Assembly (NCBI RefSeq): GCF_026151205.1
Contig: NC_087078.1
Span: 6,031,675 to 6,095,674, forward strand
Source: Bolinopsis microptera
Lineage: Eukaryota > Ctenophora > Tentaculata > Lobata > Bolinopsidae
Reading direction: 5' to 3'
Length of the DNA stretch: 64,000 nt
Shown: positions 1-64,000 of the stretch, one piece after another
How the letters are laid out: the number at the start of each line of letters is the position of its first letter
How positions within the stretch are numbered: position 1 is the first letter of the stretch
Position numbers and translations under genes: made by a program
The notes under the pieces: model-generated
What the model saw: only the letters and a program-made list of their open reading frames with translations
What the model was told of the DNA's origin: nothing
Databases searched by the model: none

Positions 1-382
1 GCCTTGATAGTGTGTTGGTTGCAACCCACTAAATTAAGTTCTGGATCACGTATCTGCAAGATCTTAAAAGGGTCATAACTCGCTTATATTGTGAACAACC
101 AACTTGAAATTTTGGGAAAGCACTTTGATTATTAAACCAAATGTGTCTAGAAACTTTGAAGTTCTCATCTTTAAGTGTTCTTACTTTATGGTGACAATAG
201 TGAAAAAGAGGAAGTGGCGTGCCACACCCACTGTAACTAACTAAATTTGACGAAACTTTCTGGAAATCTAAGTTTGACTCATATCTATAATCTCTGAAAT
301 TTCTGTGCAATTCTAAGAAGAGTTAGGTGAGTTATTAAAGGGTTGCGTGTGGGCAGTTAGTTTTGGGCCACCCTGTATTAAT
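1..382. other. no gene recognised
   Basis: A 93-codon frame is open on the minus strand at 29-310, but it has no recognisable domain and no flanking splice signals. The stretch ends next to a GGCCACCCTGTAT-like string at about 367-379, a sequence often seen at the edges of dispersed repeats. It is most likely repeat-derived DNA. Confidence 0.3.
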
Positions 383-597
383 ACTCGTGACTTGGTTATC
401 GTCTCCCGTGATCAACACAACCTCATCGTGAGGTTGTGTTGATACAAGTCACGACTGTATTAGCTGAGTAGCTGTATCAGTGTGTATACGGCACGGGCAT
501 TATTCTATGAGTATTAAACAAAGGTAACACTTGGTACCTTTGTTACCATCATGACGAGGTTGTGTTGATCACGGGAGATGATAACCAAGTCACGAGT
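383..597. repeat. nested fold-back (inverted repeat)
   Basis: Outer arms of 45 bp at 383-427 and 553-597 are inverted copies of each other with about two mismatches. Inside the left arm, 411-424 pairs with 430-443, and the 9-mer cgtgacttg at 386-394 pairs with its complement at 445-453, so the left half can also fold on itself. The spacer holds another inverted pair, ggtaac/gttacc, near 525-547. This looks like a small non-autonomous fold-back element. No coding sequence lies inside. Confidence 0.75.
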
Positions 598-1006
598 GGA
601 ATTGTGTACTACTTTAGTGTGTATTTAGTCCGTGTGTACCAGGTGCATGTAAGAAATGTGTCTATCAAATCAACAAAAGAGGTTACATTTTATTAAGTTT
701 AGGTTTAGCCGTAATATATTATATTTTGGTTTAGCTGAAATAGATTATATTGTTTACGTACAATTTCCCTAACTTTCATATTATATCATGTTGACTCATT
801 GAAGATATTTTGGTCTTGTCCAAATTTAAATGTAATACATTGATCTAAAATATATATGAATTTTGAAATTTAAAAAGATTTATTCATACAGATTACAGAT
901 TACCCCAGAAGTTTTCAGTATATTTATATTTATAAATCCGTACACTTACTAACTTAGTGTCACAAGTTTAAAAAAGGAGAAACTGAGGTAACATAAAGTT
1001 TTTTAC

Positions 1007-1258
1007 TCACGTGGATGATCGAGGACAGCGATGATAATGAGGGTCAATTACTGATTGTAATTCTCGACCGATGGAAGTGGAAGAATTGGATAGGAAACTA
1101 CCATGAAAATGTTGAGGTGTTAAAGTCAAGGTACCTACTAGGTAAACGGGCCGTATAATCGTAACATGAATGCCCCATTTGCAGAGGAAACAGATAGGAG
1201 TGGTGCACTGTGTACAATAAAATAAGATTGAGATGCCCACAATTGTGGTTGAGGTCAA
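1007..1258 (-). CDS. possible exon with half a B-box-like zinc motif
   Basis: The minus strand is open for 83 codons and ends at a GTGAGT donor-like site (about 1004-1009). Near its start it encodes FYCTQCTTPICFLCKWGIH. The Cys/His spacing (C-x2-C-x4-C-x2-C-x4-H) resembles the second half of a B-box zinc finger as found in TRIM-type proteins. The first Cys/His pair and the final His are not convincingly present, and the rest of the frame is low in recognisable features. It could be a TRIM pseudogene fragment, a real exon of a gene running out of the window to the left, or chance. Basis: motif seen in sequence, function inferred. Confidence 0.25.
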   Translation of the reverse strand: MTSTTIVGISILFYCTQCTTPICFLCKWGIHVTIIRPVYLVGTLTLTPQHFHGSFLSNSSTSIGRELQSVIDPHYHRCPRSST

Positions 1259-1446
1259 AATTTTTTCATGACATCACATCGGAGAGAAAAATTATTTTTA
1301 TTATCAACAGTTGATGAAAAACAAAAGAGGGCACACGTAAATGAACCTTGGCAAATGAATAACTATACCGTCAAGCTGGATCGTGATCCCTCAACAGATT
1401 GAAATTGTGTCACCTTAGTCACGATTAGATGTATTATAGTTATAGT

Positions 1447-1516
1447 ACGTTGCGTGTATAATAAGAGTTTCTAACTATAACGTTACAGTTAGAAACTCTT
1501 ATTATACACGCAACGT
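1447..1516. repeat. perfect 30-bp hairpin
   Basis: Positions 1447-1476 are the exact reverse complement of 1487-1516, separated by a 10-bp loop. It is a palindromic repeat of the miniature fold-back kind. No flanking target duplication is obvious. Confidence 0.85.
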
Positions 1517-2341
1517 GTTGGAATCCAATGATGTAAAGTTCCGATATTGAATACTCTGCCTCAATTATAATCATCGCCAGCTCAACACGCCTAGTTATCT
1601 GTCTGCAATCTTATCGTTAAACTTTCAGTAATCAGTGTGGGTAATTCTTGATGGAATTAAACTTAAATAGTCAGAGGGAACACTAACGAACCCGTCGTGA
1701 CAATACATCAATGAAATAAATAAGATAATTATAAAAAAAATCATAAATAAGACCCAAAACATGTAAAAAATTAACTGTATTCTATTAACTGTATACATCT
1801 TGAATTGTCAGGATGCTCATTACTCAGTGTAAAAGATTAACTTTGTAAGTTATTTGTTGTGTTAAACTCAACAATTGTGTGTAAGACAATGTTATATAAT
1901 TATATACTACGCAATTCAATCTGAGAGTGCCTGAAAGCTGCGAGTTGTTCAGCTTAATTGCAATGGTTTTTGTCTCCAAATTTGCTGTCCATGAAAAAAT
2001 GTAGGCAGGTCGGAATTTTACTGAACCTATATTTTGCGGTGCTACCTCTGCTTATATTGAAGTCACTATTGTGACGGTACATTAGAACTAGACAGAAACA
2101 AAGAGTGAAGGGCCTGAACGGAACCCTTCGGTTTCAGTTCCTTCCTTCAGTACAGCAAGGACATTCACCGGGTTCTCTAAGGATGGGCACATAGCTCACT
2201 CCACACTATGCTCTGTCAAATGATGCTTATATACCAAGGATCTACAGGAAATATTTCCTTGTAAGTTTAGACGGCGATCTGTGAACAAACAACTACCTCA
2301 TTCCCAACTACAGGAACCAGAATTCCGATACTATCCCAACG
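1517..2341. other. no gene recognised
   Basis: AT-rich DNA with short frames only. No RNA gene, repeat array or conserved coding sequence could be recognised by eye in this stretch. Confidence 0.4.
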
Positions 2342-2574
2342 AGCTACACCAAGCATAGTTTCAGTGTTGGCTCTCTAGAGATTCTCGGAGAGCTGTGTAA
2401 TTTTACCAGCTGTTCTTGTATCATATCCAGTGTGCTAAGTAGATACTCAAAGGACGGTTTTAATAATTCAGGTTTCTGATCAATACTGACAGTTGCTTCC
2501 CAAACTGGAAAGCTGCATATTACCAACAGTTTCCAATAACTACAAGTGACAAAAAGGTGTATATTATTACTCAA
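2342..2574 (-). CDS. possible terminal exon, helical protein of unknown function
   Basis: The minus strand is open for about 76 codons and ends at a TAG near 2342. A good acceptor (pyrimidines then CAG, at about 2505) or a second one (CACTTGTAG, about 2545) could open the exon. From either site the reading is rich in charged and Leu residues with heptad-like spacing (PSFEYLLSTLDMIQEQLVKL), suggesting a short amphipathic or coiled-coil helix. No upstream partner exon was identified, because the DNA immediately upstream on this strand is the 3' end of the collagen-hybrid gene. It may be a real last exon, a processed fragment or chance. Confidence 0.3.
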
Positions 2575-3270
2575 TATTCAAGGCATGCAGGCACGGTGAA
2601 TGCAAACATAAGATTTGGTTGAAGGGGAGTAATTGAGTCCAGGGGTGCAGGAAGTGAGGAAGCCTGGAAGCGAAGAGGGGGGTCTGTTGGGAATACGAAT
2701 TATGAGGCATGGACGTTTTCAGGTTTTTGATTTGCCGATTGTATGTCATTTGTTAATTGATTTAATTATTGTTATATCGGTCATGTTGCTCCTAATTGAC
2801 TGACTGAGAACAAAGTTGGATATCTCAGAAATATCATACAATCAAATGGTTAGGATAGGCTGCGATATGTGTCAGGTATGAAGTTACCATAGTGGAACAA
2901 AAAAGGTGAGGTAGTTACTATGTGAAATCGTAGATAGTTGTTTTTTCAAATAGATCATAATTTATCGATGAACCTTAGAAATGCATTTGACACATCTAAT
3001 GTATCATAATTAATAATTATATATCGTAAAAGATCAATATATGAAATTATTTCCCAACATTGAACATTGGACAAAATATTTTAAGCATGAATTTACCTCA
3101 ACAAATACCAGGGCATTTTCTCCATGGCTGAAAAACTGTTATACACACTTATCATTATGAATTGATTGACTTATAAAATCTATTGCCACAATGAAATGAT
3201 CAGACAGCAAAACAGTTCATCCTGCAATAACATAATTAAAGAAAGTCCTTCCAAATTTATATTGAATATT

Positions 3271-6200
3271 TCAGATTCCCCAGCCGTTCCCCGCATTCCA
3301 AGGGTTATTATAACCGTTGTTATAGTTACCGTTGTTAACCTGATAGTTGGTTCTGTATCTCACTTCATTGCTACAGTGTTGTGTGGAGGACCAGGTAAAG
3401 CACTTCACCAAATAGGAGGAACACTCTTTCACCTTAATGAAATAGTCGTGATCATATGTTATGTAAGGTAAAGCGTAATCCTCGAATCAATTATAGAATT
3501 GTATAGCTATTTTTTGAAAATTTGCTAACCACATTTTTGTTTTCTGTAAAACTTATTTCTGTTGAAATGTGGACTATTGGTTTAAAATCAACTCTTCAAA
3601 TTCATTTTCAAGAAAGACGGTAAATTGTACAAACCACAGTTTGTCTCCCCTTGATGCAGCGTCCCAGTCTATTCAGACAACTACACAGCGCGTTGTTAAC
3701 CCTCCGGATACAGCGAGGAGTGGTATCATCTGCACAGGTGAACTTTCTTCGTGTGGCACGGTAGCCTTCGTCACACGTTAGGAATGGCAATTTCTGAGGG
3801 ACTGATCAGGCTTCCGGTGGGAACGGAGAATTGTCCGTTTTTAACCTATTGTTGAATGCAGATCAGTATATAACATTACATGTACAGTAAATTAATTCAG
3901 TCAGCATATGTAATGATAATAACCTTTTTCTATAAAGATTTCGCATTGAAGATCATAGATTCGATATTTTTCGAGTGGTGAATGTAGGTTGTTTAGCATA
4001 AATTTGTTCCAAATCAGTATGCGGGAACGCACAACCGTAAAAATGAAAAAATAATGGAACCGTCGAAATTTTTACTTGACCTGTCAAGTCTAAATTGACT
4101 AAGTCAAGAGATTTTTTATTCACATCACCTTAACACCAGTCAAGTGTACTCTATAATAAATTTTACCTTTGGACATATGCAGCTACTTTGCCCCTTGGTT
4201 ATTGAGCTGGAAGTGGCTACAGCGCTACTGGGAGGGAACGTCGCACTCGTGCTGGCGACTCCCGGTGGACTGGCAGTGGGGATTCCAGGTGGACTGGCAG
4301 TAGGAACTCTCGGTGGACTGGTAGTTGGGACTCCCGGTGGACTGGTAGTTGGGACTCCTGGTGGACTGGTAGTTGGGACTCCTGGTGGACTGGTAGTTGG
4401 GACTCCTGGTGGACTGGTAGTTGGGACTCCTGGTGGACTGGTAGTTGGGACTCCCGGTGGACTGGTAGTTGGGACTCCTGGTGGACTGGTAGTTGGGACT
4501 CCTGGTGGACTGGTAGTTGGGACTCCTGGTGGACTGGTAGTTGGGACTCCCGGTGGACTGGTAGTTGGGACTCCTGATGGACTGGTAGTTGGGACTCCCG
4601 GTGGACTGGTAGTTGGGACTCCCGGTGGACTGGTAGTTGGGACTCCTGGTGGACTGGTAGTTGGGACTCCCGGTGGACTGGTAGTTGGGACTCCCGGTGG
4701 ACTGGTAGTTGGGACTCCCGGTGGACTGGTAGTTGGGACTCCCGGTGGGCTGGTAGTTGGGACTCCTGGTGGACTGGTAGTTGGGACTCCCGGTGGACTG
4801 GTAGTTGGGACTCCCGGTGGACTGGTAGTTGGGACTCCCGGTGGACTGGTAGTTGGGACTCCTGGTGGACTGGTAGTTGGGACTCCTGGTGGACTGGTAG
4901 TTGGGACTCCTGGTGGACTGGTAGTTGGGACTCCCGGTGGACTGGTAGTTGGGACTCCCGGTGGACTGGTAGTTGGGACTCCTGGTGGACTGGTAGTTGG
5001 GACTCCCGGTGGACTGGTAGTTGGGACTCCCGGTGGACTGGTAGTTGGGACTCCTGGTGGACTGGTAGTTGGGACTCCCGGTGGACTGGTAGTTGGGACT
5101 CCCGGTGGACTGGTAGTTGGGACTCCTGGTGGACTGGTAGTTGGGACTCCCGGTGGACTGGTAGTTGGGACTCCTGGTGGACTGGTAGTTGGGACTCCTG
5201 GTGGACTGGTAGTTGGGACTCCCGGTGGACTGGTAGTTGGGACTCCCGGTGGACTGGTAGTTGGGACTCCCGGTGGACTGGTAGTTGGGACTCCCGGTGG
5301 ACTGGTAGTTGGGACTCCTGGTGGACTGGTAGTTGGGACTCCCGGTGGACTGGTAGTTGGGACTCCCGGTGGACTGGTAGTTGGGACTCCCGGTGGACTG
5401 GTAGTTGGGACTCCTGGTGGACTGGTAGTTGGGACTCCCGGTGGACTGGTAGTTGGAACTCCCGGTGGACTGGTAGTTGGGACTCCCGGTGGACTGGTAG
5501 TTGGGACTCCCGGTGGACTGGTAGTTGGGACTCCTGGTGGACTGGTAGTTGGGACTCCTGGTGGACTGGTAGTTGGGACTCCCGGTGGACTGGTAGTTGG
5601 GACTCCTGGTGGACTGGTAGTTGGGACTCCTGGTGGACTGGTAGTTGGGACTCCTGGTGGACTGGTAGTTGGGACTCCTGGTGGACTGGTAGTTGGGACT
5701 CCCGGTGGACTGGTAGTTGGGACTCCTGGTGGACTGGTAGTTGGGACTCCTGGTGGACTGGTAGTTGGGACTCCCGGTGGACTGGTAGTTGGGACTCCTG
5801 GTGGACTGGTAGTTGGGACTCCCGGTGGACTGGTAGTTGGGACTCCCGGTGGACTGGTAGTTGGGACTCCTGGTGGACTGGTAGTTGGGACTCTGGTGGA
5901 CTGGTAGTTGGGACTCCTGGTGGACTGGTAGTTGGGACTCCTGGTGGACTGGTAGTTGGGACTCCTGGTGGACTGGTAGTTGGGACTCCCGGTGGACTGG
6001 TAGTTGGGACTCCTGGTGGACTGGTAGTTGGGACTCCCGGTGGACTGGTAGTTGGGACTCCTGGTGGACTGGTAGTTGGGACTCCCGGTGGACTGGTAGT
6101 TGGGACTCCTGGTGGACTGGTAGTTGGGACTCCTGGTGGACTGGTAGTTGGGACTCCTGGTGGACTGGTAGTTGGGACTCCTGGTGGACTGGTAGTTGGG

Positions 6201-7981
6201 ACTCCTGGTGGACTGGTAGTTGGGACTCCTGGTGGACTGGTAGTTGGGACTCCTGGTGGACTGGTAGTTGGGACTCCTGGTGGACTGGTAGTTGGGACTC
6301 CTGGTGGACTGGTAGTTGGGACTCCTGGTGGACTGGTAGTTGGGACTCCTGGTGGACTGGTAGTTGGGACTCCTGGTGGACTGGTAGTTGGGACTCCTGG
6401 TGGACTGGTAGTTGGGACTCCTGGTGGACTGGTAGTTGGGACTCCCTGGTGGACTGGTAGTTGGGACTCCCGGTGGACTGGTAGTTGGGACTCCTGGTGG
6501 ACTGGTAGTTGGGACTCCTGGTGGACTGGTAGTTGGGACTCCTGGTGGACTGGTAGTTGGGACTCCCGGTGGACTGGTAGTTGGGACTCCTGGTGGACTG
6601 GTAGTTGGGACTCCCGGTGGACTGGTAGTTGGGACTCCTGGTGGACTGGTAGTTGGGACTCCCGGTGGACTGGTAGTTGGGACTCCCGGTGGACTGGTAG
6701 TTGGGACTCCTGGTGGACTGGTAGTTGGGACTCCTGGTGGACTGGTAGTTGGGACTCCTGGTGGACTGGTAGTTGGGACTCCTGGTGGACTGGTAGTTGG
6801 GACTCCTGGTGGACTGGTAGTTGGGACTCCTGGTGGACTGGTAGTTGGGACTCCTGGTGGACTGGTAGTTGGGACTCCTGGTGGACTGGTAGTTGGGACT
6901 CCTGGTGGACTGGTAGTTGGGACTCCCGGTGGACTGGTCGTTGGGACTCCCGGTGGACTGATCGTTGGGACTCCTGGTGGACTGGTAGTTGGGTCTCTTG
7001 GTGGACTGGTAGTTGGGACTCCCGGTGGACTGGTAGTTGGGACTCCTGGTGGACTGGTAGTTGGGACTCCTGGTGGACTGGTAGTTGGGACTCCTGGTGG
7101 ACTGGTAGTTGGGACTCCTGGTGGACTGGTAGTTGGGACTCCCGGTGGACTGGTAGTTGGGACTCCTGGTGGACTGGTAGTTAGGACTCCTGGTGGACTG
7201 GTAGTTGGGACTCCTGGTGGACTGGTAGTTGGGACTCCTGGTGGACTAGTAGTTGGGACTCCCGGTGGACTGGTAGTTGGGACTCCTGGTGGACTGGTAG
7301 TTAGGACTCCCGGTGGACTGGTAGTTGGGACTCCTGGTGGACTGGTAGTTGGGACTCCTGGTGGACTGGTAGTTGGGACTCCCGGTGGACTGGTAGTTGG
7401 GTCTCTTGGTGGACTGGTAGTTGGGACTCCCGGTGGACTGGTAGTTGGGACTCCTGGTGGACTGGTAGTTGGGACTCCTGGTGGACTGGTAGTTGGGACT
7501 CCTGGTGGACTGGTAGTTGGGACTCCTGGTGGACTAGTAGTTGGGACTCCGGTGGACTGGTAGTTGGGACTCCTGGTGGACTAGTAGTTGGGACTCCCGG
7601 TGGACTGGTAGTTGGGACTCCTGGTGGACTGGTAGTTGGGACTCCCGGTGGACTGGTAGTTGGGACTCCTGGTGGACTGGTAGTTGGGACTCCTGGTGGA
7701 CTGGTAGTTGGGACTCCTGGTGGACTGGTAGTTGGGACTCCTGGTGGACTAGTAGTTGGGACTCCTGGTGGACCCGGTTGACCCGGTGGACCCGGTGGAC
7801 CCGGTGGACCCGGTGGACCCGGTGGACCCGGTGGACCCGGTGGACCCGGTGGACCCGGTGGACCCGGTGGACCCGGTAGACCCGGTGGACCCGGTGGACC
7901 CACCTGACCCATAGCGAACCATAATGGATTGTTTGATTGAAGTGCAAACAATACAAATATCAGTCTTTTGATCGACATCAT
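3271..7981 (-). CDS. secreted collagen/mucin hybrid with giant 8-residue repeat array and Cys-rich C-terminus (frame broken by three 1-nt indels)
   Basis: Three exons on the minus strand: 7981-4167, 3793-3635 and 3480-3271, all joined in phase 0. The start is the ATG at 7981, giving a signal peptide ([15 protein letters not shown] core, probable cleavage after WFA). Fifteen Gly-X-Y triplets follow (7900-7766), mostly GPP with one GLP and one GQP. Next come about 146 copies of GVPTTSPP (24 bp each, down to about 4240), the last ones degenerating to PTASPP, then SSCICPK and a GTAAAA donor. Exon 2 (53 codons) has six Cys, starting [12 protein letters not shown], reminiscent of a sushi-domain tail. 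Exon 3 (69 codons plus TGA) has three Cys and an Asn/Gly/Trp-rich end. Single-base indels at about 7549, 6444 and 5890 shift the array out of this frame, and TAA stops follow (7301, about 7183) in the shifted frame. Both array ends keep the GVPTTSPP frame, so sequencing or assembly error is likely, but a null allele is possible. The exon 2 donor (GTTTGT) and exon 3 acceptor (TTCGAG) are weak. A role in extracellular matrix, mucus or capsule is inferred. Confidence 0.7.
4240..7765. repeat. 24-bp tandem array (about 146 units), coding
   Basis: The + strand unit is ggtggactggtagttgggac followed by tcct or tccc. Units are nearly identical. The commonest difference is the T/C base, which falls on a third codon position (proline CCA/CCG) in the minus-strand GVPTTSPP frame. 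Rarer changes include ggactaGTAG, gggTCTCTT and gtTAGg units. All minus frames and at least two plus frames are largely open because 24 is a multiple of three, so several long frames here are by-products. Single-base indels lie at about 5890 (loss), 6444 (gain) and 7549 (loss). The junction with the GPP tract at 7765 is abrupt, while the other end (4230-4310) decays gradually. Confidence 0.95.
7766..7900 (-). other. Gly-X-Y collagen-like tract (15 triplets)
   Basis: 135 bp of 9-bp units (ggtggaccc on +) encode 15 uninterrupted Gly-X-Y triplets directly after the signal peptide. The count is in the 12-16 range typical of cnidarian minicollagens, but the minicollagen hallmark C-x3-C-x3-C-x3-C-x3-CC is not seen anywhere in this gene. 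Confidence 0.9.
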
Positions 7982-9641
7982 AGAATCAGAGTGAAACAAA
8001 AGTGGTGAAACGATTTCAACCAACCACTGAAAAGTAGCGAGGATTTGGATGTTAAGTTGAGTGAAATACGATAATCTATTCTCAACCCTTGTATTGATAT
8101 AGCCATAGGTACCAGTCAAAACAACAATTTTAACTCTGTTAGAAGTTAAACAGAACTCCAGTTAAATTGTGTACGCGTACTGAATGAAAGTTGGTTCAAA
8201 CAATGGAAAAATTAGCGAAATGGAAATTTATTGCGTAAGTTAACCTAATTTTGTATATGTAATAGTTTAATCGTTCTGTAAATTTAATTTTCAACAAGTA
8301 CAGTTTTTTAACAGATGAACTCACATAAACTTCATAACCTGAAATGGTCACCAATTTGATCCCTTTTTCCAGCGTTTCTTATAACGTGAGCTAGTAAATG
8401 AATCATGAATGATAATTCATAAAACATGATGTCAGAATTTAAATTTAAGGTTCGACATTTTCGCCGTCTCTTTTTCCGCCATATCTAAAAAAAATGCAAT
8501 TTACCTTATCGGCAAATAATGAAAAACGAAACCGAAGAAAACGATGCCATAATCTGATTTAGCAACAAATTTTTACATGCTTTATGACATCTTTTGATGA
8601 CAAATTGTTTCAATTATTGATCCGATGATATCATTTGGTCTGATAGATCTCTAGAAATTGACCGAAAATAAAAAGCTAAAGTATTCATATCCTAAATAAT
8701 AAGTTTTTAGTAGAATAGCGTTGGGGAAAATTTAAATGGACTTCGATTTGGACTCGACAGAACCATAAACGACAAACTTCATTTGGACGGGCTTAAATAT
8801 GAACGCTAGGGCATCCAATGTCCATTGTCCGTTCAAATAAAGTCCTATAAGGTATGTTTTTTTTAATGTGAGCCGAAGTCCCCAGGTAATCGGGTAACCT
8901 TTCATAATTGCAATTTCTGTAAAAGAGAAAAATGAAAACGATAAAGTTAAGGTTTATTAAAATTTGTGGCAAATTAAGTACAGATTGGTAATTGAAACAT
9001 GGTTTCATATAATCAAGGATTCTAAAATAAAAAACCAAGTTATCATACATCATGCAACAATCTTCCTAGTTAACACTCACAAAATAGTTTCGCTTTCAGG
9101 TATTCACCCACCTTATCATCTTCATGCATCCAAGTTACCCATAACAGTTCAACGCATTTTAATGTCAATATGTATACGAATAAAAAATAAGATATATTTT
9201 TGGTTAACATATGCAGTAGGGCACGTCAAGATATGCCGTATTTCTAGTAAGCTATCTGTTACCAAAAATAATTGACATTTCTACAGCATTTATTTATTAT
9301 ATTTCATTGTTGGTTAAGTTATTTTTTCCAGGAAATCCCACTTTATCAAAACAATCATAAAAGTATCGCAAAATATTAATACGTTTTCAAAAAATTTAAT
9401 TCGTGAAAACAATTTTGCATTGTCATCCTGACAATCCACATTCCGTTTTACACAACTAACGATGCATTCCCATATTCAAGTTTGCAGAGACATTCACCAT
9501 TCCAACTATAAATCCAACTCGAAATATTATTTGTCTCGCCAATTTGGTATCCTTTCAGAGCTCTCTCCGTGATACTGACCAGTACGATACCACGTTAATA
9601 ACCACGTGGGGGTCTTGTCATGTCACGAGGTGTCATCACAG
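7982..9641. other. intergenic, one dispersed-repeat copy, otherwise nothing recognised
   Basis: Upstream region of the collagen-hybrid gene and downstream region of the CLIC-like gene. It contains one diverged copy of the dispersed repeat described at 8700-8855. Short frames at 8793-9275 show no recognisable domain. Confidence 0.4.
8700..8855 (+). repeat. dispersed repeat family R1, copy 1
   Basis: Shares with 35930-36142 and 60030-60216 the order: TTTGGACGG block, gaacgctagg, a short spacer, then gtccgttcaaataa and gtccgataaggtatgta-like end. This copy is the most diverged. The copies lie in the same orientation and have no coding capacity, so they look like a non-autonomous element. Confidence 0.65.
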
Positions 9642-9680
9642 TGTCACGTGACGTCACGTGTGACGTCACGTGACGTGACA
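9642..9680. promoter_or_regulatory. palindromic cluster of CRE and E-box sites
   Basis: Two perfect TGACGTCA sites (9649-9656, 9661-9668) overlap three CACGTG E-boxes (9645-9650, 9655-9660, 9667-9672). The block is almost a perfect palindrome. TGACGTCA is the classic CREB/ATF site and CACGTG binds bHLH(-Zip) factors. The block lies 60 bp beyond the stop codon of the CLIC-like gene, so it could be an enhancer, or simply a palindromic repeat. Motifs are seen, use is inferred. Confidence 0.5.
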
Positions 9681-9739
9681 CAGGCTGGTTCAGATCCACC
9701 GTTGCCATGAACACGTGACCTCTTTACGGGACTGGACGA

Positions 9740-12700
9740 TTACACTACGTCGTCTGGAAGGACTATTCGCACGTTCAGTTTTGGCTCGTAGTACCTCACA
9801 ATCTGTAATGATTTATTTTTATCAAGGGTCAATGATGGTAAAAACTTAAAGTTAAAACTAACACGGAGACTCACCACTGTGCAAATTTGCCTTCTAAACA
9901 TTTTAAATTCATACATCAACTATTAATCGCTCCAAACACGAAAAATGCAACCGTGCCAAATACAAATACAGTATATAGTCTACTTTAAAGGTATAGATTA
10001 GATATCTAGTATTAGATTATAGATTACTTTAAAGTTTACTTTAAAGTTTAGTTTAATTAGTTTATTTACAGTAAATATAAACGTCTCCACCCCAAATACC
10101 TTGCGCACGGTCGGGCAGAACTTCTTAAAGACGGGGTCTTCGAAAGCGTGTTGGAGGTAGCTTCTCAGATGGGGTACTTCGTCCGGAAGGGCAAATCCTG
10201 GCTTGAAGTAGTTGGCGATTGTAACCTGAACGGTAATTTCAATTAAAGTGAATTATTTTAAGGAATTTAACCACACTACTATTATTTAGTGTCTTGACAC
10301 ACTATTTTTATTTTTTTATTGATCGCTTTTAGTTAGACAATGTCAGCAATGTTGCATTATATGGTAGCCTACCAAGACTGTCAAACAAGTTACGGAGCAG
10401 ACGATTAAAAATGGCGGGACACTGCATCAGACATCCTGAGCTACTGCGGCCTGTGATTTAGTCTGTGCATGGTATTGGTAGAGCACAGCAAGGCCGACTG
10501 AGACAATGCTTCTTGTCTATCCAGTTACTAAAGGAAGTTGGGACAACCTCTAAAGATGAGCCGCGAACCCCGATGGGTTATCTGGCGTAGATCGAACTTA
10601 GTTCCGACCTAATAGTAATAGTAGTAGTTTTCTTAGTATGTACAAATATCTGACTCGAAACCTATCAAAGTAAAAAAGTATGATCAGTATATAACCCGAA
10701 CTCATCCCGTCATTTCCCATTTTTTATGTTCAACATACCGAAAGGAATTTTAAAGTCACAATCGCCAGCATGACTGCCATACAAATTAAAGATTTCGCGT
10801 TTCTCGGTTAAAAACGGACAGTTGCCATGGTGAGGTGTCAACAAAGTCATGTTCAAGTTGAACTAGATACTTTCAAAATTTGCAGGCAGGGCTTCAAATG
10901 GTATTATCATTTTGATAGATAGGAAACTGGCAATAGTTGAGGAGTGGGGCGTTTTTTGCAACCCCTATTTTAAAATACATTTACCATGCAGATTGTTGTG
11001 ATCGAACATGATACCTTACCGGTGATATATTTTACTTTTGGAATAATAATTCATTCTACGAAATCTTTTGGTGCAAATAAACAAGGTATGGTTTCATTTT
11101 TTTTAAAACACTGGACAGTTAAAATTAAAAAATTTATTAAAGTTATATATTTTACTTTTGGAATAATAATTCATTCTACGAAATCTTTTGGTGCAAATAA
11201 ACAAGGTATGGTTTCATTTTTTTAAAAACACTGGACAGTTAAAATTAGTCAGTGTAATAAGCGCCAAGCGCGAGCACAGAACTTTTTTTCTCCGATTTCG
11301 ATAAATTTGGTACCAAAAGTTGTCTAAAAATGTGAATAAAATAAATCCACCGTGTAGCAATTTTCGGAAAAAATGCTACACGGCGCTTGTTCGCCGCGCG
11401 TGCTTTTTTCGCGCAAATTTTTAGTTTTTGGCCTATAACTTTCATATTTTCAATTATTATCACATAGTTATTATGGTATCGTAATCAGCTCATCAAGACG
11501 AAACTTTTAGTACTAATATTTAAGATTTAAAGGAATTTTTTTTCAAAAGTTTTTAATCTGAACACAAGGGTCCCCTTGTGTAAAATTTTGAAAGAATTTT
11601 CGAAAAATTTGGTGCTTTAAATATTATAATTTTGGTATCAAAAGTTGCGTCTGATTAAGCTTATTACGATTCTGTAAGAATTATTTCAAAATATTCAATA
11701 TTTTAGGAGTTATAGGCATTTTAAGCAATAAATTAACCATTTTTCGTCCATATTACACTTTTGCAATGCACAGGAGGCACACATACATCTCAACGAATCG
11801 TGCTACACGGTGAATTTTCATTATTCATAGTTAAAGGCAACTTTTGGTACCAAATTTATCAAAATCAGAGACAAAAAATTCTGTGCCAACTCATGGCGCT
11901 TATCACAATGCTGGCAAGCATTACCGTCGCCCTTATATTCACAATACTATTTACCCCCTATACTATTATATCCCCTTTATTGATTTCCAGGCATTAAGAC
12001 TCATCGAAAGTAGATCAGCAGGTACATTTATAAGTTCAAAACATTCTAATTCAATGTTAAAGATGACAGGAATAAGAAATAGTTATATGGAGGTTTTTAA
12101 GAAATTTGCGCAAAATACGCGCCAGCATGTTATACGAAATTAGGTAAAAAACCCAAAATCGCCATATTCAGGTGCCTTAAAAACCATGTTAAAATTGAGT
12201 TAGAGATCTGAAACTTTGCAGGGCGTCTAGACCTTGTCCAAATCGACTGTAAAAAAAATTTCATGTTTCAGGAGTATCGTGAAGTTGGTTTTCTGGAACC
12301 CCTGTTTTACAACAGATTGTCGTGAAGATATATATATAATATATAATATAGACGCTTTTTGCAGTCAATTGTAGCCTACATTTAAGTGTCCGTAGATTCG
12401 AAAGTATAAACGATACAGTCATCTCGAACCACAGGTTTTAAAGATAATCGTTTAAGCTTTAGTTTACATTGTATTGAAAAATAATTTAACGTCATCATCA
12501 TCACTTGATGACGTCATCAAATTAAGTGTTTTAAAAACTTGATTTTTGACAAAGTAACAACTTTTCAAATCGATTTTACGCTATTAAGGAGTAATTTTAT
12601 TCAAAATCTGAGGACATTTTCATCTTAGATAATTGTTCAAGCATTCCGAAAATCTACCGGAATAGTTTCCTACCTTGCTCCTTCATAAAGATATTTGCTA

Positions 12701-15700
12701 TTGAAGTTAGTGCTTTTTTGAAGAATAATTTTATAAAAACACAAAAGTTGTGAATTAGTATTCTCTGGTGTTGGGTCATCCCTTGGGTTGTGGAGCTCAA
12801 TTTTGCTTCTTGAAGGTGTAAATTGTGTTATAGGCTAGTTTTAAAGTTAAAAATCGAAAAGTTGCACACGTGGGGACACGCCCAAATTTATTTAAAATAG
12901 CTAAAATCACTAAAAATTTTGATTTTCACGATTTTTATCAACTTTGGAGTCCCCTTGTGATCCAAGTTCTTTTTGAAATCTTCTGAAACTTTGCATGCTT
13001 ATCAAACTATATATTAAATACCACTATGCAAAAATTTACGGTGATTCAATATTGTATGGGCACGCAACGTCCGCTCAAAGTTTGCACGTGCGAAAGGTGA
13101 GAATTTTGCTCATTCGTGATTTCGAATATATTCTGCTTTCCACGATATTTAAATGGCATTATATATGAATTTAATGCCAACTTGAATGAGTAAAAAGTGC
13201 CATATTCAGTCGGTTATCGACAGATATACCTAACTAAACACAAGGAAACGTTTTTAAAGGCAGAATTTCGAAATCGTCGGAATTACCTCCTTGTTAATGA
13301 AGTTTCGATTGTGTAAATTATCCTGACATTATAATCAAAAAGAAATGATATTTGACCAAAACCCATAATCATGGGTAGAGTGTACCGCTGCCAGTGTCTC
13401 TCTTTTCCAAACAAAAGGAAATGATATTAATTTGAGGAACCGTCCGCTAATGCAAATTGATACCGAGAATGAAATCGGTCGCTCGCTTTTCCCATTTAAT
13501 AAGCTTTATTACAATTCGTAAGCCGTGAATGAATGGGAAAAGCGAGCGACCGATTTCATTCTCGGTATCAATTTGCATTAGCGGACGGTTCCTCAAATTA
13601 ATATCATTTCCTTTTGTTTGGAAAAGAGAGACACTGGCAGCGGTACACTCTACCCATGATTATGGGTTTTGGTCAAATTACATAGACTAAATATGAATAC
13701 CACAGACACAACAGTTATATTTTAACTATACATCTTATTCCCGGTAATGATAAACATTTTTATTTTGTTACTTTATTAACAGGAACCCTAATTAATATTG
13801 GAAGTTAAGTTCGATGGTTAATTAAACACCTTGATAAGCTTAACGTGCCTTCATGTCCACATTTACATTTAGTTAATTATAAGGAAATTATTGGATCTGA
13901 GAAACTCAGTTGGTTTCATCGGCGGACAATTCACAATTTTGATGCACCAATTACACTGGGATATTCATAATTTGAAGTGCTGAAATTATTTAAATGCACT
14001 TTAATTTATCATACCAGATTATATAGAGCTGGTACCATCCTGATGTCCCACAGAGAAAACTTCTTACTCTTCATGTAGTCTCCTTCTCGTCTGAGAGGGT
14101 TTCAAATGGTTTAGTTTAGAATATTTGAAAGAATTTTCAAAACAAAATTTGTTATTGATCGAAGCTCATCATAGTACAATTATATTGTACGATACTAAAT
14201 TTTGTTTTGATTAGTGAACGAAAAAGTGGATTAAGAAAGCATTAGTGATAGCTACTGATTTCTAAAACGTACAAAAAATATGATTAATATAGGGTTGTTG
14301 CTCGGTAAAACAACTGATTACTAAGACGTACCCGTATTACTAATATAAAAGACGTACCCGTGACACTGAACCAAATACTGGTCCAACTCTTTGAACTCCA
14401 GCACGAGGTCCTTCCAGTCAGGATTAGTATCGTCGTAGGGTCTCACTGATTTCAGCAGCGATAGAGTCAGGTTCTTGACGGTTTTACCTCTGAAGCGATC
14501 AGTGTGAACTAAAAACACAAATGAGAGCTGTGGCTACAATTGGTATATCCCCGGCTTGGTAGATTTAACGTTGTTGTTTAAATATCAGCTTATTCCAGCA
14601 TGTCAAAAGTAGTTTAGTGGGTATAAAATCCCTTGTTCTGATTTATTAACTTATACAGCACGATAAAGTTAATGTACCTAAATCGGCCAGCTCCCATACC
14701 ACCGCTAGACATTGAGGGAACACAGAACTTCTTCTCCAGTGCCATCATCGTCTCTGCTGAGCCCAGTTTGTATTGTTCCTTGTCGTATCTGAAATCAACA
14801 AAAGGGTTGGTCCTTTAGATACTTAACTTTAAACATTCTACATTGGTTTATAATCTAGGCATAAGTAATGAAGTTGTCCAACGAATCAGGTGAGGATTGG
14901 TGTTTTTTTAATCTAAAAATATTAACGTTATGCATGCAGCTGAAACATACATGTAATTGTTCGGCTAATTTGATATGTTTGTTGGTATCTCATGGCTTTA
15001 CTTATAATCAATTCATTATTCATTATTAATTTTTAAAAGTGAGATAATATAAAAAAACAACTGGAAATACATTTAGTTATTGAAAATTAACTAAAAGAGG
15101 AACGTGATGAAAATTGTAGGGTCGTTTGCCCCAGAAATCGTTTTTATATCTTGAAGTTTTAAGAAGTACATGTTAAACTTAATTAAATCCTCTTACTTGG
15201 TCATTGGAAGGACACCGTCCCAATTATTTTTTCTAAACCATTCTGGTAGATTCTTTCCCTTCTCTGGATCAACAATATGTATCTGAGATAAAAAAGAAAA
15301 TTAATTATTTGAGACTACATCCTATTTGACCAAATTGGCCTTGTGTGGCCAGAGATAAGATTAAGACTGAAACACTACGGTTGGGTAAAACAAATTAGGG
15401 CCAATAAAATTCATACAAATCTTGCGATGGTACATTACCTATCATTGTAAAATTTAAATAAGCTGAGTTGTAACAGATTACTACTTGTAGAGTCTAAAAA
15501 GTTTGCAGCATAGCTTATCTTATAATAGTATTTAGTATCTTGCCTTGTGTGGGAACCCTTTCATTTCCAGGTACATCTTCAGCTCGATTGTAAAGGGATC
15601 TGCAGATGCCTCTCCTTCCTCTACACCCTCCTGAAATGTGTTCTGATTAGGACATCGTGGATTGAGCATATTTATTATAGTAACAGACAAATTCATTATT

Positions 15701-16749
15701 CATATAAAAAGAAGACATTTGTAAACTTTAAGATAAAATGAATTCGGACTTTTTTCATTGCTTCAAATCCTTGCTTTACAGCCAAAATAATGTATTCCTT
15801 AATTCTATAAAATGGTAACTCCTCGGCCAACCGTAAAAGCAGAAACAAAATACATGATTACATATATTCTCCGTTAGGTCTAATTTTTTAATTATTTCAT
15901 CCGGACTTGCGGTGCTGCACGCAAGTCTGGCATATAACATGTGATTTTGTGATTCTAAAACAAGAATATCGCCGCGGTTACACCACGCACGATTAATTTT
16001 CCCTGCTTAAAGTTAAACCGTTAATATTTGCAACGAAAAGTTAATTTTATCGATTAATAAAAATTAGATATTGGATTATTTTGTTGTTAAAAAGTTGCAA
16101 TATTTTCATCGTAATTTGTCATTGCGCGCGTGCAGGATTGCATGTACTCGAATATTTAGTACGCCGCGCACAAATTTTGGGCTAATTTAATTTGAACGGC
16201 ATCGTTTGACAATTGAAATTCGCGTTGGATACTGCAATTAACTAACACATGCCGAGCGTCGCGCGCAGCATAACAGACGCTTCCTTTACGCATAATTATA
16301 GGGGAGTGGTCTATATTGCGAAGGAGCAGACTTTTGTCGTCACCGCAGGTCCATCGGGATAGCTCATATATCCAAACCCGATTACTTATTCCCTACGATC
16401 TTTTTGCCTTCGGCAAGAGCAGGGAAAAAAATTATGCAATTATAACAAAATCAATGATTTATGAAAATGAAACCCTTTACACAATGTAACATGAAAAGAT
16501 AAAAACATATTTCCTCCAACCTACCTTAATACTCTTCTCATCCAACTTAAAACAGACCTCCAACGCCTTAGGATGGGGATAGTCTATCTTTTTTACAGAG
16601 CCTTGCCTGCCTTGCCCCCTACGGTTAGCAGCCCTGTTCTGGGCACGTTGAGTGTAACCGGTACGCATGTTGGGATTGGACTTTGAACTGGTACTGGGCT
16701 TGTTGGTACCTGGCTTGTGCGTGCTAGTGGCATAAACTGCGGTAAACAT
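9740..16749 (-). CDS. CLIC/EXC-4-like chloride intracellular channel protein (GST fold)
   Basis: Eight exons, all phase-consistent: 16749-16525, 15630-15544, 15282-15197, 14788-14678, 14489-14358, 14090-14015, 10225-10100 and 9802-9740 (TAA 9742-9740), giving about 301 residues. After a basic Arg/Lys/Gln-rich N-terminal extension comes a thioredoxin-like half: VCFKLDEK strand, then SADPFTIELKMYLEMKG at the place of the CLIC C-P-F-S active site, HIVDPEKG, and a cis-Pro-like VLPMT. The all-helical half ends with FALPDEVPHLRSYLQHAF and FKKFCP, matching the CLIC C-terminal pattern F-x-[IL]-P...YL-x-x-A[FY]...F...CP. The redox Cys is Asp here, as in nematode and insect CLICs. CLICs are soluble/membrane dimorphic proteins linked to tubulogenesis and ion flux. 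The exon 2 donor is GC (AAG|GCAAGA). The exon 4/5 junction has an alternative (donor GTATGG upstream, acceptor TTTTTAG, start 14508) that is also in phase. A more distant GST-like protein such as GDAP1 is possible but fits less well. Confidence 0.75.
11027..11247. repeat. tandem duplication of about 120 bp
   Basis: The block 11027-11127 (atattttacttttggaataa...) is repeated almost exactly at 11147-11247, including the sequence up to cactggacagttaaaatta. Only a run-length difference in a T tract separates the copies, so the duplication is recent. Confidence 0.9.
11252..11907. mobile_element. inverted-repeat element (MITE-like)
   Basis: Terminal arms of about 70 bp at 11252-11322 and 11838-11907 are diverged inverted copies, sharing tgataagcgcc, gcacagaa and the exact stretch gataaatttggtaccaaaag. 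No transposase frame is inside. The sequence continuing beyond the right arm (11896-11985, ggcgcttatcacaatgctgg) recurs at about 34525-34625, showing that the family is dispersed. Confidence 0.65.
13350..13678. mobile_element. fold-back element with 147-bp arms
   Basis: Arms 13350-13496 and 13532-13678 are almost perfect inverted copies around a 35-bp loop. One arm-like copy lies at 34620-34765 (same cattgcggacggtt, tttccttttgtttgg and ttatgggttttggtcaaat landmarks), so this is a dispersed family. It has no coding capacity. The near-identity of the arms points to recent formation or gene conversion. Confidence 0.85.
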
Positions 16750-18696
16750 TTGACCCGAACAATGGTAAAATACGCGCTGACAACGGCAAACCAAATAGAA
16801 AATTCAAAATCGCTGGTAACGTAATTAGCTGCTGCATAGACCGAGTGCGGATATAATACAAGTTCAGTTACTTAGAAGTACTGTATTATATATAGGAGCA
16901 CATATAACGTGAGGTCAGCCAACTTGCAACTGTGATATGTGAGAACGTGTGTCAGTGTGTTTTTTTGCCACTTTTTTTCGGATTTTTTGTTTTGACTGGT
17001 GAGAAGCCGTTTGGAGACCGTAGGTATTCGGGATCTATAAGATATTTTCATGGTTAAATAAACGGAAAAACATGTGGAGTTATTCAGCCTCAATAACATT
17101 CTCACACGCGATATTCTCGGTTAGAAGCCGGATTAACGTTCAGAGTTTGACTAAGGTCAGGTAAATATTTTCTGTCATCGCTGTGCAGCCGAGTTTCATG
17201 TTGGGTCGTCAAAATCAAATAATTGTGCTTTACACTTTACAGTTGACAGCACCCCCGGACTATACCCGTGGTATCGAGACTAGAGGTTGGCCGGAACTAT
17301 TACATGTTGCAATGTTCAGCTGTTATAGTGTTATACTTAAATTTACTGGGCAACTGCAACTGGGTGAGAACTCTGGTTTGTAGTAGGTCCGAGTGTGTCT
17401 CAAATCCATCAATATTACTGATATCAATAACAGGTAACTCTAATAACGAGATGCCAGTAAACTGATTGAATGAGAGGATAGATAGCATAAGAGGGAAAGA
17501 GGAAAAGAAGAAGGGGCACGATTTATTTGAAAGAAACGGTTTGGGTTAATATGGTTGTGATTTTACTTCATTAGAACTGCATGATAGGATTAGGATTGTA
17601 ATTAATTTTTGAAACATAATTTAAGATTATGTTTGCGTTTCATTGCTCAACAGCTGTTCGAAGGATCAAATATAAGAAACATAATTACAGGGTTATTTAG
17701 TATAACAATTTTGTGATACTTATGAAGCTATAAGGTGCAGCTGTGACCTGTTACAATATAGTCTATTTGCAGTCAAATTATTTGTTATAATATAGTAGTG
17801 TTGAAAGAATCAAAATTATGGCAAATTATTTGAGTAAGAGTATGTCCTTTAATTTGAAACGTGACTTTTATTAATATTCAGTAACATATCTTGTAACATC
17901 TTATCGTTACTTGAAAGTTGAATCTGATCAGAAAACATCAGTAATTTGGAACACAAGACTTAAAAGATAAAGAATGCTGACATTTTAGTTTTTCTCTTTT
18001 TTGGCTTTGAAGGCAATAAGGCAGGAACGTTTTAGCTTACTAAGAGTTTAGACTTTAGAAGCCATAATTACATCCTCATACGTTACTTTCTTACAGCTAT
18101 GGCGACATATTTGTGTCCTTTGTCATAAGCCTGCGCAACGTGGAAACCTATTTTTCAGAAGCTCGGTCAAGTAATTACATACGAAAGGGAATACTGAAAT
18201 ATCTTTTCAATATCTCTCCTGATTATGCTCTTACTCAAACTTTAAATTTCACGAAGTGGTTTTATAGGCAAACATAGCAAATCTAGGAGTAACTGGTGGA
18301 AATTACCATAACAAGAACGGAAGCAAGAGCAAAAGATAACTGGGATCTGATTTATGGGGAGTGTCAAAATAAACCAACTGACCTGTGTAACTATAGTGCA
18401 TTATTTATATGAATAAGCCGATACATGTAAAATCATTAATTATTCATGGCGCTAATGATGATTCTAATCATGGCGCCAGGATCTTTCACCGCTTAAATGT
18501 TATACGGTATTGAGATTTGTCGCTATGTGGCACTAAGTAACACCTAAAACAGACATGTAACTTTTAACTTATAAAGTTTCATGCCTGGAGAGCTCCCAGC
18601 TTTACAAAATTAAGTTACACGAACTATGCAACAGTCTGTATGTTATTCACAGAATTTGCAATGCAACTACAAATTCTAGGCAGACTTGAATATTGG
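16750..18696. other. region upstream of the CLIC-like first exon; nothing else recognised
   Basis: Probable promoter/5' UTR of the exon at 16749-16525 and, for transcripts from the distal first exon, intron. Frames at 16872-17105 and 17183-17488 show no domain. CpG-containing DNA near 16130-16290 lies inside the first intron. Confidence 0.35.
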
Positions 18697-19263
18697 TATA
18701 AATAGCACATGAAAGCAGCCGCAAAAAATCAACGCATTAACAACATTCGAAACAACCCTATTTGTCCATTCAACCACCAATAACCGTGCACTCTCCGGAA
18801 ACCTGCGCAGGTAAAACGCACCCGGTAATAACTCAACAACATCACTACAACATCTCTACAGCATAGCTAAATAGTAGAGGGAGTAAGGTCAGAGCTGACT
18901 TTTGGAGCAGAAAACTGACTAGGAATACGTACACATGTTGATGTTCCAACTACCTGTTGATAAGTGAAGTGAAGTTATCTCACCTTGAAAAGCAGTGTAA
19001 GGTTTCGAGGATGGGGGTACTTTATGCTCCGAGTTTTTCTGGTTCCTGCAGCTCTGTTTGCCGCACGTCTGTTGTAACCGAGTCTCATTTTTTGAGAGTT
19101 GGAGGAAAATAACAATAGCAACGACCAAACGCGCTAAAACAAATGTAGGTATAGAGCAAATAAGCTGTAGCCGGCAAGCTCTAATTGGAAAACTACTACT
19201 TTTCGACACGAAGGTAATTACAAAGTGAGATGTGCTGCCGAGTAGTGTCTGAAAGAGCTTCAT
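18697..19263. other. TATA-like site and possible minus-strand exon of unknown function
   Basis: A TATAAATAG at about 18697 on + has no convincing downstream coding sequence. On the minus strand, 19263-18984 is open from an ATG and reads as a possible single-pass membrane segment (FVLARLVVAIVIFLQLS) followed by a polar Cys-containing stretch, up to a GTGAGA donor-like site. Its phase (1) does not match the second exon of the CLIC-like gene (phase 0), so it is not an obvious alternative first exon. It may be chance. Confidence 0.2.
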
Positions 19264-20059
19264 GGAACAATGTACAAGTTTGAGGAGCAGTTGGTATGCT
19301 TCTGGTACGATGGCATTCTTAAGATATTTAGAGGATTTATTAAGTCCTCCTTATGCGTGCCTGAACTGCAGTATAGAGAGTCCCCGGGAGTGTCTTCCAA
19401 TGCCATGAATGTTCATTAAATTTGATGAAAAGATGAACAATGCAGGACAGTATTACCTAATAAAGTGTGCAGAGAGGAGGAATGTTATAGTAAACACCGA
19501 CAACAAACTAATTTAAATTATTCTTTGGCTCTGACAAGAAGAAGGCTTCAGTTTATTTTTTGGTGGTATTTTAGTGTTATCTTGTTTAGATCATCGGCGA
19601 GGGAAAGAACTTTGAAGAATAGCTGATCCAAGCACTGATACCCTTTATTGAATATATGCGGCTTCTTCATAATGTTATCATAAATCACCAACGACAGACA
19701 GCGTCATCATTTCTTCCATAATAAACAATGTTACACTTGCGTAAGATATTTGACAGATTTGTAAGGATGAGGAAAAAACAACCCTCTGGATGTATATTCC
19801 GACATTTTATCACTTACTTATAATAGAAAAGACGCCTTTGAAATACCTAACGATTTTTTCTATGCCATCGATTCTTGAGATATCTGTAAATTTGACCGTA
19901 ACACAATTACACACCTTTTAAATATACACTATAGGTTTTCTTTTATTAACATATTAGAGGCGGTCCGTGTAGGCCTTACACTGTGCTTTCAGCAATACTC
20001 ATATAGTACGTGCTTTTGGTGACTTGAGGATTTCACGACTTTTTACACTTTGCAGAAAA

Positions 20060-20600
20060 GTATGTAACATTAAGAAGAGAGTGATGATCCCAAATATTTT
20101 GCGCTTATCAGAAAAAATTTTCACCTTTACACTTAGTTCTTTTACTTTTATTGATCTTTGACGCTATAAAGTAAGGGCGATCCCAAATATTTTACATGAT
20201 GCAGGTAAATATTTGACATTTATAAGAGTAAAACTAGATAACACATATTTACCTTGGAAAATAAACACTTTAGGCTATCTCTTAAGGATTGTACTAGTAC
20301 GTGCTATTCGCTATAACATATTCGTCTCCTAAATTTCTCTACCTTTAGAACAAAGCATTGGCTACCATGATTATCACCATACGAGATGGAATTTCAGCTC
20401 TAGAAGGTTGAGTAAGAGCGACCCCGAATGTTCTACACTCTACAGGAAGATTTAGCACATTAACAACTATGTAAGAAATGTGGTGATCCCGAATAGTTCA
20501 CGCTTTATTACAGAGTTACAGAGTCTGTAGGAAAATACTTCACTTTCAATTAAGGAGTGCAGCAATCCAGAAAATACTGCACTTTACTGGAAAACCTTTA
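20060..20600. repeat. degenerate tandem repeat, unit about 100 bp
   Basis: A phrase resembling gcGATCCCaAATATTttaCACTtta followed by caggaa and a T-rich run recurs about five times (near 20085, 20175, 20420, 20490 and 20570) with strong divergence. It reads as an old local satellite. No gene is visible. Confidence 0.4.
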
Positions 20601-21503
20601 ATTTTTATGTATAACGGCACTTCTACATCTTGAATAGCTAACAAGTGGAAGAATTACTAACAAATACAAAAGTATTACTATTATCAAACATTACGATGAC
20701 TTTATTTAACCAACATTACTTAATCAACTCGTAACTACTATATACTTACAGTAACGAGTTAGTAATACCATTAATTCCACATGCGTTAAAACACATTTCA
20801 GAACCCTATATATATAACATTTCAGCTTACCCCATAGCAAATAGCTAAACCCAAAGGGTGTTTGAACCCCAGCAACTTCGCCGCTTTCCCAGTTCGCACA
20901 ACACTTGTACATTTTTCAGCTTTTTCTCGCGCAGCACGATCATTATTTCTTTTAGTTGGAGACACTTTGAACATGTAGCTGTTGTAGGTAAACATCTTGC
21001 CAGAAAAACCCTAGACTCTTTACTATGCAAGCATGCACCAAAACACGGATCCGAAGCAAAAAAAGCTTTAAAAGTCACTAACTGTAGGAATGAGGGATAG
21101 TGTGAGAGTGTGAGGGCTGTGAGAGTGCAATAGCTGACGAAATTGTATTCCCCTACTTACTAGGGTATAAGATAGCTGCGCATGTTCATATGTAATAATA
21201 TGTTCATATGTGAGTTAAAACTTCTGTGCTTGTGCTCTGGCTAGTGGCTAATCACAGGTGTGACGGATAGGGTTTCAGTTTAACTGCTAGTTTACTACCC
21301 CTCCCTGTGAAAATGAACGCCGGAGCGGTATAAGCAAGCTGGAAATTTTAGGGTGGATCTCAACTCTATTTAATGCTTTATAATGGCCTCGCAATAAAGA
21401 ACAATAAGAATTCCAATGTGCCACCTGACACGCAGCAGTCAACAAATGAAAAATATTTCTCATTTTTGCGTGACTGTAAATGTTGTTAACTATAAAGCTA
21501 TAA

Positions 21504-26870
<5,367 letters not shown>

Positions 26871-27014
26871 ATAATCAGCCTCCAAAAAGCAGACTTGCAT
26901 ATCCGCTGGTTTATCAGAGCCCTTAGGGGTGATGTGGCAACCGGAGAGTCCCATGAAATCGTACGTTGAACTGATCCTTCTGGCAGGTGGCTTGTATTGT
27001 GATCGCATACTCAT
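26871..27014 (-). CDS. alternative first coding exon of the CLIC-like gene
   Basis: 48 codons from the ATG at 27014 to a consensus donor (TAT|GTAAGT at 26870). It ends with KPADMQVCFLEADY, parallel to PKALEVCFKLDEKSIK at the end of the proximal first exon (16749-16525). Both end in phase 0, so either can splice to the exon at 15630 (EGVEEGEASADPF). The N-terminal part is Ser/Arg/Pro-rich (MSMRSQYKPPARRISS). A TAG at a pyrimidine-rich acceptor-like site lies just upstream, so a 5' UTR or further coding exon may precede it. Alternative first exons are known for vertebrate CLIC genes. It could instead belong to a paralogue whose other exons were not found. Confidence 0.55.
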
Positions 27015-30000
27015 CTTCCTAGCTTCCTATTAGTAGGTAAAATTAGTAATACAGTATCAAACCTTCACTTAAATTACTGCGTTAAATTGAATTTGAATTC
27101 ACGAAAAAAAGTTAAAATTGCGGTTGATAACATAATCTTTTTTTCATCACCGCGAAACACAAAGATCATATAAAAGCGCACATTTTCATCTCCTGGGGTC
27201 AAGCCCAGAAGCAAACCAAAACAGTTTTGATAAATGGAACGTGAGCGTTCAGTCCCAACTCACCACTAAATGATACTGTCAAGATCAAATCCCAAGAGAG
27301 GCTCATGAAATTACTGGTAATATTATTACTAATATTAATAATATTACTAACTATTTCAAAGTAACCCCATGGAAATTGTTCCTAAATCTTTTGAAAGGCC
27401 ATCTGATAATTCACACTAATAATTCTTATTACTAATTTAATAATATATGTATCATATTGATATATATTGATATTATAATCCTTTCCTAATAATCGCAGCC
27501 AAACCAACTCCAAAATATGAAATATACGATCGCTTATAAAAATATTTTGCGCATATAATTTTAGAGTACCGAAGAAGATTATAAAACGAGTATGTGTGCC
27601 AAATTTTGACGCTCCAATATGATTGGATGAAGAATAAATAGCATATTCGTCATTTTCGCACGCCTCGAACAAAGCTGTTGAATTACAGCGAAATTATCAC
27701 AGGTATTACTTTTAAAATATATCTGCACGATATAGATTGTAGTTATTACAAAATAAATAGCATAATTTTGGAGTTCGTGGTGTACTATAATTAACTATAA
27801 TTCATGGCTTTTGCAATCGACAATAAATTAATAAATACCGTAATAACCGTTTCCTTTAATAAGACTAAGAGACTAAAACTTTCATCCGACGTCTTGAAAT
27901 TCTTCAAGATGTACCTCATCTCTTAGAATGAGGGCCGTTTTTGCGACTCAGTTCCTCAAAAAAAAGCCAAGGACATGGTGTACTTGACTTCTCAGTGCGT
28001 ATAAAACTAATTTAAATTCTTCCCCTATTCGTTGTGCACCTCACAATCCCCCTTTGAATATGAGTAACGGAAAAACAAAGTAATTTAATTTCGATTTTGA
28101 AGTGATTTTTGGCTATCCAGAACGGCTTGCTGGTTTTAATAAAACCAGGATTTATTAACCTAGCAAGAGGCTTTTACATTTAGTTACATAATTTTGTATT
28201 CAAACAAAACCCATTAATCACAGCCCGCTAGTTTTACTGCCTCAATATAAAGTGTCTGCACAGGTAAACCCATTGTAAAACTCCCACAATAAGTTCAAAT
28301 TTTTGAGCTGTCACGCATTCCAAATCACTCCGTGCAACGATGCTAGTCCTACCTTTAACTCAACTATAACCTATGATAACCACGTCAGACCAACCTTCAA
28401 CTTTTCAACTTCCCGTCTGGCCTGGTCCTCAAACCCCCAATACAGAACGCTCTCCAGGTATTTCAATTTTACCTTATTCTATAGAACTATTTATAGGTCT
28501 GTCATCGCTATCAAGTACGCGCGGGACACAACTCGTGATGTAGCTGAAGGGCCCACCCTCTGTCACTGTGCGTCTCTGTTCCGGTCTACTTGCGGGTTTA
28601 CAACACATCATGAGACGTGATGTTACCTGGCTAGTGCCTGCAGTGACAGGACTGATACCTGGGTTAGAAATCAAGTGTAGCTAACCAGGAAGTGAAGGTG
28701 TGAGAGACCAGGTGTAGAGTAAAAGTATGACGTTATCATGGTGAGGAATAATAATATGCGTTACTAAGTTGAGTACCTAGTGAGTCTTGACCATTGACCA
28801 CAATATGGTAATGATAAAATAACGTGACCTAATAAGTAAATAGGTATCATTGCATTCAATCATGTTACAAAAAATCTTTATCAAAACTTTTTTATTGTTC
28901 CCAAGCAGACACATGATTGTAAGGTTAATTTAGGAGTTAGCTCGAAACTGTACTGAACTGAACATGCATGCAAGTAGTTTTTTAAATATTGTACGTGGGT
29001 TTAAAATAACGATCTTTAACTTAATGTAGACAAAACTTAATATATGATATTTACTAACAAATCACGAAGGAAATAAATATTAGTATAGAAGGACAGCGAT
29101 TTATAGTGAAAAGTGAATATGGATTATTTTTAAATGTCATAATTGACTGAAAACTAAGTTGGAGGCTGGAGCCAGCACATAGATAACAGCTAAAATCCAA
29201 AATATCTAGAACATACATGTACTAGCGTAATGATAAAACTTAAAAGTTCCATTCCAAACTGGGAAAAGTCAGCAGACATTTTTATTTATTGATATCTAGA
29301 TTCTAGAAGCTAAATCTACGATAAAAAGTAACCACATTGTTGTTCTCGAATGAGACATAAAATCAACAAGAATGGCGTCCGTTGTTTCGGCGGACGCTAA
29401 ATTTCCGTTCACTATAACTATAAATATAGGCTCCAATCAGCTCACTTCATAATAATAATATTGATACACATCAGTACACTATACTACGCATGCCACGTAC
29501 AAATTGGGTTTATTACCTACCTAATGCTATACATTACATAGTTTACATTAAAATTCTCTCGCGCCGCGCATTCATTGACATGCTAGCTATATACAGTTAC
29601 ACCACATCCCCGCAAGCAATACTCGCGCGCTTGACTGCGCGCTAGTTGTCATGGTAACTTAACGGAAGTACACACGTACCGACGACATATTTAAACCCAA
29701 CCACCTCGTTCTCCAAAATCCACGTTTTTCTTCAAAAACGTCCATTCGTAACCTTTCACTATTGCCTTTTTACAAAAGGGTGAACGGAAAAAATCTCATA
29801 TTGCAATATAACCCCAGTAAAGCAGTAAGCCTTGTTGAATAGTTCGGGAATAATTTGTGAACAGTTTTTGACAGTTCAGACTTGATTCAATGTATTTTTG
29901 ATCGCTGATTCCGAATCATCCCACATGACAAAAGTTTAAAATGCTCGCCTGGCGATCAGTGACGTGACCATGTCCATATAAGGAAGTTGGTTTATAATTT

Positions 30001-30086
30001 CTCGTTAGGGTTAGGGTTGGGGTCAGATTAAAGGGTAAAGTTTTTGAATAATCCCTCAGGGCCATCTACAGACTTGGAAAACGTGT
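27015..30086. other. intergenic/upstream region; nothing recognised
   Basis: It includes CpG-containing patches at 28480-28680 and 29550-29690 that could be promoters, but no exon, RNA gene or repeat array was recognised. Two short TTAGGG-like units occur at 30004-30016. Confidence 0.4.
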
Positions 30087-32632
30087 TTAAGGACACGTTC
30101 ATTTGAGTTTGAGGATATTGGTAAATATAAGTGACCCTATTAAAAGGCACAGTGTAGTTGACTTTGTCACACTATGAAATTACACAAACCCTTGATGGTT
30201 AGGATAATCGTCTCATCCTCTAGGCTAACTTTGTCACATAACGATATCTTAATCAGGTGATAAGATATCGCTTAAATACGGCCGGCACGGAAATGGTTAC
30301 ATTGTCACACTATAAACATGTGACAGAGTAAATATGGACCCCTTGCTGCCGTTTTTGACCAAAATTTTGAGTGTCCAGTTGATTGGATGTGTACATATGA
30401 CCATTACCTACATATTTGACGACTTTTTTCGTTAGATGGTGCACTCAGATTTACTCTGTCACACATTTAAGAAAATATGTGAACAATGTTTAGGGAACCC
30501 TGATAAGCAATGCTGAGTAGTGTAGGTTTAGTTAATGGCCTGGAAGTGCTAGGAATTTTTATTATATCATATAGTCGCAAGGAATTAAAACACAGAAGGC
30601 ACAGACAAGTTTACTTTGTCACATAATCTTGATGATATCTGAACATGTGTGAAATTGAACAAATAATGATATACCAGCTTAAACCCTTTGTATTACGTAC
30701 TATGGATCAAACAACACTGCTAGTACCATGCACCAGTCACATAAATCATTAACGTGTGGTAATATGTTAACAGTGTCACAATTAATCTACCACAACATGG
30801 TCAAAAATAGGGTAATTTCGTCACAAAAAAATTATCATAACTCTGTCAGCTCCTTGCTGGCAAAATAACTAGTTTATCGACATTTTTTTGATGATAAAAT
30901 TACATAGTATTCTAATAGAGGTATAGTTCTTCAAAATAGGGGCAAGACATGTTTACTTTGTCACATCAGTTATTATAAGAGTTAGGTAATCGTTATCAGA
31001 TTAACCGATCTTTTTCGTAGTATGGATCAATAAATATAGGCAATAAAGCATCCTAATTCCTATGCCAATTTTAACACACTATCTTGATATTGTTGGGGCA
31101 GGAAAAGTTAATTTTGTCACATGTTCAGTGTCTTTGACAAATTAATCTAAAATTGTTAAACTTGAGCTCTGATGTTCTGGACAACATTCTAACAATCGTT
31201 TCTGAAAGAATGTTGAATTCTAATACAGTTATAGATCTTCAAAATAGGGGCAAGACATGTTTACTTTGTCACATCAGTTATTATTAGAGTTAGGTAATCG
31301 TCATCACATTAAAATATATTTTTTTGTAGTTTGGATTGATTTATTTAGGTAATAAAGCAGCCTATGCTAATTTTTACACACTGTCTTGAAATTGTTGGGG
31401 CAGGAAAAGTTAATTTTGTCACATTTTTAGTGACTTTGACAAATTTAACCTGAAATTGTTAAACTCGAGCTCTGATGTTCTGGACAATATTCTACCAATC
31501 GTTTCTGAAAGAATGTTGAATTCTAATACAGTTATAGATCTTCAAAATAGGGGCAAGACATGTTTACTTTGTCACATCAGTTATTATTACAGTTAGGTAA
31601 TCGTCATCACATTAACATATATTTTTTTGTAGTTTGGATTGATTTATTTAGGTAATAAGGCAGCCTATGCTAATTTTTACACACTATCTTGAAATTGTTG
31701 GGGCAGGAAAAGTTAATTTTGTCACATTTTTAGTGACTTTGACAAATTTAACCCAAATTGTTAAACTTGAGCTCTGATGTTCTGGACAATATTCTACCAA
31801 TTTTTTCTGAAAGAATGTTAAATTCTAATAGAGTTATAGAATATATAGATCTTCAAAATAGGGGCAAGACATGTTTACTTTGTCACATCAGTTATTATAA
31901 GAGTTATTACTTATTATAAGAGACTATTTCATTATATAATCATTGTTTTTAACCTATTTACGATTTCGTTTAATTTTTTGTGACAATGTAAACATCAACT
32001 GATCTTAACTTGCATCAACTACATTGTCATCATGTAAAGTTTTCCCGCCTTTCAAACCAAAATCAGATATAAATAATTCGCCCAAAATTTTAAATTCCAT
32101 ATATTGTGACAGAATTAACCTCATTTCCCAATAACAAAGTGCCTGTATTAGCTTACTATTCAAAGCAACATATTTTAAGGCTATGATTGGTACTCCGTAC
32201 TTGGTAGATCAACCATCAAATAATGAGTAAAAAGGGTTTTGAGGACACCTCACAGTAGAATAGAGGTATGGTATTCTGAGTGTGACAAAGTTACCTAAAT
32301 ATTGCCTTGTAACCGGTCGATCCGTGCCCTTTAACCAATGTTGTATCATAATTGTTAGATTGACCTAATCTACTATGTTCCAGAGCAAGGAATGATAATT
32401 AGACAACTGCAGTTAACTAAGTCACACAAAATGTGACATTTGAACCATTATAGTGCCTAACAACAATAGATTTTCTTTCTGAGCAGTGCATATGGGAGTA
32501 TGGGTTACGCGGCTAATGTTCAGAACTTCTGAACGTGCTAGGTTAATAGATGTCAAAATTAAGCCACTATCGTCAAAAACGCTATTATTTTTGTTTACCA
32601 ATATCCTCAAACTCGAATGAACGTGTCCTTAA
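30087..32632. mobile_element. 2.5 kb non-autonomous element with 39-bp TIRs, TTAA ends and a GTCACA motif array
   Basis: Positions 30087-30125 and 32594-32632 are inverted copies with one mismatch. Each outer end is TTAA (TTAAGGACACG...CGTGTCCTTAA) and similarity stops there, as expected for a TTAA target-site duplication of the piggyBac type or a related MITE. No long frame exists inside. The interior contains about 20 GTCACA sites, mostly as TTTGTCACA in the left and central part and as the complement TGTGACAAA toward the right end, plus about 3.3 copies of a ~303-bp satellite (30910-31905). The array may hold binding sites for a trans-acting transposase or a host factor. That is inference. 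Confidence 0.8.
30910..31905. repeat. satellite of about 303 bp inside the TTAA element, 3.3 units
   Basis: Units start at 30910, 31218, 31521 and 31823 (partial) with ttctaata.ag.tatag, then cttcaaaataggggcaagac, then tttactttgtcacatcag. Units 2 and 3 are the most alike, and unit 1 is more diverged. Confidence 0.9.
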
Positions 32633-33756
32633 GTAAATGACGTGATAGTCTAGTGTAGAGTGATAAATTATCATCCTTGAGGCAAGCCATCGGATCCACA
32701 TTTTAGGACAAGGTATATTGACCCTTAATCCTTATTGGTTTGGAAACCATCATTGGATCTTGTAATAAGATTTTATGGCCCAGTATAAAATCTGTACTCC
32801 CGACATTTAGTTCATTATCCGATTCTATGGTAATATTTGGCTGACACCCTTCTAAAGTGCTTACCTGATTTTTGGAAGCTCTGAGGAACACTTGTGTTAT
32901 TTTGTAAAGATTTAGCAAAACAATCAATCTAGACAATCAACTCGTGCGTAAATTTCCAGTTGGATCTGTATCATTATTCAACATGGTATTATGGCTTTAT
33001 GCATTTTATTTCCAATTGTAATCTAATAGACAGTGACAAAATTTTATTCGATTCACATTTTATCCATAATAATTGCTGTGCTCGGTGAAGTTTTAAAACT
33101 ATTCGAATGAAAAATAAACGGACTTTCGCGCATGGTAAGTAAGTTGGTTTTATTCACTTATAATTAATAGTTATATTTTAAAATGTAAGATATTTGGTTG
33201 GGGAGGCAGATTATCGTTGTGAAGTACTGTACTACTCACGAAGTACTGTACACGATGTTTTTAACCCACGAGTCAGAGAACAAGCTCAACTGACGGCTCC
33301 CAGATGACGTATGCACATGTAGGTGAATCGGTATGATCAAGTAGTTGGTTGGGCTGTGATTGTATCGACCATGAGTAACAAGCAAGCAGATATTTGAATT
33401 GACTATATTTCCACTGGTAAGCGAATCTACATTATATTTATAAAATGTAAGTATATAAAGCGCATAATATAAAACAATAATATGTAATGCATATAGGAAT
33501 TAAACAGGAATTAAACAGGAATTAAAAATGAAATGACCAAGGAGAACACTAAGGAGCTCGTTTTGGTAATTCAACAATTCTAAAAATCGAGAGAAAGCTA
33601 TAAAAATAAAATCTTAAAAATTAACCGCATTACAATTTCACGAAAGAGAAGAAAAAAATCGAATATATTAATTTGAATACTAGTAAAAAAGAATGGAGGC
33701 TGTGCAATGTGTTCAAGGAAAGCCAATAAAAAGGAAACAAGTCATGAAGTCTTGTC
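32633..33756. other. nothing recognised
   Basis: AT-rich DNA with short frames only. A threefold 13-bp repeat (aggaattaaac) lies at about 33496-33528. Confidence 0.4.
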
Positions 33757-34505
33757 AGTGCAGGCACTGACAAGACTTGGTCGTTTAGATTGTGGAATGA
33801 CTTTATTTCATTCAGAAATAATTTTATTATTTTGGAATTGTTTACTATTACATGCCGATTTTTTACCATTGACAAATAAATCAGACTTCATCTAATTTAT
33901 AAAATTATAGTAATAGTTATAAGTAAGGCTGAGTATAACTAAATGTTTTACTATGCAAGTTTTTCTTTACAAGTCACTTGTGTAGTAAAACTTCGATTTA
34001 CCGCGGAGTTAGTGGAAAGGATCAAAAGAAACAGCGCAGCCGCGGTATATCGGGGTTAGATTCGAACTCAATCTCTAAAAACACGTACGTTTAAACCAAC
34101 ATAAGTATTAAGTCATAATATAAGCGTTTCGATCAACGTGAGGATCGTTTCGACTCAACATAATAAGAATATAAAATTTTATCCGCACGGTCTTTACGGA
34201 TATTGCAAAATTTTCGGGAACTTGAAGTAGCAAAAAAACAGTCTAAAAGTCTAAAACAACTATTTGTGAACTATGGTTAACCGGCGGTGCAGATATACTT
34301 TATAGCCATAAGTAACAACGGAAATACGTGATAAAACACAACAAAGCTAATACTGTAATGCACATAGTGCAGGCACTGACAAGACTTGGTCGTTTAGATT
34401 GTGGAATGACTTTATTTCATTCTTAAGATTTTTAAAAATGTCTAACATGTATGGGTTATTATTATGGAATTGTTTACTATTACATGCCTATTTTTTACCA
34501 TTGAC
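33757..34505. repeat. local direct duplication flanking repeat family R2
   Basis: The 56-bp block at about 33757-33812 (gtgcaggcactgacaagact...) recurs at about 34370-34425, and the following sequence (tggaattgtttactattaca and gacaaataaat.agacttca) recurs as well, at 33832-33892 and 34465-34525. Between the two copies lies a copy of repeat family R2, so R2 probably inserted into a duplicated segment. Confidence 0.75.
33965..34355 (+). repeat. dispersed repeat family R2, copy 1
   Basis: Starts near gtagtaaaacttcgattta, includes ccgcggtatatcggggttag and ends near acaaagctaatactg. Copy 2 at 36370-36956 is the same family with an insertion of about 220 bp (36525-36765). No coding capacity seen. 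Confidence 0.8.
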
Positions 34506-34524
34506 AAATAAATTAGACTTCATC

Positions 34525-34765
34525 TCATCACAGTGCTGGCAAGCACGACCGTCGCCATTATACTCACTATTCTATTTAGTATTTACCTCCTATACTATTA
34601 TACCCCCTTTAGTCTTTACTGGAAAAAGCGAGCGACCGATTTCATTATCGGTATCATTTTGCATTTGCGGACGGTTATTCAAATTAATATCATTTCCTTT
34701 TGTTTGGGAAAGAGAGACACTGGCAGCGGTCCACTCTACCCATGATTATGGGTTTTGGTCAAATT
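34525..34765 (+). mobile_element. fragments of the 11.9 kb and 13.4 kb repeat families, joined
   Basis: 34525-34625 resembles 11896-11985 (cagtgctggcaagcac, tatactattata.cccccttt). 34620-34765 resembles one arm of the 13350-13678 fold-back. The order suggests that both belong to one larger element, of which the intronic copies are partial. Confidence 0.7.
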
Positions 34766-34879
34766 TAGTAATAGTTATACGTAAAGCTGAGTATGCCATC
34801 TATGATATTCCGATCACAACAGTTACCAGATGGGAGCAGAATACCAATATATACATGATATAGGTTCCTCAGAAAGCGG

Positions 34880-35821
34880 TTGAGGGTGGGGCACACTCTG
34901 AGTGGTCTTTGTATGTTCAGTCAATCATCCAGTGTGGCCTTACCGGTGAGCAGCTTGACAGATACATGGAAGGTAGAGAAGTGTCGAATGTTGCAATCTT
35001 ATCAGACATCTAAGGATGACCTGATTAAAGCAGTCCAGCCCCAAGTTCGTTTTGGTAGAGTTTGGAGGCCTGAGACAGAACTGGAAGAGGCTAGAAGAGA
35101 TTTGGTCTGTGAATCGGTGCGAGGGATGGTGAAACCGCAAAGAAGAGTTGGCATCGGTTTTGGTGACTGGAAAAAACCTTGGGAGAGGATGGATAAGCGG
35201 GAAAGAGAGAGGGAGGTTATACTGAGAGTGAAGGAGAACATTGAAAGAGAGAGGGAGGTTCAAGTGGGTTCTCTGGAGATGCAGAGCAGGTATGGTGAGT
35301 GGAGAGAGCTCGTAATGAAGACGGATTTGAGCTGGCATGGCATACACTTTTTAAGTATGGTGACTTACTTATTGGGTTCATGCTAAGTGCTGTGTAAGGC
35401 ACTCTCTTAACCCCCTCTATGGTCTCCAAGTGGAGTGAAGATGAGGTTGGGAAGTGCAAGTTATGTGAGGAGAGGATGGGTACCATTCAGCACATTTTGG
35501 CTGGGTGTAAAGTAGCTTTCAGTCAAGGAAGATATAGATGGCGGCACGACAAGGTTCTGAAGCAGATCTCTGAACAGGTTATCTCCCATTGTGAGCGCCG
35601 AGTGAACACTTATAAGAACAAGGCCAGCGATGGAAGACAGTTCATTGAATTTGTTCCTGCTGGGAGGAAAAAAAGCAGTTACAGACGACTGGAAGGAGAG
35701 TCGTGGTTTTGAGATCCTGAGTGGGTCTCGAGATTGGACAGTGCTGTCAGTCATTGAGGGACAGCTTAAGTTTCCCAGTGAGATTGTGGAAACACGGCTG
35801 AGACCTTTGCCGACCTTGTGA
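34880..35821 (+). pseudogene. decayed non-LTR retrotransposon reverse transcriptase, C-terminal part
   Basis: Plus-strand frames 34880-35386, 35419-35712 and 35630-35821 together read as the C-terminal region of a LINE-type polymerase protein. The diagnostic part is a Cys/His knuckle, CKLCEERMGTIQHILAGC, followed by GRYRWRHDKVL, a combination common after the RT domain of invertebrate LINEs. The frame is broken by an in-frame TAA near 35387 and by an indel in the A-run at about 35668. The polymerase catalytic motifs are not in this fragment. It is a 5'-truncated dead copy. Confidence 0.8.
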
Positions 35822-35929
35822 TATTCTCAAGGTCGGCAAAGACGGTTATTTGGTGGGAACTAACGGTACCATCTGAAGAGCGGATCGCTAACTTGTTTTT
35901 CATTGATCCAATGATATAGTTTAGTCCGA

Positions 35930-36142
35930 TGATACTGATAGAAATTGAAATTAACTAAAATTTAAAAAGTTGTCATAACCTGGACAATAAGTTCGCAGTG
36001 GAATAATTTTTGAAAAAAATTGAACGGACTTTAATTTGGACGGAACTTAAACGGACGGACATTATTTAAACAGACATTAAGATGAACGCTAGGGCCTCCA
36101 GCGTTCAATTAATGTCCGTTCAAATAAGGTCCGATAAGGTAT
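35930..36142 (+). repeat. dispersed repeat family R1, copy 2
   Basis: Starts near tgatactgatagaaattgaaa and ends at gtccgataaggtatgta. It contains a small hairpin, gaacgct...agcgttc (about 36083-36105). Closest to the copy at 60030-60216. Confidence 0.75.
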
Positions 36143-36369
36143 GTACCGTTGGGCTTGTGGAACCCGTAGGGGGACATACATAGGTTGGAATGGTTTTTTG
36201 CACCACGAGGAGTGAGGGAAGGAGGATTCAAGAGAGACAGCGATAGAGAGTTGGTAGGGTGGTAAGGATCAGTAGGTGAAGTGTTTGGTTGGAGCCTTCT
36301 GTTTTTGCTGTATAGCATTTTAATCACTCCGCAGTTTATTAACTGTGTCTCAACTCAACAAGTTTTTCT

Positions 36370-36956
36370 GTATAGTAAAACTTCGATTTGCCGCGGAGTT
36401 TGTGGAAAGGAAACAGCGCAGCCGCGGTATATCGGGGTTAGATTCAAACTCAATATCTAATCACACAGACGTTTAAACCAACATAAGTCATAAAATAAGC
36501 GTTTTCGATCAACGTGAGGAACGTTTAAGTCTCTACTTTTAGTTTATTCCTAAATAAGTGATTTTTAAAAGGATGAAAAATAGACGAGCTATGTGTTCGC
36601 GTTAATTTCCTGAAAACGCTGCTTATCTAGCAGCTACAGCATTAATTTTACTTCACCAAGCTATCAGGCGGAAAGTTGTAAGGACCCGGTCGCGGTGGTA
36701 CCTTCTATGTGCCATCAAAACCAAGTCTCACTAAAGTCTAAAACAGAATGTAAAAGATTTCGACTCAACATAGTAAGAATATAAAATCTTATCCGCGCGG
36801 TCTTTATGGATATTGCAAAATTTTCGGGAACCAAAAAACAGTCTAAAAGTCTAAGACAACTATTAGTGAACTATGGTTAACCGGCGGTGGATATACTTTA
36901 TAGCCATAAGTAGCAACGAAAATACGTGATAAAACACAAAAAAGCTAATACTGCGT
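36370..36956 (+). repeat. dispersed repeat family R2, copy 2, with internal insertion
   Basis: Matches 33965-34355 in two blocks, 36370-36520 and about 36760-36956. The DNA between the blocks has no counterpart in copy 1 and may itself be a small insertion. Confidence 0.8.
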
Positions 36957-37224
36957 GCGGGGTAAGAATTACTGCCCAAAAGCATCAAGTCCAGGCCAAT
37001 TTAACTATCAGCACTGGGCATGGTGGTTGAGGTGAACAGAGGGCAGTTCAGCTACCTTATCAAGCAGAGGGTGTCTCGGATTTGGGGAACATTACATGAG
37101 GAGGTCCGGCCTTCACTTATAGTTGGTCTTTCCGGTTTATAGTGCAGCTCGATGTTAGGTTAGCCATCCATTGCTTGGAGTAACTAGCACGCACCAGTTC
37201 TGTAATATGTTATAATATTTCGTG

Positions 37225-37302
37225 CGAGCTTACTGGGCTGCGCTCAGCCTGTCATTCCGCCGAATCTCTATGTTTATGAACATAGGTCCCCAGGTAAGTG
37301 CA
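37225..37302 (+). repeat. dispersed repeat R3, plus copy
   Basis: The block agcttactgggc...ggtccccaggtaag is found in inverted orientation at about 46973-47052. Shared landmarks are gctcagcctgtcattccgcc and atgaacata. No function recognised. Confidence 0.75.
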
Positions 37303-38349
37303 AACCAAAAGCTACTCTGTATCGTGTTAAAAGACTTATAATACCTTATAAGTTAATACGAAGAAAAACAAGATAACACAAGCTGAGACTCTAGCCGAGG
37401 GATAATCTTCTTCAATGCATATTGGAAGTCATACTGCCATGACTGAGGTCAATATAGACAAGTTCCAATCCATATAAGTTAAAGTCATGGTGATCACTAT
37501 AATATAGCTCACTTCTATTTCGGGACATTTTTAGGATAGCTTAGATATATTTCTATTGGCTACATTTGCACTTGTGTGATTATAGATAGAGCCTATGAGG
37601 AACATATATTGTGAGCTATCCCTTTATGGGTTGAAGGGTCTTGATTCACTTATCATTGTTAGAAAATTTTGATTCACTGACAATACGTCAACAAATGCAG
37701 ATACGACGAAGAAAGTTGTCGATCAAGGATCTACCTACCAAACAACCACGCCATCACCAAGGTCTTGGATCCTCAATCATCATGTTGAAATTACCCTAGT
37801 TATGACTTATGAGGCTGAAAGAGTTAAAGACCCTCTTTTATATAGGACTCACTGGGACACTCCTCTCATCAACACAACTCCAGTGCAGTGGTATCTATTT
37901 TGCGATTTATTGCATTGCACTTTTCTGATTATAAATCAAGAGGAATAGCTATTCGTAGTTATCACTTTTACGGGTGGGTCCTCAACATCCTTGGAATCGT
38001 TGAATCATGTTCCCTTATTTGTCAACAAAATTGTAATCTAACAAGAATCCATCAACAGGTGCAGTTATGCCGGAGATAGTTAGCAGCGTACTACGATCAG
38101 CATGATGTAAACACAAAACTGAAACATCCTCACCACCAGTAGCTGATAAGGTCTTCGATCAAGACCTATCCTAGATAGTATGGGTATCATGCACCTTGTC
38201 TTACACCAGGGGACCTCATAAGACGTCCACTTGACCTAGCCTCGATATAGGTAGAGAATATGCCACGACACAAAACAAAACAAAATTCACAAGCCTCATC
38301 TTATTGTTCTATTTAAGTATCTGTGAGACTCGGATAAGACATAGTTCCA
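37303..38349. other. nothing recognised
   Basis: Only short frames without recognisable domains. Given the LINE remnant that follows, parts may be further decayed transposon sequence, but no motif supports this. Confidence 0.35.
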
Positions 38350-38500
38350 GGATACTCCTTTCATCAACATAGTTCCAGTGGTGTTTACTTCCTGTTCAAA
38401 GCCATCACTGGAACTATGTTGATGAAAGGAGTATCCGTGATACTCCTTTCATCAACATAGTTCCAAAAACATCAACATAGTTCCAAAAACATCAACATCA
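38350..38500. repeat. 31-bp hairpin with repeated tail
   Basis: 38350-38380 and 38406-38436 are exact inverted copies around a 25-bp loop. The tail repeats catcaacatagttccaaaa two to three times. The loop sequence (gtgtttacttcctgttcaaa) and part of an arm recur at about 39023-39062, just past the LINE remnant, so the remnant is flanked by related sequence. Confidence 0.85.
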
Positions 38501-38562
38501 TCAAAAATCTCAACACTACACTCAGTATAGTAACAACAGACAAAATTACAAAACTGCAGTGC

Positions 38563-38841
38563 ACCTCATCACGGGACATTGTGGCCTCAACAAACACCTA
38601 CACACCATTCGCAAATCAGACACAAGTGCTTGTCCTAAATGCGGCGACTGAGAGGAGACTGTCTCACACTTTCTCGGACAGTGCCCGGCTATTGCCCAAA
38701 TAAGAGGTCAATATTTCCGGGACTACTACCTCTCTGTCAATGACATATTCTACAACCAACACATCTCTACAATTGTCAACTTTGCAAACCACACAAAGCG
38801 CTTAATTGTGCCAGAGGAGTTGGACCAGACAGGCGTAACAT
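38563..38841 (+). pseudogene. LINE remnant, RNase H end and C-terminal zinc knuckle
   Basis: The plus strand reads HLITGHCGLNKHLHTIRKSD, then SACPKCG, an in-frame TGA, then EETVSHFLGQCPAIAQIRGQ and a tail ending in LDQTGVT before TAG (38839-38841). G-H-x-x-L-x-x-H...C-x-x-C...H-x-L-x-x-CP is typical of the end of RNase H domains in I/Jockey-type LINEs. The upstream RT domain is missing. The single TGA, within otherwise well-preserved sequence, suggests a fairly young dead copy. Confidence 0.75.
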
Positions 38842-39069
38842 AGCGACTATTTTAACGCCGTCTTGTTTCGCCTCTCTTCCACACTCAGCCACCACTTAAG
38901 CGTTCATCTATGAAACACCCCACAACACTTACCATCATCATTGACTACACATCTTGATTCCACCGGCATCCTCCCACAGGACTGCCATACCCCAGAGGTA
39001 GGCAAACCACCAAAAAAACATAGTTCCAATGGTGTTTACTTCCTGTTCAAAGCCATCACAACAACGTTT

Positions 39070-42000
39070 TAGAATTGTTCTGGGCATGTGCGTACCGACT
39101 TATCGTAAGAAGTTGTTGCTATGTTGGTCATGCACACTGAGAATCTTGGAATTTTACCATGGTTCTGAGTCCTGAGACTAAAAGTGTTGAAGACCCTCCC
39201 TCCTAGTCATACTCCTCTCAATTCTTTAGAGGTACTAACTTCCTGTAGACACGCCTAAAAAGTGAGAGGCGTGAGCAATGTTCTGTTCTGCATGCCTGTA
39301 CTTGCAGTTAACACACCTCGCCACCTGCCCAATACTAAACTCTTTATATAACCTCTTGTAATACAGCTAAACTCTTAATATATAGTTATACTGCAGAGAA
39401 CTGGTTATATCCTGAGTGTATGTCGTATTAACCCTGTTCCTTGTAAATCTCCTTGTAAATTTTAAGACAATTGTAAATATCTTAGTGTAATATGATATTA
39501 ACCATATTCCTTGTAAGAAGTCAAATTTGGAGACAATTGTAAATGTGAGTCGAATAATATCTTTCAACAGTTTGAGTATGCTGGAGTCCTAACTGTTAGA
39601 GTTGGGTAGACAATTCTCCGTTGCCTTGTAGGTAACAGTTTGACGCACTTTAACTCCTTATGGCGTCAAGGAGGAAAACTAGGTTAATTGTACGCATTCG
39701 TGTGGGTCTGATGGTCCGTGAACGAGTGAGATAACCCTTCTGACCTTGTGGAGATAACCTAGCAAACTTAGATAGGATTTCACATTATGTAATATGGGTA
39801 GTAGGAGACAGGGTGATAAACAACGTCTTTATAAGGGTTTCTTTACTAGGCGCGGTGACTTTATGTATAAACTTAGGAGAAACTCACAAGAAACTTAAAA
39901 ACAAATTGAAATCAAAGTATTTTCGAACTGCGCTAAAGATCAGTATCAGTCAAAAAGAAAATACTACAAACACATATCGGCAGTCGACTATGAGGCACTG
40001 AGGAGTGAGGTGTAAAGATTGTCACAGAAATAGTGCCCGGTTCCTGTCTGTGACAGGACCGGTCCCTGAAGTAACGTCGGGAAAGATTGAGTAAAATAAC
40101 GGCTAGCCCGAAACGAAGAATCGTACTCAAAGAAATACTCAAAGAAATAAAATGAGAATCTGACAAAAAGTCCATAAAATTCTCGCATTTTCTTTTGAAG
40201 CCATGGATGATGGAAGGTTATGAATATTATTTCAAAGAAGATGTACACAGCAAATCCCACAAGAATTTCTCAGTAAACGATTTAATCTGCAAGCAGGAAA
40301 GTTCGGGATAACTTTAGTAGTGACACTTTATACAGTAAATACCTACCAAACAACAGGACAAAGGTGCCAAAATGAGGAACTCGAAGAGACAGAATTTAAA
40401 AGTTATCCCGGGAACTGACAGTAATCGATCTATTCGCACCTTATTATAAAGTTGTAAGTAACGCGTTGGTAGCCAACCGTAAAATCTGTTACCAAACAAG
40501 GATAAGCATTATTTTATTGTGTGTTGATACAATCGGCATAAAGCAGTAAAAACTCGCAGACGTACGGAAGATGTCAAACACCATAGAATCCGAAATAGTC
40601 GCTTAATTTGCCAGCTGCGAATGGGTGAGCTCGAGCTGTTGTTACTGAAGTATACTTAATTACTAACTTAATTACTAACTATTGTAGTTATCACGTTTCC
40701 AGTTTTTTTAATTTCAGGTTGTTCATTAATTTCCAACTCCGCCCATTACTATTCATTTTTAAACGTAATGTCTGTATATTTAACAAGACAATTTCACGAA
40801 TACACCATAACGCACCAGGGCGGCACCACAACAAATTTACGTGGAGTCGAGGAGCCGTTAAACCAAAAGCATTGCTATGAAACGTAACTTGACCTTTCAC
40901 CAAATTATTTATTGCTACTTGCACAATTAGCGAATAGCTACAGTATAGCCTATACTGTCGGAGTAACATAACGAAGAAATGAAGCAAAATTAGTAGCGGC
41001 GCTGTTAAATAAATTAAATTGAGCGTCATGACCGGAATGAGATGCTTCAAGGATTAGCAGTTTGTGAGGCTACTATTCCTCGTTGTGAGGATTCCTCTGC
41101 TTCTATAAAAACGAGCTCTATTATAAAGACTTAAAACTCTTTTTATAGTATACTTTATATTAGTTCTATTAGTGTGACCTTATGTACTGCTTCAAAGCCA
41201 CTCCGCGTAGACCGTTACAGTTTTATAGCTAGGTATAAGGATTGAAGGGTGGCAGATTGACACGATCCACACCCCGAATATTAGCTGAACTGCTGGAAAA
41301 GTGCTCCACGGAACGTTAACTATTTGGTTAACTTTTACGATTGTAATTATTGGATTTTTAACCCGAGAATTATGGAGAGGGATGTTGGGAAAGCAGTATC
41401 AGGGTCTCAGGTGAATACAGGCAGGGGTTGTGGACCTAATCGTTTTCTTGACAGCAATAACATTAAATTGATCAGCTTCCAATACTGACCGATGAAGCCC
41501 CAGAGTCACTGTCAAGTGTCAAAACATGTATCGTCATTATTCGGCTGTGTGGAGCCCGAGTTCTCGTTTCAGGGCTCTACAGAGAGTGTAGAGGAATTGG
41601 AGTACTACGGGAACTGAAAGGGAGCTGATTACATTCGGATACTATTTATTTACTACTATTTACCGCTATTTATTTACTGCTTAAAAATAAAGTAGACATT
41701 TTTTGTTGACATTATTTGTTTTGTGGATGATGGAAGTACGCTGAAGAATGATTATCCATTAAAAGCTTGTCAGTCGCACTAATTATTTGATTTAATGTTA
41801 ATCATAGTGCGTTTCGAGCCAATTATCTGACAATCATTCAGCATCTGTCTTTCGTAAAGTTTATTAGAAGCGCAGTTATACGATTTCTTAAGATAAAACG
41901 TTTCATGAACCAATTACCAGCTCCTAGATTTGACTTCGAAGCCAACTTTTGGGATTTCGAAACTACTTGGTCGTTACTCGTTATAGAATATATATAAAGT

Positions 42001-44419
42001 TCTGAAGTGCTAACTTTCCCTTTATTTTCACATTCCTTCATCTAAACTAATAGTACATGGTCCGAGATCAGATAACTCATAGCTTCGTTAGAATTGAACA
42101 ACAAATTATACTAATCCAGTTGTCGTCGGTTACAACCTCGGGCAGGACGGTAGTAGCAAGGAATCCTTTAAGTTTATAAATTTGTGACAACAACTGATTA
42201 CAATAATATATCTCAACTCTTGTAGGTGGAGATAAACTCAACAATTAGCTTACATAACTCAACGTAAGGGATCATGGTTATAGGTCTGATAATTCAAGGT
42301 TTGATCCACGTGTTACCGATATAAGCAAGGTTTATTAACCCCTCCTTAAGTCAAATATTCATCATATATTAATATAGTAACGCAGTAATTTTTACAGAAT
42401 TTATACTTTTGTTCAAGTGCCAGGCGTTCAACTTCAAGTCCGTATTTTTCTGGCAATCTGGCCGATCAAAAAGAAAGAATTTTTGAAGGATTTTCCTGGA
42501 AGAATGTTCAGGACCTTTTACAATTTATATCAATTATTTTTTATTCGACTTCGAGTACAACCCAGACCCTGGTAGAAAATGATTAAACGACAACTAATTC
42601 GTAAATAGTTTCTCAGACCCCTCTTAACGGCTGATACTTATATCCTCCTTTATAGTCCTTTAAAGTTAAAGCAATCATGGTTAAAATGCTGCAAACAAAT
42701 GGCCATTTCGCAAAGAATAAAACAACAGAAAGTTAACACTGCAATGGATATCAAGGTCGGTTGAATACCCGGTCAGATTAGTTGCTGGACGAGACAAATT
42801 ATTTACAATTTACCTCCATGCAAGTAGCTAATATAACTTACCTAATACCTTGCCAAAAAGGATAATACGGCTTACTCCTAGGCTTTTTACCATTTACCAT
42901 TGCGGTTGTAAATCAGCCATTCATTTTTAGCAAGTTGGCATTATGTTAAAACAAAAGTCCATTTTGCAACGCCACCATCAGGCTTAAGAAGGCAGTTAAC
43001 ACAAGTTGCTGCATTTATATATTATATCAAAAGAGCTTTGTTTAATCGATAATACTAACTCGAGAATGTTATAACGTTATAATTAACCCCAGGGAACACA
43101 TAAAAGTATGAAACTTATGACATGATGAATCGATGAAAGAGATGTGAGTTAAGTGATTTAAAACTGCTCGAATATTCTGTGCCAAAATGTTAAGAGTTTA
43201 ACTTTTGCACTGAAGCAAGTTAGTGAGAGCCTTCCAGGTCAGGTCAGCGTTGATAACCGTGCTGTGCGGGCAGAAAAATAAGAAATTGAAGTTTAGGAGG
43301 TTTCGTATGTACCCTCCTACACTTAGCTGAATTCTAAACTCAAAATCGCTTTTATTACAAGCGATGAAACATTTTTTTCAAAATTCAAAATTTATTACTG
43401 TGACATCCAGTTTATCATCTAACGGTGAATTAAAACTATAGTTAATTGGATGGGGAGATCTATGAGGTAAAATCCAATTGATAAATAAATCATATAAAGC
43501 TAGCTGTTGAAATCATGAGGGGCATTGCTGTAGCTTGCATGGGAGTTTAACTTGAAAAATATCAATTTTACTAATTTTAAGCAATTGATTGAAAGCCCAT
43601 CGTGAGGGGATTGTCTCTAATGGACTAATTTATTATCTACATCATAATCAGTTAAAAATAAAAACCCCAATGGGAACTCCTGAAAACATAACTACTAGAA
43701 AATATATCAAAACTAAATAGAAAAGTGAGGTCAAATGAAATAAATCGTAACAAACTGCAAATAATGGAATATGATATATAATTGGAATGGATTAATCAAG
43801 ATGCACAGTTCCCAATTATCTGTCGCCATATTATTATAACGGTTCGTCGTTACAACTAAGCTTAACACAAAACAAAACAAGCACGTTTGGTTTTGAGACA
43901 CCCTGCAATTCGGCAGAGCAGAAAGTCAGAACAATGGCGAATTAAACATTTATGAAAAGTAGACAAGCAATTTAGACTCGCATAACCTGCTATAACTGAG
44001 AAGTCGTACTCTGTCACTTTCTTTCTCAGTAAGGAAGTGCTGGTCATGCTCATGATATAAGTACTGTAAATTGCAATAATAAAGAAATCAATTTTCTACT
44101 TAAACTTTATTTGGGCAAAGCCAAATAAAAGAGGCTCCATCGAGGGGTTTCCTGTTTTTATTGATTAGACCGCAAACAACAGTTACGAAATGAAAAGACG
44201 CCGACATGTATTACTATTAGGTGTGCACAAAGGTTTTTCGAGGTGTAGTTGCAGATATTGAAAAGGACTCTTTACCACAAAAGTTGCTAAAAAATGTTTC
44301 GATTCGTAGTTTGTACTGCTTCATCACTTGATTTTATAATATTAAACTAATATGCTAATAATATGTAATGTTAAAATTTAATTTAGATTCTAAGGTTGCT
44401 CCATCAAGTAACGAGGAAA
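39070..44419. other. long stretch without a recognised gene
   Basis: Apart from the doubtful exon at 39988-40260, only short frames of unknown meaning were found (the longest, at 40691-41050 on the minus strand, has hydrophobic segments but no family signature). No tRNA- or rRNA-like sequence was recognised. Confidence 0.4.
39988..40260 (-). CDS. possible exon with a transmembrane segment, unknown function
   Basis: The minus strand is open from an acceptor-like site near 40275 to a TAG near 39986. It reads as a hydrophobic segment (VGFAVYIFFEIIFITF), then HHPWLQKKMREFYGL, an aromatic-rich stretch and a Ser/Thr-rich end. A short upstream piece (40345-40375) ending at GTAGGT would join in phase and extend the hydrophobic part. 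No family recognised. Confidence 0.25.
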   Translation of the reverse strand: MGFAVYIFFEIIFITFHHPWLQKKMREFYGLFVRFSFYFFEYFFEYDSSFRASRYFTQSFPTLLQGPVLSQTGTGHYFCDNLYTSLLSAS

Positions 44420-44712
44420 GGCTAACGATAATAGTGACTACAATACCATGCCGTTTTTACGTTCATAACAAATGAGTAATGACAAAGTGATAAGGTTTGG
44501 CCGACAAAATTATTGATAAAAATTACTTGAAGTGTTAATATAAATAATAGTAGTTGTATTATTCAGCAAATATGGCTAACGATCATAATACCAAGCCGTT
44601 TTTACGTTCATTATAAATGGCATAGTGATAAGGTTTGGACAAAATTATTGATAAAAATTACTTGAAGTGTTTAATATAAATAATAGTTGTTGTCTTGTTC
44701 TATTCGGCCGAT
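44420..44712. repeat. tandem duplication of about 150 bp
   Basis: Two diverged direct copies (44420-44570 and 44573-44712) share gctaacgat, ccgtttttacgttcat, gtgataaggtttgg and aaaattattgataaaaatta. No coding sequence. Confidence 0.85.
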
Positions 44713-45777
44713 ATGTCAACAAAAAATAAATATTTTTAGTCAGATAATGATCAGATTTATGACAAGGAATTGAACATGGCATATATCATTGACCAACTAT
44801 CGGAACCCTAATAAATCCTCATCGAAACTTAACCAAAACCTAACCAAAACTTAATCAACATACCCGAGTAGGTCAAAGAAATATTAATTGAATGTAAAGC
44901 TCCGAATAATTAAGGATTAAATTTAACAAAACGTTAATTATTAAATGTTAAAAAAGTTTATAAAAAACGTCAAAGCAAGCTTTGTGGCCGATACCGCGAG
45001 AGCGCCGTTTCCTTAAACCTTGTACCAGCCAAAACCGTGCTCGGGAACACTGATACGAAATGACGGTTTCAGGATGTTGCCTTACATTTACAAATGATGT
45101 CAGCTCCTCCATAAACATAGTTAGTGCGTGTCGACAGAGCAAAGGTTTAATATAATGTCGCACCGAAATGTAGAACGGATGTTTTGATGATCCAACTTTG
45201 ACCTATCAGTAAGTAACAACATTACATAAGGTGAAGGGTCCGCTTGCCATGTTGTTCTGGCTTACTACATGATACAAAGGGAAGTCCTACAAGGAGCTCT
45301 GCTTCCTGTCAGAGCTGTTAAACACAAAGTTACATCAGGTCTGCTAGACAAAATGACCCTTCCCCAAATAGTTCTCTAACGAGTCGGCATACATCAGACT
45401 CGGCATATATCAGACCCGGGATGAAATCTGCTGATGATTGGGCGACGGAGCAGGTGTCATACCGCGGGAACTCCTGAACAACCGATGAAGCTTAGCCCAC
45501 TTCACGGGACACAGTTTCCTGGCTTCTCAGAAACCGTACATCTCAGAGGACAGAAGTACGGGGAAGAAAGAATCTGGTGGGTTCTGACAGGGTTTCCTGC
45601 CACGGTACCCGGTGCGACCCTCTTTTTAAAGAGTTAGTGTAAAGGGTAGCTTGTTTGAAACCGCGTGGATTTTGTGTGGAATTGTCCTGGCTGAAATCTA
45701 ATAATGTTTGTTCGATTCTTAGTGAGTAAACAAGAAAATTTTAAGTCAAAATAGCCATTATTTGCGAGCCGGATGCG
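44713..45777. other. nothing recognised
   Basis: Short frames at 44948-45163 and 45434-45637 carry no recognisable domain. The latter precedes the LINE ORF1 fragment and may be part of the same old insertion. Confidence 0.35.
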
Positions 45778-46080
45778 ATTCCACTCTCTTAAGTTTAAAG
45801 AACAAGTGGACTAATGTTGTCATCTATGGCATGAGGGAAAAGCCTGAAGAAGTATTGGAGCAACTTGACGAAGACATATTAGCAGCTGAAATTGAGGAGA
45901 AGCCACTCATTCAAAATTGTAGCAGGGTTGGTCTTGTGAAATCAGAGAAGTGTAGACCAATAAAGTTCACCTTCAAAGGCTTGAGCCATTGTTAATAAAG
46001 TTCTAATTCTGAAGAAATGCCAACTTCTGGGCAAGAATCAAGGATTTAAGCCTGTTAATGTGAGTCCTCATCGAAGTTCT
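45778..46080 (+). pseudogene. LINE ORF1-like fragment
   Basis: The plus strand reads NVVIYGMREKPEE..., an acidic spacer, then CSRVGLVKSEKCRPIKFTF. After a one-base frame change near 45990 it continues KVLILKKCQLLGKNQGFKP and VNVSPHR. The order N-V-V-I-x-G...RVG...RPIK-V/F-x-F...L..AK.L...F..V.ISPD is that of the nucleic-acid-binding ORF1 protein of many invertebrate LINEs. It is truncated on both sides. Confidence 0.65.
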
Positions 46081-46351
46081 TAGATTAACTTTGTTCATTA
46101 ATTCTATTGGTGCCATTTAGTGGTTTCAATATGAATAATGATACTCAAAATAGAGGCTTTTCATTCGCGTGTCACTGGACCCATCGACTTTTTGTATATT
46201 AGTCACCACTGCAGCGAAATAATTATACTGAAGTCGTTTCAATATGAATAATGATTCAATAGTAACTTTTGTACACCGATTTTTATGTTTGTGTATGGAA
46301 GGCGAATCATTTCTGAATTGTAATAGCAAGTTTTTTTATAAAGCAATTCAC

Positions 46352-46501
46352 ATAAATACATTAAAATAGTTATTTTGCATTTTGAAAATATTTTGAATTT
46401 TAAAAATATTTTAAATTTTGGTACGTAATGATTAAAATTAAAAATATTTTCAAAATTCAAAATATTTTCAAAATTCAAAATAACTATTTTAATGTATTTA
46501 T
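46352..46501. repeat. AT-rich fold-back of about 48-bp arms
   Basis: 46352-46399 (aaatacattaaaatagttat...) and 46453-46501 are inverted copies with a central ttttgaaaatattttgaatt-like palindrome. MITE-like, non-coding. The 20-bp phrase gtttcaatatgaataatgat occurs twice just before it (46125 and 46238). Confidence 0.8.
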
Positions 46502-46972
46502 ACTAAAAAAATTTTATATAATACAAAAAAAAATGTTATGTTATACGTAATATCAAATTTTGATGATACTTATTTTGACTTTTAAAATTTGAAATTTTTT
46601 GCAAAACCTGATCATTATCAAACGAATATAAAATAAAAAGAACCTATTCTCAAATGGTGCAGTTTATATCTCCGCCAAAAGCATCACATTTTAGCATTAA
46701 TGCGCGTAGTTATCTCAACTATTTCTCAATTCTATTTTCACAGTCACGCCTTCCTGAAGTTACATTAAACAGCCTTTTTTGCTTCCTAACATACCAGTTA
46801 GGAAGCAAAATATTATATAAGTGCAAGAAACCGAATTCAGCAATAAGCTGATTTAAGAGAAGTATTATAATAAAGTAATAAGCAACAACTCACAACTGAC
46901 CGTACAGTTTAAAATGGAACAAAATAAGACAGAATAATTGATCGAATGTTAAACAATAATTGCTGATTCTTA

Positions 46973-47052
46973 CCTGGGGACCTCAGGCTATCATGTTCAT
47001 AAATTTATAGAGATTAGGCGGAATGACAGGCTGAGCGCGGCCCAGTAAGCTG
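46973..47052 (-). repeat. dispersed repeat R3, minus copy
   Basis: Inverted relative of 37225-37302 (see there). The inverted pair is 9.7 kb apart. Confidence 0.75.
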
Positions 47053-47789
47053 ATTCAAGAGAAGTGTAATGAGCAACAAATTTGCTTGGCCTGAAAGGTA
47101 ACAGACGAGTAGCTTAAATGCGCGGGGCGAAGGTCTCAATTGAAGGAATAAATTGTAATGCTGCAGGGCATAGCAACCATCCAATGCGCAACGATCCAAT
47201 GCGAAAATGTAAAATCACATTTGGATATAATGCGCGTGAGTGCTTACAAATTTGACTTTGGTGGGGATAGAAACTGCACTTTCTCAAATTTCTTAGAATT
47301 ATAGAATCAATATACAATACTAGACTTATCGTTTTTTATAAAAGGATTATGAAACCTCGATATTTCATAAACAGCATTTTTTGAAAGGTTTGACGAAAAA
47401 TATGAATTTCAGGTTTTAAAAACACTTTTTTTTTTTAAATTTCTGGTTGAGTACCCGGCCACATTTTTGGAAACCGGACCGGACCCGGATATTAAAGCTG
47501 CAGATATGAAACGTACTGGAGCAGGTGGATCTATTATTTGAAAATAACAACTCTACGAAACATCTATCATCTTGAAACTGAAAATCTTTTATTCTTTCGA
47601 AAGGTACCAGGTATGACAAAAATGGTTTCTACAGTACGTGAAAAAAGAACTCTAAAATGCAAGGCTGAGATTTATAAAAAGATCTATATGGTTCATGATC
47701 GCACTTATTGCATAAAACTCCAGCTATGGGCTACAGACACAATCGAATACTTGCTATTTCTTACATGGTACTCCCATCGCACCAGATTC
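47053..47789. other. upstream region of the first secreted paralogue
   Basis: No exon recognised. A frame at 47538-47843 overlaps the promoter region and has no domain. Confidence 0.4.
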
Positions 47790-47796
47790 TATAAAA
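47790..47796 (+). promoter_or_regulatory. TATA box of secreted paralogue 1
   Basis: TATAAAA 70 bp upstream of the ATG at 47866. This places transcription start near 47820 and gives a short 5' UTR. A very similar ctataaaac string at 51290-51298 lies upstream of paralogue 2. Confidence 0.55.
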
Positions 47797-47865
47797 CCGG
47801 TGCAGTGGTGGGCAATTCAGATCAGAATCTAGTTCTCCATTGAATTGTCTCACATATTTCACAAG

Positions 47866-49669
47866 ATGAAACTGTTTTGTTTTGTTCTGCTGTCCTGTCT
47901 AGCCCTGCTTTGCCAAGGATTTAGTGTTCTACCACAGACGGAGTATGAGGTGCTGGTGGAAGAATTATCAGGGCAAGAGTTTGGAGAGGGCTGTGACCTT
48001 GAAGATACTGACAAACTGCAGTTTTTGGATATATTCGGCATCTTAAAAGCCCTCCGTCGTCTGAGTAAGTGAGGTTACTTTTTAGAGATCTAATCTTAGA
48101 TAAAATGCTTGGATTTTATTTAAAAGTAAGTTTGTAGTTCAAGGATCAGCTGGCCTTCTAGGCAGGGTTCCAGCTAAACTATAAAGTTACTTCTAGGCAG
48201 GGTGGTTGTAGCTAGAATCTAGATTACATCCCACCACAGAGAGGATTAAGTCAGGTAACACAACACAAGATTATAAAGTTATAACTACGGAGTGTGAACA
48301 TGTAGGTTTGAACTGAAATATAGGAGATTTATCCAGACTGTCCGGTCACGAGTGGCTTCTTTGTCTAGAAGTAGCCAGACTATAGAAGTCGGCTCCGAGA
48401 ATTGTTAAGCCTGATCATCTGTTGGGAAGAGTTGCGCTAACAGGGTCAGACAACTACTTGGTTGGAGTGAGATGAGTAAAAGATGAGTTATGGCTTAATG
48501 GAGGTGAGACATGGCCTATAAGAGACATTTATAAGAGACATATAGACCAGATAACAATTGGAGCTGATCCAGGATGCTTATATTTTAAAAACATCAAACA
48601 TCGTGCTAAAAGTCATGACGAAACGAGGGCACTACCACGGTGAGATTAACTCAACAGTTTTTAACTTTATTGTTGATCTGTCTACTCATAAAAAGTGATA
48701 TAAGAGCTTTGGAAGGTACCAAATAATAGGTCACCCGTGTTACGTAAAGGTGGCAAAATTACAGAAACTTTGAAGGAGAGCTCTTGGAAAGTGTTGATGG
48801 AATATGGAATTAATATCCTGTTAAGACAAATTACTTTTAAATACCTAACAAAATACTGAAATTACTTAAGCGGTATGTAACTGTAAGGTGATTTGACGCT
48901 GAACACCAGTTGACTGAGGCAACATAGTTGGCAATATTTTAATACTTATATTGAATGGATAGACAGTTACTACCGATTCGAATAGCACCGTCATAGCTAT
49001 ATTGACGCCACAAGGTGTCTATAGCTATTACTATGGTAAGTCAACTACGCCCTAAGAAGTGTTAGATTTAGAACCAATGCAGAGGTTCATCAAACTTTTA
49101 CCAAATTTAAAGGTTTCTTTGAACAATCTATTTCTGCAGAAAAATAAGCTTATTTGACATTAAGCACGTAAATTTTGCCGATAAACTTTGTCTATTTTAT
49201 CGCAAATTTTTCATATTTATATTTAAGTATTATGTAATGGACCGAAAGCGTTTTCGTCAGGTGTGGCTAGTCCACACCTTAACTGCTAAATAATATGAAG
49301 CATTTATTTCACTTCAAGATGAAAAGTTCAACTATACTAGAAAATGCAAGTGAATTTTTAGAAAATTCGTTAACTAATATTATTTCAGAACTGGAATTAA
49401 TATGTAGCGCAACAACAACCGAGCTGTTGGATCTTCTGCTTCTTCCGAGATGCCTGAGGAACATTGTCCATGTTGCTCGCAACATCATCTGCCAGGACTA
49501 CATCCCACCTACTTACACCCCACCACCCACCACTGCCCCACGTCCTGAGCCCACTACCACTCCACCACCAACGACAAATCCGACAACCCCTCCTAGACCA
49601 ACTACCACTCCACCTCAAACCACCACTCCCCCACCTCTACCAACCTCCTCTGCACCAGCTAGCCTGTAA
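47866..49669 (+). CDS. secreted 4-Cys protein with Pro/Thr-rich tail, paralogue 1
   Basis: Two exons, 47866-48064 and 49389-49669 (TAA), joined in phase 1, encoding 159 residues. The donor is CTGA|GTAAGT and the acceptor TTATTTCAG. Residues 1-18 are a signal peptide (MKLFCFVLLSCLALLCQG). The mature domain (19-103) is predicted helical with Cys43, 72, 88 and 101 (spacing C-x28-C-x15-C-x12-C) and ends with ARNIICQD. The tail (about 104-159) is Pro/Thr-rich, a likely site of mucin-type O-glycosylation. Cys count and spacing match no family I can name; four Cys distinguish it from saposins, which have six. It lies head to tail with a longer paralogue 1.9 kb downstream. Secretion and glycosylation are inferred from sequence. 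Confidence 0.85.
48065..49388. other. intron of secreted paralogue 1
   Basis: 1.3 kb intron. It is five times longer than the equivalent intron of paralogue 2 (253 bp). No repeat family or embedded gene was recognised. Confidence 0.6.
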
Positions 49670-49961
49670 CCTCTCAGGAACCTACTGACTCTCAATGAAT
49701 ATTACATTGATAAAATATGTTGGTTATATCTTTATTTTCCATTTTAGCTTGGGTTTTCATTCGACGTAAAATCTTATCGTTAAATTTATTAAAATTTGTG
49801 GATCTTAATAATCAACTTAAAGCTTTAAAGCTAAATTCGATACGTAATCATGGACCAAAACTCTTGACGACATGCCAACTGGCACAGGTGAAATACCTTG
49901 TCGCAATTCTCCTCTTCGCCGGATCTTAGCAGGCTGTTAAATACAAGTGATGTATAAGATG

Positions 49962-49967
49962 AATAAA
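49962..49967 (+). terminator. polyadenylation signal AATAAA of paralogue 1
   Basis: AATAAA 293 bp after the stop codon at 49669, just before the fold-back insertion. It is the first canonical signal downstream of the stop. Confidence 0.5.
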
Positions 49968-49974
49968 AGATATT

Positions 49975-50829
49975 CTCAATTTATCTAGTTCAAGGGGGCT
50001 ATATTTATGAGTCGCATTTGAACTTGATTTCTCTTGGAGAATTTCTCTTTAGACTCTTAACTTGCGAACAAATTGAAGCAGCAAACTTTAGGCTAGAAAC
50101 TTTATTGAATTGAAATAATCATTCCACGTAACAACGTCTTCTTCAGTTCTGTAATAAAATTGTTAAACATATGTAAAAATTAACGACGGAAAGAAATTTA
50201 AAATAACATTAAAACAAAAACAGAGAAATAAAATTTACGAAATATGACCCAAAAATGTAATTGCAAAAAATGTCAAAACAACAAAAAATACGACAAGAAG
50301 AATTAAGAAATGTAAGCTAATACAACTAAATACTGTACTACTCATGATACTAAACTAATTAATAAACGTAAAACTGGTTGTTCAGAATTCACAGTTCATG
50401 TAATCAATAATGTATTGATAGGACTATCTTGGATGGTAACCATGACAACCGAGTTATCGTTGCTTAAGTGCTGATTTTATCATTAGTTTTTACACATGAA
50501 CTGTGAATTCTGAACAACCAGTTTTACGTTTACTAATTAGTTTAGTATCATGAGTAGTACAGTATTTAGTTGTATTAGCTTACATTTCTTAATTCTTCTT
50601 GTCGTATTTTTTGTTGTTTTGACATTTTTTGCAATTACATTTTTGGGTCATATTTCGTAAATTTTATTTCTCTGTTTTTGTTTTAATGTTATTTTAAATT
50701 TCTTTCTGTCGTTAATTTTTACATATGTTTAACAATTTTATTACAGAACTGAAGAAGACGTTGTTACGTGGAATGATTATTTCAATTCAATAAAGTTTCT
50801 AGCCTAAAGTTTGCTGACTCAATTTATCT
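49975..50829. mobile_element. fold-back element with 322-bp arms between the paralogues
   Basis: Arms 50079-50400 and 50495-50816 are inverted copies with only about two mismatches noticed, around a 94-bp spacer. A 12-bp direct repeat, ctcaatttatct, lies at 49975-49986 and 50818-50829. If it is a target-site duplication, the element is 49987-50817 and its right end has lost about 90 bp relative to the left. No frame is inside. The near-identity of the arms indicates a recent insertion directly behind the poly(A) site of paralogue 1. Confidence 0.85.
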
Positions 50830-51566
50830 GTTCCAATGATTATTGTTCAAGTACCTTAATTGTTAATATGACAGGTCTAATTCATGGGTGTTGAAAGAAT
50901 AACAGGTCGAAAATTGCTTTCCTAGGAAAGTAGGTGAAATAATAATTACCGGAAAAGATATCTTAATACTTCATGGCTTCAAGTTTTAACTGTTAACTTA
51001 TCTTTAATTACACTGTCCTTTTTATTGACGTGACGAACAATGTGGTCAAAAATCGCTTTTCTATAAAGATTGGGAGATGGGACAACAATAAGCTCTGGAG
51101 CTGAAATTTTGATATTTATAACGGCTTTAAGTTGTAACTTAGCTTTATTCAGACGGCTCTCTTAAATTCCCTAATCAGGTTTACTAGAATAATGGTTGAT
51201 TAGACTACAAAATCACATCACCAATCAATGTCTTACTAATCGATTTTAATTTCCTGTCATCCAAGCCTTTGGTCAGCTTTCACACTACTCTATAAAACTA
51301 TAAAAGAGCATACTTCAATTCTTTCCTTTGAAAAGGGACACTTGTCACCATCCATCGAATTATTTTCTTTGTAAAGAATCCAGCGAGTTGTGATCACTGA
51401 CCGTGTTAATTTGATTAAGCATTAAATTAGAAGAATCAGAATAAAAACTGTTTAGTCTTTTGAGACAATTGAAGTTTAACAGTTGGTTTACATCAACCTG
51501 TGAAATGAAGTTCACAACTCTGGTCTAGTAGAGCAGTAGACGTGGCAGCACGTGAGGAATATATTT
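50830..51566. other. upstream region of secreted paralogue 2
   Basis: Non-coding as far as can be seen. Contains a TATAAAA at 51291-51297 similar to that of paralogue 1, with the second candidate described at 51567-51573. Confidence 0.4.
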
Positions 51567-51573
51567 TATAAAT
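51567..51573 (+). promoter_or_regulatory. candidate TATA box of secreted paralogue 2
   Basis: TATAAAT 36 bp before the ATG at 51609, which would leave a 5' UTR of only a few bases. The alternative TATAAAA at 51291-51297 would give about 290 bases. The sequence cannot decide between them. Confidence 0.35.
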
Positions 51574-51608
51574 GACTTCTTCGGCACCGGCTGGCTCATT
51601 CTAACAAG

Positions 51609-52812
51609 ATGAAACTGGTTTGTGTCGTACTGTTGGCCTGTCTTGGCCTGTCTTACGCTTTCAGCGTTTTGCCGGAGGTAGACTATGAAGAAGTTATGGT
51701 GGAGTTATCAGTAGATGTGGACTATGATCAACTGTTGGAGGGTTGTCCATTGGAAGCTGCTGATAAAGTGCAGTTTTGGGATATCTGGAAGATTATCAGA
51801 AAACTTCATCAGCTCAGTAAGTGCCAAACTTCGTTTGGTAGAATTTATAGTCAATCTAAATTTCCCTTTAATATTTTTATGACCACTATGGTCGTTGGGA
51901 GAGAGTACTTACATGAATTGTAAAACCTTATCTATCTTTTTACCAAGTTACATGTACATTGCTTTCTGTCCAAACAATTAGATTGTGGATCTGTGATGTA
52001 ACGCAAACCGTCTTATAAATTGCTTCCATTACTTATTTCCCTAGGTTTGATTCTTGCTTTTCTTTTCAGAGTTGGAGATTGTTTGTGGACAAACAGCGAA
52101 AGAACTTGTGGCTCTTCTCAATCTTCCAAGGTGTCTGAAAAGACTTGTTAGAATTGCTCGAAACATTGTGTGCAGAGATTGGACACCTCCAACTAAACCA
52201 CCTACCACACCTTCACCAACTACTCCTCAACCCACAACTACTCCTCAACCAACAACCACTCCTCAACCAACAACCACTCCTCAACCCACAACCACTCCTC
52301 AACCCACAACCACTCCTCAACCCACAACCACTCCTCAACCCACAACCACTCCTCAACCCACAACCACTCCTCAACCCACAACCACTCCTCAACCCACAAC
52401 CACTCCTCAACCTACAACCACTCCTCAACCCACAACCACTCCTCAACCCACAACCACTCCTCAGCCTACAACTCCTGAACCAACCACCCCGGAACCAACC
52501 ACCCCGGAGCCAACCACTCCAGAACCAACCACTCCTGAACCAACCACTCCTGAACCAACCACTCCAGAACCAACCACTCCAGAACCAACCACTCCAGAAC
52601 CATCCACTCCTGAACCAACCACCCCGCAGCCAACCACCCAAGTGGTAACCCCTGAGGTAGACACTCCGGAGCCAACAACCCCTGAACCAACCACTCCGGT
52701 ACCCTCAACTCCGCAGCCCTCCACTCCGGAACCCTCAAGTCCTGAACCATCATCCGCCGAACCAACAACAGCTGAGTCTACAACAGTAGGACCATCATCA
52801 AAGGTTCTCTAA
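51609..52812 (+). CDS. secreted 4-Cys protein with long TPQPTT/TPEPTT tail, paralogue 2
   Basis: Two exons, 51609-51816 and 52070-52812 (TAA), joined in phase 1 at the same codon as paralogue 1, encoding 316 residues. The donor is CTCA|GTAAGT and the acceptor TTCTTTTCAG. Residues 1-18 form a signal peptide (MKLVCVVLLACLGLSYAF). The mature domain has Cys46, 75, 91 and 104 with exactly the spacing of paralogue 1. Shared strings include FSVLP, LPRCL and ARNI. The tail (about 110-316) is about 14 TPQPTT repeats, then about nine TPEPTT-type repeats, then a degenerate Ser/Thr/Pro/Glu-rich end. The first block is nearly identical at DNA level (18-bp units) and must be recently expanded. The switch from Gln to Glu makes the distal tail acidic. 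It is probably an O-glycosylated secreted mucin-like protein. Confidence 0.88.
52205..52640 (+). repeat. 18-bp coding minisatellite in the tail of paralogue 2
   Basis: Units of actcctcaacccacaacc (TPQPTT) run to about 52470, then actcctgaaccaaccact-type units (TPEPTT) to about 52640. It creates long open frames on both strands that are by-products. Length variation between alleles is likely. Confidence 0.95.
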
Positions 52813-53548
52813 ATTCGCAGTTATGATTAAGTTTTAGTTATCTTATGTTGAAAAAGGATACAAATATGTTTTATTTCTTACTGAGTAAATATTGCGGATT
52901 TTTACAGTACTGAGGAACAGAGGTAAAAGCATAATTCAAGCCTTAAAACTTAAGATTAGTGACGAAGGAATGCGTTTTCTGCCCCTTTTTAAGTTCAATC
53001 TAATTATGAAGTGTGAGAGAGAACCCAGACCCTCGTCTGTGAACATCTCTGACCAAGGTTAACACCTGGGTCAGACATCGTGGAGCCGAATTATCAGAGA
53101 CTGAGATAAGAACAGTTCTAGAATTAGCATCTCGCTCTACTGCGGTGCCGTGATCTACTGATTTAAGATTTGTGACAAGACCCGCCGCGGGGGAAATTAA
53201 CTTGTGAGCTAGACACCCTGGCTCCAGAGTCACGTGACTAGGTCAGCAGAACAATTCCCAGGATTCAGGTGAGGTGATCCGATGATCCCGGTCCTTGCCC
53301 TTCATTTGCATGAGCTCCTCCAGGTCAGATTACGTATTTCTCAGGGGCTCAAAATCAGTAACACGTCTAAACAATTGCTACATCAATTAATTAGCTTGAA
53401 CCAATTCATATTCACCAATTAACGGCCCCCCAATTAACGTTTTTACACTTAGCATTACAAGAGTTTTCCTAGAGAGTACAGGAAATAACAGGCCCTAACA
53501 GAGAGTTCGGGCGTCAGAACGTCGCACGCTCAATCATATCAGCCGGGT
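52813..53548. other. intergenic between paralogue 2 and the zinc-binding protein gene
   Basis: No exon recognised. A gtcacgtgac palindrome lies at about 53231-53240, and E-boxes start at 53549. Confidence 0.45.
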
Positions 53549-53568
53549 CACGTGACCGCGATCACGTG
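53549..53568 (+). promoter_or_regulatory. paired CACGTG E-boxes upstream of the zinc-binding protein gene
   Basis: CACGTG at 53549-53554 (within gtcacgtgac) and at 53563-53568, with starts 14 bp apart, followed by a TATAA-like tataag at about 53637 and the ATG at 53729. This looks like a proximal promoter for a bHLH-type regulator. Motifs seen, use inferred. Confidence 0.45.
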
Positions 53569-53728
53569 GTCTAAACATGGTTTAGTGCTAATGTGTTTCC
53601 CTGCGTGATGTAATAAGGGACAGCGCCGTCACGCGTTATAAGCGCAGAGAAGCCTGAACCCAGACCAATCTTTTTATTTATCATCTATTGTTACTTTGTT
53701 GCGGTTATTGATTTTATCTGATAACAAC

Positions 53729-56700
53729 ATGTGTCGTTCATGCAAGTCTGATGCCCCTAAATGGGGTTGTGGTGTCAAGATCCCGGTGAAAGATTTACCA
53801 AGGTTCTTTGAGTCCCAGCAGAGCTGGAACTTTGAGCAGAAGATATACGGAAGAAACGTTGAAGTTTTGGTACGTTTTTGGTTTAACTTTATTTTTCTGG
53901 TGTTTGCAAATCAGCATTCAGCATGGTTCTACTGATATATTCGTTCTTTAACCTTTCCATTTTGAACATCCTGAACAAATCTTATCCAAGCCTTTGTTGC
54001 TAAAAGCGATATAAAATTCGCACTGCGATAAACACCCTTGACCATCTGGATCTTAATCAAGTACAATAACGATAATTTTCTAAAAGTCCAACGGCTTGTT
54101 TGATCTTCAAATAGTTCAAATAGTTACCGTTTATGAGCATATTTAACATATTATCTCGATCAAGTGATGAAGATAATTCTGTAAAAATCTAACACATAGT
54201 TTGATCTTCAGGAGAACGTTCGACCTACAATAACTGGACATCTTGGTTGCAGAGACACCAGCACATCAAGACGAGAAAACCAGGTGAGATTAAAGAGATT
54301 TCAACAAATCATAATTTTTCAACAGATCATTATTTATACTTATAGGGGGTTTCAAGCAGCTTTAGAATAAATTCTCGGACGAAGACTTTTTACAGGATTA
54401 ATTCAGAGCTAAATTCCGTGTTGAGTATGTTTGTGATAGTGATAAGTAGAAAAAGGGGTAACTTGTAGGTCTGATATATAAGTTTGAATAAGTCACTGAC
54501 TATGGAGTCGAATCAACTAAACAATTCCAGCAACATACTTCATAACTTAGCCTCTATAATCTATATTATGGATACCAATACAAGTTTTACCTGTTGGAAA
54601 ACAACGTGAAATTCAAACTAGATTAACATACGTTTCCTCGACAAAACTTCGCGATTTTCCAAACTAACAAAGTATTTTCCTTAGTTTCTGGTTCGAGAGA
54701 TATTCCATTGCCCCGGTTGGAGGTACGGTTGCACTCCTAGAATTGGATGTTCTGGAAAGAGGAAGAATTGCTACGCTCTCTGCAAGGTTAGTCTTGTTTT
54801 AGTTCCAAGCGGATTCTATCATCACACACAGCCTCTAATTCATTAATTTCTACTGTTCATAGCCTTCTGAAGCTCTAGCAGAATTTCTAGCAGATACGAT
54901 CGTTCAAAACCTCAAAGACAGCCTCTTCTGATTAAGTAGTTCTGGGTCACTTAGTCACTGTTCCTTTTACGAACTATGTTTAAACCAGCTCACCTCATAA
55001 TACCACGACAGCCTTATAAGGTATTTACAAGTAGAAGCAGTTCGCCAATCCTAATATCCAGTTCCACGCTTTCAAAACAAGATACTTGTATCAAGATTTT
55101 GATTGTATAACTGCGTGTGAAAACTTGTGAAGCACCTGATATCATTCAGACCTGGTACCCAATCAAGTACTTACCTATTTAGTATTTATTCATGATGAGG
55201 TACAATATGCAAATCATGTAACATGTGCCATATCGACAATTGATAGACTCTTCACAAAATGGTTTGATCAGAGGTTTTAAGTATCTCATTAGTACATGTT
55301 ATATCACTGTCCCATCAAGACAATGTTTGTCAAATTTACCGGCCGTCTGATGGAAATTTGGGGGTCATTGGCTCAATCACAAATCCTTTCAGCCCTTGCC
55401 ATTCGTATGCACGGATTAGCGCTAATTTTCTCCCAAAGTAAGCCGATAGGTCAAAAACCTCTATTAAGACCGTAAAGTATTCGATTAATTTGGTGGCTTT
55501 GGTATGAACAGTTTAGCCCAGATTTACGAAATTACCCACGAATCGGGCTGAGAACATTTAGTATAACCTCATTGATATCAAAATAGACGAAACTCTGAAA
55601 ACATTAATACACAGCAGTGATATTAGTTGTGGACGCCTACACTGTAGAGTATACAGCAGGACCTTGCGGTCAAAATTAGCCCCGAACTTTATCCTGTTTT
55701 CTGAATACCAGTTGAGAAGTTTTCATAATCTACTGGACGCCTTTCAGACCCCTCTCTAAACATTCCCATCATAATATATTGTCCTATCTAACAATGTTAG
55801 GCGCAACTTATCAGGACATTATCACTTCTTATTTAAATCATATTGAGGCAAATTTACTTGTGAAATATTATCGTCCACAACCTTTCCCTGTATGTACTCT
55901 TTCAGACGGGACCTCCAAATTTTGAAACAATGGTGTCTAACGACCGTGATAATTTGAAAATGATTCGCTAATAAACACCCCATCTCCCAACCACTGCACC
56001 CTGTCGAAGCCCCAAAAATATCACCGAGACCTCCTTATCACGATGAAATTTTAATTCTGTGGCTGAAAATTTATGATTATTTTCTAAACACGCGAAGAAA
56101 ATTTAGGGCATATACCTCCCAAGTCCCAATTTATATTGCATTATGCTAAATTGTCAGGAAATAATTCAATTTCTTATCGCTGTCCGCCGAACAAAACCTT
56201 TTCTTCAGTAGAAAAGATGTTTCAATCCAGACATAGGAACTTGTGTCGCTTCAGCTAGTCCCCCAATCAGGGGGAACACGTCTGGGGGCTATAACTGGAT
56301 GTATCGCGAGGAGATCCGGCCTTGTTACCATTACAACCAATTAACACCATTTAGTTTCAATAGTTGCCGTGTTTGGACGGGTGGTTTTTGCGGCAAACTT
56401 CTGTAACTTTACAGTTCCTCGGGTTAGGTTTCACTCTGTTGACGGGGGAGCTGTTATTAGATTATCCCGAGACTAGGGAAGCGTGCGGAGGAGGGAGAAG
56501 CGTGTGTTTGCTGAAAAGCGTGCACTGTTGACATCCTGATGCAATGCTGGTGGTTTACTGGAACCTGGTGACAAGTGGTTTACCAATCATTTAACAGATA
56601 CTGTGTTCTTATCACGTGATACAGTGCTCTTATCGGAAGTTGCTGGAACGTGCCGGGCTTGTCAGCCACTTATATCTGTGTGCTGCTCACTTATCAGTGT

Positions 56701-58735
56701 GTGGCTCGCGCTGCACCTGTCAGTTAGTTATCAGTTGTGTCATCACTGAATCAAAATGATATCAACTGTACCCAAAACTGTAATGTTTCGTTCAAATGTG
56801 TGCATGATAAGGGGGAGAGGTCTTCGTTCACCTTATCAAGTTGTCAACAACTGGGGGTCCGTAATTATCAACAATCTTGAAGTTTCCAGAAGCAAGCACG
56901 GTTCTTAATTCAATGTTCCCTGTAATAGAAATCTCTGGTATAACCAGGAGACAGCAGCTTTGCTGTGTTAGTATCAAACTTAAACATCTAGGTTCATCAG
57001 TTCCCACTAAATCTATCCCTGGAAAACGGCTCCATCACTGTCATATACAAACGCAATATCAATTATTCACAATGCTAGTTAGGCCTTCTTCATTTCAATA
57101 AATAATCACGTCGTTGATTTTAGTAATTATATAAATCGAACTTTAATATGAAGAATGATACATAATGGGCTATCATCTAAGTTTGCTAACTGTTCCCTAT
57201 TACAGGTTGCAATATACAGTGACAACCCTGATGTGGGAGTAGTGCAATACGCGGGATCCCACGGAGCAGGGAACCCCACCAACCCTCTCCGACACCGCCC
57301 CACTAACAGAGTACGACAGTTCATCAGACAACAGCACCTCATATCTGGTGCTACCCCCGCTCAGCTGGAGTATGCTATCAGACGCTCTGCTATTCAAGAA
57401 GGTAGATTAATATTATATTAATCCTCGATTGATTTTAATATTAAAAGGATTGAAGAAGGCATGTCTGTCCAAATCGATTAATCCTAATCGCGGCGGTATC
57501 TACTCACATGTCTATTTGATCAATATAAGCATCACTGTGAGTGACGCACAAAAATATATAAACAGTTCACCTTGCGATATAGATATTAACAGTTCGCCTC
57601 TCTCCAGGTAAAGACATTAACGATCCTCGCCACGTTCCCACAAGTGCTATGATCCGTCACATTGTGAAACGAGCCAGAACGGGACCCAACGAACGGAAGA
57701 CGGGCAAGTGCCACAACAGAAATAAACCACAAAACGTAAGCAAGCATCTCAAGTTATTTCTAGTTGAGTTAATTGTCTGTCCGTTTTGAATTAGTTATTT
57801 CTACTTCTTGATTACTTTATTCTTATTTTTCGGCCGTGTAAATTATCAAATATTTTTGTGTTGATTTTGTGCTTACCACTTTATGACTTCAGTCTGATGA
57901 GAGCATTCTAGAATCCCTAACAAAGGTTGCCGACATCGTCAGACCTATTGCGATAAAAGCTTCGCTGTCGCCTGAACAAAAGACTTTGCCATCTCCGGCT
58001 CTGTCACCTTCCTTTTCTTTACAATCCAGTGATGAGATCAAGAACATTTTGCCGCTCCAATTAGCAGGACTAGCTGATCTTATCATACGAAACCAGTAAG
58101 TTCATGTTTATAACCTTGGCACGCGACAAGTTGACACATTTTGTTATATATATATATATATATGTATTTAGTGCATGACATTTGACATATACTGCTAAAA
58201 ATAGACTAGTCAGTGACTCTTTGATCTTAAAAAAGAACAACATTTATCACAGCAATTTTGCTCGAGCGTTAGTAAACATAATTTCACCACGTGTTTCGAG
58301 TCTAACGCCACTGCAGAAAATTGAAATAAAGACCTGCGACGGTAAAATAGAAGCTTTGGTCGAATCCAGAGGAACTGTAATTTTTATCTTATATGGTTCT
58401 TTCTGGACTAAGCTTGGCTGAAATTGAAAATTTCGTTCACGTATTCTGTCAATATTTTAAAAAAGACCACAGCACAACCTGTTTTATAATGATTAACACC
58501 GCCTATTTTCAGGCTAAGTTTAAGCAGTCTGTGTGGAGCAGGGAACTCTAAACTCCCCCTGCTGTGTTCCAGCCCTATAGACGAGATTGGAAGTGTTGGT
58601 TCCCTATCCCCCGGCAGTCCCCACCAGCTAATATCCTCAGCTATCAGATCAGCATCTTCACCTGCCTTCTGCAGCAGCGAGATGTCGGTACCTGAGAGGG
58701 TTAACACCATCTGGAGACCGTATCTAGCGTCTTGA
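53729..58735 (+). CDS. probable zinc-binding (WRKY-GCM1/FLYWCH-like) nuclear protein
   Basis: Seven exons, all phase-consistent: 53729-53869, 54212-54283, 54685-54786, 57206-57401, 57608-57735, 57893-58095 and 58513-58735 (TGA 58733-58735), encoding 354 residues. The start is the first ATG in frame, opening MCRSCKSDAPKWGCG. The core (about 78-126) has Cys80, 87, 93, 100, 104 and His124, in the context FHCPGWRYGC...CYALCKVAIYS...GSHGA. The layout (aromatic strand, Cys pair, V-x-I-Y strand, G-x-H turn) resembles the WRKY-GCM1 zinc-finger superfamily, including FLYWCH and MULE-type DNA-binding domains, though the usual H-x-H is H-G-A here. Next comes a helical FIRQQHLISGATPAQLEYAI and a basic stretch (VKRARTGPNERKTGK), a possible nuclear localisation signal. 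The C-terminal third is Ser/Pro-rich and probably disordered. Intron 3 is 2.4 kb. It could be a transcription factor or a domesticated transposon DNA-binding domain. The family call is tentative, but the gene structure is strong. Confidence 0.75.
54787..57205. other. 2.4 kb intron of the zinc-binding protein gene
   Basis: No exon recognised. The stretch 56230-56760 is richer in G+C and CpG than the rest and could contain an alternative promoter or an old repeat. Nothing decisive is visible. Confidence 0.5.
58145..58163. repeat. (TA)n microsatellite
   Basis: A short TA run in the last intron of the zinc-binding protein gene. Confidence 0.9.
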
Positions 58736-59347
58736 GGACCTTCTGGAGTCTGCAATTGCTGTGGAAACTCTAACTGTTATCGCTGTGATAAATTAAAAGA
58801 CTGATTTAAGAATTTGAAGATGGAAGATGATGGAAATAATGGGCAGATCAAATGTTATCTTGTAGGACTAGTTGAATGATAACACAGAAAACTAAGTTGA
58901 GATGACTTTAGAGTTTAGTAACTTATGATTACATTATTACTTATTTACTTTCTCCCGAAGTAATTCTATTTTTAAGCTCACCAACTAGTATTATATTTGG
59001 AATACATCGGACTTGTGCGATATACCCGCTGTAAATTCCCTTAATCAAATTGATGTTGTAAATGTTTTAAAGATGTTGTTGTAAAATGTATTTGTTTATA
59101 TAATTTCTACCGATCCATATAATCTTTGTTTGATTTCTCTTACACGCGCTAGACACAAGTTTATATTCAAGTTTAGTTGCTTTACTGATGATAACAACTG
59201 TTAATCTTTTACCAGTAATCGCCTCTTCAACAAGCACGAAAATTAAGTTTCAATCACCTCTACGCAGTGAAGCTCTCATTATTGCCCTACCTTACAAAGT
59301 ACCTTAGCGGGAGGTAAAGTGGGGATCAAGTAGGAGCTCATCAGCTC

Positions 59348-59400
59348 AACGAGCCTGGTGTGCACGTGACACGTGCACGTGCACGCGCTCAACGAGCCTG
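59348..59400. promoter_or_regulatory. alternating CACGTG/GTGCAC block between 13-bp direct repeats
   Basis: ctcaacgagcctg occurs at about 59348 and 59388, enclosing gtgcacgtgacacgtgcacg and more. A related gtgcacgtgcacgtgc run lies at about 62778-62793. These may be E-box clusters or simple purine-pyrimidine repeats able to form Z-DNA. Confidence 0.35.
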
Positions 59401-60029
59401 ATTCACCAACTGCACGAGAAACCAGAGCTCTCGCCCACTCTACCATCACAGACCTCACTCGCGTCTTAATTGCTTCTCTGCTTGAAACCCGTGTTATGTA
59501 CTGATATCATAGTGGTACAGTTCGGTGTTTTGACTAGTATTACAGGGCTATTTTCACAAGGTACTTAGAGATAGTCAGGGGAGGTATCATGGATTAGTAC
59601 TTTAGTAGAGTCAAGAGTGTTGATGCTCTTTCATCTTTGTCACTTGAACTGATTAGGAGATTTCACCAGATATAAGATATCCGGTTACAGATATAAGTTA
59701 TGGTTTGATAACTTAATAAGGCCTTGAGAGATGACTGAAGAGTGAAGAATGAAACGTATAGTAACTCCTTAACTCAAACTGCAGCTGTGAAAGTTTCTTA
59801 TCGGACGTTATTTGTCCGGACATAGCGTGAACTTATACATTCAAATAAACGTTGCAAGGCATTCAAAAGACAAAACCACTCATAATCCGAAAGATTTTCA
59901 TCTTTTTGGGAATTTTTCCCCGATTTTAGCAAATAATTTGTTGATCGATATTCAATATAGTTAGCAAAAAAGCAGTCGTTATAAGCAGTAAAAATGTTGA
60001 CATAATTTAGTCCTATGATAAAATTGAAA

Positions 60030-60216
60030 TTTGCCGAAATCAAAAAATTGTCATATCCTGGACAATATGAATAAGTTCGTAGTGGAATACTCGCGGGGAA
60101 AAAATTTCAACGAACTTTGACCGACTTAATTTGGACGGACATGAAAATGAACGCTAGGACTTCGAGCGTTCAATTAATTTCCATTTAAAAGTTTAAACAA
60201 AGTCCGGTAAAGTATG
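60030..60216 (+). repeat. dispersed repeat family R1, copy 3
   Basis: Matches 35930-36142 along most of its length: tgtcata.cctggacaata, aatttggacgga, gaacgctagg, agcgttcaattaat, ggtatgta-like end. It keeps the small gaacgct...agcgttc hairpin. Confidence 0.75.
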
Positions 60217-61843
60217 TAGTTAGGTTTAACTGCGATACAATTTCAATTTGCCAATATTCTGTTCTTCTCTTTTCAGTATCCAACTTCAAAACCTCTCTTT
60301 TTTAAGGTTTATGAAAGTTCTTACACGAAGATATAATAGGTTGCCGGTTAATTAATGAAACCTGATTTAGCCAAACTATGAATTAGTTTAACGGATGCTC
60401 ATTGTACCAATACAATACGTAACTACTCTATAAAGAACAATCCCACAGACTTGTGGCTCCAATAATTAGAATGATTATAATCAATTAAATTTTCCTAAAT
60501 GAATTTATCTGCTGTTTGAAATTAATCATCATAAATTTAAATACAAAGAGATTTCCTTCGAGGCTATTTCGTCATAACACGTGCAACAAAATATTCCGTC
60601 AGCTAAATTCGATTTTCCTGATCGAATTGAGGAGGAGTAAACGAAATGATGACACTCATAATTTGAAAATGGTCCATTACATTAACTAACTGGTCACGTT
60701 TAGCCAATAACCCGACCAGGATGTTACTATAGATTATCACAAAACGTGGTAATTAAAACACGCATACGATTGATGAATTGGTCGACAAATTGGCTCGCGC
60801 CAAGTCCCATTGATTATGTACTTTTCCGGGCTGTTAACACTCTTTGGGGCTAAACTTCAGAGGTAGAGTTTGATCACTTGACCTGGTTCAGGACTCAAGG
60901 GTGGTTGTCTCTGGTCATGTGACCCCTCCTGACGGGGAACATCTTAATTGCTAAATCTATTGCCCGGCTAATCTTATTTGAAGCGTCTGTCAGCGAAAAA
61001 TGTGTTAAGGTATGGTCCATTCACACTTTTTGAATGGAAGGTCGGGGAATGCACTCGTTAAACCGGGATTTAGACCAATTATTTAGGAGCAAATAGAAAT
61101 AATTACTATTTAGCTGCGACGGCGGTTATAATACTATAATAGAACTAAGCCTCAATAGGGTTTAAACTTTAATTCAGGCTAAATTAAAATCATGAACGAT
61201 TGTTTGTTATTATTTTACAGTAATTTGATTTTGAGCTTAATTCCAACTCAATTCATCATTGATAAGACTTCATGAGTTATTAAATCACGATCCAGGGCGT
61301 TGATATCTGCTGACCGTCTGTGTAAATACCGTTATTACAGCCTCGTAAAGAAAAACCATAGGTCTGTATGGGCTGAGGAATTTAGCCCTAATTCCCTAAA
61401 AACTGTCTCCGTGGTGGGTTTATCTCTTTTGACTTAACCCTAACTAAGGGAGACTACCAATTTGTGCAGTCCTATTTGCCTACTAAAATGAGACGTTTGC
61501 TAAACTACTTGACGCGTCGCTACACCAGGGTGTGGCCTGGCATTTAAACTTAAAACCCTGGTTAAAACCACAAGCAGGGCTGCAAACTGTTAAATCTACT
61601 TGCAATACCAGCAGTCTAGTCTCACTACAGCTCATTTAAAACTGATTGGATGATTGATTGACTGATTGGTTGTGTTGGGCGTGTGTGGTTTTTACCGTTT
61701 ATGTTGGTGATTAGGAGGTGATTGACCTAAGTGACAGTCTAATCGGTAGCTGCTGATGTTTTGTAAATCATGCTTGTGCTCAATGTCATGGTCCCTTCAA
61801 TTTTACAGGGTGTGCTATTCATGTGAACGTCAGCTGAAGTGAG

Positions 61844-62517
61844 ATGGAGTACGTCCCTGAGGTTGAGGCGCTGTGCTTATCAAAACTAAATAAAGTGGGA
61901 GGTGAAGGGTTAGTGATAAAGGCAGCTAGACCACCTTCATTTCCTAATACCACATGTATTAATTAAGGATTCTAAATTATAACATCTTGTTTCCTCTGAA
62001 ATTAGAATCTACTCGAAGAGTCCGTCAGAAGTTCAACATGCTAAAACAGTAAATGCAGCCATATCTACCACATTTTAAACACGGTAAAGCATGTTACAAA
62101 GAAATTGTTGACCTAAACTTAACTACTTATTATTTTACACATCTGTGATGTGTGAGAAAGAGAGACAATATAGCTAGACAGGGTACACAGTACAGTTCCT
62201 GCAGAGTTACCTAGTTCCTAGCCCCCCATACAGGCAAACAGCCTGTCAATTAGCACCCTGTTCCCTCAACTATAATACGGGTAAACTATTGTATGTAGTT
62301 CAGATACACACGTCTTGTAAAATAGCTGATTATTGCATGTCGCTTCCTTCACACTTTCACAGGTGCTATGTCGAGGAAGCTAAAAAGAGACAATAATAAG
62401 ATGAACAGGAGGTTTACTCTACTAGAGGTTTACAGGAGGTTTACTCTACTAGAGGTTTACTCTAGCTTACAGTCTTACAGTAATGATACTCAGAGTGCCT
62501 CATTTTACCTGAATTAG
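61844..62517 (+). CDS. possible start of a gene (two exons), unknown function
   Basis: Candidate exon 1, 61844-61901, begins MEYVPEVEALCLSKLNKVGG and ends at GGAG|GTGAAG. It follows an acceptor-like ttttacag at 61801-61808, so a 5' UTR intron is likely. Candidate exon 2, 62363-62517, follows ctttcacag, joins in phase 1 and reads a basic stretch (SRKLKRDNNKMNRRF) and two copies of RRFTLLEVY before a TAG, giving 70 residues in total. The 27-bp direct repeat at 62410-62465 causes the doubled motif. No family recognised. Exon 2 may use an earlier donor and the gene may continue beyond the window. Confidence 0.3.
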
Positions 62518-64000
62518 ACGGATCCTCGTTTAAAAAATAATCTTATGAACGTAGTTTATTGACGATCTGTAGTTTCAGTATAATATCGGGCACCACACAA
62601 ATGTTCCATTTTTAATCTTCTCCCTGTGACCACGGGTTTTCTAGTCTTCTCTATTATAATTCGAAAGTTTCTGTTTGTATGTATGTATGTACGACCGCCC
62701 ACGTGCAAATTATATGAAAAATAGAAAGTTGCATAGTAACTATGGTAACGGCGGTGACCATGGTAACTGCGGTGAGCGTGCACGTGCACGTGCAAAGATT
62801 TGCGAACGAAATTTTAATCGTTCGCGTTGGAGCTGGAGAACTTCGCCGCTTCGACGCGCCAGTGAAATAAGCCAGGGAAATTGTATTAAAGGGCGCTTTT
62901 ACAAAATCATTGTGTATGAGAAGTTGAACATTCTACGAAGAACTAATTAGAGGTGAGACCACGGAGTACGGACGGTTATGAGGGGTGAATGAAGTATCAC
63001 GTGATTTGTGATTATGATCTGTGATAGGTTGTTGTTAGGTTGTTGTTAGGATGGTGATAGGTGAAGGTTGCTACTTGCTACTTTGCAGGTTTAGGGGATC
63101 GGAAGGAATTTATGAGGAAGGTGCTATAAAACTGGTGTAAAGTTGAGGTGAGGAAAACTGTGAATGATGCTAGGTGAAAGTGTGAATTTCGCTGGAGCCG
63201 TCCGGGAATAAGAAATGAGATATTAATCAGAATACCGCCTATAGAATTATATTAAGATTAAACAAGTTGTAGTTATCATTTTATATACAGTTGGAACTTC
63301 TTTTTGAACTTTTGAATGTTTTCTGGTGTCGTGTTGAGTCTGTTTTACAGTATAATCGATTATATTTTCGGTTGAGATCAGAGATGGATGTTTTTTGATG
63401 CGATAAAATTTAAAAACTGATTACAAAAGAATACTGTTACCTTCCTCCCTGCGACCACGGTCTTTCTAGTATCTATATAAAACATGCTATGTATCATGGT
63501 GGTCATATAAATCGGTCAGTTCTGCTGATCGAACCAGCAAATTAAAAAGACACAGAGAACCATCACGTTTCGTGGCCACCGAATTTCTTACTTGACGTGC
63601 TATTTCAGTCACAAATGACTGCTTCGGAAGTTGTTCCACGATTTTATGGACCATTACTTCACTTTTAGGGCAAATTATTAAGCCACGAGTATATCGACAG
63701 ACTAACGAATTTCAACAACTTCTGGAGAAGGCCTTTCAAATGAGAAACCTTACATGATTAATTATTATATTAAATAAAATTATATTGTTTATGTTATGTA
63801 TCAACTATCATATGATTTTGTAAACATTGGCCGGGTACCAAAAACCGGTCCCCAAACAAACAAACACATATTTTCGTGGACCCATTACTGGATTTAGCCC
63901 TAATTGCTTGTTGCCCCCCCCCCCCCCCCCCCTCCCCCGGGAGCTTTTTGTCGAAATGGTAACTGTAACCTGGCCTATAATAAAGCTATAAAACTACCCA
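62518..64000. other. right end of window; no gene recognised
   Basis: A gaccacggg.tttctagt phrase recurs at about 62629 and 63458, suggesting a small dispersed repeat. A frame at 62675-62950 (+) has no domain. A run of 18 or more C residues sits at about 63914-63933. Confidence 0.4.
63914..63938. repeat. poly(C) tract
   Basis: A C homopolymer interrupted by a single T. Such tracts are hard to sequence, and the length should not be trusted. Confidence 0.9.

Follow-up and report, generated by a model that had tools for sequence, protein, structure and literature searches.

A locus within the window analysed here, a stretch of 64,000 nucleotides from Bolinopsis microptera, carries a real and unusual sequence that is probably a lineage-specific gene for a secreted structural protein, with a reading frame that is interrupted as assembled. 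All parts of this collagen-repeat gene lie on the minus strand and follow one another in the order leader, collagen tract, array and Cys-rich tail:

7907..7981, minus strand: ATG and hydrophobic leader, a probable signal peptide (Kyte-Doolittle peak 2.32)
7766..7900, minus strand: 15 Gly-X-Y triplets (15 tandem 9-bp units at 7767-7901; Pfam Collagen PF01391)
4257..7773, minus strand: array of 146 24-bp units encoding GVPTTSPP (TRF and unit list)
4167..4256, minus strand: Ser/Thr-rich tail in which the array exon closes, with CICPK last and then a GT donor (reading frame)
3635..3793, minus strand: proposed exon 2, 53 residues with 6 Cys (phase and edges)
3271..3480, minus strand: proposed exon 3, 69 residues with 3 Cys, an Asn/Gly/Tyr-rich end and a stop (phase and edges)

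The leader, collagen, array and tail features are far beyond chance. The signal peptide proposed in the initial annotation is borne out by the ATG at 7981 and the hydrophobic leader that follows it (a probable signal peptide), and the 15 Gly-X-Y triplets claimed there were recovered both as 15 tandem 9-bp units and as a match of the N-terminal tract to the Pfam Collagen family (PF01391, E 2.6e-10, 40.4 bits against a curated cut-off of 27.2). Thirteen of the 15 collagen units are identical, and all triplets are GPP save one GLP and one GQP; in register with the tract are also a GQV ahead of it and the first array unit's GVP, giving 17 triplets if they are counted. The array likewise agrees with the roughly 146 copies of 24 bp over 3.5 kb described previously: TRF reports a period of 24, 146.6 copies and 96% matches over ~3.5 kb, and a separate count gives 146 units, 143 of which are 24 bp long, two 23 bp and one 25 bp. 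The exact octapeptide GVPTTSPP is encoded by 134 of the 143 full-length units. Its composition (37.5% Pro, 25% Thr and 12.5% Ser) falls within the definition of a mucin-like Pro/Thr/Ser tandem repeat, and the final units grade into the Ser/Thr-rich tail. Each unit has one often-variable site, located beside a run of G (A in 87, G in 55 and T in 1 of 143 units). A simple match over ~420 bases ahead of the ATG found no TATA box; over ~870 bases past the stop it found no AATAAA, but two ATTAAA variants occur there, at 2766 and 2464.

The unbroken 146-copy chain from collagen to tail that had been envisaged is not present in the assembly, which contains three one-base length changes and an early stop:

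7545..7551, minus strand: G run one base short in unit 9 (23 bp, unit start 7567; unit list)
6440..6448, minus strand: G run one base long in unit 55 (25 bp, unit start 6464; unit list)
5889..5895, minus strand: G run one base short in unit 78 (23 bp, unit start 5911; unit list)
7301..7303, minus strand: TAA at which the assembled collagen frame stops, having coded 226 residues (translation from the ATG)

Along the gene the changes run -1, +1 and -1, a sum of -1. The collagen frame ends at the TAA and is out of frame with the tail, and the assembly holds no single frame linking the two. The product as assembled would consist of the leader, the collagen tract, nine octapeptides and ten full frame-shifted copies of the ESQLPVHQ type plus a part copy. 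In every case the change affects the same G run of the unit, next to the A/G-variable site, and the 25-bp unit has an A and then GGG at this run. A folded-DNA cause is unsupported, as a 401-base piece containing the third change folds no better than its shuffles (z -0.83).

Are these breaks a property of the animal or of its assembly? If they were real, the gene would be decaying, or a short protein of 226 residues would be made and the remainder would be a minisatellite. Such a reading matches the assembled sequence, and the residue-altered units do cluster just past the first break, where 5 of the 45 full-length units of the second segment are affected; the other three segments together have 4 among 98. 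However, three of these last four are the edge units that close the array, so that the final segment of 68 units contains a single altered unit besides them and displays no general decay, and every length change sits at one kind of site. In the second segment, moreover, two altered kinds are each found twice, which suggests block copying rather than general decay. We thus consider real breaks unlikely and prefer an artefact over decay because all the changes sit at the one often-variable site of the unit; the A followed by GGG in the 25-bp unit, together with this variable site, fits a consensus muddled between differing units or alleles. Most likely, then, the three 1-bp changes are consensus errors in a tandem array and the animal's own gene would be open, a view that we hold loosely.

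Several long frames close by are unbroken, namely one of 253 aa with its own Pro/Thr array and others of 307, 575 and 394 aa, although, having been picked for being long and open, they provide a biased yardstick of assembly accuracy. The 394-aa frame holds a 12-copy array of 18 bp, while the 307-aa and 575-aa frames correspond to a 7tm receptor (rhodopsin-type) and a C2H2 zinc-finger protein, respectively; the receptor and the zinc-finger array next door fit an animal genome. In the window as a whole, neither a tRNA nor an Rfam match at gathering score was found, and a Pfam scan (E 0.001) of 93 ORFs, hand-picked from a set of 189 of at least 58 aa that already lacked those lying on the array or on certain simple repeats, returned one weak zf-RVT match and nothing else. 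Across the genome, a search for the COX1 family gave no hit although it gave one in 8 of 14 control genomes, so that mitochondrial DNA may be missing from the assembly; searches for the GFP and Chitin_bind_4 families likewise gave no hit, but neither did their controls, and these two negatives do not speak for absence.

The array could also be read on the plus strand, as LVVGTPGG repeats, or be an untranslated minisatellite. Plus-strand ORFs of 587, 191 and 375 aa span most of it, and the base changes among units speak for neither strand: 8 of the 15 kinds of change are silent in the GVPTTSPP frame, compared with 22 of 72 possible (~4.6 expected; p 0.055), and one frame of the opposite strand, the best on that side, equals this with 8 of 15 (p 0.109). 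The support for coding that silent changes provide is therefore weak and does not separate the strands. What does favor the minus strand is that the leader and collagen tract stand in register with the first array units, whereas in the list of plus-strand ORFs, inspected by eye, neither a leader nor a known domain was seen next to the array. Taken together, we regard both a plus-strand product and a non-coding array as very unlikely.

The other end of the proposed chain is less secure. The tail and the two conceptual exons contain 11 Cys, separated by gaps of 1, 8, 12, 7, 8, 1, 6, 26, 6 and 8 residues, and their GT/AG edges and phase 0 joins agree with the 11-Cys C-terminal region on two further exons that the initial annotation had described; this part of the claim stands, but the exons are conceptual and the edges of the second intron weak. 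The first splice is good (AAAG|GTAAAA), while the second donor reads GTG|GTTTGT and its acceptor lacks a clear pyrimidine tract. The collagen-array exon may thus be real and yet end differently, with a stop soon past the donor or with splicing elsewhere. In keeping with this, donor 2 and acceptor 2 are weak, read-through past the proposed donor is short (VKFIIEYT and then a stop), and no homologue of exon 2 or exon 3 emerged from the genome, Pfam and PDB searches: at E 1 Pfam has no family for the tail and exons, at E 10 they match no PDB chain, and in the 265-Mb genome they find their own locus plus one match at E 2.3 that is most likely noise, leaving no convincing paralogue of the tail. On the other hand, the donor of intron 1 is good and exons 2 and 3 are both open, in phase and Cys-rich. 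Weighing these points, we judge another end for the chain somewhat doubtful, though a serious contender, and keep the two-exon ending in what follows. An AlphaFold2 model of exon 2 was weak (two helices, mean pLDDT 59) and was not used as evidence.

A 74-base piece of the array gave 68 matches in the 265-Mb genome, every one at its own locus. A query spanning leader, collagen and repeat gave 79 matches (150 of 245 first-look candidates were scored), in a search that scores the best candidates only and could miss a distant relative. Its off-locus matches are collagen-like stretches of 32-59% identity, mostly over the leader-collagen part, although several continue for some residues into the repeat; a match on contig C6 spans query residues 29-78 of 81. 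Three of these loci (L038, L039 and L040) were examined on both strands: L040, the place on contig C6, has a GLP repeat within a 390-aa frame, L038 a GGPGEE repeat within a 432-aa frame, and L039 has no frame of at least 60 aa with the four Gly-X-Y triplets and eight Pro that were required. The Pro/Thr/Ser array is absent from all three. Within this search and the three off-locus matches examined, a second gene of the same build was not found in the genome.

Comparable combinations of collagen, proline-rich or mucin-like chains with Cys-rich ends exist elsewhere. Minicollagens are, as a class, cnidarian proteins of the nematocyst wall, expressed in cnidocytes and having 4-20 propeptide residues that follow the signal peptide. 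Gel-forming mucins carry Cys domains of the VWD and CTCK types, neither of which was found in the tail (Pfam, E 1) or in the 93 scanned window ORFs (E 0.001). In bacteria, the BclA-type collagen-like proteins of Bacillus are trimers of glycosylated repeat chains, a trait that the product proposed here would share, except that in BclA the glycosylated repeat is the collagen itself.

The initial annotation had pointed towards minicollagens and a capsule wall, and the likeness is considerable, since minicollagens also combine a leader, about 15 Gly-X-Y triplets, a proline-rich flank and a Cys-rich end (PMC7981951). They are described as having 12-16 triplets, a range that includes the 15 found here, and Cys domains at both ends, some of them non-canonical (PMC7981951). 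Giant relatives have also been described, such as NvNCol-7 of Nematostella, with ~1000 residues of discontinuous collagen, minicollagen Cys domains and degenerate triplets such as SPPSPP (PMC12549020). Our gene, in contrast, has no Cys in the N-terminal translation before the collagen tract, and thus no Cys domain ahead of it, and the motif C-x3-C-x3-C-x3-C-x3-CC that defines the canonical domain matches neither the tail nor any of the six frames of the window; where minicollagens as described have a polyproline flank, it has a single Thr/Ser-rich octapeptide repeated 146 times (PMC7981951). Since the canonical motif is absent, we do not file the gene as a minicollagen, and the idea that a proline-rich region has overgrown in what is a cnidarian minicollagen or a protein of the cnidocyst wall seems highly improbable.

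Other long chains offer partial parallels. Both NvNCol-7, which mixes Gly-X-Y with degenerate triplets, and a collagen XVIII-like chain of Nematostella, which has a mucin-like insertion, recall the present architecture, but compared with the former as described, the collagen here amounts to only 15 triplets and the long part is made of one octapeptide (PMC12549020). Cnidarian proline-rich protein 1 (CPP-1) is similar in its stiff proline-rich stalk and Cys-rich cross-linking ends; it has a Cys domain at either end, and triple-helix formation is said not to be induced by its polyproline (PMC6910907), whereas our gene possesses a collagen tract and is Cys-rich at one end. The nematode mucin DPY-6 likewise combines a long mucin-like part with a Cys domain at the C-terminus, there a cysteine-cradle domain, but the passages on DPY-6 in the source do not mention a collagen tract, and the tail found here has no Pfam family at E 1 (PMC11304992). 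No description of a collagen-plus-octapeptide protein was found among the listed titles and abstract openings of the open literature searched. The gene appears to be a variant of a broad kind that mixes collagen, proline-rich or mucin-like chains with Cys ends, and this particular combination would be new.

From its sequence, the gene resembles a collagen-nucleated mucin. The earlier suggestion of a novel structural material that combines collagen with a Pro/Thr/Ser repeat finds support in part: the anatomy is best read as a secreted structural protein of this kind, and the searches above found no second such gene, but the single open chain is missing from the assembly. (GPP)n is an established seed of triple helices, and in animals such stretches are hydroxylated and form very stable ones. 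The (GPP)15 at the N-terminus, once its prolines were hydroxylated, would therefore be expected to fold into a short, stable triple helix and gather three chains, in keeping with the stabilization of triple helices by prolyl hydroxylation (PMC11304992). Each chain would then go on as a stiff, proline-rich and Thr/Ser-rich stalk of ~1170 residues, with extended Pro/Thr/Ser arms that would be hydrated if glycosylated, and disulphides of the Cys-rich end could cross-link trimers or anchor the chain. Such a molecule would be a mucin shaped like a brush or bouquet, serving in mucus, glue, a tube or an outer coat. We infer the trimer, glycosylation, cross-linking, site of use, intact frame and splicing as the best explanation, with O-glycosylation deduced from composition only, and we regard the complete proposal, a lineage-specific gene with an intact frame for a secreted, probably O-glycosylated structural protein whose GPP trimer gathers mucin-like stalks, as evenly balanced between right and wrong.

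The octapeptide, written as GVP-TT-SPP, may itself derive from collagen triplets. Part of the array unit shares all but two of the nine bases of the collagen unit GGTCCACCG, and all but one in units with G at the variable site; a collagen origin is thereby permitted, yet unproven because much of this similarity would follow from proline codons alone. A more far-reaching scheme, which we offer as a distinctly unlikely conjecture, is that the mucin-like stalk grew from the collagen, two triplets (one with Gly changed to Ser) having been split by two Thr and multiplied ~146-fold, that the GPP trimer nucleates three giant glycosylated arms, and that changes in array length may switch between full and truncated chains among alleles.

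One-base length changes in long coding arrays can be overlooked by eye, yet they can decide whether a gene model holds. If the chain is made, it would represent a naturally occurring mucin trimer with collagen as its nucleus, interesting as a material and, if the origin outlined above is true, as a case of a mucin repeat arising out of collagen triplets.

Apart from the collagen-led Pro/Thr/Ser repeat gene, the window contains a related pair of plus-strand, mucin-like genes with an inverted repeat between them, and a separate tandem repeat:

30909-31906, a 303-bp unit in 3.3 tandem copies (91% matches)
47866-49669, plus strand, first mucin-like gene
50070-50825, near-perfect inverted repeat
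51609-52812, plus strand, second mucin-like gene

The paired genes share 52-54% identity across their matching parts and the same build: leader, acidic stretch and short Cys segment, together with a Pro/Thr repeat that reads TTTPQP in the second gene. Their products look secreted, and a Pfam scan assigned the pieces it covered to no family. The arms of the inverted repeat, 332 bases each and 99% complementary, flank a 92-base spacer. A query built from the second gene gave 21 matches in the source genome at E <= 1, four being the pair itself and nine forming a tandem cluster on another contig (C1).

Tandem units also occur in open frames flanking the window on its own contig (C7; coordinates local to the left, L034, and right, L035, stretches):

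L034:7263-8987, C2H2 zinc-finger frame, 575 aa
L035:5880-7061, 394-aa frame

The right-hand frame, which contains an 18-bp array of 12 copies, appears membrane-protein-like when judged by eye, its Pfam matches all lying below the cut-off. The zinc-finger frame consists mostly of 84-bp tandem units and runs without a break along its whole length.
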